Assembly (NCBI GenBank): GCA_008501765.1
Contig: QQUE01000012.1
Location: forward strand, 248,001 to 312,000
DNA: 64,000 bases
Direction: 5' to 3'
From: Calditrichota bacterium
GTDB lineage: Bacteria; Zhuqueibacterota; Zhuqueibacteria; Zhuqueibacterales; Geothermadaptataceae
Each line of letters opens with the position of its first letter. Within the stretch, counting starts at the first letter, position 1. This document shows positions 1 to 64,000 of the stretch, one piece after another. A program made the position numbers and the translations under genes. Under the pieces are notes generated by a model. That model searched no databases. It saw nothing but the letters and a program-made list of their open reading frames with translations, and was not told the origin of the DNA.

Positions 1-188
1 TGCAAATCGTCGAGGTATTCCGGGCGAAAATAATCGATATTTGCCCAAGCGGTTTAACAGTTGAAACCACCGGCACTGAAGACAAAATCAACGCGATAAT
101 TTCGATGCTACGGCCTTTTGGATTAAAAGAAGTTTCGCGTACCGGCCGAATTGCGGTGAAGCGGGATTTTCAGGGCAGTGTTAATTAA
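1..188 (+). CDS. ilvN: Acetolactate synthase small (regulatory) subunit, 3' end
   Basis: Partial gene cut by the window edge; the reading frame opens at base 3 and ends with TAA at 186-188. The last 61 residues match the C-terminal domain of IlvN, including the stretch GDEDKI-like TGTEDKINAIISMLRPFG and the family-typical ending EVSRTGRIAVKR. IlvN binds the catalytic subunit IlvB and gives it valine feedback inhibition, at the first shared step of valine/leucine/isoleucine synthesis. It sits directly ahead of ilvC, as is usual (ilvB-ilvN-ilvC). The stop codon lies inside the left arm of a long inverted repeat (181-200). Confidence 0.9.
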   Translation, partial: QIVEVFRAKIIDICPSGLTVETTGTEDKINAIISMLRPFGLKEVSRTGRIAVKRDFQGSVN

Positions 189-357
189 TGTGAGTTCGAT
201 ATAGGAAGAATTTGGACAAAACGAATTAATTATAGGATATAGTCCGAAGGCGTCCCGCCGAGGATAACACACGAGACGCTCGGCGAGATGCCTTCGCTCT
301 ATTTTAATTATGCTTGGTAAAGAATGTTACAGCGTACATCGAACTCACGTTAACTAA
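181..357. repeat. Nested inverted-repeat (MITE-like) element between ilvN and ilvC
   Basis: The outer arms 181-200 and 338-357 are complementary over 20 bases with two mismatches; the core GTGAGTTCGAT / ATCGAACTCAC is perfect. Inside lies a second hairpin: 246-262 pairs with 279-295 (17 bp, one mismatch, one G-U), extended by ATAG 239-242 with CTAT 299-302. Size and nesting fit a small non-autonomous mobile element or a REP-like unit. The inner hairpin may also act as a terminator or an RNA-processing site between ilvN and ilvC. Family unknown. Confidence 0.6.
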
Positions 358-441
358 TAACAAATAGCTTATAAATTATATAGCAGACGGTTTGCCGCTG
401 AAAATTGCGGCTCAATTCTGCAAATAACAACAGGAGAAAAT

Positions 442-1431
442 ATGCAGCTCTACTATGCAAATGATGTAAACCGGGATTCTTTAAAAGGAAAAACAATCGC
501 GATTCTTGGCTACGGCAGCCAGGGACACGCCCATGCCAACAATCTCAAAGAAAGTGGCTACAACGTCGTGGTTGGCCTCTACGAAGGCAGTAAATCTAAA
601 AAAACCGCTGAGGCTGCCGGATTAAAAGTAATGCGCGTCGCGGAAGCCGCAAAAACCGCGGATATTATCATGTTCCTCGTGCCCGATCAAACCCAAAAAA
701 TGCTTTATGACACGGAAGTTGCACCCAATTTAGCCAGCGGAAAGACATTGGCATTTGCTCATGGATTTAATATTCACTACGGCCAAATCGCGCCGCCCGC
801 CGAGGTGGATGTCTGGATGGTTGCGCCCAAAGGGCCGGGACATCTCGTGCGCCGGGTTTATACCGAAGGCAAAGGTGTGCCCTGCCTCTTCGCTGTTTAT
901 CAAGATGCCAGCGGCAACGCCCGGGAAACAGCCATGGCCTATGCCGATGGACTCGGGGGAACACGCGCCGGGATCATCGAAACGACCTTCGATGAGGAAA
1001 CTGAAACAGATCTTTTTGGTGAACAGGCTGTGCTCTGCGGTGGTGTATCCGAGCTCATAAAAACCGGTTTCGAAACTCTGACTGAGGCTGGATACAAACC
1101 GGAAATCGCTTATTTTGAATGCCTGCACGAACTCAAACTTATCGTCGATTTAATCTACGAAGGCGGTATTGAACAAATGTACTGGTCGGTTTCCGAGACC
1201 GCCGAATATGGTGGCTATGCCCTCGGGCCCGAGGTTATCACCAAAGAGACAAAAAAAGCAATGCAACAGATTCTGGCCAATATTCAAGATGGCAGTTTTG
1301 CTCACGAATGGATTCTCGAAAATGTGGCACAGCAACCCAAATTACGCTCATTTCGCCGTCAGTTGGCCAATCACCCCATTGAAGTTGTGGGGCGGAAATT
1401 GCGTGAAATGATGAGCTGGCTGAAGAAATAA
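442..1431 (+). CDS. ilvC: Ketol-acid reductoisomerase, class I
   Basis: Converts 2-acetolactate (or 2-aceto-2-hydroxybutyrate) to the 2,3-dihydroxy acid with NAD(P)H and Mg2+, the second common step of branched-chain amino-acid synthesis; cytosolic. The 329 residues match the short class I enzyme. The N-terminal Rossmann domain carries GYGSQG at 23-28. The all-helical C-terminal domain keeps the metal ligands D190 and E194 (DLFGE), E226 and E230 (ECLHE), and S251. The cofactor loop reads GLYEGSKS (45-52), with Y47 where most members have Arg. Start ATG 442 follows an AGGAG-type ribosome site. It is followed 90 bp later by cimA, probably in one operon with ilvN. Confidence 0.97.
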
Positions 1432-1521
1432 TTATTAGCAGGCTGAATGTTTCACCTTGAATGTTCAACCTCTGGCCATAAATTATTAACTTTCAACCTT
1501 TAACTTCCAACATTAATTAAA

Positions 1522-3129
1522 ATGAAAATACAAATATTTGACACGACTTTACGGGACGGTACGCAAGGCGAAAAAGTCTGTTTTTCAGTGGATGAGAAAC
1601 TGCGTATTGCGCACAAATTAGATGAATTCGGTATCAATTACATCGAAGGCGGCTGGCCGGGATCCAATCCCAAAGATGCTTTATTTTTTGAGGCAGCAAA
1701 AACCGAAACGTGGCAGCACGCTAAAATTTGCGCTTTTGGCAGCACCCGCCGTGCCGGATCAACTGCTGAAAATGATGCCAACCTCAATATGTTGCTGGCA
1801 GCCGAAACTCCTGTCGTCACAATTTTTGGCAAAACCTGGATCAAACATCTGGTGAAAGCGCTGAAAGTCAGCCGCGAGGAAAATTTGGCCATGATTTTTG
1901 AATCAGTCAACTGGCTAAAACAGAACGGCCGTGAGGTTATTTACGATGCCGAACACTTTTTCGATGGTTACAAAAGTGATCCCGAATATGCGATGCAGAC
2001 ATTGCGGGCAGCACAAAAGGCCGGCGCCGACACGCTGACTTTGTGTGACACCAACGGTGGCACCTTGCCAAACGAGATTTCAGAAATCGTGACCCGTATC
2101 CGGAAAGAAATGCGCTGTGAACTTGGCATCCACGCTCATAACGACAGTGAATTGGCCGTAGCAAATACGATTAACGCGGTGCAAGCAGGTGCGCGTCACA
2201 TTCAAGGCACGATTAACGGCTTTGGTGAACGCTGCGGCAATAGCAATCTCATTTCAGCCATCGCCAATTTGCAGCTAAAGCTGGATTACCAGTGTGTCGC
2301 ACCCGAAGCGCTGCAAAATCTCACCGATTTGGCCAACTACATTTATGAACTCGCCAATCTCAATCCACGAGACGAAGCGGCTTTCATCGGCAAAAGCGCC
2401 TTTGCTCACAAAGGGGGCGTGCATGTCAGCGCCGTGATGAAAGATCCCACGACTTACGAACATATAACACCGGAAAAAGTTGGCAACCGACGTCGAGTTC
2501 TCGTAAGTGATCTGTCTGGCCGCAGCAATGTAAATTATAAAATGAAAGAACTCGAGCTGCAAATTGGCAGCGCGGATGAAACCGGTGAAATTGTCAAAGA
2601 AATAAAAACCTTGGAAAATCAGGGATACCATTTCGAAGCTGCAGAGGCCAGTTTTGAGCTGCTTGTCCAGCGTCACCGCAATCACATCCCTGATTTTTTT
2701 GGTTTGCAGGGATTCCGGATAAGCGTCGAAAAAGATGGGCATGATTTGATGACACGCTCGGAAGCCAGCATTCGTGTCAAAGTCGACGGCCATGTCGAAC
2801 ACACCGCAGCGGAAGGCGATGGGCCTGTGAACGCTCTCGACAATGCTCTGCGAAAAGCGCTGCTGCGATTTTATCCTGATGTAGCACGCATGCATTTGAT
2901 CGACTATAAAGTGCGTGTTTTGTCGGAAGGCGACGGCACTGCCGCCAAAGTTCGGGTACTTATCGAATCACAATGCGCCGAACAAAGGTGGACGACGATT
3001 GGCGTTTCGGAAAATATCATCGAAGCCAGTTGGGAAGCGCTCGTTGATTCTTTCACTTTTTTTCTCTATAAACAATATGCGTTTCAGTCGCAAAACGAGA
3101 AAAAACAATTATCGGTTTCACTTGTGTAA
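1522..3129 (+). CDS. cimA: (R)-citramalate synthase (LeuA-like, CimA family)
   Basis: DRE-TIM metallolyase of 535 residues, the usual length of the citramalate synthase branch. The N-terminal TIM barrel starts with [11 protein letters not shown] (7-17: R11, D12) and [12 protein letters not shown], which is diagnostic for this branch. The metal-binding HxH is H204/H206 (GIHAHND). The C-terminal third (about 390-520) is the LeuA-type allosteric domain. By family it condenses pyruvate and acetyl-CoA to (R)-citramalate, which LeuCD and LeuB turn into 2-oxobutyrate for threonine-independent isoleucine synthesis. leuCDB follow directly. A 2-isopropylmalate synthase role cannot be excluded from sequence alone, but the motif context favours citramalate. 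Confidence 0.9.
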
Positions 3130-3195
3130 AAAAAGATCGGGCAATTATTAGTACATTTTTATCTATTACGATTTGCATAAGTAATGACGGATCTG

Positions 3196-3295
3196 TGTCA
3201 TTCCGGTCGCCTGTATTTGGCGTACCGGAATCTCATAGAAACTTTTGCCAATTAGATTCCGGGATTCGTTCGAAGACATCGAACCCGGTATGACA
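3196..3295. repeat. 100-bp two-hairpin inverted repeat between cimA and leuC
   Basis: Termini are TGTCATtCCGG (from 3196) and its imperfect complement CCGGtATGACA (to 3295). Two internal hairpins are visible: ATTCCGGT 3200-3207 with ACCGGAAT 3224-3231, extended by CGCC/GGCG, and CCGGG 3259-3263 / TTCG 3265-3268 with CGAA 3280-3283 / CCCGG 3284-3288. Looks like a dispersed intergenic repeat of the GTCATTCCGG type. It may influence mRNA continuity between cimA and leuC. Inference only. Confidence 0.55.
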
Positions 3296-3413
3296 ATCTG
3301 TTTATGCATTGAAAGATATTACTTTTGCAAATCAGTTAAACAGCACCAACGCGAATTTCACAAATTAAATTGATTTTCAATCACCCTTTTTTATAAAAAA
3401 GGAAACAATACAA

Positions 3414-4712
3414 ATGCCGATGACGATTACAGAAAAAATTCTTGCAGAACATGCGGGAATAACCGGTGTTTCTCCAGGTGAAAACATTTGGGTTGACACG
3501 GATATCCTGATGACACACGATGTTTGCGGGCCACCAACAATTGGAATTTTTAAACAGCAATTTGGAGAAAAAGCCAGCGTTTTTGATCCGGAAAAAGTCG
3601 TAATAATTCCCGACCACTATATTTTCACCAATGACAAACACGCCAACCGCAACATTGATATTTTGCGTGATTTTGTGAAGGAACATAACCTGCCTAATTA
3701 TTATGATGTGGGCACGGAACGCTATAAAGGTGTGTGCCACATTGCGCTCGCAGAAGAGGGTTGGACACGCCCCGGCAATGTTCTTTTTGGCACTGACAGC
3801 CATACCTGTACCGCCGGCGCCTTCGGCCAGTTTGCCACCGGAATTGGAAATACCGATGCCGCATTTATCCTTGGCACTGGCAAACTTTGGGTGAAAGTAC
3901 CGGAAACCATGCAATTCATTATCGACGGGGAAATTCCACCCTATGTTATGGCCAAGGATATCATTCTGCAAATTATTGGAGATATTGGAGTTGACGGAGC
4001 ATCGTATCGCACGATGGAATTTGCGGGATCCGGCGTCGAAGCCATGTCAATGGAAGAACGAATGACTTTATGCAACATGGTGATCGAGGCTGGTGGAAAA
4101 AATGGAATCATAGCTGCCGATGCCACAACCGAAGAATATGTTAAAGCGCGAACGGATGCGCCATACAAAATTTTCCGGAACGATGCAGATGCAAAATTTC
4201 ACACAACGAATTATTACAAAGCCGAAGACCTTCTCCCCATGGTCGCGCAGCCCCATTCGCCTGATAACAAAGCTTCTGTCCGCGATGTGCAATCTGAAAA
4301 AGTAACGCGCGCTTATATTGGTTCCTGTACCGGTGGCAAATTCTCCGACTTTGTCGCTGCTGCAGAAATCCTTAAAGACCAACAAGTTGCCGTTGAAACT
4401 TTCATAGTTCCGGCAACTACAGAAATCGACAAGTTGCTGCGCACAACACAAATAAATGGACACTCCCTCATGCAAATTTTCGAAAATGCCGGCGCCCAAA
4501 TTGGCAAGCCATCCTGTGCAGCCTGCCTCGGCGGCCCCGCTGATACATTCGGCCGGACACACAAAGATGAAATTTGTATTTCGACAACAAACCGCAACTT
4601 TCCCGGCAGGATGGGATCGAAATCATCACAGGTCTATCTGGCATCGCCATACACGGTCGCGGCTTCGGCACTGACCGGTAAAATTACCGATCCGCAGGAG
4701 TTTTTAAATTAG
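3414..4712 (+). CDS. leuC: 3-isopropylmalate/(R)-2-methylmalate dehydratase large subunit
   Basis: Aconitase-superfamily large subunit of 432 residues. With LeuD it isomerises 2-isopropylmalate to 3-isopropylmalate and, in the citramalate route, (R)-citramalate to 3-methylmalate. The [4Fe-4S] cluster ligands are visible as C305 (GSCTGG), C368 and C371 (PSCAACLGG). Other family marks are FGTDSHTCTAGAFG and the ending FPGRMGS. Length and motifs place it in the LeuC/homoaconitase type (about 420 residues) rather than the longer enterobacterial LeuC. ATG 3414 follows an AAAGGA site; an in-frame ATG two codons later is the alternative. It lies 67 bp ahead of leuD. Confidence 0.95.
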   Translation: MPMTITEKILAEHAGITGVSPGENIWVDTDILMTHDVCGPPTIGIFKQQFGEKASVFDPEKVVIIPDHYIFTNDKHANRNIDILRDFVKEHNLPNYYDVGTERYKGVCHIALAEEGWTRPGNVLFGTDSHTCTAGAFGQFATGIGNTDAAFILGTGKLWVKVPETMQFIIDGEIPPYVMAKDIILQIIGDIGVDGASYRTMEFAGSGVEAMSMEERMTLCNMVIEAGGKNGIIAADATTEEYVKARTDAPYKIFRNDADAKFHTTNYYKAEDLLPMVAQPHSPDNKASVRDVQSEKVTRAYIGSCTGGKFSDFVAAAEILKDQQVAVETFIVPATTEIDKLLRTTQINGHSLMQIFENAGAQIGKPSCAACLGGPADTFGRTHKDEICISTTNRNFPGRMGSKSSQVYLASPYTVAASALTGKITDPQEFLN

Positions 4713-4779
4713 AAAAATCGACTTGCACTCATCAGATCGATCTATCATAAAATAGTTATTAAAATACAGGAATAATACA

Positions 4780-5355
4780 ATGCAAAACAAGATTTTAGGG
4801 CGGGTTTATGTTCTCGGCGAAGATATCGATACAGATCAAATTATCCCGGCAGCACATTTGGTTTATAGCCTGGAAGACCCGGATGAACGAAAAAAATACG
4901 GGGAGTACGCTCTGTCCGGTGTACCGGCAGCACTGGCGGGATTGCCAAATGGCAATATGCCGTTTATCGAAAAAGGCAAGTCACATTCTGAATTTTCGAT
5001 TATAATTGCGGCTAAAAATTTTGGTTGCGGATCGTCCCGGGAACATGCACCGGCAGCGCTGGAAATTGCCGGTGTAAAGGCAGTCATTACCCCGAGCTAT
5101 GCCCGGATTTTTTACCGCAACGCAGTCGATGGTGGATTTCTCATTCCGGCCGAATCAGAAAAATCGCTGGTCGATTATTTTAAAACAGGGGACCAGGCCG
5201 AGCTTGATTTTATTAATAAAAACGTGACCAACACACGGACTGGAGAGAGTTTTTCTGTTAAAGAATTAGGTCAAGTTTCTCAAATAATCGAAGCGGGCGG
5301 CATTTTCGAATATGCCAGAATATCTGGCATGTTGCAGGAGAATACCCATGCCTGA
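4780..5355 (+). CDS. leuD: 3-isopropylmalate/(R)-2-methylmalate dehydratase small subunit
   Basis: Swivel-domain partner of LeuC, 191 residues. It shows the family start GRVYVLGEDIDTDQIIPA, the loop NFGCGSSREHAP that closes the active site, and PSYARIFYRNAVDGG. Slightly longer than the common 160-170-residue small subunit, with extra residues at the C-terminus. Its last 8 bases overlap the start of leuB (5348-5355), which implies translational coupling. Confidence 0.95.
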   Translation: MQNKILGRVYVLGEDIDTDQIIPAAHLVYSLEDPDERKKYGEYALSGVPAALAGLPNGNMPFIEKGKSHSEFSIIIAAKNFGCGSSREHAPAALEIAGVKAVITPSYARIFYRNAVDGGFLIPAESEKSLVDYFKTGDQAELDFINKNVTNTRTGESFSVKELGQVSQIIEAGGIFEYARISGMLQENTHA

Positions 5356-6430
5356 ATTGAAAAATATTACCACATTGCCCGGGGATGGAATCGGGCCGGA
5401 AGTGATGGCACAGGGTGTCGCGCTTCTGAAAGCGCTGGCTAGTCCGTTAGATATGCAGTTTGAATTTTCGGAAGATTTGGTGGGTGGTGCCTGCCTGCGG
5501 GAATTCAACATTCCTATCCGGGAAAAAACTTATACCAAATGCAAACAGTCGGATGCCGTGCTGCTCGGAGCTGTCGGTTCGCCGGAATATGACAACAACC
5601 CGTCCCACTTACGCCCGGAAAAGGCCCTGCTTGGGCTGCGTGCCGAATTAGGCGTCTACTGCAATTTACGCCCGGCACAACTTTACAATATCCTGATCGA
5701 CGCCTCCCCTTTAAAAAAAGAATTCATCGCCGGGTTGGATCTCATGGTTGTGCGGGAATTGTGTGGTGGGCTTTATTTCGGCAACCCTTCCGGGATTGAA
5801 AATACTGAAAATGGGCGAATCGGAACCAGTACCATGACCTATGGCGAGCAGGAAATCCGCCGTATTGCCATCAAAGCGTTCGAGCTCGCCGGTTTGCGCC
5901 GCGGTAAAGTTACTTCAGTCGATAAAGCAAATGTACTCGCTGTATCGCAGCTGTGGCGGGCGGTGGTCGAAGAGGTCGCCGGTGATTTCCCGGAAATTGA
6001 ACTCGAACATATGTTGGTCGACAATTGCGCCATGCAATTGGTCCGTTATCCCAAACAATTTGACATAATTCTCACCGAAAACATGTTTGGTGATATTCTC
6101 AGCGATGAAGCCAGCCAACTCACCGGCTCCATCGGCATGCTGCCGTCCGCCAGCCTCGGTGCTGGTACCCCGCTCTATGAACCCGTCCACGGAACGGCAC
6201 CAGATATCGCCGGCCAAGATAAAGCCAATCCGATTGCGATGATTAATTCCGTCGCCATGCTGCTGCATTATTCATTTGAGCGTCCGCAAGCGGCAAAAAT
6301 AATCAGCAATGCCGTTGAAGATGTGCTGCAGCAGGGCTATCACACTGGCGATATTCAAATAGAAGGAAAACTTGTTGGAACGAAAGAACTTGGTGAGCGA
6401 ATAATTGAAGAGACGCTGAAGAATCTGTAA
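5348..6430 (+). CDS. leuB: 3-isopropylmalate dehydrogenase
   Basis: NAD-dependent oxidative decarboxylase of 3-isopropylmalate (and of 3-methylmalate in the citramalate route); 360 residues. Motifs: LPGDGIGPEV near the N-terminus, LRAELGVYCNLRP for substrate binding, NMFGDILSDEASQLTGSIGMLPSAS holding the metal aspartates, and EPVHGTAPDIAGQDKANP for NAD. An in-frame ATG at 5312 exists inside leuD, but the start at 5348 is preferred: CAGGAG lies 9 bases upstream and MPELKNITTLPGDGIGPEV is the family N-terminus. Last gene of the operon; a hairpin follows. Confidence 0.96.
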   Translation: MPELKNITTLPGDGIGPEVMAQGVALLKALASPLDMQFEFSEDLVGGACLREFNIPIREKTYTKCKQSDAVLLGAVGSPEYDNNPSHLRPEKALLGLRAELGVYCNLRPAQLYNILIDASPLKKEFIAGLDLMVVRELCGGLYFGNPSGIENTENGRIGTSTMTYGEQEIRRIAIKAFELAGLRRGKVTSVDKANVLAVSQLWRAVVEEVAGDFPEIELEHMLVDNCAMQLVRYPKQFDIILTENMFGDILSDEASQLTGSIGMLPSASLGAGTPLYEPVHGTAPDIAGQDKANPIAMINSVAMLLHYSFERPQAAKIISNAVEDVLQQGYHTGDIQIEGKLVGTKELGERIIEETLKNL

Positions 6431-6436
6431 AATAAC

Positions 6437-6458
6437 GGGCAGCCTGATATTGCTGCCC
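6437..6458 (+). terminator. Hairpin after leuB
   Basis: GGGCAGC 6437-6443 pairs perfectly with GCTGCCC 6452-6458 around an 8-base loop, 6 bases after the leuB stop. There is no strong T-run after it, so it may stabilise the 3' end rather than act as a classic terminator. Confidence 0.6.
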
Positions 6459-6924
6459 CAATTCATTTCCCAACCAATATTGCCCCATCCTACTTTAAAT
6501 ATCAGTGTTGATCGGTGTCAATCAGTGGCGAAAACAATTTCCCGCAATATACAATTGCATAAGCCGAACTCAAATTAATCTTGATTTTAAATGGATTTAA
6601 ATTCAAATTAATTTAATAAAAACTATAAAATTAATTGTTAATTATGCTATATTAGGGAACGATAACAGGGAAACTCAAATAGGGCGTTCGATTGCAATAG
6701 CCTGTGTTTTCACCAATCGATTATATAATTTCTCGAAAATTATCAATCCAGATACACATGTCCAAAAAGAAAATTACACTTCAACCCCAAAAACAGGATA
6801 ATTATTCGAACCCAACAATTTGCACTTTCCAGTGTGCTAATTTATAACATGGCTACAAGATTAAAATCATTGAAGATACGCGTTGCCTAATTTATTAAAA
6901 TCATAACAAAAGGATGCTCACAAA
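6459..6924. other. AT-rich spacer before secreted gene, no gene seen
   Basis: About 470 bp without a convincing reading frame. The stretch near 6570-6655 is very AT-rich with repeated TTTAAAT/AAATTAA words, and probably holds the promoter of the 6925 gene. No clear -35/-10 pair could be assigned. Confidence 0.4.
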
Positions 6925-7881
6925 ATGAAATTTAGCTACAACATTTTCCGTGCTCGAAATTCGTTCCGCATTTTAAATTTGACCATTGTTTCCTGCTTCT
7001 TTCTTGCTATTGGCTCTCAAGTACTGATGGCACAAGATTACGAAATAAAACATGACAGCACCGCTTCTGCTGTCTGGTTTGGCGGCGATGACCGTGCCAA
7101 TATTGGCCCCCGCCATATCGGATTTGGGCAGGGTGTATATATCGATACTTCGATTACAATCGATAATTTTTCTTTCTTTTTTGGGCAGCATTTCGACTAT
7201 GCAGGTAATCCGGAAGGCTTTGGGCATGAAGTAACCCTTGCGTTAAATATCCGTGATACTTTGGGAACAGTCCTGCAAACCAGTTATACAACGTTAGCCG
7301 ATACTTTCAGTTATGGCTGGGCAACCTGGTCCGATCTCGCGTTCAATATCGATGGCAATACCACGCTTATTTTTACCTGCTACCTGGTTGGCGCCATCGA
7401 TTCAAGCCAATTTACCAGCACTACTGTCGGCGATCAGAATGCAAGTTATCCGGGTGGAATGCAGTATTCAAAAAACGGCAGTTCAGACGAAGATATGGAT
7501 GACTGGACGGATTGGAATCCATATGATCGCCGGGATGTAAGTTTTTGGCTGCAGGGTACATTTCACGAAACTACAGCGATCGAAGAAGCGATGAAAGTTC
7601 CAAACCAAATTTCATTGGCACAAAATTATCCCAATCCATTCAATCCGGAGACAACGATCCGGTACAGCATCCCGAATCAATCCCACACAAAATTGGAAAT
7701 TTTCAATCTTTTAGGACAGCGTATCACTACATTGGTAAACAAAACTGTTGCGGAGGGAGGGCATTCGATTCGCTGGCAAGGAAAAGACGATGCCGGCAAT
7801 GTTGTGCCGAGCGGTGTTTACGTGTACAAATTGCAAAATCAGGGATACATTAAATCAAAGAAACTCATCCTGATGAAATAA
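6925..7881 (+). CDS. Secreted protein with C-terminal type IX-like sorting domain
   Basis: Protein of 318 residues. N-terminal signal peptide (hydrophobic core about 18-34, ending near LMAQ). The middle (about 38-215) is an unrecognised, aromatic and Asp-rich beta domain, possibly jelly-roll. The last 90 residues are a canonical sorting/FlgD-like domain: LAQNYPNPFNPETTIRYSIP, LEIFNLLGQRI, a SIRWQGKDDAGN turn and PSGVYVYKL. Proteins with this tail are exported through the outer membrane and anchored at the surface in FCB bacteria. ATG 6925 follows AAAAGGA. It is monocistronic, with a strong terminator downstream (8028-8057). Confidence 0.85.
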   Translation: MKFSYNIFRARNSFRILNLTIVSCFFLAIGSQVLMAQDYEIKHDSTASAVWFGGDDRANIGPRHIGFGQGVYIDTSITIDNFSFFFGQHFDYAGNPEGFGHEVTLALNIRDTLGTVLQTSYTTLADTFSYGWATWSDLAFNIDGNTTLIFTCYLVGAIDSSQFTSTTVGDQNASYPGGMQYSKNGSSDEDMDDWTDWNPYDRRDVSFWLQGTFHETTAIEEAMKVPNQISLAQNYPNPFNPETTIRYSIPNQSHTKLEIFNLLGQRITTLVNKTVAEGGHSIRWQGKDDAGNVVPSGVYVYKLQNQGYIKSKKLILMK

Positions 7882-8027
7882 CCAGGCTCGTCCAAGTTGC
7901 GAACGCATTTTGTATTTAATTTTGAGTTCTTTCTTGCCTTTTCCCCATTGAAGTCAAGACAGTTTTTTGGCACCCTGTGATTGCAATCAATCGTTGCTTC
8001 CTTTTAAAACAGGTTCAGAAACAAATC

Positions 8028-8057
8028 AAAGCCCCGGCCCACCACCGGGGCTTTTTT
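8028..8057 (+). terminator. Intrinsic terminator (first of two identical copies)
   Basis: GCCCCGG pairs with CCGGGGC around a short CCCACCA loop, followed by six T. The 27 bases from 8032 to 8058 recur exactly at 16017-16043. Confidence 0.9.
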
Positions 8058-8058
8058 A

Positions 8059-8389
8059 CAAAATTTCATCCAGACAAGATTGAATTGTACTTTCCACAAA
8101 ATATATCGTTATAACATAGTATTTAAAACTATAATAAAGCATGAAAGATAAAAAAGTTTAATGTTCTTTACATTTTTCTTGATTTTATTAATTAATATCA
8201 TTAGCATAGATTGCAATTCGATTAATCCTGGTAAGAATTGCACTTTTAAGGGAAGAAACCAATAATGCGCTGAGCCAGTAAAACACCTGATTCCATTTTA
8301 TACCCCCACAAAAAAAGACCCAGGATCGTCATTCCGCTTTGTTATGACGAATCAATATGTTTTTTGAGTAGTCTCAAATAATATCAAGG
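8059..8389. other. AT-rich leader region before the secretin/chaperone cluster
   Basis: No gene seen. A small hairpin TCGTCAT ... ATGACGA lies around 8323-8347. The sequence is AT-rich with several TATAAT-like words, likely including the promoter for the cluster from 8528. Confidence 0.35.
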
Positions 8390-8476
8390 ATGATTCGTTC
8401 AACTTCATTAATATTGCTTCTTTTGCTAACTCGAAATTTAAGAGCTCAGGCTACTGAAGCAGAAAATTTATTATGA
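8390..8476 (+). CDS. Possible 28-residue secreted peptide or orphan signal peptide
   Basis: A short frame encodes MIRSTSLILLLLLT followed by NLRAQATEAENLL: a basic start, a leucine-rich hydrophobic core and an A-Q-A cleavage-like site, then a stop. The word AAGGA sits immediately before ATG, too close for an ideal ribosome site. It could be the remnant of a truncated exported protein or a real microprotein. Low certainty, because a 28-codon frame can arise by chance in AT-rich DNA. Confidence 0.25.
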   Translation: MIRSTSLILLLLLTRNLRAQATEAENLL

Positions 8477-8527
8477 ACAATTTTGAGAAACTGATCTATT
8501 AAACACTTTTGATGAAAGGGTACCCCC

Positions 8528-9862
8528 TTGATAAATCAAAAAATAGTTTTCAGATTTTTACTTATTTTCATTTTAAATTTAGTTTTTCATGCCAAGCTCC
8601 ATTCTCAGAGCTTATCAGTCGATCCGCCCTTGCTTGAGCTTTCAATTCAAGATCAAAATATAATGCATCCATTTCCACAGACCATCGAAGTTGCAGTGAA
8701 CTCAAATGCACCAAATTGGTCAATCGTATGCCAGGCCCAACCATTTCTATCAAACAATACCAGTGAAATTATTTCAGAGGAACATTTATTAATCCATCAC
8801 GAATATTTGCCAATCGAGGGCGAGGGCATTGAAGATGGTTATCAGAGGATGAATGGTATCATTTTTATTGCACAAGGGGGAAATACGAATGGTGTTTTCA
8901 CCATTGTAAATCACCTTGATTTTAAATTTGAACTGCCGCAACAATTCACTCCCGACGCCTATCAAAGTGAGATAAGAATTCAATATTCAGATAATCTTGG
9001 CGGCTCGGAAGAATTAATTATTAATGTGCTGGTCAATATTAAGAAATCACTCTCCTTAACTTCCAACTTCACAAATATCATTTTTAATGCTGTTGGAAAA
9101 CCAAGATTATTTGAGCAGGCTGGGGAATATAATATTGAACTCAGTTCAAATTACAATAATTGGGATTTGCGGTTCGAATTATCAAACTTTTCAAGTTCAA
9201 ATTTAGAAATGTTGTTTTCGGATATCATTTTCATGCAAATTAATTCTTCTGAATACAATGGGGAGTACGTTAGTCTAAAAGCGCCTTATGATTATAGACA
9301 TCATCTTGAATCGTTTAAATCACAACAATATTACAGCTTGATATCATTAAAATTTAAATTCATTACAAAATGGATCTATAGAACGGGACACTATGAATCA
9401 ATATTAAAGATTTATGCGCCTGAAAATTTAGAAGCGGCGCTATCGATCCCGGTTGAATTGGACATTGCAACAGTAAATAGTATGGAATTATCAGCAACCA
9501 ATACTTATTTCCACGTTGATGGCCCTCCAGATGTATGGGATTCAGATAAATCGATTAAAATTACCGTTGGATCAAATTGTGGAAACTGGTCAGTAATGTG
9601 CAAAGCAAGTGAGTTAGCAAATGTTTCTTATAAAATCCCGAAGGACAGAATATTTTTAAAACTTACCTCAAAAGACTATCGAATTGACGAAGGCGCCGGA
9701 TTGGGGTATCAGTCCTTAAAAAATTCTATTCAAATAGTTAATGGCTCAATGACGATGCCTGCGGAAATGAGTGAAATGTATTTTCGCCTAAAAACATTGG
9801 AAACGGATCGCCCAGGAAGGTATACCGGAACCATAACATTGACTCAATTAGTCAATCCATGA
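8528..9862 (+). CDS. Exported three-repeat pilin-like protein of the chaperone-secretin cluster
   Basis: Protein of 444 residues with a TTG start, supported by GAAAGGG 8 bases upstream; no in-frame ATG upstream. Signal peptide about 1-27 (ends LHSQ). The mature part shows three related domains of about 130-150 residues. Each starts with an L-S-V/L-S-L/M-E-L-S strand, has an NW-[SD] motif (PNWSIVCQA, NNWDLRFEL, GNWSVMCKA), and ends in a strand of the type G-x-Y-x-[GS]-x-I. The last reads RPGRYTGTITLTQL, typical of the final strand of fimbrial-subunit beta-sandwiches. Ends in an ATGA overlap with the chaperone-like gene at 9859. No database family recognised; role as adhesin or large subunit is inferred. 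Confidence 0.65.
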   Translation: MINQKIVFRFLLIFILNLVFHAKLHSQSLSVDPPLLELSIQDQNIMHPFPQTIEVAVNSNAPNWSIVCQAQPFLSNNTSEIISEEHLLIHHEYLPIEGEGIEDGYQRMNGIIFIAQGGNTNGVFTIVNHLDFKFELPQQFTPDAYQSEIRIQYSDNLGGSEELIINVLVNIKKSLSLTSNFTNIIFNAVGKPRLFEQAGEYNIELSSNYNNWDLRFELSNFSSSNLEMLFSDIIFMQINSSEYNGEYVSLKAPYDYRHHLESFKSQQYYSLISLKFKFITKWIYRTGHYESILKIYAPENLEAALSIPVELDIATVNSMELSATNTYFHVDGPPDVWDSDKSIKITVGSNCGNWSVMCKASELANVSYKIPKDRIFLKLTSKDYRIDEGAGLGYQSLKNSIQIVNGSMTMPAEMSEMYFRLKTLETDRPGRYTGTITLTQLVNP

Positions 9863-10653
9863 AACTATTAATTTACTTTTTATTTTATATTATCGTTCTC
9901 CCACCATGTTTTGCTCAAATTGAAAATATCAATTTTAGCATTTCTCCGCCTATTATTGACCTAAAAGTTCACTCCAATTCTTCGCGAACTATTTTCATAA
10001 CTATGAATAACTCAGGTACAGAACCATTGGAAATTTCAACTAAATTAGCCGAGTTGGGAATGACAATCAAGGGTCAGGCATTTCCCCAAGAACCAATTCA
10101 CAATCAATGGAGCTGCACAGACTGGATAATTCTACCTTTTCAAAAATACAGTCTTAAGCCTAATGAAAATAAAAAAGCAAAAATAGTAATTCGCATACCG
10201 GGTGGAGCAGACGGTGGGAAATATGGGATTATATTATTTGAAGCATTTAATAAACAAAAAAATGATTTAAACGGATTGAATTTAGTTGGGCGTTTGGGAA
10301 CATTAGTTTTATTGGAATTACGTGGCCCGAAAAAAATAGAAGGTATAATCGGAGATTTTTATTCTGAGAAAGTGGATGCCCATATATCTTTTAAAGTCAT
10401 TATTAAAAATAGCGGTAATATTCACTTTAAAGGAAAAGGATCCATCGTCATATTTAATGCCAAAAATAGAATTATTGACCGGGTAAATATAGAAGGTGGA
10501 ACTGGAACCATATTACCCGAAAGAGAGAGATTGTTTTCAGCTGTTTGGGCCAATTCACCTAAAATGATTAAAGGGAAATATAAAGCAGAAGTCCGGTTTT
10601 ATATTCCCGGAGGAAAGTCTGTACTTAAAAAAATAAACCAATTTACTATCTAA
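9859..10653 (+). CDS. Periplasmic chaperone-like (PapD/DUF916-type fold) protein
   Basis: Protein of 264 residues. Signal peptide about 1-19 (ends CFAQ). The first beta-sandwich (about 25-130) has the pattern SISPPIIDLKVHSNSS, then N-N-S-G-T-E-P, a Trp, L-K-P-N-E-N-K and GGADGGKYGIILFEA, as in PapD-like/DUF916-like exported chaperone domains. A second beta-sandwich (about 160-264) has IKNSGNIHFKGKGSI and ends in KGKYKAEVRF. The start overlaps the stop of the preceding gene (ATGA), so the two are co-translated. Inferred role: periplasmic escort for the beta-sandwich subunits encoded on either side. Followed by a 12-bp perfect hairpin. Confidence 0.6.
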   Translation: MKLLIYFLFYIIVLPPCFAQIENINFSISPPIIDLKVHSNSSRTIFITMNNSGTEPLEISTKLAELGMTIKGQAFPQEPIHNQWSCTDWIILPFQKYSLKPNENKKAKIVIRIPGGADGGKYGIILFEAFNKQKNDLNGLNLVGRLGTLVLLELRGPKKIEGIIGDFYSEKVDAHISFKVIIKNSGNIHFKGKGSIVIFNAKNRIIDRVNIEGGTGTILPERERLFSAVWANSPKMIKGKYKAEVRFYIPGGKSVLKKINQFTI

Positions 10654-10658
10654 TAGAA

Positions 10659-10699
10659 GAGCCGGTTATCTGGCCGTCAACCATGATGATAACCGGCTC
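10659..10699 (+). terminator. Hairpin terminator after chaperone-like gene
   Basis: GAGCCGGTTATC 10659-10670 pairs perfectly with GATAACCGGCTC 10688-10699. The T-run is weak (ATTCATTC), so it may allow partial read-through to the next gene. Confidence 0.7.
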
Positions 10700-10820
10700 A
10701 TTCATTCAAACCTATCGAAATCGATAGGTAAGTGGATATATTAATATACCACTTGAGGTTCAAAAATCAAATTATTTTCATTGGCCATCATTAGGTGTAA
10801 AATGAAAATAAACCGGTATC

Positions 10821-10920
10821 TGAGTCTCGTAGTATGGTTGGGATAATACTACGAAGAACGAGGTAGAAATTGCTTACCGTTGGCGGCACGGTCCCCGCAT
10901 CAATTTCTGCTAAATAAAGG
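10821..10920 (+). promoter_or_regulatory. Structured 5' leader of the subunit gene
   Basis: Two successive hairpins precede the 11012 gene. TCGTAGTAT 10827-10835 pairs with ATACTACGA 10846-10854. AGAAATTG 10865-10872 pairs with CAATTTCT 10901-10908 and encloses CCGT/ACGG (10877-10880 with 10888-10891). A GGAG word at 10918-10922 is not followed by a usable start. It does not match a riboswitch class known to me. A stable leader would fit an abundantly made structural subunit. Confidence 0.5.
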
Positions 10921-11011
10921 AGACAACTAAAAACAACTTATTTCAAACACATTTTCTAGCGGGTGAAAAAATTAATTAAAATTAACAGCTATGATAAATT
11001 TAGGAGTTATC

Positions 11012-11695
11012 ATGAAACGAATAGTTTTGATTGCTGCCGTGCTGTTGGCTTCTACTTCTCTATCTTTTGGTCAAACACCGGGAATGGGACTTTGGCCCTT
11101 CGATTGGGCGAATACCACCAGTTATGTTGATTATATGAATCCTTATGACGCACAAGGTTATGTTTATGATTATTCTACTTATCAATGGGTTGGAGGCACA
11201 GAAACTAACGATGGTCTTATCACAATAACTTGTGACATTGAAATGTATATGTCCATGCATTTAGATGCGACCGATGTATATTTTCACATAGCCGATGATC
11301 GTACCGCGATGGCTGCATATATTAATGGCTGGTTAGCTTCCAACAATGGACAATGGCTGTTTGTAAGTAGCGACCTAGGAAATAAAGACCTGGATAATCT
11401 CGAATATGTCGTTGATGGATTTGGACGTGATTTAGCTTATATGACAGGTAAGGGATATACAACGACCATCCCTGTAGAGTGGCTACTAAAAGAACCGGGC
11501 GATGTTGATTGGCGTCCCGGAATAGCTTCCATTGATGGTAATTCAGGCAATCTGCATGGATATACCTGGCTACTATCAGACGGTGAACCATGTACACACC
11601 CGTTCACCATAAAGATCCTTATTAAACCCGAATTTCATCAGCCTGACGGCCGTTATGAGATGGATCCCTTGCTTACTTGTTCCCCTGCTTTATAA
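11012..11695 (+). CDS. Small exported subunit-like protein (candidate major structural protein)
   Basis: Protein of 227 residues from the ATG at 11012, chosen over an in-frame ATG at 10991 because AGGAG lies 5 bases upstream and the sequence then begins with a clean signal peptide (MKRIVLIAAVLLASTSLSFGQ). The mature chain is rich in Tyr, Trp and Asp. It ends in KILIKPEFHQPDGRYEMDPL and then LTCSPAL, the final-strand pattern of pilin-type beta-sandwiches. It has its own structured leader and a perfect terminator downstream, the arrangement expected of a highly expressed subunit between chaperone-like genes. No named family recognised. Confidence 0.6.
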   Translation: MKRIVLIAAVLLASTSLSFGQTPGMGLWPFDWANTTSYVDYMNPYDAQGYVYDYSTYQWVGGTETNDGLITITCDIEMYMSMHLDATDVYFHIADDRTAMAAYINGWLASNNGQWLFVSSDLGNKDLDNLEYVVDGFGRDLAYMTGKGYTTTIPVEWLLKEPGDVDWRPGIASIDGNSGNLHGYTWLLSDGEPCTHPFTIKILIKPEFHQPDGRYEMDPLLTCSPAL

Positions 11696-11707
11696 ATTAG
11701 ATTAAAC

Positions 11708-11739
11708 AAAGACACCTGGTCCCAAAATCAGGTGTCTTT
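11708..11739 (+). terminator. Intrinsic terminator after subunit gene
   Basis: AAAGACACCTG 11708-11718 pairs perfectly with CAGGTGTCTTT 11729-11739 around a 10-base loop. The AAA arm makes it usable on both strands. Confidence 0.8.
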
Positions 11740-11759
11740 AAAATTAAGGGTAGAATCCG

Positions 11760-13385
11760 ATGTTTCGAAAAATAATATATTATTTGCTACTTCCTTTTCT
11801 TATTCTAATCTGTTTTTCTACCATAAATATTCTTGTTGCACAACAAATAAAAATGGGCCCTCCCATCATTGAATTTGCTACAACCCCGGGTTCACAAAAG
11901 TCCTTTTATGTTAATATTTTGAATCAATCTGATATCGACGTTCAGTGCTCAATATTTATAAAGAGCATGATTTTAACAAAGCAGGGCATGCCAGTTCCGG
12001 TTGACAGCTCGACACGAAGTGCAGCTAAATGGCTGTCTGTTCAAGGGGATGAGTTATTTGTTTTAAAAGCTAAGGAAAATAAAAAAATCAGGTGTTCATT
12101 TTTTCCTTCATTCCGGGCAAAACCCGGTGGATATTATGGCATGATTGTATGTAGAACAATCGCACCCCAGAAAATTGTTGGTCGATCTAAAAATTTTAGT
12201 ACCAACGTCAACCTGCAATTTCAATTCTCCAGCGTTGTCATGGCCATAATAAAAGGACCAAATTTGCAGGCTCACATTAATCCGGAAGCACCAATAATTT
12301 TCGGCGGTAACCGTACTGGAAAACCAGAGCAAAGAAAATGGCATATTGAAATTCCCGTAAAAAATGATGGAAATATTCATGTTGTTTTGGCTGGTCAAGT
12401 TCGGTTGCTAAGTGAAGCAGGTCATGAAATAGAAAGAATGGATTTAGTTGCCGGGAGGGGGTATTTATTACCCGAACAACGCAGAACTTTTAAAGGCATT
12501 GGGAAAGGGCCACTACCTGATGGAACCTACATCGCTCAGGTTAATATTGGGCAAGTTGAAATAAAAAAATTCGCTTCCGAGCGAATCCCATTTTACATAC
12601 TTAATGGGCAGGTATTTCCCGGCTCTCCGAACAAATCAGATTTAGCTACGCTATCAACAACCAGCCAGGGATTTATGCTCAACCATTCATTCTTAGAAAA
12701 TGAATGCATTGCTGGCGGCAAACAATTTAAAGCGATTAAAATCACGAATATTACCAATGAGCCGCTGCATATTGCGAGTCAAGTAGTAAAATGGAGCCAT
12801 GATAAAAATGGCAACATTTCCTTTTCCGAAAATTTGGACAATATTCGTAGTTTAGAAAAGAATATCTCCATTTCACCTGACAGTTTCACAATTGCAAAAA
12901 ACAGAAGTAAAAACATTAAACTTGTTATTAGCTTACCAGCTAATTCTTCAGGGGAATATTTTGATGCAATACGATTCAATCGGGTAGGAGTGCCTATCCC
13001 CAAAAGTGTAGATTTATTATTATCCCAATCCGTATTATTGGCCACCAAGGCCAAAACAACCGAAAAGCTCAGCGCCCAATTTATTGATTTGAAGACCCAA
13101 AAAACGCCTTCTCAAGGACTATTATTCTCACTCCACCTAAAAAACACCGGCAATACAATGATCTATCCGCACGGATATATCAGCATTTTTGATAGCAAAA
13201 ACCAGAGAGTTGATGATCCTTTAAATTTCGGTGGCGATGTCTATATTTTGCCTGCGAACGAAAGAATTATGGAGATTGAATTCAAGAGGTTTCTCCCGGC
13301 TGGAAAGTATCGACTTGAGCTGGTTTGTGAATACTCCCAAACTGCCAAAGCAATCCAAGAAACTTTGGAAATCGCAGTAAAATGA
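11760..13385 (+). CDS. Tandem chaperone-like exported protein
   Basis: Protein of 541 residues. Signal peptide about 1-28 (ends VAQQ). The mature part contains two units, each resembling the 9859 protein. Unit 1 (about 30-280) has MGPPIIEFATTPGSQKSFYVN, AKWLSV, ENKKIRCSF, KPGGYYGMIV, KNDGNIHVVLAGQV and DGTYIAQV. Unit 2 (about 305-541) has GKQFKAIKITNITNEPL, NRSKNIKLVISLPANSSGEYF, LKNTGNTMIYPHGYI and PAGKYRLELV. This is a fusion or duplication of the two-domain chaperone-like fold. Inferred to handle a second class of subunit or to line the exit path. It is followed by the LTD protein 12 bp later and belongs to one operon with the secretin. Confidence 0.6.
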   Translation: MFRKIIYYLLLPFLILICFSTINILVAQQIKMGPPIIEFATTPGSQKSFYVNILNQSDIDVQCSIFIKSMILTKQGMPVPVDSSTRSAAKWLSVQGDELFVLKAKENKKIRCSFFPSFRAKPGGYYGMIVCRTIAPQKIVGRSKNFSTNVNLQFQFSSVVMAIIKGPNLQAHINPEAPIIFGGNRTGKPEQRKWHIEIPVKNDGNIHVVLAGQVRLLSEAGHEIERMDLVAGRGYLLPEQRRTFKGIGKGPLPDGTYIAQVNIGQVEIKKFASERIPFYILNGQVFPGSPNKSDLATLSTTSQGFMLNHSFLENECIAGGKQFKAIKITNITNEPLHIASQVVKWSHDKNGNISFSENLDNIRSLEKNISISPDSFTIAKNRSKNIKLVISLPANSSGEYFDAIRFNRVGVPIPKSVDLLLSQSVLLATKAKTTEKLSAQFIDLKTQKTPSQGLLFSLHLKNTGNTMIYPHGYISIFDSKNQRVDDPLNFGGDVYILPANERIMEIEFKRFLPAGKYRLELVCEYSQTAKAIQETLEIAVK

Positions 13386-13397
13386 AAAGAGTTAGTT

Positions 13398-14606
13398 ATG
13401 AAAAATATAACCATTTTAATAGCTACTTTATTGTTAGGAATCACCTCTTTGTATTCCCAACATGGTGCCCCAAATTTTGTTACAATAAACGAAATTAAGA
13501 CTTATGGGCCAACCAGCCAATATGATGAGTTTATCGAATTGTTCAACGTATCTGACTCCACATTTGATTTATCAGGATATGTTTTAAATTCGTATAATAA
13601 ATACGGTATCTTAAATAAAATAATTTATAAATTTCCTGAGGGCACTCACATTGAACCTTTCCATTATTATTTGTTATCAACCACAGAGTCAACTGAGAGT
13701 AAAATACCGGATGCCGTTATGCAACAAGGCATTCTTTCGCACGGACAACTGATACTGATTGACTCCACAAAAACTGATACTTTAGATGCCGTTGCCTGGG
13801 GTCAGGTTGATTCAGTAATTACTAATGAAGGAAATCCCGCGCGATACATAACATCGATCGAAGGCCCTCCAGTTTCCCCTATGCTGATTCCTGGACCGAT
13901 TTGGAGCGTTGAACGAGACTCGCTCGGAACCGATTCGAATAACAATTTTACAGATTTTAGAATGCGGAATTACACAACCCCAATGAACTCTACCGATTCA
14001 TTGAACTTGATCCTGCCTAACTCCTTAACTGCTTCAATTAATACTGATAATTCGGTTTTGCTCACATGGAAGACCCTAAACACAAATAAGGATTTAAGAT
14101 TTCAAATCTATTATAAATTCTTGGATGATTCAGTATGGAATGTAATAGTTCCAGGTGACATGCTTATGTGCTATACTTCGAAGGACACAAATTATTTTAA
14201 CTTTGAAAGTTCGAATATTAACTTAAGCCAAAAATGTCAATTAAAAATAAAAGAAATCGATTTTACCCAGCGGCCACGATTTACAAAACCGATTACATTA
14301 AATTCATCATCAGGGAATCAAAAAATAATCACTTTTTCATTAAAACAAAATTATCCCAATCCATTCAAAAATGAAACCAATATTTTCTATGAAATCTTGG
14401 AAAAATCTTTCATCTCAATTTCGATTTTCAATCTAAGGGGACAAGAAGTAAGATCAATTTATACTGGTTTTGTTGAGCCGGGGACTTATAACAGGTCATG
14501 GGATTCCCGAAATACAAATGGCGATACAGTTCCATCCGGAGCGTACTTTTGTGTAATGCACACTAAACACAATAAAATGGCAATAAAAATAATCCTACTA
14601 AAATAA
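13398..14606 (+). CDS. Secreted lamin-tail-domain protein with sorting domain
   Basis: Protein of 402 residues. Signal peptide about 1-20 (ends LYSQ). A lamin-tail-like domain follows (about 26-170): VTINEIKTYGP, YDEFIELFNVSD, FDLSGYVLNS, then HYYLLST. The middle is of Fn3-like character (about 205-300: NSLTASINTDNSVLLTWK). The C-terminal 90 residues are the sorting/FlgD-like domain (KQNYPNPFKNETNIFYEI, SISIFNLRGQEVRS, RSWDSRNTNGD, PSGAYFCVM). The same LTD fold is found in three copies in the protein at 44157. Ribosome site AGTTAG is weak; spacing to the previous gene suggests co-transcription. Confidence 0.75.
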   Translation: MKNITILIATLLLGITSLYSQHGAPNFVTINEIKTYGPTSQYDEFIELFNVSDSTFDLSGYVLNSYNKYGILNKIIYKFPEGTHIEPFHYYLLSTTESTESKIPDAVMQQGILSHGQLILIDSTKTDTLDAVAWGQVDSVITNEGNPARYITSIEGPPVSPMLIPGPIWSVERDSLGTDSNNNFTDFRMRNYTTPMNSTDSLNLILPNSLTASINTDNSVLLTWKTLNTNKDLRFQIYYKFLDDSVWNVIVPGDMLMCYTSKDTNYFNFESSNINLSQKCQLKIKEIDFTQRPRFTKPITLNSSSGNQKIITFSLKQNYPNPFKNETNIFYEILEKSFISISIFNLRGQEVRSIYTGFVEPGTYNRSWDSRNTNGDTVPSGAYFCVMHTKHNKMAIKIILLK

Positions 14607-14645
14607 ATTCAGTTAATCTGAGTCGACAGCCGGAGCAATTAATTT

Positions 14646-15896
14646 ATGAAAACGAAAAACTACTCTGCTGATTCTATTGCATTTACAATGATTTTAATAT
14701 TGATATTGTGCTTTATTTTTGGTCCAAACTTATCCGCTCAAAATGTCGAAGCAAATAAAGATCAGCATCTTGTTTCAAATGTGTTTTTTGAGACTGATTT
14801 ACGACAAGCATTAAAGGATTTATCAAATGAAGCTGGCATTGCCATAATTCCTGATAATACCGTACAAGGGCTCATTACTTTAGAAGTTGATTCAGTTCCG
14901 TTGGAAGACGTTTTAATAAAGATACTAGCTCCAGGAGGCTACACATTTAAAATGATTGATGATTTTTATTTAGTTGGCTCGCCTCTACCGGAGAATCCTT
15001 CTTTTCCATTATTAACCGAAACTGAATATTTTAGCCCAGATTACTTACTAGCAGAACAAATTCCCAATTTACTGCCAGTATATTATCAGTCCTTTATTCG
15101 AGTAAATGAAAAGACGAACTCAATTGCAATCACATCCTCTAAAAAAATAATAGCTAAAATCAAAGAAAATATTGGAAAAATTGATGTACCTCCGAAGCAA
15201 ATCTCTATTGAGGCGATCGTAGCTGAAATGTCCAACGAAGCGAAAAAAAGCATAGGTATTGATTGGGGATGGTATGGGACTGGAGATCAGAAAAATTTAA
15301 AATTATCGACGAACTTGAATTCAATTAGCAATGATTCGAGCATTGTTGGACAATTGGTTAAAACTGGTATTAAGTATAAAACATTTACTTATGACGTCAT
15401 CTATTCACTCCGCGCACTGGCTTCTTCTGGGGAGGCGAATATTAGGGCCAATCCAAATGTCACGACTATTAATGGCCAAGAAGCAAGTATATTCATTGGA
15501 ACTGAACGTTATTTTTCAATAGTTACCGGGCCTGTAAACTATCCCTATGCTCGAGTTGAAAAAATACCCGTTGGTATTAGCCTAAAAATCACTCCAAGGG
15601 TTTCTTCAAAAAATGAAATTACAGTTAAAATTGAAGCTGAAGTAAGTGAAGTGACTGCAATTGGAGCCGCTGATCTACCACTCGTTACGACACGAAAAGC
15701 ACAAACAAATGTAAGAGTAAATATTGGAAATATTATTGCTTTAGGGGGCTTATTTCAAGAATCAAAGATCGAAATTAAGAAGAAAATTCCGTTTTTGGGC
15801 AGTATTCCAATTCTTGGTTATTTATTTAGCCACACACAAATCGAAAATGTAAAAAAAGAAATTAGTATTTTTATCGCGCCAACTATTATCGAATAA
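14646..15896 (+). CDS. Compact secretin (GspD/PilQ superfamily)
   Basis: Protein of 416 residues. Signal peptide about 1-32 (ends LSAQ). An STN/N0-like domain (about 45-105: TDLRQALKDLSNEAGIAIIP, VPLEDVLIKIL) is followed by one N1-like unit (about 128-185) and the C-terminal secretin barrel. The barrel shows SIEAIVAEMS, the inner gate region ANPNVTTINGQEA, and the family signature of VNIGNIIALGGL followed by KIPFLGSIPILGYLF and EISIFIAPTII. Secretins form large outer-membrane pores. This one has far fewer periplasmic domains than type II/IV pilus secretins, and no ATPase, inner-membrane platform or prepilin lies near. Here it would export the neighbouring beta-sandwich proteins (inference). 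Confidence 0.85.
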   Translation: MKTKNYSADSIAFTMILILILCFIFGPNLSAQNVEANKDQHLVSNVFFETDLRQALKDLSNEAGIAIIPDNTVQGLITLEVDSVPLEDVLIKILAPGGYTFKMIDDFYLVGSPLPENPSFPLLTETEYFSPDYLLAEQIPNLLPVYYQSFIRVNEKTNSIAITSSKKIIAKIKENIGKIDVPPKQISIEAIVAEMSNEAKKSIGIDWGWYGTGDQKNLKLSTNLNSISNDSSIVGQLVKTGIKYKTFTYDVIYSLRALASSGEANIRANPNVTTINGQEASIFIGTERYFSIVTGPVNYPYARVEKIPVGISLKITPRVSSKNEITVKIEAEVSEVTAIGAADLPLVTTRKAQTNVRVNIGNIIALGGLFQESKIEIKKKIPFLGSIPILGYLFSHTQIENVKKEISIFIAPTIIE

Positions 15897-16016
15897 TATG
15901 TGGGAGAATTTGATCTGCACAATTTTAATTGCCGTCACTCAAAACATTTTATTAATCAGGCTTAGCTAAATCCAGCTTTAAAGCTCCTCCGGTTAACTTT
16001 GCATATGCAGCGAGAA

Positions 16017-16042
16017 CCCCGGCCCACCACCGGGGCTTTTTT
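16017..16042. terminator. Intrinsic terminator (second identical copy), between convergent genes
   Basis: Same stem, loop and T-run as at 8032-8058, identical over 27 bases (16017-16043). It lies between the secretin gene (+) and the RND gene (-). It ends 3 bases before the RND stop and could serve the + strand transcript. Confidence 0.85.
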
Positions 16043-16045
16043 ATA

Positions 16046-18535
16046 TCACTTCACACTTTCTGTGCGGTCAAATTTTAGAATTGTAGCGGGCAGTAAAATG
16101 AAATCTGCGAACAGCGCCAGCGCGATAACCATGGTGCAGTAAAATGCCATATCCGAATTGAGGACGAAATCAGAGTAAGTTAATGCTCCAAAACCCGCGA
16201 TGAGAATGACGGATGTGAAAACCAGCGGTGCGGCAACTTGCCGAAAAGCGTAGAGTATCGCTGCTTTTTGGTCGAGCCCTTCGTGCTTGCCTTTGAGATA
16301 TTTTGTCAAATAATGCACCGTATCATCCACCGCAATTCCCAAAGTAATCATGCCGACGATGGCCACTGACATGTTCACCGGAATTTGCAGTAAACCAATG
16401 ACACCGAAAACGAATGTGATGGGCCAAATATTGGGTATCATACTAAAAAAGCCGATTCGCAAAGATTTGAAAGTAATCATCAAAACGATGGTGATGAATA
16501 CGAATGAGATCATCAGACTTTTCAGCATCCCGGGGATAGCGACCGTGAAAAGTCGCCCAAACATGATGGGCACACCCAGGGCAGGAATCGCTGATTCAGG
16601 ATTGTTGTCCTGTAGCCATGCTTCAATTTTTTTCGCATGCCCCATAAGTTCAAATGACGAAATTGAGCGCACAAAAGCGGTCACCCGCGTACTGCGATTG
16701 CGTATGTCGATCTGATTTGTCAACGACATTCCCTGCGGCAACGACATCTGATAAAGCAATAAGTACTGGGCAATCAACCTGCGGGCATTTATTTTCTCAC
16801 CGTTTTCCGAAAGTTCGCCATCGACCGGGATGCGGTAATAGGCGGGATCATCGCCGTGCATGGTTTTATTGATACGTTTGATAATATCAACAATGCTGGC
16901 GACATAAGTGATCTCAAATTCCGGGTGCTCCGAGATAAAATCTTGAAATCGTTCCAGTTTGTTCAAGTAGGCCGGATCGTAGATACCATTATCTTCCCCT
17001 GAATCAAAATTGAACTCGATGGGGTTGACGCCAATTATATTTTCGTCGATGTATTTGGTGGCTTGCCGGAATTCTGTGTGATCAGCGAAATATTTGACGG
17101 CCGTATTGTCCATTTTAATTTGAAAAACAAAATAGAGTGCAAAAACGCTGGTCACCAGCGCGACATAGCGGATACTTTTCTGATATTTATAGACAAAATT
17201 GGCCAGCCATTCCCAGCCTTTTTCCTCGTGGGCTTCAATCGCTGAATGATCCACTTCCCGTTTTCGAAATGGCAACAGCGACAAAAAAGCGGGCAGCGTA
17301 AATACCGAGGCAAAAAAAGCATAAAGCGTACCGGAGCCTGCAAAGAGTCCCAAATCCTGAAACGGGGGAATGTCCTGCACCATCAAGCTGAAGAAACCGA
17401 TAGCTGTCGTTATCGAGGTGATCATACACGGAAGAAAGTTTTTCTCAACTGTGTAAATTACCGAATGGCGTTTATCGAGGCCGTTGCGCAATCCGCGAAA
17501 AAAAATGGCCAATACATGCACTGAATCGGCGATAGCGACGGCAACGAGCATTTGCACAACATTGGTTGAAGCGTTGGTCAGCGATAAATTCATCAAGCCG
17601 ATAAACAATGCGATGGGGAAAACAACCGAGGTCAAAAGCAATAAAACTGGCGAAATCGTGCCCCAGAACGAACGCAGTGAGACTGCCAAAAAGATCATGA
17701 TAAAAAGGAACATAAACGGAATCAGGTTTTGCACATCATCCTGGGCAAATTTTTGAAATGCCGTATTCATCATCACCGTTCCAGCCAGGCGAATTTCGAT
17801 ATCCGGATTATAATAGATATTGGCTTCCACCTCGCCGCTCTCACCGATAACCTCAGGCTCGGTAAACTTTTTCACAAGTTTTTCCATTCCCTCGCGCGCC
17901 TCTAAGAATCCATTGGGGAAATCACGCGGAATGATCACCTGCAACTGAATTTGTGTGATGTCGCCTTTTTGTGAAATGAGAAATTTCGGCATCAGCGGAT
18001 CTTCGAGGGCGCGTTTCTTTTTTTCCAGCATTTCCGGGCGTGTCAATGGAATGTCATCGATAAAATCTTCCACCAGGAGATCGTCATCATCCACATAAGT
18101 ATAGTTGAAATTTGTCATTCCGGATACCCGGCTGACGTAAGGCAATGTCCACGATTGGTCGGTAATATATTTGAGCGTCGCCAGGTTGCGGTTGTTAAAT
18201 AAATCGCCGTTTTTCGCCACCACAACGATAATCAAGTTTTCCTCTTTGGAGAAGATCTGCTGAAATTTATCGTAAGCGACAAGCTCCGGATTATCGTCTT
18301 CAAACCAGACATGATAATCGGCATCAAAAAATGGCGGAGGGGTGACATGCGAAGAATCCGCCGCCAGCGGATTGTTGCGAATTTTTGCCATATACGCCCC
18401 GTGCTCGCCCACCACTTTGCCCCGATTCGCCAATCCGGCAACGAGTCCGATGAGCACGACACAGTTGAAAATGATGATAGGCCAGCGAAACTTCAGTACA
18501 AACTTCCCGATTCGAGTCGGTGTATCACCAAACAT
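16046..18535 (-). CDS. RND/MMPL-family exporter
   Basis: Protein of 829 residues with two homologous halves. Each half has one N-terminal membrane helix, a large periplasmic domain and a bundle of five or six helices (about 12 in total). The helix-4-type motifs are visible as VAVAIADSVHVLAIF in the first half and GITLGIAVDDTVHYLTK-like sequence in the second, with the aspartates expected for proton coupling. This is the SSD/MMPL class of RND proteins that move lipids or hydrophobic compounds across the inner membrane. Start ATG 18535 is preferred over a TTG eight codons upstream because AAAGGA is correctly spaced. It is the last gene of an operon with an outer-membrane protein and a LolA-like protein, suggesting a lipid or lipoprotein export route. 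Confidence 0.9.
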   Translation of the reverse strand: MFGDTPTRIGKFVLKFRWPIIIFNCVVLIGLVAGLANRGKVVGEHGAYMAKIRNNPLAADSSHVTPPPFFDADYHVWFEDDNPELVAYDKFQQIFSKEENLIIVVVAKNGDLFNNRNLATLKYITDQSWTLPYVSRVSGMTNFNYTYVDDDDLLVEDFIDDIPLTRPEMLEKKKRALEDPLMPKFLISQKGDITQIQLQVIIPRDFPNGFLEAREGMEKLVKKFTEPEVIGESGEVEANIYYNPDIEIRLAGTVMMNTAFQKFAQDDVQNLIPFMFLFIMIFLAVSLRSFWGTISPVLLLLTSVVFPIALFIGLMNLSLTNASTNVVQMLVAVAIADSVHVLAIFFRGLRNGLDKRHSVIYTVEKNFLPCMITSITTAIGFFSLMVQDIPPFQDLGLFAGSGTLYAFFASVFTLPAFLSLLPFRKREVDHSAIEAHEEKGWEWLANFVYKYQKSIRYVALVTSVFALYFVFQIKMDNTAVKYFADHTEFRQATKYIDENIIGVNPIEFNFDSGEDNGIYDPAYLNKLERFQDFISEHPEFEITYVASIVDIIKRINKTMHGDDPAYYRIPVDGELSENGEKINARRLIAQYLLLYQMSLPQGMSLTNQIDIRNRSTRVTAFVRSISSFELMGHAKKIEAWLQDNNPESAIPALGVPIMFGRLFTVAIPGMLKSLMISFVFITIVLMITFKSLRIGFFSMIPNIWPITFVFGVIGLLQIPVNMSVAIVGMITLGIAVDDTVHYLTKYLKGKHEGLDQKAAILYAFRQVAAPLVFTSVILIAGFGALTYSDFVLNSDMAFYCTMVIALALFADFILLPATILKFDRTESVK

Positions 18536-18585
18536 ATATTTTCCTTTCGATTTGAACAAAATCTGTTTTAAGAAAAAATTTTATG

Positions 18586-18640
18586 GCCACAGAGAACACG
18601 AAGCTATTAATGGACACTTTAACTCTGTGTTCTCTGTGGC
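18586..18640. repeat. CCACAGAG-type palindromic repeat, copy 1
   Basis: GCCACAGAGAACAC 18586-18599 pairs perfectly with GTGTTCTCTGTGGC 18627-18640. It belongs to the CCACAGAG/CTCTGTGG family of dispersed intergenic repeats. Two relatives occur at 25287-25370 and 32941-33041. Confidence 0.7.
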
Positions 18641-18660
18641 GAAATCTATAATTAACAATC

Positions 18661-19932
18661 TTAAAAATTATAAGCCAATTCAAGAATAAGCCGGTCAGCA
18701 TGGGAGAATAAATCCAGCGGAGAACTCTCGACAATCAGATCATTAAAGGCAATTTTAATGGTAAAAATCTCCCGCAGCCGTTCTTCGTATTCAATGCGCA
18801 GCAAAATATCTTTCTTTTCATAATCATAAAAACTGCCCATTAACAGGCTGCGGTCGCTGACGTTGTTAAAAACATAGCGCAATCCGGAAAACAAATAGGA
18901 TTGAAATGGACGAAAGCCCTCCAGTTCCCCGGATTTTTTTCCCGCATCCGAATCCCCGATAATTTCAGCAATAAATCCGATATCATGATTTTCGATCAGG
19001 GCTGAATAGAACGTATATTCAAAACCAATCGTGTAGGCCAGGTAATCTGGCTTGATTCTTTCTCCCAGCTGGTTGACAATCTCTCGCTGAAAAGCTGTGT
19101 GCACGGTTTCCCCTTTTACCAGCCAGGCCCCCAATTCACCCTGAAAAGTAAGCCCTGTTTTATGGACCAAACGATATTGATGCTGAAATTCCATCGCGGC
19201 GTTAAATTTTGGCAGCAGGCCGGGAAAGCGATTGTAGCCATTGAAATAAAAGAATCGCGTATCGATATTGTCGAAAAATGGCCGCTGAAAACTCAGGGCA
19301 ATCTGTGGCCGCCATTCATCTTTGGCGCTTTGAAATTGATGGGAGCTGGCGTCATTGAGTACATTCAATCCGAAAGAAAACCGATTTTCATCAACCGGAA
19401 ATCGGGTTGCACGCATCCGGGCCAAATAATATATCTCGAAAACCTGCTCGGTTTCTGTCGGCAGGATCAGCCGTGTCCGCACGGCCAGTTCACCAAATTT
19501 ATCTGCGTCCAGAAAATCACTTTCTAAATCAGTCTGGTTGAGGAAATCCGCCTGACTGATGCTCTCCACAGTTTTCCAGGAAAAGGTTTGCATGCCGGCA
19601 CGGACCTCGAAATTGTCGCGAAAATAATCGAGGTAAAGGTCCTCAATTTCATAGCGGTTGCGATCTGCATTTTCAAAATCATACAATAAACGCTGATTCA
19701 AGCGAATTTCCAAAGGAGCGTCAAAAACCAGTGTCATGTCGAGAGCGCCGCACAACGAATTCACCGATTCCGGCATTTTCGCGTCCGGCGCTTTGCGCGG
19801 AAAATACCACGTGTCAATTCCAAGATTGCCTTTATAATTTAAGCTGACCGATTCACTTAAATTGATATTTTGTGCAGCTGCCGGACTGGCAAAAGCAATT
19901 AGAGAAAGCAGCAACACCAGAACTCTATTCAT
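18661..19932 (-). CDS. Outer-membrane beta-barrel protein
   Basis: Protein of 423 residues. Signal peptide 1-20 (ends AAAQ), then alternating beta strands throughout and a C-terminal strand ending in Asn-Phe (LILELAYNF), the BAM recognition pattern. Shape and operon position recall the DUF1302-like outer-membrane proteins that accompany RND/MMPL exporters and LolA-like proteins. Transcribed between the LolA-like gene and the exporter. Substrate unknown. Confidence 0.75.
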   Translation of the reverse strand: MNRVLVLLLSLIAFASPAAAQNINLSESVSLNYKGNLGIDTWYFPRKAPDAKMPESVNSLCGALDMTLVFDAPLEIRLNQRLLYDFENADRNRYEIEDLYLDYFRDNFEVRAGMQTFSWKTVESISQADFLNQTDLESDFLDADKFGELAVRTRLILPTETEQVFEIYYLARMRATRFPVDENRFSFGLNVLNDASSHQFQSAKDEWRPQIALSFQRPFFDNIDTRFFYFNGYNRFPGLLPKFNAAMEFQHQYRLVHKTGLTFQGELGAWLVKGETVHTAFQREIVNQLGERIKPDYLAYTIGFEYTFYSALIENHDIGFIAEIIGDSDAGKKSGELEGFRPFQSYLFSGLRYVFNNVSDRSLLMGSFYDYEKKDILLRIEYEERLREIFTIKIAFNDLIVESSPLDLFSHADRLILELAYNF

Positions 19933-20088
19933 TTAAATACCACCCAAATTCATAATTTTAAAAATCTTCTGAACCGAATGCCGTTGGAAAACTTAACTCA
20001 TTTATCGAATCTTTGCAGGAGATATAAACGCACGCCCGCGAATGTTCCACTGAGCCTTGCCTTCCGATTCATCGAATAAAATTGAACA

Positions 20089-20853
20089 CTATTTTAAAAT
20101 CCGCTGTAAACTACGCTTGTTAAAATCTTTAACTTGCAGCCCGGTTTTCATCTGCCGGTCGTTAAAATGCAGAATACTAACCTTTCCCGATTGTAAATTC
20201 TGCATGCGCATTTCAGAGGCACGCCATGTACCGGAAGGATACTTCTCCCACCCTTTGAGCGTCAGGACTTTGAGCAGGCTGTTTTTGCGATCGGTATATT
20301 CGCTGCGCAACATCAAGTAACTGTCCTTCGCATACCATGTTTTAATCCGCAAATAACCTGAGTTTTCATAAACAGGCGTACGCTGAAGGATGTAACAATC
20401 CTTCCCATCATATATTTCCTCACTCACCAGTTCGTATTCAAATTTATCCAGCGTATTGCCTGAGATATCTTCGTAAGCAAACTCGGATCCCATAAACGCA
20501 CCCGATTTATTTTTCGAAGATATTTTTTTCACCCGGCGCAATTCGGGCAGATACAGCCACTGCTTGTCATCGCCTGCTGGATTTTGATACGTCAACAAAC
20601 CGGTGCCGCGCACATCGGCAGGATTAAGAAACTGAATAATGGAATAGTCCTCAGAATTTGGACGTTCAATAGTCATGTTGCGCAAATTTCGCGTCACCGT
20701 GTCCTTATTGGCATTGATCAAATACATCGTCGTTTCAACTTTTTCGTCGATGAAATTACGTTGCGTTGCATTCGCTTTTTCAGCGATTTCGCGGCCGGTT
20801 TCATTGGCGAGCAATGTGCCGGCGAAAATCAGAATAAGAAAAAAATTGTTCAT
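20089..20853 (-). CDS. LolA-like outer-membrane lipoprotein-sorting protein
   Basis: Protein of 254 residues. Signal peptide about 1-17 (ends LLANE). It matches the LolA-like family often annotated as outer membrane lipoprotein-sorting protein: EKANATQRNFIDEKVETTMYL, NPADVRGTGLLTY, DDKQWLYLPELRRVKKISS, GSEFAYEDIS and YLRIKTWYAKDSYLMLR. Such proteins have an open beta-barrel for lipids and are encoded with MMPL exporters, as here. Start ATG 20853 is chosen over the TTG at 20865 because GGAG lies 6 bases upstream. First gene of the minus-strand operon, divergent from the AraC-type regulator. Confidence 0.88.
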   Translation of the reverse strand: MNNFFLILIFAGTLLANETGREIAEKANATQRNFIDEKVETTMYLINANKDTVTRNLRNMTIERPNSEDYSIIQFLNPADVRGTGLLTYQNPAGDDKQWLYLPELRRVKKISSKNKSGAFMGSEFAYEDISGNTLDKFEYELVSEEIYDGKDCYILQRTPVYENSGYLRIKTWYAKDSYLMLRSEYTDRKNSLLKVLTLKGWEKYPSGTWRASEMRMQNLQSGKVSILHFNDRQMKTGLQVKDFNKRSLQRILK

Positions 20854-20914
20854 TGAATTCTCCAATATTAATAACTGCTAAAAATATTTTTAATTATTTT
20901 TACTCTTTTTGACC

Positions 20915-20974
20915 TTGACAGTATACAAAATAAAAAATAAAAAGTTATTGACAGTTTCTGAAAAAAAATTGACA
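20915..20974. promoter_or_regulatory. Three TTGACA hexamers in the divergent control region
   Basis: Exact TTGACA occurs at 20915-20920, 20948-20953 and 20969-20974 in an otherwise AT-rich stretch between the LolA-like gene (start 20853, -) and the AraC-type gene (start 21020, +). They may be -35 elements for the regulator gene or repeated binding sites for the regulator. No clear -10 could be fixed. Confidence 0.45.
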
Positions 20975-21019
20975 TTTTACGACAAAATACGAAATTACTA
21001 ACCGTGAGGTGATTTGAAC

Positions 21020-22036
21020 ATGGCAACTGCTTCTGTAAGTCTTATTAATTCCATCCTTTTTGCTGCGGCAAAAAGAGGGATCGAAAAGAATGTATTATTG
21101 GATCTGATTGATTTGGATGAGGCAACAATTCAGAATCCGCAAAACCGGGTAGCTTGTGAAAAACCCGGAAAATTGTTACGCCTGGTTACAGAACTTCTCG
21201 ACGATCCCTATTTCCCGCTTTACTACGGGCAGCAATTTCAGCCATCCAACTTTTACATTCTCGGTTATCTCATCTCAAACTCCCCCACCGTACGCGAAGC
21301 ATACAAGCGGACAGAAAAATTTGCCCGTCTCGTCGGTGACGGTATGCGATTTGAACTTATAGAGGGAGAATCCAAAAGCCGGATTCGCATAGAATTAGTA
21401 GATGAAAAAATGAAAATCGACCGGCAGTATTGCCTCGTGGGATGTGTGACGCAACAAGTAACAGCTATCCGCTATTTTGTCAGCAAACAAAAAATATCTC
21501 CCCTCGCCATCTATTTTGCTCACGACTTTGCAGGTGAAATCGATGAATTTGAAAAACAACTTGGCTGTAAGGTTTATTTCGGCGCAGAAAATTATGAGAT
21601 CGTGTATGACAATGTCACTTTGGACCAGCCCATCACCCACGCCAATCCTGAGCTTTATCCACTGCTGGAAAAATATGCCGAAGCCATTTTGGAAAACGTA
21701 AGCGAATCACAAAGCATAAGCCATCAGGTCAGCAAAGAAATAATGCAGCTCATCCCGGGGAATCAGGCCAGTTTGGAAAATGTAGCTGCCAATTTATCGC
21801 TGGGTGTGCGGACCTTGCAAAGGCAACTCAAAGATGAAAACAACTCCTTCAATGCGCTGCTGAAAAAAGTGCGTAAAGAGATGGCAATCGATCATCTGAA
21901 AAAAGGCCAGCTTACAATTGCTGAGATCTCGTATTTGGTCGGATTTTCCGAGCCCAGTGTCTTTCACCGCTCTTTTAAAAACTGGACAGGTTTTACCCCA
22001 AAAAATTTTCGCAAAAACAACTTCGCTACTGCTTAA
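21020..22036 (+). CDS. AraC-family transcriptional regulator (OruR/ArgR-like sensor domain)
   Basis: Protein of 338 residues. The N-terminal 200 residues resemble the Arabinose_bd-type sensor domain of the OruR/ArmR-like group (RLVTELLDDPYFPLYYGQQF, YILGYLISNSPTVREAYK). The C-terminal 100 residues are two helix-turn-helix motifs: SLENVAANLSLGVRTLQRQL, then TIAEISYLVGFSEPSVFHRSFKNWTGFTPKNFR. ATG 21020 is preferred over TTG 21014 because GAGGTGA at 21006-21012 is then well spaced. It very likely controls the divergent LolA-like/OMP/MMPL operon. The ligand is probably a small lipophilic compound or fatty acid (inference). Confidence 0.92.
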   Translation: MATASVSLINSILFAAAKRGIEKNVLLDLIDLDEATIQNPQNRVACEKPGKLLRLVTELLDDPYFPLYYGQQFQPSNFYILGYLISNSPTVREAYKRTEKFARLVGDGMRFELIEGESKSRIRIELVDEKMKIDRQYCLVGCVTQQVTAIRYFVSKQKISPLAIYFAHDFAGEIDEFEKQLGCKVYFGAENYEIVYDNVTLDQPITHANPELYPLLEKYAEAILENVSESQSISHQVSKEIMQLIPGNQASLENVAANLSLGVRTLQRQLKDENNSFNALLKKVRKEMAIDHLKKGQLTIAEISYLVGFSEPSVFHRSFKNWTGFTPKNFRKNNFATA

Positions 22037-22093
22037 TGGTTCAGCCACGCAAAGGCAGCGAGGCCTAATCTAAAAGTAATTGCTGTAGAAAAT

Positions 22094-22193
22094 CCCCTCC
22101 TTTTCCAGGAGGGGCAGGTAAAAATTTGTCCAGAATTTAAACCAGGGGTGGTTGAGTCACACAGGTATTTGCATTTACTACTACAACCACCCC
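22094..22193. repeat. GGAGGGG/GGGGTGGTTG palindromic repeat, copy 1
   Basis: Two hairpins: CCCCTCC 22094-22100 with GGAGGGG 22108-22114, and GGGGTGGTTG 22145-22154 with CAACCACCCC 22184-22193 (both perfect). This is a widespread type of intergenic repeat. A second member lies at 62771-62947, and a C-rich relative is carried inside the MITE at 34208-34419. The 417-bp gap between the regulator and the acyltransferase holds no other recognised feature. Confidence 0.6.
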
Positions 22194-22453
22194 CAACCTT
22201 TCCTTCTGAAGAATGGGAGCTTTTAGTTACTTAAAAGTTCCCTTCGAATCCGTGATTTTCCACAAAACTCTTCCGAACGATCCGATTCGCATCGACTGCA
22301 AAATTTGTGTGAATTGCATTCATAATTTCCTTTTAAAAAATATAAAATTAGTGTATTTTATAGCACTTCTCCACGCGACGAAAAAAAGATTCACAGACTA
22401 TCTGTTCCGACGGTAAATTGTCGCATAATTTGATTTCGTAAAGGGAGTATCGT

Positions 22454-23374
22454 ATGCTGAACTTTCTTCCGGCACCAATTCTCGGGGCCGCGTCATTGCT
22501 GTTTATCAGTGTTAATACAATATTTTGGAGCATAATTTTATACGTATTTATTTTTTTTAAACTCATCAGCCCATTGAAATCGATACGTCTTTTTTTCGCG
22601 CGCGTGGCAACAGTTTGTGCCCGGTTCTGGGTAGAATGCAACAGTTTCATTTTCCGGGTAACACAAAAAATGGAGTGGGATATCGAAGGTCTGGAAAATT
22701 TGGACCGCAAGAAATCTTATCTTTTAGTCAGCAACCATCGTTCATGGACGGATATTTTCGTCCTGCAGCAAGTCTTTAAACGGGAGATCCCGTTTCTAAA
22801 ATTTTTCTTAAAAAAGGAACTCATTTGGGTACCCTTTCTCGGATTCGCCTGGTGGGGCCTGGATTTTCCATTCATGAAACGCTACTCCCGGGAGAAGCTG
22901 AGAAAACACCCTGAATTGCGCGGCAAGGATATTCAAACAACGCGTGACAAATGCAAGAAATTTAAGGATACCCCGGTTTCCGTTATCAATTTTTTAGAAG
23001 GGACACGCTTCAATTTTGAAAAAAAAGAAAAACAAAATTCACCCTTCATCCATTTGCTCAAACCAAAAGCCGGTGGCATTGCGTTGGTGCTTTCAAGCAT
23101 GGGCGATTATCTCAGCAACATTCTCGACATAACCATCGTTTACCCCGGCAACCAACCACCCCACAAATTCTGGGATTTGCTCAAAGGCAATATACCCAAT
23201 GTTACAGTTCGCGTAAATGCATTGCCGGTACCGCAAAAAGTTGTGGGTAAAAATTATAGTGAAGACACGCCGTTCCGGCAGGGATTTCAGCAATGGGTCA
23301 ATGATTTGTGGCAAAAAAAGGACAAGCAGATCGACAGTATTATTACCCGATACAGGCAATCTGATAAAAGTTAA
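22454..23374 (+). CDS. Lysophospholipid acyltransferase (PlsC superfamily, YihG-like)
   Basis: Protein of 306 residues. One or two N-terminal membrane helices (about 12-38). The PlsC signature H-x4-D is H95-D100 (SNHRSWTD). Further motifs are FMKRYSR and FLEGTR (about 178-183). It transfers a fatty-acyl chain to a lysophospholipid at the inner membrane. The length and the LGFAWWGLDFPFMKRYSRE stretch are those of the YihG/acyltransferase group. ATG 22454 follows AAGGGAG at ideal spacing. Monocistronic. Confidence 0.9.
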   Translation: MLNFLPAPILGAASLLFISVNTIFWSIILYVFIFFKLISPLKSIRLFFARVATVCARFWVECNSFIFRVTQKMEWDIEGLENLDRKKSYLLVSNHRSWTDIFVLQQVFKREIPFLKFFLKKELIWVPFLGFAWWGLDFPFMKRYSREKLRKHPELRGKDIQTTRDKCKKFKDTPVSVINFLEGTRFNFEKKEKQNSPFIHLLKPKAGGIALVLSSMGDYLSNILDITIVYPGNQPPHKFWDLLKGNIPNVTVRVNALPVPQKVVGKNYSEDTPFRQGFQQWVNDLWQKKDKQIDSIITRYRQSDKS

Positions 23375-23618
23375 TACCGGGAAATAAATCGCCTATTCTC
23401 TAATTCCATTCCAGTTAAAAAAAACAATCTCACCAAAGTACTTCCTTTGAAATTTCAGGGGCATTTCTTTTGGATAATCATAAGATGAATCGATTTATCC
23501 TTTTCTTCCAAAATAATATTCTCAAAATCCATACAAGTTAAATGCTGAATTTAATTTCACTTATCCAATTTTTAACAAATTTTTTTAATTTCTAAAATAA
23601 CCAATTTTAATTTTTTTC

Positions 23619-23671
23619 TTGCAAATTTGAAGTGCCTTTTGTACCATTACACCACACGGTACAAGTGGTAC
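23619..23671 (+). promoter_or_regulatory. Promoter and GntR-type operator upstream of the GntR gene
   Basis: TTGCAA 23619-23624, a 17-base spacer and TACCAT 23642-23647 give a plausible promoter. The -10 box is covered by an inverted repeat, TTGTACC 23639-23645 with GGTACAA 23658-23664, followed by a further GGTAC at 23667-23671. The position fits autorepression by the YtrA-type GntR protein encoded 33 bp downstream. Confidence 0.55.
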
Positions 23672-23703
23672 GAATAATTTTAAACCTGCATAGGATTTAG
23701 AAA

Positions 23704-24084
23704 ATGGACATAACCATTGACATCGAAGATTCAGCCCCATTGTTTGCGCAGTTGGTGGAACAAATCAAAGAGGCTGTGCTAAAAGACAAAATCAGCCCCG
23801 GCGCTCCCTTGCCTTCAATCCGGCAACTTGCCAACGATCTCCGGCTTAATAGTAAAACTGTGGCCAAAGCCTATCGATTATTGGAGCGGGATTCGGTCAT
23901 TCAAACACGTGGTTATCGCGGTACATTCATCCACCCGGATGCGAAGATCAACTGCACCGTCGATTTGGGTGAGTGGGTGATTGCAAAGTTGAGCGATGCT
24001 ATTTCCGAGTTAAGAGACGGGGGAGTTACCGACTCAGAAATCCGCATTGCATTTGGGAATTTAATGAATAAACGTACTATTTAA
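23704..24084 (+). CDS. GntR-family regulator, YtrA subfamily
   Basis: Protein of 126 residues. The winged helix-turn-helix (about 10-78) reads PLFAQLVEQIKEAVLKDKIS, LPSIRQLANDLRLNSKTVAKAYR, RDSVIQTRGYRGTF. A short C-terminal helical tail of about 45 residues without an effector domain follows, as in YtrA regulators. These usually repress their own operon, which commonly contains ABC or small membrane proteins. Here the operon continues with three membrane-protein genes. A palindromic operator candidate overlaps the promoter. Confidence 0.92.
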   Translation: MDITIDIEDSAPLFAQLVEQIKEAVLKDKISPGAPLPSIRQLANDLRLNSKTVAKAYRLLERDSVIQTRGYRGTFIHPDAKINCTVDLGEWVIAKLSDAISELRDGGVTDSEIRIAFGNLMNKRTI

Positions 24085-24094
24085 GGAGATAGAA

Positions 24095-24958
24095 ATGCCA
24101 GAGAATTTTTTATTTTATATCGTATTTTTAAGCCAGATAATTCTGATATCATTTTATTACCCAAGGCAAATTCTCAGCCGGATCGCATACGTCCTGCGAA
24201 CTTTTCCGGCATCGAAATACCCCAAACTCTACCCGAAACAAGTCGCCTTTTATGAGATTGGGCAAAGCATTTACCGGGTGGTAAATCACCTCATTTTAGC
24301 GCTCGGTTTCATCGTGCTGATCGCAATTGCAAGTTGGGATTCTGGTTCATCTGGAAAGGTCTCCGAAGCTATTCCAGTGGCCTATTTCTTCGTACAAATG
24401 ATCCCGTTATTCATCATGGAATTTTCCGGATTTGCCTATTTTAAACTTATGCGCAAAGCCGATATGCGCACAAAACGCAAGGCTGATTTACTTCCGCGGC
24501 GCTTGTTTGATTTTATCTCGCCACTGGTATTTGTGGCAGCTGTTATTATGTTTCTATCTTGCATCGGATTTTTCTACAGTTTGCACCAATTTAAGATTGA
24601 TTGGAGCAATGATACTTTTACGATCCTGCTGACGCAACTCGCCACGAACCTGCTATTCGCCGGCATCATTTATTGGAATTTGTATGGCAAGAAAATAGAT
24701 CCATATCAAGATGGCAATGATCGGTTAAAGCAGGTCGAAGTTACAATTAAATCATTGTTTTTTATGAGTATTGCATCCAGCTTGTTTCTCATGATTTTTG
24801 AAGCAATTGATGAATTTAACCTGGATTATTTTGAGCCGGCTCTTATGAGTGGCTATTTTCAATTCATTCTATTTATTGGCCTCGGTTCGATGTTGAGAAA
24901 TCAGCGAATTGAGGATATGAATTTTGACGTTTACAAGGAAGATGCCGCCACCATTTAG
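24095..24958 (+). CDS. Polytopic membrane protein, unknown
   Basis: Protein of 287 residues with about seven membrane helices (roughly 5-22, 64-83, 96-116, 138-160, 176-197, 218-240, 248-268), with basic loops such as RKADMRTKRKADLLPRR. AAGGAG overlaps the stop of the GntR gene and precedes ATG 24095 by 6 bases, so the two are coupled. No family recognised. In many YtrA operons the equivalent place is taken by an ABC-transporter permease, but no ATPase gene is present here. Confidence 0.75.
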   Translation: MPENFLFYIVFLSQIILISFYYPRQILSRIAYVLRTFPASKYPKLYPKQVAFYEIGQSIYRVVNHLILALGFIVLIAIASWDSGSSGKVSEAIPVAYFFVQMIPLFIMEFSGFAYFKLMRKADMRTKRKADLLPRRLFDFISPLVFVAAVIMFLSCIGFFYSLHQFKIDWSNDTFTILLTQLATNLLFAGIIYWNLYGKKIDPYQDGNDRLKQVEVTIKSLFFMSIASSLFLMIFEAIDEFNLDYFEPALMSGYFQFILFIGLGSMLRNQRIEDMNFDVYKEDAATI

Positions 24959-25010
24959 GTGTAAAAGTTGAAATCAGCAGATGAAATAAAATTAAGCGAG
25001 GAGATGTAAA

Positions 25011-25178
25011 ATGGAAACGATGGGATTACTTGGATTTGTTTTTGGCTTATCCGGTCTCTCTTTTAGCCTGACCGCCATGGGGCAAGTGTCCAGTTTAAAG
25101 AGTGAATTCGAAGAGTTCAAAAAGAATATGCCAGGGAGTGACACCAGTAAAAATCAGCCCGGATCTGAAGATAAATAG
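25011..25178 (+). CDS. Small membrane protein (55 residues) of the GntR module
   Basis: Sequence begins METMGLLGFVFGLSGLSFSL, giving one N-terminal membrane helix (about 4-24). A charged, probably coiled segment (SLKSEFEEFKKNM) and a polar tail follow. GAGGAG 7-12 bases before ATG is a strong ribosome site, and the gene sits 52 bp after the polytopic membrane protein. These features support a real small gene. Function unknown; a regulatory or assembly partner of the upstream protein is a guess. Confidence 0.7.
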   Translation: METMGLLGFVFGLSGLSFSLTAMGQVSSLKSEFEEFKKNMPGSDTSKNQPGSEDK

Positions 25179-25222
25179 GCACAATTCAATGCCCCAAAAC
25201 CCGACTTAATCAAAAATTATTT

Positions 25223-25395
25223 GCGCTGTTTAAGAAACGGTATGAATTATCCAACAGCTTGGAATGAAATATTATTCAGGCAACAACTCTCACAAAGCCA
25301 CGGAGCCCACAGAATTTTATTTTTAAGTCATTCTCTGCGGCTCTCTGCGAGAGAATTATATCAGGCTATAAATTAACTTATTATTTAAACAGAGC
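25223..25395. repeat. Composite element with GCxCTGTTTAA ends, copy A
   Basis: Left end GCGCTGTTTAA (25223-25233) and right end TTAAACAGAGC (25385-25395) are complementary at 10 of 11 positions. The left subterminal 18-mer AACGGTATGAATTATCCA is shared exactly with the element at 62727-63031. Inside lies a CCACAGAG-type repeat (25287-25370). Likely a small mobile or recombination-prone shell carrying another repeat. Confidence 0.5.
25287..25370. repeat. CCACAGAG-type palindromic repeat, copy 2
   Basis: CTCTCACAAAGCCACGGAG at the left is roughly complementary to the segment containing CTCTGCGGCTCTCTGCGAG at the right. The end GAGAATTATaTCAGGCTAT matches the end of the copy at 32941-33041. Confidence 0.6.
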
Positions 25396-25420
25396 CAAAT
25401 TATTTTAACGGAGAAGACAT

Positions 25421-25624
25421 ATGAAACCGAATAAAAACGCAGTCCTGCTGATCATAATTTCGATTGTTTTTGCAGCATTGATGATACTGGTATCCTATAT
25501 TCTGAATGGTTCGCCATACGGACAACATGCAGAAACTGTCAATTTTTTGCTAATAGCCCTGTGGTTTATTCCATTCAACCTGTTATCATCGCGGCGAAAA
25601 AAATGCGCACGCAAGACACTTTAA
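25421..25624 (+). CDS. Small two-helix membrane protein
   Basis: 67 residues. Two hydrophobic segments (about 7-28 and 41-57) are joined by a short loop (NGSPYGQHAETV), and the tail RRKKCARKTL is basic, so the termini probably face the cytoplasm. GGAG lies 9 bases before ATG 25421. It lies beyond the composite repeat and may have its own promoter. Function unknown; could be the last gene of the GntR module. Confidence 0.6.
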   Translation: MKPNKNAVLLIIISIVFAALMILVSYILNGSPYGQHAETVNFLLIALWFIPFNLLSSRRKKCARKTL

Positions 25625-25781
25625 GTAAAACCAAATGAGATAATCCTCCTCTTAGCGCCAAAGATCCGTAACTGCACAGGTAATCCGCTGAGTTCCAATA
25701 TCTAAAATTTGAGCCATTGGTGTGTGTATTTTGTTGTTTGCAAACTTATTCTAGAAACTCACGCATCTAATTTTTTGGGTT

Positions 25782-25836
25782 CGGAGTGCATTGCCTTTAT
25801 GCAATGCATAGCAATCCATAAAGGGATTGCACTCCG
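25782..25836. repeat. Long imperfect inverted repeat downstream of small membrane gene
   Basis: Arms 25782-25801 and 25817-25836 match at about 18 of 20 positions (CGGAGTGCAxTxCCTTTATG and complement) around a 15-base loop. It lies in the 385-bp gap between convergent genes, which holds no other recognised feature. Possibly a terminator or a REP-like unit. Confidence 0.5.
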
Positions 25837-26009
25837 GAATGAGATTGCACCCCGGGCACACCGAATTGTAATAAAGCACTGTTCACTATCGATTTTCAAA
25901 TGGACAGTCATTCACACTTTTAGGCATGACAAACCATGAGAGTGTGCAATTTAAATCTTTTCAAAGTTAGAAATAATTTCTTACTCCATTCCTATTGATA
26001 GGTCCGGTT

Positions 26010-27665
26010 TTATTTCCCCAATGTATCAAATAATTTATCTTTCACCCCTGTCATCTGCCAGGTTACCAGTGAAATTGGAATGTTGCCAATGGCATTTAGT
26101 TCATCAAAAAAATCTTTCAACCTGAACTGTTCTCCTTGCTTTTCTTTCCCGTGCGCATAGGCAGCAATCATTTCTTCCAATAAATATTTACCGGTTATAT
26201 AACTGGTGCCGTAACCTGGTTGACGCAAATAGAGGTGCTGTTCAAAAACTAACAGTTCCTTTTCCGTTTTCATCCAGCCACGTGGTGTCCATTCGCTGTG
26301 AATTTTGCCGGCATCTTCCATTGTCATTTCGTTGGCGTGCGCGTAGAGTGAACCCAGACCACGGGCTGCTCGCTGGGCAATTAAAATCCAGATAATTTCC
26401 CGCACGCGCGGATTGTCATCGTATAATCCCGCTTGCATAAATATCTCTTCAACAGCGGTCGCTGTTCCTTCGTTGCGGCTATCAAAGATGTTGTAAAGTA
26501 AAGCATTACGCCGGATAAGACTTGGATGGGGATCGTGCTTCATCATTGCCAGTTCAAACCAATGGTAAGAATGGGAGTAGAGTGGCATTGGATCGTAATG
26601 CATGGCAATCCTGAAAAAATTGCGCTTCTCAATCGGAACAAATTCACCCACATGCGCCCTTAACGCCGCCTCAAAATAATCCGCGACGGTGACGATTTCT
26701 TTATCCCTTAAAAACGCTAAAAATTTTTTAACCGACCGTTCCGCCAGTGCATCATATTCTGCTGGCGAAGTGACTGCTTTGAGCTTGGGTAAATGCCGGT
26801 TACGGTGTTCTTCCAGTTTCAATGATGACCACGCCCGCGCCAGCTCTCTTTTTAAAATGCGTACTTCGTCATCCCAGTTCAGGGGAACCAGATGCACATT
26901 TTGCTGATACCAGGTGTAATTTTCTTTGCCGATTCCGGAGGGTCCGGTTTTTAGCGGCGCTTGTTGTTCAAGCCATATTTTGAGCGTTTCAGTCGCGGCT
27001 TTGGCTTCGGCGATTGTTGTTTTGAGCTTCGCATTCATGTTGTCACCAAGCATTTCTGCGAGATTATCCAGATCGATACTTTGCTGCCGGATATCGCGGA
27101 TTCCGGTAATCCAGAGCTCGCGCGCATTGCCGGTCAGATTTGTTTGCCCCTGTTTCATTAACGGAGCAATCACGCTCAGATCGTTGACCAATCGCGTTTC
27201 TTCACTCTCTGTCAGCGGGAAGCTATAGGTCCACAATTCCGTGGTCGCATGGTGTGTTGGGCCTTCGTGGGCGGGAACGTCGCTTTGGTAGGTCCAGACA
27301 GATTTGTAAAATGCCGGGTCACGTTTCCATGGCTGCAGCACGCGGTAGTTGAAGTCAAATCCGTTCATCTCAGCGAGAACGACATACCACTCCACTTTTT
27401 GTTCCACAGACCATTTACTGTTGTCGATTTCATTTAACCGCTGGCGAAATCTTTTAAATGAATCATAGCGTTTTTTCCATGTTTTTGCCGTATAGTCTGG
27501 CGCACCATGCAACATCGGGGGCGATTCAAATTTTCGCCAGTCTTTGAATAAAACGACCAAATCTTCGTATTTATCCGATGCATGGCCGTTGGTACTAAAA
27601 ACACTGCTTAATGCAAAAAGCACAACAAGAAAGAAGAAGATAGATTTGAAATTTCTGTTTTTCAT
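26010..27665 (-). CDS. Exported DUF885-like putative peptidase
   Basis: Protein of 551 residues. Signal peptide about 1-29 (ends GHAS). Largely helical. The segment [23 protein letters not shown] corresponds to the EGWAxYxE region of DUF885 proteins, which are distant relatives of M3/M32-type metallopeptidases. No complete HExxH was found upstream, so catalytic status is unsure. Other family-like stretches: [21 protein letters not shown] and [20 protein letters not shown]. Monocistronic, followed downstream (lower coordinates) by a repeat-rich gap. Confidence 0.7.
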
Positions 27666-27794
27666 TTTTATGTCTCTACATTTTATAAAACGGATCTTTG
27701 CGTAACTCCAAAATCAACTGCACGATTTTTACATCGCCGGAAATAATTATTAGAGTTACACTTTTTTTTTTGCATGTGCGACGAAAAAAACGCC

Positions 27795-29549
27795 TCATTT
27801 GATTTTCTGCCCAGGCATATCACGGCCATTCTGATGTAATGTCAGGCTTTCAACCTCACCTGCTTCATTCAAATTAAAGGTGATTTGGGCGTCTACGACT
27901 TTAAAGTAAAATTTTGTGGTCGACATCGGAAAAATCTGGAACTGATTCTGTCCGGTAGCCTGTGCAAAAAGTTTATCCCCATCATTTGTAACTGTGATGA
28001 TGAAGGAAGGATTAATTTGGTATTGCCCGACATAGCTTTGCAGAATCTTGGTTGCCACTTTAACTTCTTTGGATAATCCTGCATCAACGACACCCATCTC
28101 GGCAAGCATCTTTGTAGCATTTGTATTACCTGGATTTAATTCCAGACTCTTTTTGTAGTTCACAATGGCAAATTCAGTGTTCCCATTTTTCATATAGGCT
28201 TCACCCAGGCTGTCGTAGGCGTTTGCATTATCAGGATAAGCTACAACATTTAGTTTAAATATTTCAATTGCTTCTGCAACCTTTGCAAGCTCGAGAAATC
28301 GATACCCCAACCTGTTTAATTCATTTACACTAAAATTATACGTTTCGGGATGCTCTTTTTTCAATTCATGATACTGATTAACAGCAGACGCGATATTCTT
28401 TTCGGAAAAAATTTTAAAGAGCTCATCAGCAATAGATTTTTGTGGTTGGTCATAGGGCCTATTATAGAGAATATTGGTTATTCCCAAACTCATGCCATTA
28501 AGATTCGCACCGCCCGTATTATTTAATAGAACGATTAAATGCTTATCAGCAATCAGCCTGGTTATTAACGTGTTAAATCCATTGATTCCGCCACCATGTG
28601 AGACGATCCGCAAACTGTCCATTGATTCAGCAATTTGCATTTTTCGAACACCCCATCCATACGCGTAATTGCTGAGAAAAGGTTTAAACATTATCTTCTT
28701 GAATTTATCAGGAAGGAGATTGTCGGTATAAAGCGCTTGATCCCATAAATATAGATCTTCAACTGTCGAATACAAAGACCCGGCAGAGAATGGAAGTGAC
28801 ATATCCAGGTATGCACTGTTTAAATATCCATTTAGTGTTTTTTCATATCCCGTCGCACGGTTTGCAATAATAGTTTCATGATGATCGTAACCGGTATTCT
28901 TCATATTTAGTGGATCAAGAATTCTATTCTGCAAAACAATTTCATAAGTTTTTCCGGTCACCTTTTCGATAATTGCTCCTAAAAGAAAGTAGCCAGAATT
29001 GTTGTATAAAAATTTAGAACCGGGTTCGAAAGTCAAGCTGTCACTACAGAATTTTTTTACAAATTCATCAACTGTATATGGATTACGACTTACATCCTTA
29101 AAAAAATTTGGCATACTTGTATAACTTGGAATTCCTGAAGTATGCGTTAATAAATGATGAACCGTTACTTTATCCCCTGTGTCCTTGCGGTAATCCGGCA
29201 GGTAATGTGTAATTTTCTCTTCCAGTTGAATTTTTCCATCTGCAACCAATTGCATGATAAGCATCGAAGTAAATTGCTTGGTAATTGAACCAAGGCGGAA
29301 TTTTGTATCTGGCTCATTGCCGATATTCCACTCCATATTTGCGAACCCATAACCCTTTTTGAAGATTATTTTGCCAGACTCTGCAACGAGGACTGTACCA
29401 TTAAACTGCCCGTAATCATGATACAGTTGCATCATCTTATCAATTTCAATTGCTTTATTCTGCGCAAAAACAGGCTTGATTGCTGCGATAGAAGATAATC
29501 CGAAAATTACGACTGCTACTTTTAAAAATGAGGAAAGTTTAGAGTTCAT
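27795..29549 (-). CDS. Class-C beta-lactamase-like serine hydrolase with TPR and DUF3471 tail
   Basis: Protein of 584 residues from ATG 29549. This start is preferred over one 14 codons upstream because AAAGAGA lies close and a signal peptide follows (ends VFAQ, about 30). The catalytic domain (about 35-370) has S88-x-x-K91 (GSITK), Y182-N-N184 and H318-G-G, the class-C/esterase motif set. A TPR pair follows (about 420-490: ANAYDSLGEAYMKNGNTEFA), then a C-terminal beta domain of DUF3471 type (about 505-584). By family it acts in the periplasm as a D-peptide hydrolase or esterase rather than as an antibiotic-resistance enzyme. The modular form is common in FCB bacteria. Confidence 0.9.
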   Translation of the reverse strand: MNSKLSSFLKVAVVIFGLSSIAAIKPVFAQNKAIEIDKMMQLYHDYGQFNGTVLVAESGKIIFKKGYGFANMEWNIGNEPDTKFRLGSITKQFTSMLIMQLVADGKIQLEEKITHYLPDYRKDTGDKVTVHHLLTHTSGIPSYTSMPNFFKDVSRNPYTVDEFVKKFCSDSLTFEPGSKFLYNNSGYFLLGAIIEKVTGKTYEIVLQNRILDPLNMKNTGYDHHETIIANRATGYEKTLNGYLNSAYLDMSLPFSAGSLYSTVEDLYLWDQALYTDNLLPDKFKKIMFKPFLSNYAYGWGVRKMQIAESMDSLRIVSHGGGINGFNTLITRLIADKHLIVLLNNTGGANLNGMSLGITNILYNRPYDQPQKSIADELFKIFSEKNIASAVNQYHELKKEHPETYNFSVNELNRLGYRFLELAKVAEAIEIFKLNVVAYPDNANAYDSLGEAYMKNGNTEFAIVNYKKSLELNPGNTNATKMLAEMGVVDAGLSKEVKVATKILQSYVGQYQINPSFIITVTNDGDKLFAQATGQNQFQIFPMSTTKFYFKVVDAQITFNLNEAGEVESLTLHQNGRDMPGQKIK

Positions 29550-29637
29550 TTGTATCTCTTTCTTTTTTAGAACACTGATTGGAGGGATCAATCAGATCCA
29601 TACAGATTTTTTCTGAATTAACCGTTCCATCTGAGTT

Positions 29638-29979
29638 CTATTTTTTGGTATTATTTTTTCTATTTTTCTTTGGCTTTTGTATTGGCAGTTCATTTTCTGT
29701 TATTTCGATCAATGTGCTTATCCATTTTCTGTCTTCAATTTCATCCTCAATCTGGAATGCTGGTTTAGCGCCCGGGTATGGGGAGCCTTCGGCGATTTCT
29801 CCAACAAATGCCTTGCCAGCGTTGGTAATTTTAATGAATAACTTATTATCACAAATGAGGCCAACAACCGTGCTGTTGCAATAGAGTGTGATTCCGCCAA
29901 ACATTTTGCGATAAGAAATTTCTTTGTTGCTCTCGATTTGATCTACTACAAATTGCACAAATTCCAGATCAGAAGCCAT
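29638..29979 (-). CDS. TfoX N-terminal-domain protein
   Basis: 113 residues, starting near FVQFVVDQIESNKEISYRKMFGGITLYCNSTVVGLICDNKLFIK, which is the TfoX/Sxy N-domain pattern (MFGG, then a hydrophobic strand and the phrase LFIK). The C-terminus is a short basic tail (KPKKNRKNNTKK). Stand-alone N-domain forms are common outside gamma-proteobacteria and their role is unknown; a competence function should not be assumed. Confidence 0.85.
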   Translation of the reverse strand: MASDLEFVQFVVDQIESNKEISYRKMFGGITLYCNSTVVGLICDNKLFIKITNAGKAFVGEIAEGSPYPGAKPAFQIEDEIEDRKWISTLIEITENELPIQKPKKNRKNNTKK

Positions 29980-30124
29980 TTCAGCACCTTTTTATATGGT
30001 GTTAAAGATGCATAGATCGCTGAAGCGCAGCTGCGGTGAAATAACCACGTATAATTTAATAATATTTATTTGGATTATCAACGGGTCGAACTGTTATGAT
30101 TATTTTAACTTCGTTCTTTTTGAT

Positions 30125-30550
30125 CTAACTGATCCATCCTTTGCGTTCGACGAATTTTGAATACCAGATTAGAAATGCGGCCACCACTAACGGCATCAGA
30201 ATAATTCCCACAATTTCACCGATACCGAAGTCGATTTCAGCGCCAAGGGCGTGGCTCAACGTCACTACCACGCCGATGAGTGACGCAATAAACAGATAAT
30301 ACGCAACCGATTTCCGGAGTAAAAGCAGCAAGCAGCCCAGCGCGCCGCCGAAAACAGCAAGCGCAAATCCTGCGGTGGCCCACATCGGCCGGCCTGCAAT
30401 AATTGCGCGTTCAGACTCGCGAAAGTTTGCGACCACTTCTGGATTCATTTGTGCGAAATAATTTACCACACCCAGCACATTCCATATCAGCATGACTGCG
30501 CCGATCACCCAAAAACTCCAGTGAATACCACTCGTTTTTTCACTACTCAT
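30125..30550 (-). CDS. Four-helix membrane protein of the type often labelled sugar transporter
   Basis: 141 residues with four hydrophobic segments (about 12-32, 56-76, 82-100, 108-132). The first carries WVIGAVMLIWNVLGVVNYFAQM and the second MWATAGFALAVFGGALGCLLLLLRK, a recognisable small family in FCB and gamma-proteobacteria. The transporter label in databases is not supported by any visible motif. AAAGGTG precedes ATG. It lies 44 bp downstream of the methyltransferase gene and may be co-transcribed with it. Confidence 0.7.
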   Translation of the reverse strand: MSSEKTSGIHWSFWVIGAVMLIWNVLGVVNYFAQMNPEVVANFRESERAIIAGRPMWATAGFALAVFGGALGCLLLLLRKSVAYYLFIASLIGVVVTLSHALGAEIDFGIGEIVGIILMPLVVAAFLIWYSKFVERKGWIS

Positions 30551-30593
30551 CGCACACCTTTCTTAGTTTTCAAAATATTCCAATTGAAAATAA

Positions 30594-31229
30594 TTACTGT
30601 TTTGTTCCTTCAAGGTAAATTGCGTTCATTGGTATTTCTGCATCAGGTTTAACAACCAGCCGGTCGATTTTAAATCCATTTTTCTCCACCAGTTCCGTAA
30701 CTTCCTGTTGCGAATATCTGAGCGCCACCACATCCGATTCATCGCCATAATCGATGGGCCCGCTCCCTTCCCAAGTCGCAATATTTAATTGACCTTTTGG
30801 TCGAAGAACACGGCACCATTCTTTTAATGCAACACCAATTTCTTTTGGTTCCAGGTGGTGAAGAGCAAAAAAACTGATCACCGCCGCGGAGGATTCTGCA
30901 GGAATATCATCCAATTCTCGCATGTCGGCGGCAAATATTTTTGTGTTTTTCCCCAGTTTTTTGCGGGAGATGGCGACCATTTTTGGCGATAAGTCAATAC
31001 CAATCAACGGTCGCATTGGATCGTAGCGTTTGTGATATTGATACAACATGTGCCCGGAGCCACAGGAAGTATCAATTACTGCGCCTTGCAGCCCCGAGAT
31101 TTTTTCAGCCAGCCGAGTTAAAATGTCTTCGTAGACCGGAAGATTGATCTCACTGTCCATCATTTTGTCGTACGAATCCGCAGAGTCTTCGTACAATTTC
31201 CGTACATCTTCAGCTGATGAAGTCTTCAA
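30594..31229 (-). CDS. SAM-dependent methyltransferase (class I)
   Basis: 211 residues. LYEDSADSYDKMMD at the N-terminus is followed by the SAM-binding motif I variant VIDTSCGSGHMLY (about 52-64), an acidic residue after strand 2 (LIGIDLS), and motif-III-like LDDIPAESSAAVISFFALHHL. The glycine-rich loop reads DTSCGSG rather than DLGCGTG, as in the ubiE-like group. The start is a TTG (31229) with AGGTGG upstream; the next ATG would remove conserved N-terminal residues. Substrate unknown. Confidence 0.85.
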   Translation of the reverse strand: MKTSSAEDVRKLYEDSADSYDKMMDSEINLPVYEDILTRLAEKISGLQGAVIDTSCGSGHMLYQYHKRYDPMRPLIGIDLSPKMVAISRKKLGKNTKIFAADMRELDDIPAESSAAVISFFALHHLEPKEIGVALKEWCRVLRPKGQLNIATWEGSGPIDYGDESDVVALRYSQQEVTELVEKNGFKIDRLVVKPDAEIPMNAIYLEGTKQ

Positions 31230-31328
31230 TTATCAATTCCACCTGATTTTTTGATTTTATTGATGTTAATATAATTCCATTTTTCACTTTGATTATGTTC
31301 TACGAAACTATGTTATCTCTCTCCCCTA

Positions 31329-32738
31329 TTACCGCCGTCGTTGAAAGTGGGCAAAAATCCCACATGCAGTCGCAAAGAGAAAAATGCCGAACCAGATTAC
31401 AACGTCGGGGGCAAAACTTCCTGCGACATCCAAAACACCGGGGAAACCATCGGTTTTTAAATTCAGGTTTTTGCCTGCATCGGCCAGATTTTTAAAAAAT
31501 TCGATCAGCGAGATGCCCCCGATAACAAATAAAATAGATTCGACCACAGTTTGACCAAGTTTTTGCGCCCGCTGTTGAATCCTTTCCACCTGCGCCTTGC
31601 ACAAGTCCAGTTTGTTTTCAACACCATTAAAAAGGATATCCAAATGCCAGCGTTTTTGTAAATCTTGAACGTACATGTGTGTATTGCCCTGCAAACTCAA
31701 AAATAAATCATCGAACTGAATTTTATAGATGGCTACTTTGGTTATGACCGATTCGAGTATTTTCCGTTGCCTGGCAGATTTATGAATACTGATTTCCTTC
31801 ATCGATTCACCAACCATGGAAAGCAAGCTTGGTCCCAAGTTGTCAAATATCGTGTAAAAATACTGGCAAATATGCAGCGCTTTGAGTGCCTGCACAGTAT
31901 GATTTTGATCCGGCGGTCCGACGGCGACATTGTTTCCCCAGCCGAGAAATACCGGTTTTTCGGGAATCAACTCATCTCGCAATAGCTCCTGGCCCAGGGT
32001 CGAAACAATCCATGCTTTTTCTAATAAATCGAAATCAAGGTCAGCAAATGAATCAACAAACAACGTTCGATTGGCCCACTTGATTTTCCCGGTATTGCCT
32101 TTTTGATCATTCGCATTAATTTGGAGGCTAAACTTCAGATATTCCGGATAATCTTCCACAGCCTGCATAAAACCGTTTTTATTTTTCGTGCATAACCGGG
32201 TGATGTAATCCAGGATCGGGAAGAGTTTTGCCTGATAATATTTTTCAACCAGGTTCTCTGTGAATGCGGATGCCCATTTTTCGACAAAATGTATAAAAGC
32301 CTCCGCATTGCTCTCCGGGATGCCAGGATTGATTTCCATTAAAATCGTTGCCAAACCAATGGCATTATCATAAAATTTAAAATCACAACTTTGCACCTCG
32401 ACCTGAAAGTGCCATTCCTTATTGATTGATTCCAGACAGGCAAAAGCGTGCGCATGCGCAGCGGCTGCAAACGGCTGGATTTTCGTGACCGCCATTATCG
32501 TAAATATTTCCGGGTCGAGGTGATATTTACCGTCTTCCTGCACGGAATCGTATTTCACACCATCACTCAGCGGCACATTGAATTCGACATCGCCCGCTTG
32601 AAACAAGGCCCCGTTTGTTGCTTCTTTATTGAACAGCAATTGGTGACAGAAGCGCTTAAAATCGGGGTAATTTGTCATTAAATGTGGGGTATTCAGATTT
32701 AAATGGCAATTAAATGGGGCGACAATTCCAAGTTTCAT
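31329..32738 (-). CDS. CorA-shaped membrane protein, unknown family
   Basis: 469 residues. A long soluble N-terminal part (1-395) ends in extended helices (SILESVITKVAIYKIQFDDL, KRWHLDILFNGVENKL). Two C-terminal membrane helices follow (about 402-420 VVESILFVIGGISLIEFF and 445-464 VVIWFGIFLFATACGIFAHF), with a basic tail QRRR. This outline resembles CorA/ZntB-type channels, but the GMN signature between the helices is not present. Hence not called a metal transporter. GAGGACAAA precedes ATG. Confidence 0.55.
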   Translation of the reverse strand: MKLGIVAPFNCHLNLNTPHLMTNYPDFKRFCHQLLFNKEATNGALFQAGDVEFNVPLSDGVKYDSVQEDGKYHLDPEIFTIMAVTKIQPFAAAAHAHAFACLESINKEWHFQVEVQSCDFKFYDNAIGLATILMEINPGIPESNAEAFIHFVEKWASAFTENLVEKYYQAKLFPILDYITRLCTKNKNGFMQAVEDYPEYLKFSLQINANDQKGNTGKIKWANRTLFVDSFADLDFDLLEKAWIVSTLGQELLRDELIPEKPVFLGWGNNVAVGPPDQNHTVQALKALHICQYFYTIFDNLGPSLLSMVGESMKEISIHKSARQRKILESVITKVAIYKIQFDDLFLSLQGNTHMYVQDLQKRWHLDILFNGVENKLDLCKAQVERIQQRAQKLGQTVVESILFVIGGISLIEFFKNLADAGKNLNLKTDGFPGVLDVAGSFAPDVVIWFGIFLFATACGIFAHFQRRR

Positions 32739-32940
32739 TTTGTCCTCAAAGTAAAAATTGATCTACATGAATTCGGTTATAATGGTGCGGGATTATTGGG
32801 CGGCAAATCCATTCAAGATAATAATAATAAATATAAAAATAATTTATTTAATAGCAAAAATTTTCAATCTTTTCCTCAACCCACAAAAAGAAACTTTTTA
32901 ACTGCTATCCTGCTTTATTCATAAATATTTATTAAAATAT

Positions 32941-33041
32941 TCTCTCGCAAAGCCACAGAGCCCACAAAATTAAGTTTTATAAGTATTTAAATATTTTCTT
33001 TGCGGACTTAGTGCCTTTGTGTGAGAATTATTCAGGCTATT
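32941..33041. repeat. CCACAGAG-type palindromic repeat, copy 3
   Basis: Begins CTCTCGCAAAGCCACAGAGC and ends GTGAGAATTATTCAGGCTAT; both ends match the copy at 25287-25370. The arms are only roughly complementary. It lies in the gap between the CorA-shaped gene (-) and the gene at 33120 (-). Confidence 0.6.
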
Positions 33042-33119
33042 AAACTTTATGTATACCGCTATCCCGGTCGGCGTAAAAGCATATTCAACAACCACTGGCC
33101 ACACCTGGAATGAAACACT

Positions 33120-33590
33120 CTATTCGCCTGTTTTGGATCCGGCAGCCCGTGTTTTGAAATACAAGGTAATTCCGCCAGTTACGATGCCAACAACCAGGGT
33201 TAGAAGCACATAGAAAGCAAAAGCTGATGCAGGAATGGTGAAATACCCTGATAGTGGTGTGACATTTTCTCCTGTAACCATGGCAAAACGAGGAATTGCC
33301 CATTTAAAATAATGCGCCAGTGAATAAGTCAGAGCGACTGCAAAACGGACGGGGATTGAAAACAGCAATATCGTTTTGACGAGTACGACGAACGGTTTTT
33401 CAAAATCATGTTCTACAATTTTAAAGGCGAGATAAATTGGCATGATTAAATGGAGCCAGGCCACCCCGAAAATTTTGTTCACAGTTTCTGGCGCGCCGTA
33501 AAATTCCAATATAAGTCGAAGGACAATAACGGCAAAAGCAATGAGCAATGGTAGCTTTACAATTTCAAAAAGACTGTGTTTTTTGTTCAT
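33120..33590 (-). CDS. Four-helix membrane protein (cassette-like gene 1)
   Basis: 156 residues from ATG 33590, chosen because GGAGGAGAC directly precedes it; a longer frame to 33722 has no ribosome site. Four hydrophobic segments (about 10-28, 38-55, 68-88, 118-143). No family recognised. Last (distal) of a run of seven minus-strand genes separated by repeat-rich spacers that resemble an integron cassette array. Confidence 0.65.
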   Translation of the reverse strand: MNKKHSLFEIVKLPLLIAFAVIVLRLILEFYGAPETVNKIFGVAWLHLIMPIYLAFKIVEHDFEKPFVVLVKTILLFSIPVRFAVALTYSLAHYFKWAIPRFAMVTGENVTPLSGYFTIPASAFAFYVLLTLVVGIVTGGITLYFKTRAAGSKTGE

Positions 33591-33997
33591 GTCTCCTCCA
33601 AAAATAATCCACAAGCTTATGAATTTTATCCTGCAATTTACCCCGTTGTGAAAATTTAATAAAGAGTTCGTACATTGCAACTTAAAATATATCAACCCTG
33701 TGCACTTTCGATTCCACGGCAAAAATTAATAAATACGACAACAATTGGCAGGCCATTCTTCTTTGCGAGAAATTATATCGCTAAAGATTCTGGTTTTAAT
33801 TTTTTTATCGCGAATTCATTTCCTGAGCCCCTGCTTTTCCAACCTATATCAAGCTGCTGATTATACAAAAGTTCAACTAAAATCTAAAAATCGGGAGTCC
33901 CTAAACTGTCAAATTCAACAATCTTCCAATTTAATTATGGGCACACAGATCGCCTGTGCGAATAGCAAATCTTTTATTGAAGGTTTTTTTACAGTGC

Positions 33998-34066
33998 CAG
34001 CTGAATACGGATTGTTCGGCTACCCATCGTGTCCTGTGCAGCATCGCGTCAGACTGCTGCTTAAAT
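33998..34066. repeat. attC-like spacer element (short copy)
   Basis: Contains CAGCTGAATACGGATTGTTC (33998-34017) and ACTGCTGCTTAAAT (34053-34066). Both words recur in the spacer upstream of the tannase gene (from 37579 and 37671-37684) but with a different and longer centre. Conserved ends with a variable centre are typical of attC sites. Confidence 0.4.
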
Positions 34067-34207
34067 GCTACACCGACGACTACCACACCACTAAACGTAT
34101 GCAACGAAATTCTGCTTTATCGTGGAACGAGGACTGAGCTCGGCCTGAAATACTAAAACTTAAACCGCCCGCGATTTTAATGGAGGTGGTGGCTCCCAAA
34201 ATCGGAG

Positions 34208-34419
34208 CATAGGCGTCAAGTTAAGGAATTCAAAATGTGGATAACAGCTTTTTTTGAGGCTAATCACGGACATCCCCCTCAATCCCCCTTCAAAGGGGGA
34301 CTTAAAATCTCCCTTTGAAGGGAGACAGGTTTGTGCTCGTCCAGAGCACAAACCAGAGGGATGTTTACAGCGAACTGCGAGTTATCCACAATCTCAGTTT
34401 TCTTAACTTGACGCGCATG
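34208..34419. mobile_element. MITE with IS231/IS4-like ends and 11-bp target duplication
   Basis: The 212-bp element is flanked by exact direct repeats CAAAATCGGAG (34197-34207 and 34420-34430), a target-site duplication. The ends are inverted repeats of about 38 bp: CATAGGCGTCAAGTTAAG... on the left and, read from the right, CATGCGCGTCAAGTTAAG..., both closing with TGTGGATAAC. The CAT..CAAGTTAAG start and the 10-12-bp duplication are those of the IS231 group of the IS4 family. The body has no transposase. It carries a C-rich hairpin series and the perfect hairpin TTTGTGCTC/GAGCACAAA. Confidence 0.75.
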
Positions 34420-34535
34420 CAAAATCGGAGGGAACAATTGTTTTTTTTGATGAACAGGTTTTAATGCAAGACTCGTTTTGAATAACCAATTTCCCACAAC
34501 AAAACCAGACCGGTCTAAAAAAAGATGGAATCGAC

Positions 34536-34934
34536 TCATGCTTCCTGCCTGGGCCACTTCCACGAATACCAAACGATCAGTGCAGGAAACACAGGGTATA
34601 CAAATGACCAAAATGTCTCATAGTTAAATGATCCCTGGAACAGAACTAAACCCAAAAAAGCGAGATCAAACACAACAAGGAACAGGCCTATGCTGCGGTT
34701 TGCTCGGCGATTTGCTTTATCTTTCAATGTCAGGGACAGGAAACTCATAAAAATTGGAACCGCAAATATTATCGACATTCCCAACAATAATTCATTGGTT
34801 ACTGGAACAGCTGAAGTTCCCCCGACCAATTCCTTCAGCGCCACCGGATCATGTAACCGCGTCGAATCCCCCTGTAAACCGCTTAACATGCGAGCAGCCC
34901 ATAATGCTGAAAGCTTGATCTGCACATCTTTCAT
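34536..34934 (-). CDS. DUF6326-like membrane protein (cassette-like gene 2)
   Basis: 132 residues from ATG 34934, chosen over an ATG eight codons upstream because GGAG is correctly spaced. It starts MKDVQIKLSALWAARMLSGL. Four hydrophobic segments are visible (about 48-70, 81-99, 100-112 and 114-125). Resembles the DUF6326 family of small membrane proteins common in environmental bacteria and often seen as isolated accessory genes. Function unknown. Confidence 0.65.
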   Translation of the reverse strand: MKDVQIKLSALWAARMLSGLQGDSTRLHDPVALKELVGGTSAVPVTNELLLGMSIIFAVPIFMSFLSLTLKDKANRRANRSIGLFLVVFDLAFLGLVLFQGSFNYETFWSFVYPVFPALIVWYSWKWPRQEA

Positions 34935-34958
34935 AATTCGATCTCCTACTTTAGGCAA

Positions 34959-35055
34959 ATGAGCCTGACGGGCCTGGCATAACCGGAACGAACGCTGAAA
35001 ACACTTCCGAATGTAACTTCACCGTCCGCGTGAAGCTTCCGCGTTGATGCTTAGA
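34959..35055. repeat. attC-like palindromic spacer between cassette-like genes 2 and 3
   Basis: Read on the minus strand it runs from TCTAAGCATCAACGC just after the stop of the 35056 gene to CAGCGTTCG and CGGTTATGCC before gene 2, with an internal stem CTTCAC/GTGAAG. Core-like ends near GTT and a palindromic centre suggest an attC site. Consensus match is partial. Confidence 0.4.
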
Positions 35056-35616
35056 CTACGTTGCTGAGGTTTTGCGACCCAGAATACGTAAAATTAACGG
35101 CTTTATAACTAAATTCGAAAATGCTGAAACCGATGCCATAACCATGATGCCTATAACCGGAATGATGGGACCAAAAGTAAATGCTGCGCCGAGCACATGA
35201 CCAAGAATATATTCTGTTTGATAAATAGGTAAAAACAAACCAATTAGTAACACACCTAAAGCCATGTACATCGTAATATTTTCATAGCCAAAATTGAAAG
35301 CTATTGATTGTAAAATACTTACAATCAGCATACCGAAAAAACCTATTAATATTGCGCTTGGAATCTTTCCGGGTACTGACGCATCATCGGATTGAAATCT
35401 AATACGTTTTTTAATGCGAACTGTTGAAAACCAGGCTAAAAAAGGAAGGATAATGATCCCCCACCAGTTAGACATCGCCGGGTAATCTGAACTGTGCAAG
35501 AGCCGGTGGCTCAATACACCACCGTTTAAATGCTCCCATAACAAATGTCCAACTTCGAAAAGAACGACTATCGAAATCAAGTAATATTTTATTGTCTTGA
35601 AGTACTTTTCACTCAT
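35056..35616 (-). CDS. Polytopic membrane protein (cassette-like gene 3)
   Basis: 186 residues from ATG 35616 (AAGGA at good spacing). The longer frame to 35700 runs into a palindromic spacer and is rejected. About five or six membrane helices; recognisable stretches are HLLWEHLNGGVLSHRLL and WWGIIILPFLAWFST. Related sequences occur as single hypothetical genes in many environmental bacteria, but I cannot name a family. Confidence 0.6.
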   Translation of the reverse strand: MSEKYFKTIKYYLISIVVLFEVGHLLWEHLNGGVLSHRLLHSSDYPAMSNWWGIIILPFLAWFSTVRIKKRIRFQSDDASVPGKIPSAILIGFFGMLIVSILQSIAFNFGYENITMYMALGVLLIGLFLPIYQTEYILGHVLGAAFTFGPIIPVIGIMVMASVSAFSNLVIKPLILRILGRKTSAT

Positions 35617-35629
35617 ATTTATCCTTACA

Positions 35630-35760
35630 TTATGATTGTGACAGAATCCATTTTTGAGCCGAACGCTGAGGCTTACCACCGCAAACTGCGGCGTTCCCAC
35701 TTTAAATTTGTATCAACTCACGCGAGCGAAAAACTCTAAAATTGCGTAGATTGTTTGCGG
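35630..35760. repeat. attC-like palindromic spacer between cassette-like genes 3 and 4
   Basis: On the minus strand GAACGCCGCAGTTTGCGGTG forms a short hairpin, and CAGCGTTCGGC lies just after, the same CAGCGTTCG as in the previous spacer. CCGCAAAC further upstream can alternatively pair with GTTTGCGG. The rest of the 325-bp gap shows no gene. Confidence 0.35.
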
Positions 35761-35940
35761 TCGGCCAACAGGGGATTGTTAGAAAACAGCCTGAAAACTG
35801 GGGTAAACCAGCCCGAAGTCGAGGATAGCTATTTTTGTGTTTCTATTGAATATTTGATACTCAACTTAACAAACCTTACTTAATTTTTCGTCCTAAATGC
35901 AATTGAAGGATCATGATTTATATTGTGTTGCCCAATAAAG

Positions 35941-37491
35941 TTATGGCTTCTTGGATTCGTAACTAGATGCTGATTTTATATCCCCCTTCCCTTTATAAAC
36001 TGTACGTAGAGGATACGGATAAACTGGTCGAGTCCAGAGGGCAGAACCATCTGGTGTGAATTTTGTTGTGAATAGCGAATCAGGGGCGATCCCTTGTTCC
36101 ACCCAATTTTCCAACTGGGTTAACTGATCAAATCCTGTTCCATTAACTCCCGGGCCTTCCCATATACCACAATGAGTCATACCAGGAACAAGAAAAAGAC
36201 GGAAAAACTCTTGTGTTTTCGCTCGAACTCCAATCCTTTTTTCCACTGTTTCGTAATATTCAATTGACATCCAAGCCGGTATAACAATATCAGCCCAGCC
36301 GTGAATGATCAACAATTTTCCACCTTGTGCTCGGAAATTATCTAAATCTGGACTATCTGCATTCATTATTTTTGCCATGTAATCCAGCCTTGGTGGATCA
36401 TTATCGAAATCGAAATCTGCAATATTCCAACTTTGTCCTGGATCATCCTCAAATGCCAGGTAACGGAAAAAATTCAAGGCTATTGAACCAAACATGCTGT
36501 CATCGCTATTTTCCTCTGTACCTGTAATCCGAGGCCAGCTTGATTCTGATCCAAATGGTAAACCGCTAGAATACAATAACTCTCCAGCAGAGTTTATTGG
36601 ACCTTCATACCAGGCCTTTAGTGTTTTTACCTGATCTTCATTAAGGCAACCTTTGTTTACGTTGTATTTACAAAGCAAACTTTCTGGATCAAATTCACAA
36701 GCTCGGGGATCGTCAATAAGTCCGTCCTTCACGCCATCAATGCTATCACAAGCTGCATAGACTGCACCAGCAATAAGTTTCAAATCTTTGAGTGAAATGA
36801 TATTCTTATCATCTCTACTCATATTATTTCGAAACACCCATAAGATGTTCATAAATGCCGCAGTTGCATAAATAGATGGTGCCATACTGATGATACCATC
36901 AAAATCATCCGGATATCTTAGTGCTTCCATAATGCCCTGCCGCCCACCGTTTGAACAACCTTCGAAGTAGGATTTTTCGGGAGGTCGTCCATAGAAATGT
37001 TCGATTACAATTTTCGTTACAATGGTTGTTTCATGGACAGCTCTATGTGCCCAATCATGTTCCGCATTACGATTGTTATAAGCCCAGCTTGCATCAATCA
37101 CACTTTCACCTTTATGTCCAGAGTCCATAAAAGAAACTGCATAATTTTTTTTTAATCCTCGTTTATTGTAACCACTAAAGCCGACGCTTCCACAAAATCC
37201 GCCACATCCATCCATCAGAAATTTTCGATTCCAATTATTTATTGGCATACGAATAGCAAAATTAATCTCAGGCAAAATGTAGCCAGTAACAAGACAGTGT
37301 TCGGGGAGATCATCTTCAGCCCCTACGACTATAGCTTCTGAAATAATCGCATTATTTAGTTCAAGTTTTTCCAAAGTTTCACACATCTTTTCGGTATCCA
37401 CGTCTATTTTCTGTGCTGACAATGGCATTATACTGAAGGAGATAATCCAGACACTACAGATCCTTTTTAAAAAAAAACTGAATAGTTCCAT
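35941..37491 (-). CDS. Tannase/feruloyl-esterase family hydrolase (cassette-like gene 4)
   Basis: 516 residues. Signal peptide about 1-26 (ends LSAQ). Alpha/beta hydrolase of the tannase family: WNRKFLMDGCGGFCG, the nucleophile S180 in GCSNGGRQG, the calcium-binding stretch CDSIDGVKDGLIDDPRACEF, HGWADIVIP with the catalytic Asp, and GMTHC with the catalytic His beside Cys (the CS-D-HC motif). It hydrolyses ester bonds of aromatic acids outside the inner membrane. GGAG lies 8 bases before ATG. It is large for a cassette gene, but its upstream spacer is a near-copy of that of the next gene. Confidence 0.92.
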   Translation of the reverse strand: MELFSFFLKRICSVWIISFSIMPLSAQKIDVDTEKMCETLEKLELNNAIISEAIVVGAEDDLPEHCLVTGYILPEINFAIRMPINNWNRKFLMDGCGGFCGSVGFSGYNKRGLKKNYAVSFMDSGHKGESVIDASWAYNNRNAEHDWAHRAVHETTIVTKIVIEHFYGRPPEKSYFEGCSNGGRQGIMEALRYPDDFDGIISMAPSIYATAAFMNILWVFRNNMSRDDKNIISLKDLKLIAGAVYAACDSIDGVKDGLIDDPRACEFDPESLLCKYNVNKGCLNEDQVKTLKAWYEGPINSAGELLYSSGLPFGSESSWPRITGTEENSDDSMFGSIALNFFRYLAFEDDPGQSWNIADFDFDNDPPRLDYMAKIMNADSPDLDNFRAQGGKLLIIHGWADIVIPAWMSIEYYETVEKRIGVRAKTQEFFRLFLVPGMTHCGIWEGPGVNGTGFDQLTQLENWVEQGIAPDSLFTTKFTPDGSALWTRPVYPYPLRTVYKGKGDIKSASSYESKKP

Positions 37492-37516
37492 CTCTTAATC
37501 TCCAAATTTAGAAACA

Positions 37517-37636
37517 TAATCGCGCCGGATCAGCTGCGCACGAAAAGTGAGTCACTTTTTGTCTTACTTTTTGGGTGACAGCTGAATACGGAATGTTCGG
37601 CTGCCAGCGAAGCTGCCGGACAGGTCGGATTTTTAG
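37517..37636. repeat. 120-bp direct repeat, copy 1 (upstream of tannase gene)
   Basis: Same length as and by eye about 106 of 120 bases identical to 38805-38924. It starts TAATCGCGCCGGATCAGCTG and ends CGGATTTTTAG. It sits 26 bp upstream of the tannase start. A consensus core GTTAGAC (37718-37724) lies at the other end of the spacer. Read on the minus strand, core and repeat together look like a long attC-type site after the esterase gene. Confidence 0.6.
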
Positions 37637-37799
37637 CCGCCGCGTTCAGCCGTCGCCGTAGTTTTTCCGCACTGCTGCTTAAATTCGCGTCTGTTAAGCG
37701 TCTGCTTAAATCCACGTGTTAGACACCGCGTTGCACAACAGCTTTCCCGGTTATATGGTTTTCTCAAACTTACTGGTTAATAATCTGTTAAATTTTCAT

Positions 37800-38768
37800 T
37801 TAAGGCAATGTATACTGCTTCAACCATTCCCAGTGTACTCCGGCCCCGTACATCGGATGGTTTGAACCATTGGGGTACGAATGATCCAATCCCTTTACAA
37901 AGGCAAAGTTAAATTGCCGGTTTCCGACATCCGGAATGCTTTTAAAAGTAGCAACGAGCACCGAGTTTGTATCCCCGGTCATGGTATAGGTTTGTTCGAA
38001 GTCGAACGAGTTTGTGTGAACATTGGTGATTTTTTGAAAAAGAGGATAATTTGTCAGGGCACTGTCGAACAAGCTTAAAGACCAGCTCACACCATTGCCG
38101 TACCATGGCTCCTTATTTCCCAAGAAAAAGGAAATGGGCAAATTCCTTTGCGGCGTAAAAACCGTATCAACCTGATGTGTACCGCCGGACTGCACGACTG
38201 CTGCAAGCACATCACTCATTTCCACTGCACATCGAAAACTCATTTGGGCCCCACTTGAAAAACCAACCATGTAAATCCTCTGCGAATCTACATTAAACCG
38301 TTGATGCAGTTCGGTTACAACCTGGCGTAAAAACTTGACATCATCCTGGAGAGTTTGACCCTGACAAAATGTAGCAACACCCGGCAGACTATTCCAGCGG
38401 GTAGTGGTTTTAGTGCCTCCAGATGATTGTTCATAACAATAAACCAGGGCAGTGGGGTAAATGGTCAGAATATTTTCATTTTCTCCCAGGCTTTGCCAGC
38501 CAGAGTTCTTATAGGTCACTTCCCCGCTTCCAGAGGCAGCGTGCAGCATAAAAACCGCCGGTGTAGAATTGTTTTCATCATACCCGGCCGGCACGTGGAC
38601 AATATATTCCCGTGTAATGCCATCAATATCCATCGTGTAGTTGTTCTTCCCGAGCTGAAATCCCGGCTCCGTATCAGGCTCGGTGCTCTTTTTTGAACAG
38701 CTATTGGATAATCCGAAAACAAGCAGGCATAAATATATGATAGCTTGTTGATGTAAAGCATTTTTCAT
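37800..38768 (-). CDS. Exported lipoprotein-like esterase (PHB depolymerase/LpqC type, cassette-like gene 5)
   Basis: 322 residues from ATG 38768 (GGAG 7 bases upstream); the open frame continues to 39095 only through repeat DNA. The signal sequence ends at C24 (GLSNSC), a relaxed lipobox. Alpha/beta hydrolase with nucleophile S171 in GFSSG, oxyanion region FMLHAASGSG and C-terminal His in KGLDHSYP. Family members cleave short esters, acetyl or feruloyl groups on polysaccharides. Together with the neighbouring tannase it suggests plant-ester degradation. Confidence 0.85.
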   Translation of the reverse strand: MKNALHQQAIIYLCLLVFGLSNSCSKKSTEPDTEPGFQLGKNNYTMDIDGITREYIVHVPAGYDENNSTPAVFMLHAASGSGEVTYKNSGWQSLGENENILTIYPTALVYCYEQSSGGTKTTTRWNSLPGVATFCQGQTLQDDVKFLRQVVTELHQRFNVDSQRIYMVGFSSGAQMSFRCAVEMSDVLAAVVQSGGTHQVDTVFTPQRNLPISFFLGNKEPWYGNGVSWSLSLFDSALTNYPLFQKITNVHTNSFDFEQTYTMTGDTNSVLVATFKSIPDVGNRQFNFAFVKGLDHSYPNGSNHPMYGAGVHWEWLKQYTLP

Positions 38769-38804
38769 CTTCATTCTCCAAAGGATATATGACTGCAGAA
38801 TGCC

Positions 38805-38924
38805 TAATCGCGCCGGATCAGCTGCGCGCGAAAAATGAGTTGCTTTTTGACTTACTTTTTGGGTGACAGCTAAATACGAATTGTTCGGCTGCCAATAAAG
38901 CCACCGGACAGGCCGGATTTTTAG
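38805..38924. repeat. 120-bp direct repeat, copy 2 (upstream of esterase gene)
   Basis: Near-copy of 37517-37636. On the minus strand it is bounded by GTCTAAA (38930-38924) and ATTAGGC (38808-38802), each one base off the attC core consensus (RYYYAAC and GTTRRRY), giving a 129-bp attC-like site following the acetyltransferase gene. Confidence 0.55.
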
Positions 38925-38970
38925 ACACCGTGATTCAGGCTGGCGTAGTACAGGCTGCCGAATTCTAATA

Positions 38971-39585
38971 TTACAGGTATTTAGACATTCTAAAAAACAC
39001 AGTTGGAAGAAATCTTGAATTTGGCCACGTTGAGGACTCGACCATTCCGAGCCGTTTGTATAATCTCCTTGCATCATCATTTTTTGCTGAAACATCTAAA
39101 CTTAGTCTGTTTGATTCGCTTGCTTTGGCACGATCATCAATGTCGTTCATGAGAAGTGAGCCAATACCTGCGCCTCTAAGTTCCGGTTCAATAGCGATTC
39201 CCTGTACGTAGAAATCACCCTCGGGGATAGTTTCAAGGATACGCCATACAGGTGCAAAAAGGGTCCGCACCAGCTTCAGCCGAATAGCGTTTCTTTTCGC
39301 AGCCCGTCGCAATGGCTCATCAGAAAACATCCGATGTTGTCTTTCGGTAAATGTTGAACTCATACCAACTATTTTAGTATCAACATCAACAAATATCACA
39401 TTCTCATGGGAGAGTGAATGCCCTGTATCGATGAATGCAGTAGCTATAATTTTTTCCGATTCACGGCCCAGCATAATTCGGAAAAATCCTTCTGCAGCCT
39501 GATCTAGGTAATGAGCGAATTTTAAACCTTCATCAAATTCCGGTTTTGCCGGTCTAAGTAATACTGATTGTTCTTTTATATCCAT
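38971..39585 (-). CDS. GNAT-family acetyltransferase (cassette-like gene 6)
   Basis: 204 residues. The acetyl-CoA site is visible at QGIAIEPELRGAGIGSLLMNDIDDRA (motif A with R-G-x-G-I-G/S), followed by LSLDVSAKNDDARRLYKRLGM (motif B). The N-terminus is acidic and variable. GNAT genes are among the commonest cargo of integron cassettes. Substrate unknown. Confidence 0.9.
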   Translation of the reverse strand: MDIKEQSVLLRPAKPEFDEGLKFAHYLDQAAEGFFRIMLGRESEKIIATAFIDTGHSLSHENVIFVDVDTKIVGMSSTFTERQHRMFSDEPLRRAAKRNAIRLKLVRTLFAPVWRILETIPEGDFYVQGIAIEPELRGAGIGSLLMNDIDDRAKASESNRLSLDVSAKNDDARRLYKRLGMVESSTWPNSRFLPTVFFRMSKYL

Positions 39586-39619
39586 TTCACAACACGATTT
39601 AATGAATTGTTTATTTGCT

Positions 39620-39717
39620 GCCTAACGCTGAGCATAAGAAGATTTAACCGTGTAAAATCTTCAAACCCTGATTCATGCTCCGGCGGTTAAATTCCTGCTT
39701 AATGCTATTGTTATAAG
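39620..39717. repeat. attC-like recombination site between cassette-like genes 6 and 7
   Basis: On the minus strand the site starts CTTATAACAA (39717-39708) and ends GCGTTAGGC, a perfect GTTRRRY core (39626-39620). Internal arms: GAGCAT 39630-39635 with ATGCTC 39675-39680, and GAAGATTT 39638-39645 with AAATCTTC 39655-39662 around a 9-base loop. The opening 8-mer CTTATAAC is the exact complement of GTTATAAG at the 5' side of the gene (40449-40442), as expected for the two half-sites of one integrated cassette. Resembles the Vibrio repeat type. Confidence 0.5.
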
Positions 39718-39718
39718 T

Positions 39719-40426
39719 TTACTCGGCACCTTTATAAACCCCATTTCTTTCTAAATACTTTAACAAAGCAGGATTTAAAACAAGTTTACCATCTTTAAAA
39801 TCTTGACCAATTGCTCGAATTACTAATTTTACGGCTTCGGTAAATACATTACGTGCATCAACCGAAATTTGGTCCAAATCATGAGACCAAAGATGTAGAT
39901 ACTTCCTTCTTGTAGTGCGAATCAAATCAAACGATTGTTTTATATTTTCATCCACAATATCATAAGCTTTGAGAATTTGGACTCGTCTATCCTGACCTAA
40001 TTTCTCAAACGTACTTCCAAAAATTTGTTTCTGTTCTTCACTCGTCATTTCATGATCGTTTATGATGAATTTTGAGATTTCGAATAAAAGTATTGACACC
40101 ATTTCAGCAACCATTCCACACAATGAAATAGTTCCTAATGGATGTCCAAGCATGTATGATGATTTTGCATAATGGAGAGGCCAAATCAGTTTTTCGAGAA
40201 TACGATCCTCTGCTGGTGCGATATTTATTCGCGGCCTTTCCGTACTTATTTCTTTATATCGATTTACTAACTCGTCTAACGAACTTGATATCCCTGGTTT
40301 GCAAATAAAATTTACTACAGCTTCGTGAGTTACTGAAGATGTCTTATTTGCTTGTGCCCACGGATCATCAACTTCTAAGAATTGAAGTGGATTAATTTGT
40401 GCTTCAAGGTGTTTTTCTTTTTTCAT
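39719..40426 (-). CDS. DUF4145-like hypothetical protein (cassette-like gene 7)
   Basis: 235 residues from ATG 40426; a TTG start four codons earlier is possible. Mostly helical. IWPLHYAKSSYMLGHPLGTI and RTTRRKYLHLWSHDLDQI resemble the R-N-x-x-x-H region of DUF4145-type proteins, which are frequent accessory genes. The ribosome site is weak (GAG), and the gene starts 16 bp after the putative core site, as in cassettes. Function unknown. Confidence 0.6.
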   Translation of the reverse strand: MKKEKHLEAQINPLQFLEVDDPWAQANKTSSVTHEAVVNFICKPGISSSLDELVNRYKEISTERPRINIAPAEDRILEKLIWPLHYAKSSYMLGHPLGTISLCGMVAEMVSILLFEISKFIINDHEMTSEEQKQIFGSTFEKLGQDRRVQILKAYDIVDENIKQSFDLIRTTRRKYLHLWSHDLDQISVDARNVFTEAVKLVIRAIGQDFKDGKLVLNPALLKYLERNGVYKGAE

Positions 40427-40441
40427 GTCTAATCTCAAAAA

Positions 40442-40594
40442 CTTATAACAAATAATTCTATAGTTTTCTTCATATCATTCCAAGATTACGATATTTGCAC
40501 TAATTTACAAGAAATACCTAACGAAAATCAAAAGAGCTAACCGCATAACACCCGCTTCCACTGGCTAAACGTCCGCTCGCGGAATCAGGCAGTC
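40442..40594. repeat. Proximal end of the cassette-like array
   Basis: Contains CTTATAAC (40442-40449), ACCTAAC (40516-40522, a consensus GTTAGGT core on the minus strand), AGCTAACC and the palindrome CCGCTCGCGG (40573-40582). It lies between the acyl-CoA ligase stop and cassette-like gene 7. No integrase gene is seen on either side within the window. Confidence 0.35.
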
Positions 40595-42184
40595 CTAACT
40601 TGCCAGCTTCTCTATTTCCTTTTTCAGAGCGACTTTATTCACTTTACCGGTGGGCAGCAGTGGCAATTCCGGCCGCAGAAAAAACTTTTTTGGGACTTTG
40701 AAATTGATCAGCCGTTCTTTGCACAATTCAAGCAATGCATCTTCGGTCGCTTCCGTTCCCGGCTGGCGCATGATAAAAGCCCAGCCCACTTCCTGAAAAA
40801 GTTCGTCGGGCACACCGATGACAGCCGCAAAAAGTACCCCTGGGTGCGATTCCAATACTTCCTCAATTTCCCGCGGGTAGACGTTTTCACCACCGGTGAT
40901 AAACATCTCCGACTTCCGCCCGGTGATATAAATGTAACCATCCGCGTCTTTGCGCGCCAAATCGTTGGTATAAAACCAGCCGTCATCATCCATCACCGCT
41001 GCGGTCTCTTGCGGTTTGTTCAAATATTCTTCGAACATCAATGGGCCGCGCACCGCAATTTCGCCAATTTCACCGTCGGCCACTTCCTTGCGCGAGTCAT
41101 CAACAATTCTCAGCTCAAAAGGTTCAACGGATTTACCTGCCGAAATCAACAATCGCTCGGGAAGTTCGCCCGCAACGGTGTAGGTAACAATGCCGCACAA
41201 TTCCGTGCTGCCGTAACCGGTATACAGCGTTGCGCCAGTTTTTTCACAAATGCTTCCCAGTACGTCGATCATAATTTTTGGTGCCGTGGCGCCGCTCCAG
41301 ACAAAATGTTGCACCGAGTTGAAATCGGTTTCGCGGAATTCCGGTTGTTTCATCTGCAGCAAAAACATCACGGGTACCTGCCCAACCAAAGTGATTTTCT
41401 CTTTCGCAATCATTTTCAGTGATTCAACCGGGTGAAAACTGTCCATCATCACATTGCAGCCGCCAGCCATGATGGTCGCAAACCCGATTTCAACATCCGC
41501 AGCCACGTGGTTGATGGGAAAATGCAGCAGCGCCCGGGCTTTGCTGGTCAGGTTAAATTCCCGCACTTCCACTTTGATATTTTCAATAATACTTTTGTGG
41601 GTATGCACCACACCTTTCGGGCGACCGGTTGAACCGGAAGTGTACATCAACAATGCACGGTCAGACCACTGCGCCTGCCCCGTTCTTTTTTCCAGCGCTG
41701 CAGCCAAAGACGGACGGGTCTGATTGACGAACGTAGCACAATTATCTGTTCCAGCAAAAGCCTCACCCAGCACCAGCACTTTTTTAATACAAGAAAATTC
41801 CTGTTGCAGCTGTTTGATATTTTCCGAAAGATCTGTGCCCATAAATGAACGCAGTGCAATCAAAACTGTCGGCTGGCTGTCACTTATTTGATAGCGCAAT
41901 TCTTCCAGAGTAAATTTTGGATTCAAACCCAGCCAGACAGCGCCGACTTTATTTGCTGCCATGTAAGTCGTCAAAAATTCATTCTGTGCCATTGCCAGAA
42001 ATGCAATGCGATCGCCGCGCTGCACGCCAATATCCAGATAAGCCAGCGCAACCCGGTCCATTTCTTCTTTGAAATCACGCCATGATAAGCGCTCATTTCC
42101 AGAAACAAGCGCTTCTGCGTCCGGTGTTTCTTTCGCCCATTTTTCTACATAATGCCAGGTTTGGTTTAAATTTTTCCAGCTCAT
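40595..42184 (-). CDS. Acyl-CoA ligase (AMP-forming, long/medium-chain fatty acid type)
   Basis: 529 residues from ATG 42184 (GGAG 6 bases upstream; the open frame begins at a TTG four codons earlier). ANL-superfamily motifs: phosphate loop YTSGSTGRPKGVVH, YGSTELCG, YTNDLARKDADGYIYITGRKSEMFITGGENVYPREIE in two parts (A7-A8 region), and the catalytic lysine in PTGKVNKVALKKEI. It activates a carboxylic acid to the acyl-adenylate and then the CoA thioester. Encoded 93 bp downstream of a MaoC hydratase gene, suggesting joint acyl-CoA metabolism. Confidence 0.93.
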   Translation of the reverse strand: MSWKNLNQTWHYVEKWAKETPDAEALVSGNERLSWRDFKEEMDRVALAYLDIGVQRGDRIAFLAMAQNEFLTTYMAANKVGAVWLGLNPKFTLEELRYQISDSQPTVLIALRSFMGTDLSENIKQLQQEFSCIKKVLVLGEAFAGTDNCATFVNQTRPSLAAALEKRTGQAQWSDRALLMYTSGSTGRPKGVVHTHKSIIENIKVEVREFNLTSKARALLHFPINHVAADVEIGFATIMAGGCNVMMDSFHPVESLKMIAKEKITLVGQVPVMFLLQMKQPEFRETDFNSVQHFVWSGATAPKIMIDVLGSICEKTGATLYTGYGSTELCGIVTYTVAGELPERLLISAGKSVEPFELRIVDDSRKEVADGEIGEIAVRGPLMFEEYLNKPQETAAVMDDDGWFYTNDLARKDADGYIYITGRKSEMFITGGENVYPREIEEVLESHPGVLFAAVIGVPDELFQEVGWAFIMRQPGTEATEDALLELCKERLINFKVPKKFFLRPELPLLPTGKVNKVALKKEIEKLAS

Positions 42185-42221
42185 AAGTTTCTCCAAATTT
42201 ATTATGAAAATTTTATAAGCA

Positions 42222-42254
42222 AATCCTGACAGGATTCAGAATCCTGTCAGGATT
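42222..42254. repeat. AATCCTG palindrome between ligase and hydratase genes
   Basis: AATCCTGACAGGATT (42222-42236) and AATCCTGTCAGGATT (42240-42254) are exact complements separated by CAG, and each is nearly self-complementary. This motif is a common intergenic repeat in FCB genomes and could also terminate transcription after the hydratase gene. Confidence 0.65.
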
Positions 42255-42277
42255 AAATCTATTGCCAGGCCAAAATA

Positions 42278-43156
42278 TCAAGTTTGCATTCGTGCAAAAC
42301 CGTTTTTTATCACCAGTTGATTCTTTTCACCGAGAATCTGGAAATACAAATCGATGTTTTCGCCATTTTTTTCTAAGCTCAATAATTGTATTTTAATTTT
42401 TGTACCCGGCAGGATCATATCAGCAAAACGGCAAGATAGCGCTTTTAATTTTTGCGGATTGCTCTCCGCATGACGATCGAGAATCTCCCGTGCTGCGAAT
42501 GCCAACGCCGCCGTGCCCTGCAGCAGAATTCCGGGCAACCCGACTTTCTGTGCAAATTTCTGTGAAGTATGAATGGGAAAGACGATGTTGGAGCAACCGT
42601 CATAGATATATGGAAGCAGTGGATCGATTTTTATTTTTTTCTCCCAAACAGGTGTATTTAGTTTTCCGGGAACCGGAATTTTTGGCAGTGTTTCTCCACC
42701 GGCGCCTGCATCCGAACAGTGCACACCGCGCATCATGCCACCGATAAATTCTGTAAAAATCGCTTTCCCATCCTGATTAATTGCGATAAATCGAATGACA
42801 ATGTGCGTCCCGGATTTCCCAGGCACTATCGCAATTATTTCACCATTTATCCACAGTTCATCTCCCGGTTTGATGGCATCGTGCAGGTGCAGATATTCGC
42901 TGTAATGCACTTGCCGCTGCAGAATATCAAACGGGAAATCACTCGCTTCAATAAATTCCCATAAATTCTGCACGATAGGCCAGGTCAGGGCAACCGCAAC
43001 CATTGGCGGCGCAACGATCCCATCTTTCCGCCGGTCATCAAAATAACGCGGATTATTATCCCCGACAGCAGCTGCGTAATTCATCGTGTCGCGCCAACGG
43101 ACAACAGTACGGTACTCTTTGAGTGAAACACCGACATATTTTGAGCTAATTTCCAT
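42278..43156 (-). CDS. MaoC-like double hot-dog acyl-CoA hydratase
   Basis: 292 residues in two hot-dog halves. The N-half (about 10-150) has MNYAAAVGDNNPRYFDD and VAPPMVAVALTWP. The C-half (about 165-290) has DGCSNIVFPIHTSQKFAQKVGLPGILLQGTAALAFAAREI, the site of the Asp/His pair in family enzymes, although here the usual H-x4-D is not clear. The family hydrates trans-2-enoyl-CoA or handles related thioesters. Operon partner of the acyl-CoA ligase. Confidence 0.85.
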   Translation of the reverse strand: MEISSKYVGVSLKEYRTVVRWRDTMNYAAAVGDNNPRYFDDRRKDGIVAPPMVAVALTWPIVQNLWEFIEASDFPFDILQRQVHYSEYLHLHDAIKPGDELWINGEIIAIVPGKSGTHIVIRFIAINQDGKAIFTEFIGGMMRGVHCSDAGAGGETLPKIPVPGKLNTPVWEKKIKIDPLLPYIYDGCSNIVFPIHTSQKFAQKVGLPGILLQGTAALAFAAREILDRHAESNPQKLKALSCRFADMILPGTKIKIQLLSLEKNGENIDLYFQILGEKNQLVIKNGFARMQT

Positions 43157-43313
43157 ATACTTTTCAGCTTTCGTTTAAAAGCAACTGATTTAACCGGATG
43201 AAAGCGTTTGTCGCCCGAGCTTGTTCTGCCTGCAAGCACGTGTTATCAGAGCAAGCTCTGACTACAATCTTTAACTCCTGTTACTTAAAAGTGATCCTTC
43301 GATATTATTAATC

Positions 43314-43598
43314 TTAAAATACCAGCCGCAATAAATAGTTCTCTTTATCATCAAGAATTGCTGTCGAATTTTTACCAATTGTCAGGGGAAAAGTAAATAC
43401 CGGAATGCCCATGCCAAAAATCGATTTGTGTATTGGCATTCTGGTACGATATGTCACAAGGCACGCTAAGGAAATCTTTTTTAGAACTGTGCGAATTGTC
43501 TCTGAATTTATCTTGTTTTGATTGAAAAATAGTAATTCCATCAGATAGCTACCATTCACAAAAAGGGTGTCGATTGGCGAAATATTAATTTCCTTCAC
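43314..43598 (-). pseudogene. Truncated acyltransferase-like fragment
   Basis: 94 residues starting at a GTG with AAGGA close upstream. INISPIDTLFVNGSYLMELLFFNQNKINSETIRTVLKKIS (in two runs) resembles the N-terminus of BAHD/HXXXD-type transferases (SPxDxLF, then L-x-x-x-L-x-x-x-L). The catalytic HxxxD half is absent, and the frame ends after LLRLVF. Most likely a degraded gene; it could alternatively be a short unknown protein. Confidence 0.4.
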
Positions 43599-44156
43599 AG
43601 AATCCTTTCCAGAATAAATTGCATGTGACCGGAAGGTAATGATTCAACTCTAATAAAACAGGTTTCACGTTCCGTCTGTGTATTCAAATCTCATTATTTG
43701 GGCAAAAATAAAACAATCCATGATCGAAAAGTAGTGCTGCTAATTTTAATTCTTCCGAAAATTTACAATCTTTTCACTGAGCCACAAGCGAAAACTGACT
43801 AACTTCAAAAAAGCCAAATGTATAACATATCTCCATTTGCAATAAAAATCCAATTTCGCATAAATTGCTGAATCGAAAATTCTGCTTGTTTTGTTGCATT
43901 TTCATCCATTTGCTTGGGATTTCTCAGGATATTTTCTGTCTAATTTAAAATTCCCGCCTGCCATAAAATTTAATGCACGAGGGGCGTGAAATATTTTTAG
44001 GGAAGAAAATATCAGGGGTTCCGAGAAACGCATTTTCGCTAAATATCCACGGCATCAATAAGAGCGCCGAGGCTGTGAAATTATCCACATCTTTGCCCGA
44101 ACCCTGTTTCGCGCACCGCATGCCTGGTTATTCATTTTTAAAAAATGGAGGAATTT
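43599..44156. other. Intergenic region upstream of the surface-protein gene
   Basis: About 560 bp without a gene. AT-rich in the first 400 bp, then a less AT-rich leader from about 43975 to 44130 that could be transcribed. I looked for known riboswitch cores and recognised none. Confidence 0.35.
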
Positions 44157-47102
44157 ATGCGGTCAAACCACTCATCAAAACTGTTCCTACGGGGTGTAGC
44201 AAAACTATGCGCCTTTCTTTTCATTTTCCCGGTGTTTGTTTTTAGCCAATCATCCTCAATTGTACTCAATGAAATTAACGCTGATCCGGCGCCCGATCTC
44301 GCGGGCGATGCCAACGGCGACGGGACTCGTGACACAACTGATGATGAATTTATCGAACTGGTCAATTCCGATACTGAAGATATTGATCTTTCAGGCTGGA
44401 CAATTTCCGATTTAGTGGGCCAACGGCACACTTTTCAGGCAACAACTATTCTGCAAGCCGGGCAGGCAATTGTCGTTTTTGGCGGTGGTTCGCCAACCGG
44501 CAGTTTTGGCGGGGCGATTGTGCAGACGGCGAGTTCGGGTCAACTCGCTTTAAATAATAGCGGAGATACCATCACACTGAAAAACACCTCCGAAGTTATT
44601 GTAATTGAATATACTTACGGTAGCGAAGCAGGAAATGATCAATCTATTTCCAGGTACCCTGATTTGACTGGTGATTTTACCAAACATTCTGAGATTGCTG
44701 CCGCAGCAGGTGCGCTCTTCTCGCCGGGAACGCAAGTAGACGGCAGCAGTTTTGGAGCAGCACCCCCGCCGTCAAACTCCGACCCTGTTCTCGATCCAAT
44801 CGGAGATCAGACTGTTGAGCTCGGAGAATCCCTTGTTTTCTTTGTCACAGCAACGGATATGGATAACGATAGCTTGACATTTTTCGCTGAAAATTTGCCC
44901 GCCGGTGCGACATTTTTCAATCAACAATTTCAATGGATGCCAGTGGTGAGTGGCATTTTTCAGGATATCATTTTTAAAGTTGATGACGGCAACGGTGGCA
45001 CCGATTCTGAATCGATCACAATTACAGTCACCGAACCTGTCTATATCGTACTCAACGAAATCCATGCCGATCCCGCCGCCGATTTGCCCGGCGATGCCAA
45101 CGGCGATGGCACCCGCGATTCCACCGACGATGAATTTATCGAACTGGTTAATACAGGAAACTCCACTCTCGATCTGAGCGGCTGGACCCTTTCGGATGCG
45201 GCGAGTGTACGGCATACATTTCCGCAGGGCACAAATCTACCCACAGACAGGGCTATCGTTATTTTCGGTGGCGGCTCCCCGAACGGCGATTTTGGTGGAG
45301 CACTGGTTCAGACTGCGGCTGCAAATCTACTTAGTCTGAACAATAGCGGTGATACAATTACGCTGAAGAACGCCGGTGGTGTCACGATTCTTGAGCATAG
45401 CTACGGCAGCGAAGCTGGCGACAATCAATCCATTTCCCGTGATCCGGATTTGACTGGCAGTTTTGTCAAACATTCTGAGATTTCAGCAGCGGCGGGATCA
45501 CTGTTCTCGCCGGGAACCAAGGTTGACGGCAGCACTTTCGGGGCAGCGCCTCCGCCTGTAAATCACAATCCTGAACTCGATCCCATCGGCGACCAAACAA
45601 TCGCCAAAGGGGATACGCTGTCGTTCATGGTCAGCGCGACTGATGCGGACGGGGATGAACTGAATTATTCTGTCGAAAATTTACCTGCTGGCGCCGATTT
45701 TTCGGCACAGAATTTTTTCTGGATTCCCGCTGTGTCCGGCACATTCTCAAATATAATTTTCACCGTGGAAGATGGCAAAGGCGGCAGTGACGCCGACACG
45801 ATTTCGATTCTCGTTGAAGAACCTTTGGTTAGCGGCCACTTAATTTTGAATGAATATCTGCTTTCTCCGGGTACCACCGGTGATGCAAACAACGATGGCT
45901 CCAGCAATGCCTTGCAAGACCAGTTGCTTGAATTTATCAATAGATCCAACACCTCCTTGAATATCGCCGGGTTCCGCATTTTCTCAGACGGACAATTGGT
46001 GCACGAATTCGCCACTGGCACAACTGTGCCGGCACTGGAGAGCGTTGTGGTTTTCGGCGGTGGCGATCCCTCCGGATATTTGGGTTTGCCGGGGTACAAC
46101 AACCTGGTGTTTACCGCCAACACCGGAGCGCTAAATTTGCAGTCCAAAGTGACTGTTTTCAACTCGCAGGGATGGAAAATTATCGATCAGGATTTGGTCA
46201 ATGCACCCGGCGTATCCTACAGTCGGACACCGGAGGTCAATGGAAACTTTGAACGGCATAACACTATAATGCATGCTTTTGGCAGCCCATTTTCGCCGGG
46301 ATATCGCGTTGATGGCGCTGCATTTAAGGCGAACGACGCTTTTCTCGATGGCCGGGTCAATACAGGCGGCAGCCGGGTAAAAATTAACATTCTGAGCAAA
46401 AACTGGAACAGCGCCGATAAGGAATGGCAGGTAAAAGTAAGTGTGACCAATCGCCATGAGCAAGAGATTTATATTCCACTTTACCTTCGCGTGCGCCTGC
46501 AAGCACCAGCCAATTCAGGTATTTCAGTAGGCAATGCCGATTTGAGCTATTGGCACAACAGCGACCGCGATGGCGATTATTTTCTTTACAACCGTTTCGT
46601 GGGCGCAGATTTCTTTTTGACGCACGGGGAAGAATCGGCCAGCCGCACCGTCCGTATCGCCAATCCGGAAGTTCAACCATTCGAAGTGGTGATGGAGATT
46701 TTTTCTCTCGACCGCTACGTACTGGCAAAAACAAGCGGTAACTCACAAAATATAACTTTAATTGGCAAGACAAGTATTGATTTTGATGCAAGCGATCAAC
46801 TGTTAAACCGCAATTCAAATCCCGCTGAATTCCACTTGTTTCCCAATTATCCCAATCCGTTTAAATCAAAGACGACGCTGGTATTTTCCCTGCCCAACGC
46901 TGGAAAAATACAGGTGGATATTTTTGATATTTTGGGCAGAAAAGTAAAACGCCTATCCACTAATAATTTTACAGCGGGCATGCACAAGATTACCTGGAAT
47001 GGCCGCGACCAAAACGGACGAGTAGCGCCTGCAGGTGTTTATTTTGTGCACGTGCAGGCGGGGCAATTTCAGGCGACTCGCAAAGTCATTTTAGCACAGT
47101 AA
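44157..47102 (+). CDS. Large secreted surface protein with three lamin-tail domains and sorting domain
   Basis: 981 residues from ATG 44157, chosen because GGAGG lies 5 bases upstream (the frame opens four codons earlier). Signal peptide about 1-30 (ends VFSQ). Order: LTD-1 (about 34-170: LNEINADPAPDLAGDANGDG, FIELVN, IDLSGWTISD), cadherin/He_PIG-type Ig domain (about 195-285), LTD-2 (about 290-430, strongly similar to LTD-1), second He_PIG domain (about 435-535), divergent LTD-3 (about 540-715), an unrecognised beta region, and the C-terminal sorting domain (LFPNYPNPFKSKTTLVFSLP, ITWNGRDQNGR, PAGVYFVHV). Likely exported and surface-attached. LTDs often lie beside nucleases or adhesins, but no catalytic domain is visible. 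Confidence 0.85.
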   Translation: MRSNHSSKLFLRGVAKLCAFLFIFPVFVFSQSSSIVLNEINADPAPDLAGDANGDGTRDTTDDEFIELVNSDTEDIDLSGWTISDLVGQRHTFQATTILQAGQAIVVFGGGSPTGSFGGAIVQTASSGQLALNNSGDTITLKNTSEVIVIEYTYGSEAGNDQSISRYPDLTGDFTKHSEIAAAAGALFSPGTQVDGSSFGAAPPPSNSDPVLDPIGDQTVELGESLVFFVTATDMDNDSLTFFAENLPAGATFFNQQFQWMPVVSGIFQDIIFKVDDGNGGTDSESITITVTEPVYIVLNEIHADPAADLPGDANGDGTRDSTDDEFIELVNTGNSTLDLSGWTLSDAASVRHTFPQGTNLPTDRAIVIFGGGSPNGDFGGALVQTAAANLLSLNNSGDTITLKNAGGVTILEHSYGSEAGDNQSISRDPDLTGSFVKHSEISAAAGSLFSPGTKVDGSTFGAAPPPVNHNPELDPIGDQTIAKGDTLSFMVSATDADGDELNYSVENLPAGADFSAQNFFWIPAVSGTFSNIIFTVEDGKGGSDADTISILVEEPLVSGHLILNEYLLSPGTTGDANNDGSSNALQDQLLEFINRSNTSLNIAGFRIFSDGQLVHEFATGTTVPALESVVVFGGGDPSGYLGLPGYNNLVFTANTGALNLQSKVTVFNSQGWKIIDQDLVNAPGVSYSRTPEVNGNFERHNTIMHAFGSPFSPGYRVDGAAFKANDAFLDGRVNTGGSRVKINILSKNWNSADKEWQVKVSVTNRHEQEIYIPLYLRVRLQAPANSGISVGNADLSYWHNSDRDGDYFLYNRFVGADFFLTHGEESASRTVRIANPEVQPFEVVMEIFSLDRYVLAKTSGNSQNITLIGKTSIDFDASDQLLNRNSNPAEFHLFPNYPNPFKSKTTLVFSLPNAGKIQVDIFDILGRKVKRLSTNNFTAGMHKITWNGRDQNGRVAPAGVYFVHVQAGQFQATRKVILAQ

Positions 47103-47113
47103 TTTCATTTGCC

Positions 47114-47144
47114 GGGAAGACGGGTGGATTTCATCTGCCTTCCC
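47114..47144 (+). terminator. Hairpin after the surface-protein gene
   Basis: GGGAAG 47114-47119 pairs with CTTCCC 47139-47144. The stem continues to 47126/47132 with one mismatch and two G-U pairs. A pyrimidine-rich but T-poor tail follows. Confidence 0.55.
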
Positions 47145-47649
47145 CTCCTCTCCAAAAATTGCTTCTATAAATTGGTGGATATGAACCATTGAATTTAATT
47201 TGTGTCGGTCACGGCGTTTTCGAAATATTTTTTTTTGAATTTCAGCAATTGGATATTCTCATTAATTTATTATAATCAAAAAGTTAGAAATCGGAAAACT
47301 GCGTTATGAGCTAGCAAAAATTTTAGCTTTACTTCATAAAAAATCGAAACCGATGGATTTTAAACATATCCCTGATTAAAACATTACTGTGCAATACATC
47401 TTTTTTTTCCTGCCTGAATTTCTTAAAAATCAATTTTTTAGTTGAAATGAACCACACTGCGGCATATAAACTACTTATTAAATTAGTGTGATGTTTATCC
47501 AAACCAGCCGATATACCAAATGAACCAATTTAAAAATAATCGACCGGTTCAAAAACAACAGGTTTGAACTTTAATCAGTTCGCTTATTGTTCGTGGTGGC
47601 ATTGCATTTGCCGTTGAAGCAAGAAATTAAGAAAAATATAAGGCTTACA
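47145..47649. other. AT-rich spacer before the envelope operon, no gene seen
   Basis: About 500 bp. An open frame from a TTG at 47587 reads into the next gene but has no ribosome site before 47650. Probably holds the promoter of the 47650-62647 gene run. Confidence 0.35.
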
Positions 47650-48183
47650 ATGCGGAAAATTTATTACGTATTTCCAAAAATTCAATACCCGGTTATCCTG
47701 CAATGGACTGCAGCAGTCGTGATTGAGCTGATAATTTTTGGTTTGATTGTCATTCTAACGACAAATGTCAGTTCAGGGCAGCACAGTGATATGGCCATTT
47801 ATACAAGATTTGCGGTTTTTATTGCGGTCATTCTGGTATTTTCAATGATCAATTTATGGCTATCAACCAAATTAACACACCGGTTTGCCGGACCGCTCGT
47901 GCAAGTTCAACGGGTTTTGAATCAGGCACGCCATGGCAAATATTCAGTCCGCATAAAATTGCGCACAAATGACTGCCTGCATGAATTTGCAACCGAAGTC
48001 AATTTATTGCTGCAAAGCCTTGAAGAGTCCCGCGGCATTCTCAGAGAATTGCAATCTTCTTTTGAAATACCGGCCGGCGCTGATTCAAACAGAATAAAAC
48101 AAGTTTATTCGCAAAAAAATCGACCCGCACAACCAAATACTCCACGTAGTGAGAAGCATCATATTAAGGAGACAGGTGCATGA
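47650..48183 (+). CDS. Stand-alone HAMP-domain membrane protein
   Basis: 177 residues from ATG 47650. Two membrane helices (about 14-37 and 54-73) enclose a short periplasmic loop. A HAMP domain follows directly (about 74-125: KLTHRFAGPLVQVQRVLNQARHGKY, LHEFATEVNLLLQSL), with a polar tail and no kinase, cyclase or chemotaxis output domain. Its stop overlaps the start of the 2132-residue protein gene (ATGA at 48180), so both are made together. Perhaps it senses or transmits envelope state, or anchors the machine at the inner membrane. Confidence 0.75.
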   Translation: MRKIYYVFPKIQYPVILQWTAAVVIELIIFGLIVILTTNVSSGQHSDMAIYTRFAVFIAVILVFSMINLWLSTKLTHRFAGPLVQVQRVLNQARHGKYSVRIKLRTNDCLHEFATEVNLLLQSLEESRGILRELQSSFEIPAGADSNRIKQVYSQKNRPAQPNTPRSEKHHIKETGA

Positions 48184-51100
48184 ATTTCATGAAATATCTA
48201 AATAAACGAAAGTGGAATCTTTTTTCAATTATATGTGTAATTTTAACGTTTTCCATGGGTGTATCCGCGCAAATACCGGCGAAACTGCAGGTTCTCTTGC
48301 CCGGAATGAGTGCGGCTCCCGGAACGCAAATGGGCTACACCGGCTCGCCTATCAGCCAAACAACGGGTGTGCCATTTGATGTGATCATTAACGCGGTGGA
48401 TGAAAATTGGAATGTTGTTGCAAGTTCAGATCAGGTTTCCGCAACATCCTCAGATCCCTTTGCCAATTTACCATTGCCAGCCAATTTAAATAATGGCACG
48501 TTGATCCTGAGTTTTACCATGAATTCTTCCGGTAATCATTCAATCGCTTTTGATGACGACACCAATCAGTCAGTTTTAAACGGGCACAGCCCGACTTTTC
48601 AAGTTGTGGATTTAAAATCCTTCCGCATCAGTGATATCGGTGATCCGTGGTGGCTAATTCCCGGGCAAGTCAAAGTTGGCCGCAGTCTGCGAAATGTTCA
48701 AATTACTGCCCGCGATGAAAATGGTAATAAAGTTAATAATTACAATGGCACCGTCAATCTGGCTCAGCACACAGACGACGGAATTGGCCGGATATCTCCG
48801 GAAACCGTGCAACTGGTTAACGGGGAATGGGTCGGAACTTTACGCGTTTATCGTGCCGGCAATAAATCGGCAAGTTGGGGCGTAACCGGCGATGTTTGGG
48901 TGGAAGTGACAGATTCCGCGCCGACAGCGCACAGCGGGCAAAGCAACCGGTTCTGTGCCAGCCCTGATGATTTTGAAAAGCTGCTTACGGTTGTACCGGG
49001 CGAGGCATTTTTGCCAGGCAGCGTGACCGGTCGCATGGGTACACCTGTTAACCAACAAGGCGACCAGCCATTTCAAATCAGCATTTACGCCACCGACCAG
49101 TATTGGAATAAGATTAAAAGTATTGGTCACTCCATTTTATTGACTTCGACAGATCCAGCCGCTGTTTTGGGGCCATACGGCACATTGTCCGGCGGCATGA
49201 CGACGATGGCGGTGCGGCTGCTAACATCCGGCGTGCAAACGATCACAGCCTCCGATGTGACAGATAGTAATAAAGATCCGCACACGAGCTCTGAAATTAC
49301 CGTAATTAGTCAGGGATTGCATCATTTTACATTCAATGCCATTTCCTCTCCAAGGACGGCGGGAGAGGCTTTTCCAGTAATCATAACAGCGGTAAATGAA
49401 CAGGGCTCCATCGTTAGTGATTTCAATGGCACGCTCGATTTAATTGTATCAACCGGAAACTCAACGTTATCACCAACTGAAATTAACATGACAAACGGCT
49501 GGTGGTCTGGTGATGTGACGCTAACAAAAGCAGCTTCGTTGATAACACTTTCGCTGCAGGATCGCACCGATCCGCCGCACACTGGTGAGAGCAATCAATT
49601 TGACGTGGTCGCCGCCCAAGTCCATCAATTACAAGTACTCCTCCCCGGCGAAACAGCCACACCCGGGATTGCTCCGGGAAAATCTGGCGAGCCCGGCGAA
49701 ATTCTTTCCGGCAGCTCAATACAAGTACGGATTAACGCAGTGGACGCATGGTGGAATGTCATTTCGGGCAATTCCGATGTAGTGCATTTAACTTCCAGCG
49801 ATCCCGTTGCAACGCTTCCATCGGATGCTTCGCTTAACTCGGGAACCCGACAAGTCATCGTCACTATGTCGAGTACCGGGCTGCAAACGATTACAGCATC
49901 CGATCAAACCAACGGCAGCGTAGCCCCGAACACCAGTTCTCTCCTGCGGGTGAATCCCGGAAATTTTGACCACTTTGTGTTCAATCCCATAAATGGCCCT
50001 GTAACAGCCGGAACGCCTTTTCAGGTTACAATTATCGCGGCTGATGCGGTTGGAAATCCTGTAAACGCTTTTTCAGGCGTCGTAAACCTCGAATCGGTGA
50101 CCGGGCCGGGAACCGTCTCCCCTACCCAGCTCAATTTTAACAATGGGCAATGGAACGGAAATGTAACTATCACAAAAGCCAGTGGCAGCGCTGTTTTATC
50201 AGTATCTGATGCAGCCAATCCACCGCATGTCGGTTCAAGCAATCAATTCACCGTCAATACGGGGGCTTTTGCCAAATTGCAGGTTCTCGTTCCGGGAATA
50301 GCTGCAACGCCGGGCTTAAATCCCGGCTTTTCCGGTACGGCAGAAGCACAAAATGGCGGCGTTCCATTTTCAATTATGGTCAATGCGGTAGATGCCAATT
50401 GGAATGTGATTAGCACAGTTAACGACTCATTCGCTGTTTCATCAACCGACATTTTAGCTTCAAATCCCGAGGCAACGACATTCTTTGGCGGCAGCCGAAA
50501 TTTGAGCATAACCCTGAATTCCGAAGGTGGGCACACCATTTCTGCAGTCTCGCTCAATATCCCCGGAATTACCAATGGACAATCGCCGACGATCACGGTT
50601 TTGCCGTCGAATCTCGATCATTTTTCCATTAGCCAAATTACCGGGCCAATTGTCGCCGGCGAACCGGTTGCTCTGACAATCCGCGCTGAGACCAATACCA
50701 ACACAACGGTAACCGGTTTCAATTCCACCGTTTCGCTGACAGCTTCAAGTGGCGCTGGCACGGTTTCACCTGCCACCGTTGGCCCATTCGTAAATGGCGA
50801 ATGGAGCGGCACGATTCAACTTTCAAAGGCAGAAAGCAACGTAACCATGACAGCCAGTGACGGGGCAACGCCGGCACACGAAGGGCTGAGCAATCCATTT
50901 ACAGTCGTACCAGGTGTATTCAACAAACTGCAAGTCTTGCTGCCGGGTGAAAATGCAACGCCGGGCGTGAGTCCGGGCAAAAACGGGCTGCCCAACGACC
51001 AGCAAACCGGCATCCAGTTTAACGTGCTGATTCAGGCTGTGGATGCAAACTGGAATTTGGTCAATTCAATCAGCGATAGTGTAAAATTGTTCTCCACAGA

Positions 51101-54100
51101 CAGCCTTGCTCTATTTTCTGAAAGAAGCAAAATGACTTCTGGCAAAGCGACTTTCACTTCAATTATGGGACTCGCTGGGACACATACTTTTACAGCTTTT
51201 GACATCAGTGATGAATCAAAATTATCTGGTTTGAGCAGCGCTTTTAACGTCAATCCCGGCAATCTGGATCATTTCGTATTCGATACCATTTCCGAGCAAA
51301 TCGCCGGCAACGCCTTTTCTGTAAAAATTACCGCTGTCGACGGTGCAGGCAGTCCGGTTGCAGGATTTAATGGCCATGCAAAAATTCAAAGTTCAACCGG
51401 TCTGGAAACGGTCTCCCCAACCGAAATCGTTTTTGTCGATGGCGTTTGGCAAGGCACTATTACGGTAACCAAATCCGGCAGCCAGGTAAAACTGACTTGC
51501 CTCGATTTTGCTGCCATCCCCCACCAGGGCCAGAGCAATGGTTTCATTGTTAATGCGGGCGAATTTGTCCGTCTGCAAATTATTTTGCCCGGGGAAACAG
51601 CCACACCTGGCGTTGCGCCGGGAAAAATTGGCGAAGTAAAAGCACAAATCACGGGAGACGCTTTTCTCGTTCAGGTAGCCGGCGTGGACCGCTTCTGGAA
51701 TCCGGTGCCCACAGCATCTGGAAATGTCGGATTAGCAAGTACCGATGGCAACGCCAATCTGCCTGTTGATGCGGCTCTGCAGGCTGGAAGTGCTGCTTTC
51801 ACAACATTCCGTTTTGGTACCCCGGGATACTGGACTGTGACAGCGCATTTTCGCACAAACGGTGATATTTCTTCGGATACCTCCCCACTCGTGCACGTGA
51901 TAACCGGTTCTGTGGCCAGTTTCTCGTTCGATGCGATTACCAGTCCGCAAACCGCTGGCGATACGATTTTTACGACGATCCGCGCCATCGATGGCAGCGG
52001 AGAAACAGTATCAAATTACAACGAACAAGCCAATATTACGGCTTCAACCGGGCCGGGAACCATTTTTTCTCAAACAGCCCAATTTGTCGATGGTGAGTGG
52101 AGTGGCCCGGTTGTTTTAACCAAAGCTGCCATCAGTGTGCACCTGAACATTCATGATTTTGCTGATGTTGTGCGCGGCAATAGCAATCCATTTACTCTTG
52201 TTGCTGGTGAATTGGAAAAAATTCACTTCGTTTTAGCCGGGGAAACCGCGACTCCGGGGCTTGCTCCCGGACGTTCAGGATCACCGGGCGCACAAATTGC
52301 GGGTGTGCCTTTCAGCTCAGAAATTCGCCTGACTGATAAATTTTGGAATGCTGTTGCGCCGCAGGATACCACATGGCTAACATTTGCAGCCACCGACCCG
52401 GATCCGGAAATAATTCTTCCCGCAGATACTTTTATGACAGCGGCGCAGGAAAATTTCGATTTCACTCTATTATCTGAAGGTGAAAACAAGCTCGCGGTCC
52501 AGAGTACCGGAACGGAAATTCTATCTGATACCTCCAGCGTATTTTACCTCGACTCCGGACAATTGCACCATTTTGAGTTTTCGCAGATCGATACGGTGCA
52601 GACCGCCGGAGCTGCATTTGTCGTGCGCATTACAGCTATGAATCAGCACGGAAACCCGGTAACTGCTTACGACAGCGATATTATTCTTTCCGCTTCCACT
52701 GGAAACGGAACGCTTTCAAAATCAGGCGTCACTTTAAGTGAGGGCTACTGGCAGGGTGAATTGATCTGCACACGCGCTGATGAAGCCGTTGTTATTTACG
52801 CGGCTGATTATGTCGCGCCGCCAAATACGCATTCGGGATTCAGCAATCCGTTTGTCGTCGTCCCCGATTCCCTAGCGGGTTTGCAGGTATTATTGCCGGG
52901 CGAAACTGCTACTCCGGGTGTCGAGCCTGGTAAAAAAGGGGAACCAATGATCGAAACAGCCGGGGAAGAAACGCAAATCTCAGTGCGGGCAGTGGATCAA
53001 TTCTGGAACCGGATTAGTTCAGTCGAGGATACGATAAGTCTCGCAGCAACCGATTCTTTTACAGTTTTTCCCTCAGGTATTTATTTGCAAAATGGTGAGG
53101 TAATATTTGATGTCATCTTCCGCGCTGCGCGTTTGCAAAAAATTTATGCAAAATTAGGAAATGAGGTCATTCTACCTGCAACGCCAGCAAAAGCCGGAGC
53201 CATTTCTGCCATTCAAAATGAAAACTTGCCGCTTGCGGAAAGCGCCGAAGTAACGGTTATTCCCAACAGTTTCAGTGAATTATTAATGCTATTGCCCGGC
53301 GAACTCGTTTTAGCCGGAGATACGGAAACAGATCCGCAAAAATCACCCGGGCGCAGCGGAGAACCAACAAAACAAACATCCGGTTTGCCTTTCGAAGTCA
53401 TCGTCGTGGCGGTGGATGCCTACTGGAATCCGGTTTACGATACGCCTGCCAATATAATCAGCCTTTTTGCCACGGATAATCAGGCTGAAATTGATCCTGT
53501 GCAACAACCATTGCAAAACGGCCGCGCTGATTTTCAGGTGACTTTAACCCAGGGCGGCAGCCAGGTTCTGCACGCCAACAATGAATCAAATCAGCAGATG
53601 ACCGCTTCGCTCGATGGTGTTGTGGATGTTTTGCTGGGCGGATTGCACTATGAAATCGTCGTCGATTCCAATAAAATTGTTGCCGGAGAATCGTTCAGCA
53701 TGCAGGTTTATTATCGCAACGGCATCGGTCAGGAAGTCGTTAGCGCCAATCAACTTATTCAGCTCACAGCAGTCAATGCCAACAATTTGGACGAAGAAGT
53801 TGGTACGTTGAGCAACGCCTCCTTTAACCTGCAAGCTGGGCAGCGGGATATCGACCAAATATTTAACCGCGCAGGCTGGGTTCGAATCCGTGTAACGGAT
53901 GATTTAGCGACCGAAATTGCCTATTCCGATCCAATTCTGTTCACCGCCGGCGATGTTTCGACGCTCTTGCTTTCTGCGGACAAAACTGAAATCGGTGGTT
54001 TAAAATCAACAGAGGTACAGGTAGAATTGCTCGATGCGGCCGGCAATCCGGTAACAGAAAAAGAGGTGTCGCTGCAAGTTATTTCCGGTTCGGGCGAGCT

Positions 54101-54578
54101 ATCTCAGGTTCAAGTTATATCGGACTCGACCGGCAAAGCGGCAACGCAATTCACCGGTGGGCGCATCACGGAAACCAATACTATCGTAGCCGAAGTCGAC
54201 TCCGTTTATGCTGAGCTGGATATAATTGTTAACCTTACCTCCTCAGATTTACCGGACGGGGTGGCAATTAATTACCCGAATCCATTTGGTCAGGAATCGA
54301 AAACAACTCGAATCGACTATTATCTGGCAGAAGATGCGGATGTGACACTCACGGTGTACGACTTGTTCGGCCGCAAAGTCTGGAAAACAGAATACGCCGC
54401 CGGCAGCGAAGGTGGTCGCGGTCGAGCTGCAACCGCCCATCCCAATTCAGTTGAATGGAACGGCACCAACGGCAAAGGCCAAAAAGTGGGCAATGGCGGC
54501 TACATCCTCGTCGCTCAGGCACGGGCCAACGGCAAAACAATTATGAATATGAAACGAAAAATTGTGATCGTACGATAA
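48180..54578 (+). CDS. Giant secreted Ig-repeat surface protein with sorting domain
   Basis: 2132 residues. Signal peptide about 1-31 (ends VSAQ). Nine tandem units of about 200 residues follow. Each opens with a conserved linker of the type LQVLLPGETATPG-x-x-PGKxGEP and then AVDxxWN, and (in most) contains a second half with HFxFxxI-x-x-P-x-TAG, SPTxxxFxxGxWxG, TKA and SNxFxV. This is two bacterial Ig-like domains per unit, clearly amplified by duplication. After the last unit come non-linker Ig domains (about 1820-2030) and a C-terminal sorting domain (INYPNPFGQES, LTVYDLFGRKVW, VEWNGTNGKGQ). Predicted to be a long extracellular filament or adhesin. AAGGAG precedes the start. Confidence 0.85.
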   Translation: MNFMKYLNKRKWNLFSIICVILTFSMGVSAQIPAKLQVLLPGMSAAPGTQMGYTGSPISQTTGVPFDVIINAVDENWNVVASSDQVSATSSDPFANLPLPANLNNGTLILSFTMNSSGNHSIAFDDDTNQSVLNGHSPTFQVVDLKSFRISDIGDPWWLIPGQVKVGRSLRNVQITARDENGNKVNNYNGTVNLAQHTDDGIGRISPETVQLVNGEWVGTLRVYRAGNKSASWGVTGDVWVEVTDSAPTAHSGQSNRFCASPDDFEKLLTVVPGEAFLPGSVTGRMGTPVNQQGDQPFQISIYATDQYWNKIKSIGHSILLTSTDPAAVLGPYGTLSGGMTTMAVRLLTSGVQTITASDVTDSNKDPHTSSEITVISQGLHHFTFNAISSPRTAGEAFPVIITAVNEQGSIVSDFNGTLDLIVSTGNSTLSPTEINMTNGWWSGDVTLTKAASLITLSLQDRTDPPHTGESNQFDVVAAQVHQLQVLLPGETATPGIAPGKSGEPGEILSGSSIQVRINAVDAWWNVISGNSDVVHLTSSDPVATLPSDASLNSGTRQVIVTMSSTGLQTITASDQTNGSVAPNTSSLLRVNPGNFDHFVFNPINGPVTAGTPFQVTIIAADAVGNPVNAFSGVVNLESVTGPGTVSPTQLNFNNGQWNGNVTITKASGSAVLSVSDAANPPHVGSSNQFTVNTGAFAKLQVLVPGIAATPGLNPGFSGTAEAQNGGVPFSIMVNAVDANWNVISTVNDSFAVSSTDILASNPEATTFFGGSRNLSITLNSEGGHTISAVSLNIPGITNGQSPTITVLPSNLDHFSISQITGPIVAGEPVALTIRAETNTNTTVTGFNSTVSLTASSGAGTVSPATVGPFVNGEWSGTIQLSKAESNVTMTASDGATPAHEGLSNPFTVVPGVFNKLQVLLPGENATPGVSPGKNGLPNDQQTGIQFNVLIQAVDANWNLVNSISDSVKLFSTDSLALFSERSKMTSGKATFTSIMGLAGTHTFTAFDISDESKLSGLSSAFNVNPGNLDHFVFDTISEQIAGNAFSVKITAVDGAGSPVAGFNGHAKIQSSTGLETVSPTEIVFVDGVWQGTITVTKSGSQVKLTCLDFAAIPHQGQSNGFIVNAGEFVRLQIILPGETATPGVAPGKIGEVKAQITGDAFLVQVAGVDRFWNPVPTASGNVGLASTDGNANLPVDAALQAGSAAFTTFRFGTPGYWTVTAHFRTNGDISSDTSPLVHVITGSVASFSFDAITSPQTAGDTIFTTIRAIDGSGETVSNYNEQANITASTGPGTIFSQTAQFVDGEWSGPVVLTKAAISVHLNIHDFADVVRGNSNPFTLVAGELEKIHFVLAGETATPGLAPGRSGSPGAQIAGVPFSSEIRLTDKFWNAVAPQDTTWLTFAATDPDPEIILPADTFMTAAQENFDFTLLSEGENKLAVQSTGTEILSDTSSVFYLDSGQLHHFEFSQIDTVQTAGAAFVVRITAMNQHGNPVTAYDSDIILSASTGNGTLSKSGVTLSEGYWQGELICTRADEAVVIYAADYVAPPNTHSGFSNPFVVVPDSLAGLQVLLPGETATPGVEPGKKGEPMIETAGEETQISVRAVDQFWNRISSVEDTISLAATDSFTVFPSGIYLQNGEVIFDVIFRAARLQKIYAKLGNEVILPATPAKAGAISAIQNENLPLAESAEVTVIPNSFSELLMLLPGELVLAGDTETDPQKSPGRSGEPTKQTSGLPFEVIVVAVDAYWNPVYDTPANIISLFATDNQAEIDPVQQPLQNGRADFQVTLTQGGSQVLHANNESNQQMTASLDGVVDVLLGGLHYEIVVDSNKIVAGESFSMQVYYRNGIGQEVVSANQLIQLTAVNANNLDEEVGTLSNASFNLQAGQRDIDQIFNRAGWVRIRVTDDLATEIAYSDPILFTAGDVSTLLLSADKTEIGGLKSTEVQVELLDAAGNPVTEKEVSLQVISGSGELSQVQVISDSTGKAATQFTGGRITETNTIVAEVDSVYAELDIIVNLTSSDLPDGVAINYPNPFGQESKTTRIDYYLAEDADVTLTVYDLFGRKVWKTEYAAGSEGGRGRAATAHPNSVEWNGTNGKGQKVGNGGYILVAQARANGKTIMNMKRKIVIVR

Positions 54579-54647
54579 AATTTAAACAACTTCGACAAAC
54601 ATCAATAAGTCGGGGTTCTGAGACCAGAACGTTACGGAGACGATACA

Positions 54648-55895
54648 ATGAAGTTTAATACAAATAAATACTTACTTATAACTGCGATCACAGTCCTGCT
54701 GCTTGCGCCATCTCTTCAGGCCCAGGTCGGCAACGCCGGCATGCCCGGCGCCTATCTTTATTCCGGGGTTGGAGCCCGCGCTCTCGGCATGGGCGGCGCC
54801 TATTCTGCCATCGCCAACGATGTTACGGCCGTTTACTGGAATCCGGCAGGTCTGGCGACGCAAAATCCATATCAATTTTCCTTTATGCACAACAGCCTTT
54901 TTATGGGCACCGCCATCGATTTTGTTGTAGCCAGCGCACCCACAGAACGTTATGGCAGCTTCGGGTTGGGCGTGCTGACACTGGGCTCCGGGGATTTCGA
55001 GCAACGCAGTGTGCTCAATGAAAATTTGGGCAGTTTCAGTATGCGGGATATGGCTTTTTTCGTTTCCTGGGCAGAAGAAGTCTATCCCGATCTTTCTGTT
55101 GGCATCAATTACAAATTTGTTAATCAGAAAATCCTAAGTCATTCCGGCAGCGGCCACGGATTCGACCTGGCCCTAAAAGCCCACCTGTTCGATCGACTCG
55201 ACGCCGGATTCGTGCTTGCCAATGTTCTGAGTCCGAAAGTGACTTTAATTTCTGAGGCAGAAACCTATCCGATGCAGATTCGCACCGGAGTTTCAACCGC
55301 CTTTCTGGAAGATAAACTGACATTGAGCACTGAATTTTCAAAAACCAGCGGTTGGGGGTCGTCTCAGTTGCATTTTGGTGCGGAATATATGGCAATGCCA
55401 AATCTGGCCGTGCGTATGGGGCTGAATGACGGGCTTTTTACGATCGGGGCCGGTTTTACTTTTCGTAACTATGGTTTGGATTACGGGACTGCCAACAATT
55501 CCGAATTAGGTTCCAGCCAACGATTTGCGATAAACTATGCTTTCGGTGGATTTGGCGTTGTCGCGCTGGCTTCGCCTTCCGTTTTTTCTCCGGCAGGGGA
55601 AGTCAATGTGACCCGCATCAAACTGAAAGTCAAAAGCAAAACAAAAATCGAGCAGTGGATTTTTGCCATCGTGGATAATGACGGCCGGGTGATTCGCCAG
55701 TTCAGCGGCAGCAACGATCCGCCGGAAGAAATCATCTGGGATGGCCGGGATAATCGCGGCGCCCTGGTTTCAGACGGGCGTTTTACCTACCGCTTTGATG
55801 TGCGCACTGATGAAGCCGAGGATATGATGGCCAATGGCATGCTGGTGAAAATCGACACCCAGGGGCCCATCGGCGTGATCGGTGGCGAAGAATAA
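54648..55895 (+). CDS. PorV/PorQ-like outer-membrane protein with FlgD-like C-terminal domain
   Basis: 415 residues. Signal peptide about 1-26 (ends LQAQ). The N-terminal signature GARALGMGGAYSAIANDVTAVYWNPAGLA is that of the PorV/PorQ family of 14-strand barrels. PorV is the shuttle that binds sorting domains in the type IX system. Unusually, the barrel (about 30-310) is followed by a periplasmic or surface FlgD-like Ig domain (about 320-400: KIEQWIFAIVDNDGRVIRQF, PPEEIIWDGRDNRGALVSDG, YRFDVRT). It lies 69 bp after the giant sorting-domain protein, so it is a likely export or attachment partner. Confidence 0.85.
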   Translation: MKFNTNKYLLITAITVLLLAPSLQAQVGNAGMPGAYLYSGVGARALGMGGAYSAIANDVTAVYWNPAGLATQNPYQFSFMHNSLFMGTAIDFVVASAPTERYGSFGLGVLTLGSGDFEQRSVLNENLGSFSMRDMAFFVSWAEEVYPDLSVGINYKFVNQKILSHSGSGHGFDLALKAHLFDRLDAGFVLANVLSPKVTLISEAETYPMQIRTGVSTAFLEDKLTLSTEFSKTSGWGSSQLHFGAEYMAMPNLAVRMGLNDGLFTIGAGFTFRNYGLDYGTANNSELGSSQRFAINYAFGGFGVVALASPSVFSPAGEVNVTRIKLKVKSKTKIEQWIFAIVDNDGRVIRQFSGSNDPPEEIIWDGRDNRGALVSDGRFTYRFDVRTDEAEDMMANGMLVKIDTQGPIGVIGGEE

Positions 55896-55999
55896 TCGGC
55901 ACATCTGAATCGGGTGCGCTGGCTAAACAAAGCGCATCCACCTTCTTTTTAGAAAGTTCAGGTGGAAAACAGGATGTTAATTAGTGTTGGGATAAAAAA

Positions 56000-58900
56000 A
56001 TGAGAGAGCAAATCGTTCGGAAAATATGCTATTTAAGTATCAGTTTAGTATTTATAATTAGCCAGCAGATAACAGCGGCGGAGAAAGAATCAGCCTGGCA
56101 GAAATACCAGCAAGCTGCTGTGCTGTTCCAACAAACGGGATCCCCGCAAAAAATTATCGACCTTTGCAAAAGCGCCCAGAAACTAACGGATGATCCGGTT
56201 TTAAAAGCACGGGCGATTTTTCTAATTTCACAAGTATTTATCACTGAGAAAAATTTCACCAAATCACACAAATTACTGGCAGATTTGTACAATTCTTCCG
56301 ATGATTTTCCCTTGAATATCACACTGGAAGCGCGGTTGCGCGATGCTGAACTTTATTGCAAAGAAAATCTGCCCTCCGAGGCATTGCGGTTATTTCAAAC
56401 TGTGTGCGACAGCGCTCCTAATCCCTTTTTGCAGCAGGAGGCCCGACTCGGCCTCGCCAACGTGCTCGCTCAAAAAGGCAATTGGCAGGACAGTGATTCT
56501 ATTTTAAATGCAGTCATTGCTGCATCCCCGCGCTATGAAAATGACGAACGGGTGCGCATTTTAGCAGCGCAACAGGCGCTATCACTGAATAATCCGCAAA
56601 GGGCGATTGCGCAATTGCAGGGCAATCAAAGCAAGATATCCCTCGCTTTACTGGCAAAAGCCTACGAACAAGCGGACAAACCGATTATGGCTGTCGGTGT
56701 TTACAAAAAAATCCGCGATAATTTTCCAAATTCAGCGGAAGCCGAGGACGCTCTTTTCCAGGCGGGGGAAGTATTTTTACGAGCTCAGGATTGGCTTGCT
56801 GCACGAACGGAGTTAATAAAATTATCGCAGAATTACCCGGGCAGCCGCCGCATGCCGGGCGTGCAATTTCGCCTTGGCTGGGTTTATTTGCAGCTGAAAC
56901 AGTATAAAGAGGCCTTCGCAGCATTTCAAACTGTATCGCCAAATCCGGAACATGCCAGCTATTTTGCATTTATGCGCGCGGAATGCCTGCATCGAATGGG
57001 CGCTCTGGAGCCTGAAAAACTGCAGGAAGCAATTTTGGCATTTAACAGCACCGCTGCTCTCTATTCGCAATCTGCAGTCGCTCCCCTGGCAAAATTGCGG
57101 GCTGCTCTGATTTTATTTGAAAAAGGAAAAGACAGCGACGCCATCATTAGTTTGCGGCAATTTTTATCCATCTACACCAAAGATGAGCTCGTTGCCACCG
57201 CCAATTTTTTACTGGCGACAAAAGGCGAACCGGGCATGTCCGGCCATTATTTTAATAACTTGATCGACAAATATCCGGACAGCTATCTGTTCGACGCTGC
57301 GCTGACTGCTTTGCAGGAGATTGACTATAAACACAATAAATATCAAGAAATTATCAATCGCCAGGCCCACCGCGGACAACTGCTGGATGGAAACGATTAT
57401 TCCAAATGGCAGCGCGCCCAATTTTTATTGCACGCAGAATCATCCTATTATTTACAGCATTACGATCAGGCGCAGCACGACTACGAAAAAGCGTCGAATG
57501 AAGCGGATGATGAAATTGCGCACAATGCCCGATTAGGCAGCGCCTGGTGTATTTTACAGCAGGGATTTACCGATTCGGCTCGGGTGATTTTTGCGGAACT
57601 GCAGCAGACACTGCCGGGCGCCGCTTATGTAAAAGCCGCGTACGGACTTGCGACCGCTCATTTCCGCGCCAAAGATTATGAAAAAGCGCTGCAAACTTTT
57701 CCGGCCAATTTGCAGGATGAAGGCAACCCCGAACTGCGCGCGCTCATCGTGAAATCTCTCTATCACAGCGGAGAATCTTACTATCGGCTCGAATATTACG
57801 GTCAGGCCATCGAAACGTGGCTCAAGCTGGTAGACAATTTTCCACAGGATGCACTTGCCGCCCGCTCGCAATACCGGGCAGCAGACACTTATTTTCGCGC
57901 CAATCATTTTGAAAAAGCAGCCGCAGCTTATCAAACCGTTCTGGATCAATATAATGGCAGTAAATTCGCTTCAGAAAGTATGTTGCAACTGGCGCAATGT
58001 AAATACAATGCCGGGGATTATCAGGCGGCCGTGACCGGATTTGAAAAATATATCGCAACGTACCCACAGCACGCGCAAACAAAGGACGCGCTCGAGGGCA
58101 TCCAGCTCAGTTATTACCAAATGGGACAAGGCAGTCAGGCTTCAGCGGCGCTGGAAAAAGTTATTCAGAATTTCCCCGATGGCATGCTCTCCGCCGATGC
58201 GCGATACCGGCTGGCCGCAAGTTATCTCGAGGCCAAAGATTACGAAAAGGCAGTGACGGCTTTCAAAGAAATATTGACGCAATTTCCCGGAACATCTTAC
58301 GCAATGGACGCCCAATTTGCCCTTGCCGGCGCCTATCAGACCAAGGGTGACAATGATCTGGCAAACGCCGAATACCAGCGATTTATCCAGTATTTTCCTG
58401 ACAGCCCCAACATTGCCGAGGCCACTTTTAACCTGGCTGTCGGTTATTTCAACCTGGAAAGCTATCTCAGCGCCAGCGATTATTTCAGCCAGATCACCGA
58501 GAAATATCAATCGAGCTCGTTTTACAAACCCGCTCTACAAAACCTGGGTTGGTGTTTCAAAAGGCTGGGAGAAAATGAAAAAGCATTGCAATATTTTCAA
58601 ACATTTGTCGATAAAAATGCTGTAGGGCCGGAGCGTGAAAACATGTCCCTGCAAATTGCGACCATCAAAGCGGAACTTGGGCAGGAGAATGAGGCATTGC
58701 CGGTTTTTACAACGCTTTCAAAAAGTAATAATGGTGAAATTGCCGCCGAAGCGGCTTATCAACGTGGCATGTTACTACTCAAAAAAGAAAGCTCTGAATC
58801 GGCACGCAAAGCATTTAGTCTCGCGATTAAAAAAGGTTCCAGCGACAATTATTACCGTCTCAGTTCATTGGCACAATTGGGCGCCATTTATGAAGGACGC

Positions 58901-59023
58901 CGGAGCTGGAAAAAAGCCATCGCAGCCTATAAACTTCTTGCCGATAGCGCCAGTGATCCCACGTGGGTTGCCGCAGCACAGGACAGGATGCAAGCGATCG
59001 CTTCACGGATTTCGACAGAATAG
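56000..59023 (+). CDS. Large TPR-repeat exported protein
   Basis: 1007 residues. N-terminal signal or anchor helix (about 8-27). The rest is nearly all TPR or TPR-like repeats (20 or more), with recurrent patterns such as AEDALFQAGEVFLRAQDWLAA, ALAGAYQTKGDNDLANAEYQRF and YFPDSPNIAEATFNLAVGYF. Long TPR solenoids of this type (YbgF/BamD-like) act as periplasmic scaffolds. Its place between the PorV-like gene and the ExbB-ExbD-TonB genes suggests it links the outer-membrane component to the energised complex (inference). No T-run or hairpin separates it from the next genes. Confidence 0.88.
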   Translation: MREQIVRKICYLSISLVFIISQQITAAEKESAWQKYQQAAVLFQQTGSPQKIIDLCKSAQKLTDDPVLKARAIFLISQVFITEKNFTKSHKLLADLYNSSDDFPLNITLEARLRDAELYCKENLPSEALRLFQTVCDSAPNPFLQQEARLGLANVLAQKGNWQDSDSILNAVIAASPRYENDERVRILAAQQALSLNNPQRAIAQLQGNQSKISLALLAKAYEQADKPIMAVGVYKKIRDNFPNSAEAEDALFQAGEVFLRAQDWLAARTELIKLSQNYPGSRRMPGVQFRLGWVYLQLKQYKEAFAAFQTVSPNPEHASYFAFMRAECLHRMGALEPEKLQEAILAFNSTAALYSQSAVAPLAKLRAALILFEKGKDSDAIISLRQFLSIYTKDELVATANFLLATKGEPGMSGHYFNNLIDKYPDSYLFDAALTALQEIDYKHNKYQEIINRQAHRGQLLDGNDYSKWQRAQFLLHAESSYYLQHYDQAQHDYEKASNEADDEIAHNARLGSAWCILQQGFTDSARVIFAELQQTLPGAAYVKAAYGLATAHFRAKDYEKALQTFPANLQDEGNPELRALIVKSLYHSGESYYRLEYYGQAIETWLKLVDNFPQDALAARSQYRAADTYFRANHFEKAAAAYQTVLDQYNGSKFASESMLQLAQCKYNAGDYQAAVTGFEKYIATYPQHAQTKDALEGIQLSYYQMGQGSQASAALEKVIQNFPDGMLSADARYRLAASYLEAKDYEKAVTAFKEILTQFPGTSYAMDAQFALAGAYQTKGDNDLANAEYQRFIQYFPDSPNIAEATFNLAVGYFNLESYLSASDYFSQITEKYQSSSFYKPALQNLGWCFKRLGENEKALQYFQTFVDKNAVGPERENMSLQIATIKAELGQENEALPVFTTLSKSNNGEIAAEAAYQRGMLLLKKESSESARKAFSLAIKKGSSDNYYRLSSLAQLGAIYEGRRSWKKAIAAYKLLADSASDPTWVAAAQDRMQAIASRISTE

Positions 59024-59189
59024 ATTTGCAGATTTATACTTTAATAATGCCTAAATAGATGAAACAGACACGTGGATTTTAGCTCAATAAACTTACAGCC
59101 CCAAAGTCTTTTACACCAAATTTCTTTGGCGAAATGAGAAAAGGGAAACGGATCAGAGATTCGCACCACAGTAAAATCTGGAGACAGAA

Positions 59190-59804
59190 ATGGAACTGAA
59201 TGTACTTGATACCTTACAATCGAGTTTTACCATGTTCATCCTGCTGGGATGTTCAGTTTTAGCGCTGACATTTATTTTTGAACGATGGCTTTATCTGAAA
59301 AGGTCATCGATAAATGCCGACTTTTTTTTCGGCCAATTCCGCGAAGCATTCAGCAGAGGCGGCCAGGACGCCGCGTTAAATGTGTGTAACAGTTCAATCA
59401 CGCCGTTAGCCGCCGTTATTCGCGCCGGCATCGAAGATCCGAACGCGACAGCCCACGCTTCCGAAGAAATGATGGACGCTACTGCCATTGATGAACGCTC
59501 GAAGCTTGAAAAAAACCTGAATACACTGGGCACCCTGGGCAACATATCGCCGTTGATCGGGCTTTTTGGAACGGTCATCGGAATTATCCGTGCATTTCAT
59601 GCTTTGGCGGTGAGCGGGTCCGCAGGGCCGTCAGTGATTTCAGCTGGTATCGCGGAAGCGCTTATTACAACGGCCGGAGGATTGGTCGTGGCTGTGCCCG
59701 CTGTGATATTTTATAATTATTTTCTCCGCCGTGTCAACACGATTATGACAGATATCGAATCTGTCAGTAAAAAGGTGCTTGTGACAACAGGAAAAGTGAG
59801 CTAA
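59190..59804 (+). CDS. exbB: ExbB/TolQ/MotA-family proton channel protein
   Basis: 204 residues. Three membrane helices (about 14-36, 110-132, 152-176). Family motifs: TLGNISPLIGLFGTVIGIIRAF and GIAEALITTAGGLVVAVPAVIFYNYF, with the conserved Thr/Gly of the proton path. Forms the pentamer around ExbD that converts proton flow into motion of TonB. GGAGACAGAA precedes ATG. First gene of the ExbB-ExbD-ExbD-TonB set. Confidence 0.93.
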   Translation: MELNVLDTLQSSFTMFILLGCSVLALTFIFERWLYLKRSSINADFFFGQFREAFSRGGQDAALNVCNSSITPLAAVIRAGIEDPNATAHASEEMMDATAIDERSKLEKNLNTLGTLGNISPLIGLFGTVIGIIRAFHALAVSGSAGPSVISAGIAEALITTAGGLVVAVPAVIFYNYFLRRVNTIMTDIESVSKKVLVTTGKVS

Positions 59805-59828
59805 GCATAACAGGATACAGACAGAAAC

Positions 59829-60239
59829 ATGGACGTGAACAAAGGACAAAAAAAGCACGGAATGAGCGAGATCAACCTGACGTCGCTCGTCGATGTGTGC
59901 CTGACACTGGTGATTATTTTCATGGTAACATCGCCACTTGTTATGCAATCAGGAATTAAAATTTCAACCCCGGCAATCGCAAAAGCGAGCACAACGAAAG
60001 TGCAAACTGAACTAAAAGCCAATGTGCACCTCAAACCAGATGGGCTGGTACAATTTAATGGCCGTGAAATTGAGGACGCTGTTTTTGCAGATTCGCTGCG
60101 TTTATTTTTAGCGGCGAGCAAGGAAAAACTTGTGGTTATCAGTGCCGAGGGCGACGTTTTGCACGACCGTGTCATCGCGATTATGGATGAGGCAAAACAA
60201 TGTGGTGCCGAAAAACTTTCGCTTATTCGCCGCAAATAG
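59829..60239 (+). CDS. exbD: ExbD/TolR-family protein with intact membrane aspartate
   Basis: 136 residues. A single membrane helix (about 17-38) reads SLVDVCLTLVIIFMVTS, with D22 at the place of the essential proton-binding aspartate. The C-terminal periplasmic domain carries LKPDGLVQFNGREIED and LVVISAEGDVLHDRVIAIMDEAKQCG. Works with ExbB and TonB. A second ExbD follows 53 bp later. Confidence 0.93.
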   Translation: MDVNKGQKKHGMSEINLTSLVDVCLTLVIIFMVTSPLVMQSGIKISTPAIAKASTTKVQTELKANVHLKPDGLVQFNGREIEDAVFADSLRLFLAASKEKLVVISAEGDVLHDRVIAIMDEAKQCGAEKLSLIRRK

Positions 60240-60292
60240 CCACGAATTCATATTAAACTGACGAAGTTAAAAACTGTTAGCGTGAGAAGAAT

Positions 60293-60691
60293 ATGCAAGT
60301 AAATAGCAAAATCGATATCACTCCATTGGTCGGTGTCGCACTGATTTTGGTGATTGTTTTTATGGTGACTTCACCATTGATTATGGCGCCGATGGATATG
60401 GACGTTGACCTGCCCAAGGCGGCAACACGCGAAGCCAAATCAGAAACCAATATTACAATCTCGATGAGTCAAGCTGGCATTGTGGCACTTAACGAAGATA
60501 AAATTGCTAAAAAACATGTAAAAAAAGCATTGCAGCAGCAATTAAAAAAATTCCCCAAACGGCTTGTGGTTATACGTGCAGACAAAAACATCAAGCATGA
60601 AAAAATATTGGAATTGCTGACGATTGCAAAAAGTGCAGGAGCTCAAAATATCGCGTTGGCGACTGTGCAGCGTAACCGCACCGGCGCTTGA
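60293..60691 (+). CDS. Second ExbD/TolR-family protein, membrane aspartate replaced by glycine
   Basis: 132 residues, clearly ExbD by the membrane helix (about 10-30: ITPLVGVALILVIVFMVTSP) and the periplasmic domain (ISMSQAGIVALNEDKIAKKH, RLVVIRADKNIKHEKILELL). The residue aligned with the essential Asp (D22 of the preceding protein) is G14, so this copy probably cannot carry protons. The gene is otherwise intact, not decayed. A heterodimer with one active and one inactive ExbD is suggested, since ExbB pentamers hold an ExbD dimer. Confidence 0.88.
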   Translation: MQVNSKIDITPLVGVALILVIVFMVTSPLIMAPMDMDVDLPKAATREAKSETNITISMSQAGIVALNEDKIAKKHVKKALQQQLKKFPKRLVVIRADKNIKHEKILELLTIAKSAGAQNIALATVQRNRTGA

Positions 60692-60714
60692 TTTGATGAA
60701 TATTTGAGGAAAGA

Positions 60715-61761
60715 ATGGCTGCACCAATGGCAAAAGCACTGAATGAGAGTGATGCAATGGACTCTAAATTTTTAACTCGAATGTGGTTAAATATTTCAGA
60801 ACAAAAGCTGCAACGGAATTTGACCGGATTATCTGTTTCCGTGTTTGTGCACATCGCTTTGATTTTTCTGTATTGGGGTATCGCTGCGTTCGATCAGCCT
60901 GAAATCCTGGAAATTCGTGAAATCAGTTTTGTCGATATGACTGAGGCGCCGCCCATGCCTGTCGAGCCAAAGGCAGCGCGTTTGAATCTGGCAAAAATGG
61001 AAACAGCGCCCATCGCAATTCCAAAACAAAAGGAAAGAATTAAAAACGAAATACAGCCAGTTGTTAATCGCAAGCCTTCTGAAAATCGAACCCAAACAAT
61101 GCCGGTCGTGGCGCTCAATCGCCGCCTCGACATGGAGCGCACGCAAGCGCCGCTCGCTGCCACTCCTATCTCTTTGAGCAAAAAGAATCAAACTGATGTG
61201 CTGAAACTCAGCCAGGCCCAGGGTACACGCAAAGATGAAAAGGTGATCAATCCGGCGGCGCCGATTCAATTGAAGCGCGCCCAAATTTCAAAAGCTGCTA
61301 CTAACTTCAACCACACCGGCAGCCCAATTAATAAGAACAAGCCAAAAATTAATTTAGCAAAACGGAAGCCTACACTTAAATCTGGTTACGCTGGTTCAAA
61401 TCAAGACCAGTTTAGCGCTGTCACAAAGGCAAAATCCGGCTCAATTCAAATCAACAGAAAAAAATCTGGCGTGACAATAACCGGCCCGCTCGGCTCGCGA
61501 CAAATTTTAAAACGAAATATGCCCGATTTTCCGGAATGGGCGAAACAAAAAGGTGTTGGCGCGACCATCGCGTTGCAATTTACGGTTATGGAAAATGGCG
61601 CTGTGAAAGAAAATATCATCGTCTTTCGCACCAGCGGCTCACGGGAATGGGATGAAATTGTAAAGGCAGCGCTGAAAAAATGGCGTTTTGCGCCGCTGCA
61701 AACCGGAGGACGCCGGCAGGATCAAACGGGAGTTATCACGTTCCAGTTTGTGGTGAACTAA
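60715..61761 (+). CDS. tonB: TonB-like energy transducer
   Basis: 348 residues. Short cytoplasmic start, one membrane helix (about 38-57: GLSVSVFVHIALIFLYWGIA), a long Pro/Lys-rich periplasmic linker (about 75-255), and a C-terminal TonB domain (about 260-348: ILKRNMPDFPEWAKQKGVGA, VMENGAVKENIIVFRTSG, AALKKWRFAPLQ). GAGGAAAG precedes ATG. In this operon the partner outer-membrane protein may be the PorV-like protein or a receptor elsewhere; no TonB-dependent receptor gene is in the window. Confidence 0.92.
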   Translation: MAAPMAKALNESDAMDSKFLTRMWLNISEQKLQRNLTGLSVSVFVHIALIFLYWGIAAFDQPEILEIREISFVDMTEAPPMPVEPKAARLNLAKMETAPIAIPKQKERIKNEIQPVVNRKPSENRTQTMPVVALNRRLDMERTQAPLAATPISLSKKNQTDVLKLSQAQGTRKDEKVINPAAPIQLKRAQISKAATNFNHTGSPINKNKPKINLAKRKPTLKSGYAGSNQDQFSAVTKAKSGSIQINRKKSGVTITGPLGSRQILKRNMPDFPEWAKQKGVGATIALQFTVMENGAVKENIIVFRTSGSREWDEIVKAALKKWRFAPLQTGGRRQDQTGVITFQFVVN

Positions 61762-61789
61762 TGCCGGCAGGTATCTTTAGGAGAAGAAA

Positions 61790-62647
61790 ATGAGAAAATT
61801 GATAATTTTATTTTTGAGCGTGCTTTGGACAGCAGGCGGTTTCGCACAAACGAGCGAAAAGGCGGATTCCTCGTCCAATGTGCTGGATGATGTCGTGGTT
61901 CAGGCTCAATTTAAAGGTGTTTTCGAAGAAGACAAATTGCCGTTGGCAACAAATTTTGATTACAGCAACGAGACAGTGATCGAGAACCGTGTCAATTGGA
62001 ACAGCCTGGCTGAAGTCGAAAATGAAACTGCATCTGCGGAAAAAGAAGTCATCTTGCCATTGCATTTTTCGCAACCACAATTTGCACAAATTCAACCAGC
62101 ACCGGTTAAAGCGTTTCGTCTTAAATTCGAGAACCTACAGCGCTGGCAATTAAACATCACCAGCGGTGACGGCTCACAATTTCGGCAAATCGCGGGAGAA
62201 GGCAATCCCCCGGAAAGCATTTCCTGGGATGGATTGAGCACAAACAAGGATCCCCTGCTGGCCGGACGAAATTACGCATACAGTTTTACAGCCGTGGATA
62301 AAGCCGGGAATAAACGCACATTTCCGGGAAATTCATTTCAAGTCCCGGCCTTTTTTTTGGAATTGGGTGATTCCCTGCTCATCGGTTTGGGCCAGAAAAC
62401 ACTTTTCAGTGATGATGGCTTGCGCCTCCTGCCGGGCAGCATCGATTATGCTCGGGAGGTAGCCACGCTCATTCGGTATAAAATGAATGGCCCACAGAAA
62501 GTACAGGTTGCATTTCAGACAGCCACTGGCGAAAAATTCTTACAAATGGTCGCTGATGAACTGGTTGTAGAGAAATCATTTTTTGCTCGTATAAATCCCC
62601 AGGAAAACAGCAAGAATGGGCTGGTATTTTATATCGTTCCCAATTAA
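61790..62647 (+). CDS. Exported protein with FlgD-like domain, operon end
   Basis: 285 residues. Signal peptide about 1-20 (ends GFAQ). The middle (about 105-185) has the FlgD-like Ig pattern (FRLKFENLQRWQLNITSGDG, PESISWDGLSTNKDPL, YAYSFTAVDKAGNKR), the same fold as the tail of the PorV-like protein. The C-terminal 90 residues (from LELGDSLLIGLGQKTLFSDDG) resemble a degenerate OmpA-like domain (LLPGSIDYAREVATLIRY), but without clear peptidoglycan-binding residues. TTAGGAG precedes ATG. Probably a periplasmic part of the same machine. Confidence 0.65.
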   Translation: MRKLIILFLSVLWTAGGFAQTSEKADSSSNVLDDVVVQAQFKGVFEEDKLPLATNFDYSNETVIENRVNWNSLAEVENETASAEKEVILPLHFSQPQFAQIQPAPVKAFRLKFENLQRWQLNITSGDGSQFRQIAGEGNPPESISWDGLSTNKDPLLAGRNYAYSFTAVDKAGNKRTFPGNSFQVPAFFLELGDSLLIGLGQKTLFSDDGLRLLPGSIDYAREVATLIRYKMNGPQKVQVAFQTATGEKFLQMVADELVVEKSFFARINPQENSKNGLVFYIVPN

Positions 62648-62674
62648 AAATCGAGTTCAAAATTTCTGTAAATT

Positions 62675-62705
62675 AAAAAAGCCCCGTTTCCACGCGGCTT
62701 TTTTT
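62675..62705. terminator. Bidirectional intrinsic terminator after the envelope operon
   Basis: AAAAAAGCC(C)CG pairs with CG(C)GGCTTTTTT, giving an A-run before and a T-run after the stem, so it can serve both strands. It lies 28 bp after the last operon stop. Confidence 0.85.
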
Positions 62706-62726
62706 ATGACTAATCAGTTTATTTTC

Positions 62727-63031
62727 GCTCTGTTAAAGGAACGGTATGAATTATCCAGCGATCGCTTCTAAATTCCCATCCTTGAAAAGGAGGGGAAATC
62801 AACCGGAGCGTTAAGCGAAGGTTGGAGGGGTGGTTGCTGAGATGAGCCTGGAAATTGATAAAAAAGTAGCTGATCGCATAAAACCACCCCTGATTTTTCC
62901 GCTGAACGCTCCAAAATCTGTCCCCTCCTTTTTCAAGGATGGGAATTGCTAAAGCGCTTCACGCTTCAAATGGCTTGGTATATGACCTGACTGGAGACAG
63001 TATAATAATCAACTTGTTTCTTAAACAGAGC
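62727..63031. repeat. Composite element with GCTCTGTTTAA ends, copy B
   Basis: Left end GCTCTGTTAAAG and right end TTAAACAGAGC are complementary with one base missing. AACGGTATGAATTATCCA near the left end is shared exactly with copy A (25223-25395). Inside sits a GGAGGGG-type repeat: 62771-62795 pairs with 62922-62947 (one extra T), and GGGGTGGTT 62827-62835 pairs with AACCACCCC 62882-62890. The same shell thus carries different inserts in the two places. Confidence 0.55.
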
Positions 63032-63080
63032 CATTATTTTTCAATGGTCAACGAATGGCCACATTGTGATTTTTAGCGTA

Positions 63081-63818
63081 TTAATCCCGGCTTTGCAATT
63101 TCGCCAGCAAGCGGAGCATTTCGAGATAAAGCCAGACCAGTGTGATCATCAAGCCAAATCCTGCATACCATTCCATAAATTTGGGCATGCCCTCCCGACT
63201 GGCATTTTCGATAAAGTCAAAATCCAGCAGCAAATTAAAAGCAGCCACACCGATGATAACCAGGCTGAAACCAACACCGAAAAGTCCGTTGCTGTGCAGC
63301 AACGGCACCCCGATGCCGAAGAATCCCAGGATGATCGATGCAAAGTAAAAAAGCGCAATTGCACCCGTTGCAGCGATGACGCCGGAGCGTAGTTTTTCTG
63401 TGACTTTGATCGTGCCGCTACGGTAGAGAAACAGCATCACAAACATCACACCGAAAGTCAAACCGACGGCCTGAAATACAATGCCAGCGTACATATGGGC
63501 ATACATCGCAGAAATACCGCCAAGAAAAAGGCCTTCGAGAATGGCATAAATTGGTGCAGAAATTGGCGACCAATTGGGTTTAAAAATCGTTGCCATCGCA
63601 GCGATGAGGCCGCCGAACAAACCAAACATCAGCAATCCGGGACTCTCATTGCCTGAAAAATATTGTTCCCAGGTAAAAGCCGCTGCAAAAAAAGCCAAAA
63701 ACAGCAGCACCATCGTTTTGTTCATCGTGCCCTGAATTGTCATCACGGCCGACTCATCCACAGCGTGGACGCGGGCACCAAATTTTTGTGAGTTAAATAT
63801 GGGGTTTGAACCTCGCAT
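63081..63818 (-). CDS. Bax inhibitor-1/YccA-family membrane protein
   Basis: 245 residues with a cytoplasmic start MRGSNPIFNSQKF typical of the family and seven membrane helices from about 32 to 238. The motif ISAPIYAILEGLFLGGIS and the ending LRLLAKLQSRD are characteristic. Family members are pH-dependent calcium leak channels or stress proteins of the inner membrane; the bacterial role is unsettled. AAAGGAG lies 5 bases before ATG. Confidence 0.93.
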   Translation of the reverse strand: MRGSNPIFNSQKFGARVHAVDESAVMTIQGTMNKTMVLLFLAFFAAAFTWEQYFSGNESPGLLMFGLFGGLIAAMATIFKPNWSPISAPIYAILEGLFLGGISAMYAHMYAGIVFQAVGLTFGVMFVMLFLYRSGTIKVTEKLRSGVIAATGAIALFYFASIILGFFGIGVPLLHSNGLFGVGFSLVIIGVAAFNLLLDFDFIENASREGMPKFMEWYAGFGLMITLVWLYLEMLRLLAKLQSRD

Positions 63819-63841
63819 TTTGTCTCCTTTAGTTTATAGAA

Positions 63842-64000
63842 TCATATTGTTTGTAATATTGTCTTTGTAATCAGCGCCAAAACCAGGGCCATCAGAGCTG
63901 ACATCAATGTGCCGATGAGCACATATTCGGCGAAGCTCCGTTTTTCCAGCTCTTTAAAGCGCGTGATTCCCTTTGCAACCAAAATAAAACCAATCGCACC
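63842..64000 (-). CDS. C-terminal end of a membrane protein, partial
   Basis: The last 52 residues of a minus-strand gene that begins beyond the window. One helix (GAIGFILVAKGI), a charged turn RFKELEKRSFAEY and a final helix (VLIGTLMSALMALVLALI) are visible, then TGA. Likely a small polytopic inner-membrane protein. Spacing to the Bax-inhibitor gene is 23 bp, so the two are probably co-transcribed. Family not named. Confidence 0.6.
   Translation of the reverse strand, partial: GAIGFILVAKGITRFKELEKRSFAEYVLIGTLMSALMALVLALITKTILQTI

Follow-up and report, generated by a model that had tools for sequence, protein, structure and literature searches.

A recurrent gene cluster encoding predicted WxLIP/PapD-type chaperones, candidate subunits and a secretin in a Calditrichota bacterium

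Results

Organization of the gene cluster and its flanks

The window that was analyzed is a stretch of 64,000 nucleotides from contig QQUE01000012.1 of a Calditrichota bacterium. It contains a cluster of about 8 kb (8528-15896), which consists of six open reading frames on the plus strand, termed A to F (Table 1). The first-pass annotation, which was made from the sequence alone, had described six consecutive genes that exclusively encode exported proteins. All six open reading frames were indeed present, and a simple hydropathy script revealed a signal-peptide-like hydrophobic N-terminus for each of the six proteins, and neither a second transmembrane-like stretch nor a lipobox in any of them. 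For gene C an alternative start at position 10991 would result in a protein of 234 aa, and the start given in Table 1 is the likelier one. The Pfam analysis of all open reading frames between positions 4780 and 19932 did not recognize an usher, an ATPase, a prepilin, a platform gene or a (pseudo)pilin, in accordance with the earlier claim that usher, ATPase, prepilin and inner-membrane platform are missing from this locus.

Table 1. Genes and further features of the cluster, with positions in the window
Feature	Position	Strand	Description
27-bp direct repeat, terminator-like	8032..8058		left cluster edge
Gene A	8528..9862	+	444 aa, TTG start; large subunit-like secreted protein
Gene B	9859..10653	+	264 aa; predicted single-module two-Ig-domain chaperone, WxLIP/PapD type
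Gene C RNA leader	10659..10754	+	hairpins 10659-10699, 10710-10729, 10730-10754
Gene C	11012..11695	+	227 aa; small subunit-like secreted protein
Gene D	11760..13385	+	541 aa; predicted tandem chaperone, two complete WxLIP/PapD-type modules
Gene E	13398..14606	+	402 aa; optional; LTD domain and T9SS-type sorting domain
Gene F	14646..15896	+	416 aa; dedicated secretin: N0, N1, secretin domain
27-bp direct repeat, terminator-like	16017..16043		right cluster edge; identical copy

For the repeat at the two edges no match beyond these two copies was found in the window. The DNA between the repeats has a GC content of 35.9%, compared to 43.3% for the window, and this is the minimum over all equally long stretches of the window. 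In addition, two genomes of this genus lack the cluster. Because of the flanking repeats, the GC minimum and the absence from these two genomes, the locus is likely an acquired AT-rich island.

Gene E differs from the other members in its probable route of export. Its product matched both an LTD domain (5.8e-14) and a Por_Secre_tail sorting domain in Pfam, so that the two domains named in the earlier reading were recovered, and it also matched TIGR04183 above the cut-off (1.8e-7). The genome contains a SprA match of 738 bits, and therefore E probably leaves the cell via the T9SS, i.e., via an exit of its own. The gene is present at the loci L026-L028 and L147 and missing from L029, L031, L100 and L185. 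E is an optional accessory, dispensable to the core, which had been missed before.

Proteins B and D resemble WxL-interacting proteins and fimbrial chaperones

Protein B and each half of protein D belong to one family (hhalign, 99.9%), and the orthologues of D have two modules each according to an HMM. In the Pfam analysis D matched WxLIP_PGBD/DUF916 (PF06030) with an E-value of 1.6e-6 and 28.5 bits, just above the cut-off of 27.3, and thus its description as a tandem chaperone-like protein was borne out. For B the match to the same family was weak (0.019) and below the cut-off. The Thermotoga-type D matched WxLIP_PGBD with 1e-8, and it had no match in the PDB. A PDB profile search with the B/D modules retrieved a WxLIP at E-values of 0.004-0.005; most of its matches were designed propellers, which were short and spurious and were rejected as relatives.

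An AF2 model of B, which was built on 20 modules, had a pLDDT of 91.3. Its best match in the PDB was the WxLIP of Enterococcus faecium (9i25), with a Z-score of 17.1 and an rmsd of 6.0 over 230 residues. The next matches were further PapD-like proteins and the fimbrial chaperones of chaperone-usher systems (CfaA Z 12.7, Caf1M 12.6, YadV 12.5, FimC about 12). The rmsd of 5-6 to the fimbrial chaperones was put down to the angle between the domains. The Ig-like chaperone fold that had been postulated for B, as a PapD/DUF916-like protein, was thus found in the model. Furthermore, a profile comparison aligned the N-terminal domain with six fimbrial chaperones of E. coli K-12 (probability 60, E 8.6e-5). 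In the candidate G1-type donor strand the hydrophobic alternation is partial: across the 20 modules residues 140, 142, 144 and 146 (numbering of B) are mostly hydrophobic, and residues 141, 145 and 147 are mostly not. Taken together, model and profiles support that B and D are chaperones of the two-Ig, WxLIP/PapD type. The earlier reading had missed that the WxL-interacting proteins of Gram-positive bacteria are the closest relatives of these chaperones.

Proteins A and C are candidate subunits, and gene C has a conserved RNA leader

Protein A contains three repeats, each with the motif NW[SD][ILV]; the likeness of this motif to WxL is a mere resemblance. The C-terminus of A is GRYTGTITLTQLVNP and that of C is QPDGRYEMDPLLTCSPAL; the terminal sequence of C reads GRYEMDPLLTCSPAL. 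The C-terminal region of A aligns weakly with C (hhalign probability 47, E 2e-4). C is the best conserved member of the cluster, with 54-70% identity across KSB1 genomes. Orthologues of A were found at the loci L026-L029 and L032, and weaker ones at L031, L072, L074, L149 and L115. Neither A nor C could be assigned to a family of Pfam or NCBIfam, and hmmscan against Pfam did not reveal a WxL family at E-values up to 1. A PDB sequence profile search yielded no credible match and no pilin for the two proteins, and a profile comparison with E. coli pilins yielded nothing.

The structural model of C is poor (pLDDT 57), probably because few diverse relatives exist. For this model the best matches of a second look with VIA were largely pilins of chaperone-usher pathways, with Z-scores of 5-7 that are all below 8 (e.g., DraD 7.3, the pilin domain of PapG 7.0, FimG 6.4). 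Two sequence patterns were noted in addition. A G-x-aromatic strand 13-15 residues before the C-terminus, like those at the ends of A and C, is a pattern that was picked post hoc and counted with orthologues included; it occurs in 38 of 111 secreted genes near chaperones and in 6 of 295 distant ones. The C-type subunits of several lineages have an N-terminal aromatic motif, e.g., YIYDPSTYSW, WRWDGNTW or YRYDSETGRW, which was found, also post hoc, in 26 of 82 secreted neighbors of a tandem chaperone, compared with 6 of 61 at single-module loci and 91 of 675 in the background. A and C look like candidate subunits. A had been called a three-domain pilin-like protein and C subunit-like; the three repeats of A are real, and the pilin-like matches of C stay below a Z-score of 8.

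The gap between genes B and C is 326-469 nt long and has kept three hairpins at all six orthologous loci. Of the 29 base pairs of the leader, six have changed on both sides among these six loci, and the first hairpin hardly varies. The leader matched no Rfam family at gathering or relaxed thresholds. One clear copy was detected in the genome, by which a widespread genomic element was ruled out. The first-pass annotation had assigned to gene C both a structured leader and a terminator of its own. The leader is real and conserved, whereas the putative terminator is a weak hairpin at about 11708-11737 that is absent from the list of the terminator scan.

The cluster recurs in distant lineages

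Five other KSB1-type genomes also contain the cluster, and its core of subunits, tandem chaperone D and secretin is shared by at least four more lineages. D was detected in 10 of the 147 genomes of the first survey. Within the phylum 10 of 82 genomes had a match to the family, and the strong matches beyond the genome of the window were all in other families. The order A-B-C-D-E-F is complete at the loci L027 and L028, and L029 has it without E. The genome G046 contains a second, diverged copy of the cluster (L032), and at L025/L147 and L026 the clusters are interrupted by contig ends. A scan with one genome per GTDB species detected the canonical C solely in MAGs that bear the names candidate division KSB1, UBA2214 and AUK292.

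Further core loci belong to the G126 phylum (L031, L072, L073), G354 (L099, L149), G392 (L197), G292 (L115) and the G274 phylum, in which 51 of 103 genomes had matches. The operon of G484 encodes an A-like protein, two C-like subunits, D, the secretin and an OM-like protein. We take the G274 phylum to be Thermotogota, and G484 is presumably Thermotoga maritima (MSB8). The secretin TM1117 of T. maritima, which is listed as pilQ for natural competence (PMC5637354), is probably part of the same system and would be the cluster secretin seen in G484.

The co-occurrence search thus revealed neighborhoods that are conserved in several lineages and have no T2SS or T4P machinery genes in the cluster, and the homologues are not confined to complete type II, type III or type IV pilus loci. 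Because the same set and order were found again in other genomes, the gene set goes beyond chance.

Protein F belongs to a separate group of secretins that is paired with the tandem chaperone

Protein F matched the Pfam family Secretin with 2.2e-41 and had weak matches to STN and Secretin_N, and its scores for the GspD and PilQ models were well below the curated cut-offs. It had been called a minimal secretin; it is indeed short, and yet it is not a bare barrel, as it has an N0-N1-secretin build. In the first survey a secretin on the same strand was found within 1.3 kb of the tandem chaperone at all ten readable loci, and at none of the 26 loci with a single-module chaperone alone, related loci being counted in these statistics. 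Most of the loci found later also pair a tandem chaperone with a secretin, and at many loci the two genes abut or overlap. At L115 the secretin was found by a six-frame search. The exceptions are L198, where the secretin is on the opposite strand, and L196, which has half a secretin; at L194, L195 and L199 the pairing is blurred by weak domain calls.

A phylogenetic tree was calculated after four long branches had been removed, with pIV outside the tree. One branch parts 27 cluster secretins from 21 others of the T2SS/GspD, T4P/PilQ and HofQ types (support 96/91, present in 96% of bootstrap trees). This topology supports the view that the cluster secretins form a dedicated group apart from PilQ, GspD and HofQ. 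F is followed by an additional gene in Thermotogota and in one other phylum; it encodes an OM-barrel-like protein or half a secretin, and this product might be a partner of F or the actual exit.

The PF00577 usher was found in none of 13 carrier genomes, and the E. coli control was matched. Loci with single-module chaperones more often contain a protein of 770-1030 aa with Ig-like C-terminal domains. For outer membrane proteins of about 900 aa beside such chaperones, a profile comparison with E. coli ushers gave a probability of 16% at best, which does not support calling them ushers.

Discussion

The cluster shares features with three kinds of known systems. In common with the chaperone-usher pathway (type 1 and P pili, archaic Csu, class 5 CFA/I) it has the fold of a two-Ig periplasmic chaperone (VIA Z about 12), small secreted subunits with a strand-like C-terminus and no energized platform in the locus. 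In contrast to that pathway, neither the locus nor the genome has a PF00577 usher, a secretin is found in its place, the chaperone occurs as a tandem duplicate, and the subunits do not resemble pilins by sequence. The WxL/WxLIP clusters of Enterococcus, Lactobacillus and Listeria have in common with it the WxLIP similarity of D (above the Pfam cut-off) and of B (nearest to 9i25), as well as small and large partner proteins. The cluster described here differs in that it occurs together with an outer membrane, includes a secretin and has single and tandem forms of the chaperone; no WxL Pfam domain was detected in it, whereas WxL clusters encode at least two WxL-domain proteins, and B and D have no C-terminal transmembrane helix. 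Lastly, GspD of the T2SS, PilQ of type IV pili, HofQ and pIV of filamentous phages have the secretin domain in common with F, and HofQ and pIV also the short N0-N1-secretin build. The F-type secretins are on a branch separate from those of T2SS, T4P and HofQ (pIV was outside the tree), and the cluster is linked neither to an ATPase or platform gene nor to genes for pseudopilins or phage assembly. The cluster belongs to none of the three, i.e., chaperone-usher, WxL cluster or T2SS/T4P, because it has no usher, no detected WxL domain and no transmembrane helix, and no linked engine. In its mode of action it most likely comes closest to chaperone-usher export, with a secretin as the exit.

With moderate confidence we favor a chaperone-secretin module that is dedicated to surface proteins and in which F replaces the usher. 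A and C would enter the periplasm via Sec and would be bound there by B and the tandem chaperone D, and a strand of the F1-G1 hairpin would complete the beta-sandwich of the subunit. This lending of a strand is modelled on the pairing of PapD with pilins and on the predicted pairing of WxLIP with WxL. For the latter, AlphaFold predicts that the WxL sandwich has a gap that is filled by a hairpin strand of the WxLIP (PMC10599100). By analogy, the principle is that of donor-strand complementation. The chaperones would then hand over A and C to F, which would serve as the outer-membrane exit in place of an usher. C would probably be the major subunit, regulated through its own RNA leader, and A would be a larger component, either minor or located at the tip. 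Export could proceed without a dedicated ATPase, with folding or strand exchange as the drive, and the subunits may be assembled at the surface, possibly as fibers.

As a conserved composition, the replacement of the usher by a secretin is well supported, and in this respect the pathway postulated at first holds; the passage through F and the fibers are inferred. Several points were counted against the module. The model of C has a pLDDT of 57, its pilin-like matches have Z-scores below 8, and profile searches with A and C found neither a pilin in the PDB nor a WxL family in Pfam. Known secretins serve energized machines, and in most carrier genomes the ATPases of such machines are encoded elsewhere. 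The statistics include related loci, and in some clusters F is followed by the additional gene described above, whose product might be the exit or a partner.

The ATPases lead to the best surviving alternative, which we nevertheless regard as unlikely. F could be an accessory exit on the unlinked engine of a T2SS or type IV pilus, with A and C as substrates and B and D as escort chaperones, and no usher-like mechanism would be needed. Strong matches to T2SSE-type ATPases are indeed present elsewhere in all tested carrier genomes except G027, and in the three-genome G126 phylum pilB, pilT and pilC lie a few kb from the cluster. However, the carriers, including the genomes of the G126 phylum, have other secretins for such engines, again with the exception of G027, in which the contig of the cluster ends before the secretin. 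The cluster secretins form a group of their own, and in the genome of the window the nearest T2SS-type ATPase (a T2SSE match) is about 155 kb away on the same contig. Moreover, G027, which is 85% complete, has the cluster and no ATPase matches beyond weak, partial ones.

Somewhat less probable still is a diderm version of the WxL system, in which A and C would bind to peptidoglycan or to the envelope on its periplasmic side, with the chaperone-like proteins as their permanent structural partners, and the secretin would have a structural or anchoring role instead of being an exit. The WxL-interacting proteins are the closest relatives of the chaperones, and one large and one small subunit together with a WxLIP is the composition of a WxL cluster. 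Against this stand the missing Pfam WxL match of A and C and the missing C-terminal transmembrane helix of B and D, and anchoring alone hardly explains the strict pairing with a secretin. That secreted-protein genes without a joint function just happen to be neighbors on an acquired island, as its low GC content, the flanking 27-bp repeats and the absence from two genomes of the genus would allow, is very improbable and already disfavored by the recurrence data, as the same genes remain clustered in distant lineages, at times in a changed order (secretin-C-D at L099), and the chaperone and secretin genes abut or overlap at many loci.

To our knowledge, the secretins described so far are the exits of machines with an energized inner-membrane part, and the known strand-donating chaperones of bacteria with an outer membrane are the partners of ushers. 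A literature search, which had preprints and most subscription journals outside its scope, found no description of a chaperone-secretin system or of a secretin with PapD-like chaperones or donor strands. The dedicated chaperone-secretin module could represent a distinct, ATPase-free class of outer-membrane export and assembly in several lineages of diderms, including cultured Thermotogales, in which a tandem strand-donating chaperone would pass Ig-like subunits to a dedicated secretin; this wider proposal is tentative, and we give it slightly less than an even chance. If true, proteins would reach the surface by a hitherto undescribed route, the Gram-positive WxL proteins would be linked with the fimbrial chaperones, and some genes of Thermotogales that are annotated as pilQ would be part of another system.

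Borders and leader of the island

The AT-rich cluster of six genes is exactly flanked by two identical terminator-like repeats, and possibly it is an insertion at a duplicated terminator. The gene directly upstream is one more of the T9SS-type sorting-domain proteins encoded in the window. Within the cluster, the RNA leader of gene C, which encodes a subunit-like protein, contains compensatory changes, and Rfam has no entry for this three-hairpin leader.

Features of the island and its flanks
Feature	Window positions	Strand	Remark
Terminator-like direct repeats, 27 bp, identical	8032-8058 and 16017-16043		Exact flanks of the AT-rich cluster
Secreted protein with T9SS-type sorting domain	6925-7881		Just upstream of island
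MMPL/HAE3-family RND transporter	16046-18559	minus	Downstream of island
Neighbouring OM-porin-like protein	18661-19932	minus	Downstream of island
Three-hairpin RNA leader	10659-10754		Upstream of gene C; conserved

Chaperone loci in other genomes

In many lineages, single-module WxLIP/PapD-like chaperones adjoin subunits of 150-190 aa and a protein of 770-1030 aa (loci L068, L069, L101, L102, L106, L108, L111, L113, L117, L118 and L150). The large protein carries C-terminal CarboxypepD_reg/SdrD_B-like domains, and at none of these 11 loci did it match the usher family PF00577. Possibly, these proteins represent an unrecognised usher class. Both locus types occur together in one genome, G354 (L149, L099, L150), which has clusters of the secretin type as well as a single-module one that includes the large OM-like protein.

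Directly 3' of the cluster secretin (the counterpart of gene F beside tandem chaperones), a "half-secretin" gene was observed in L191, L195, L199, L200 and L203 (Thermotogota) and in L031/L072/L073. Its product has STN/N0-N1 domains, lacks the Secretin domain, and continues with a different C-terminal part.

The operon of locus L185 (genome G484, probably Thermotoga maritima) probably includes TM1117, which is listed as pilQ for competence (PMC5637354). This pilQ assignment may need revision.
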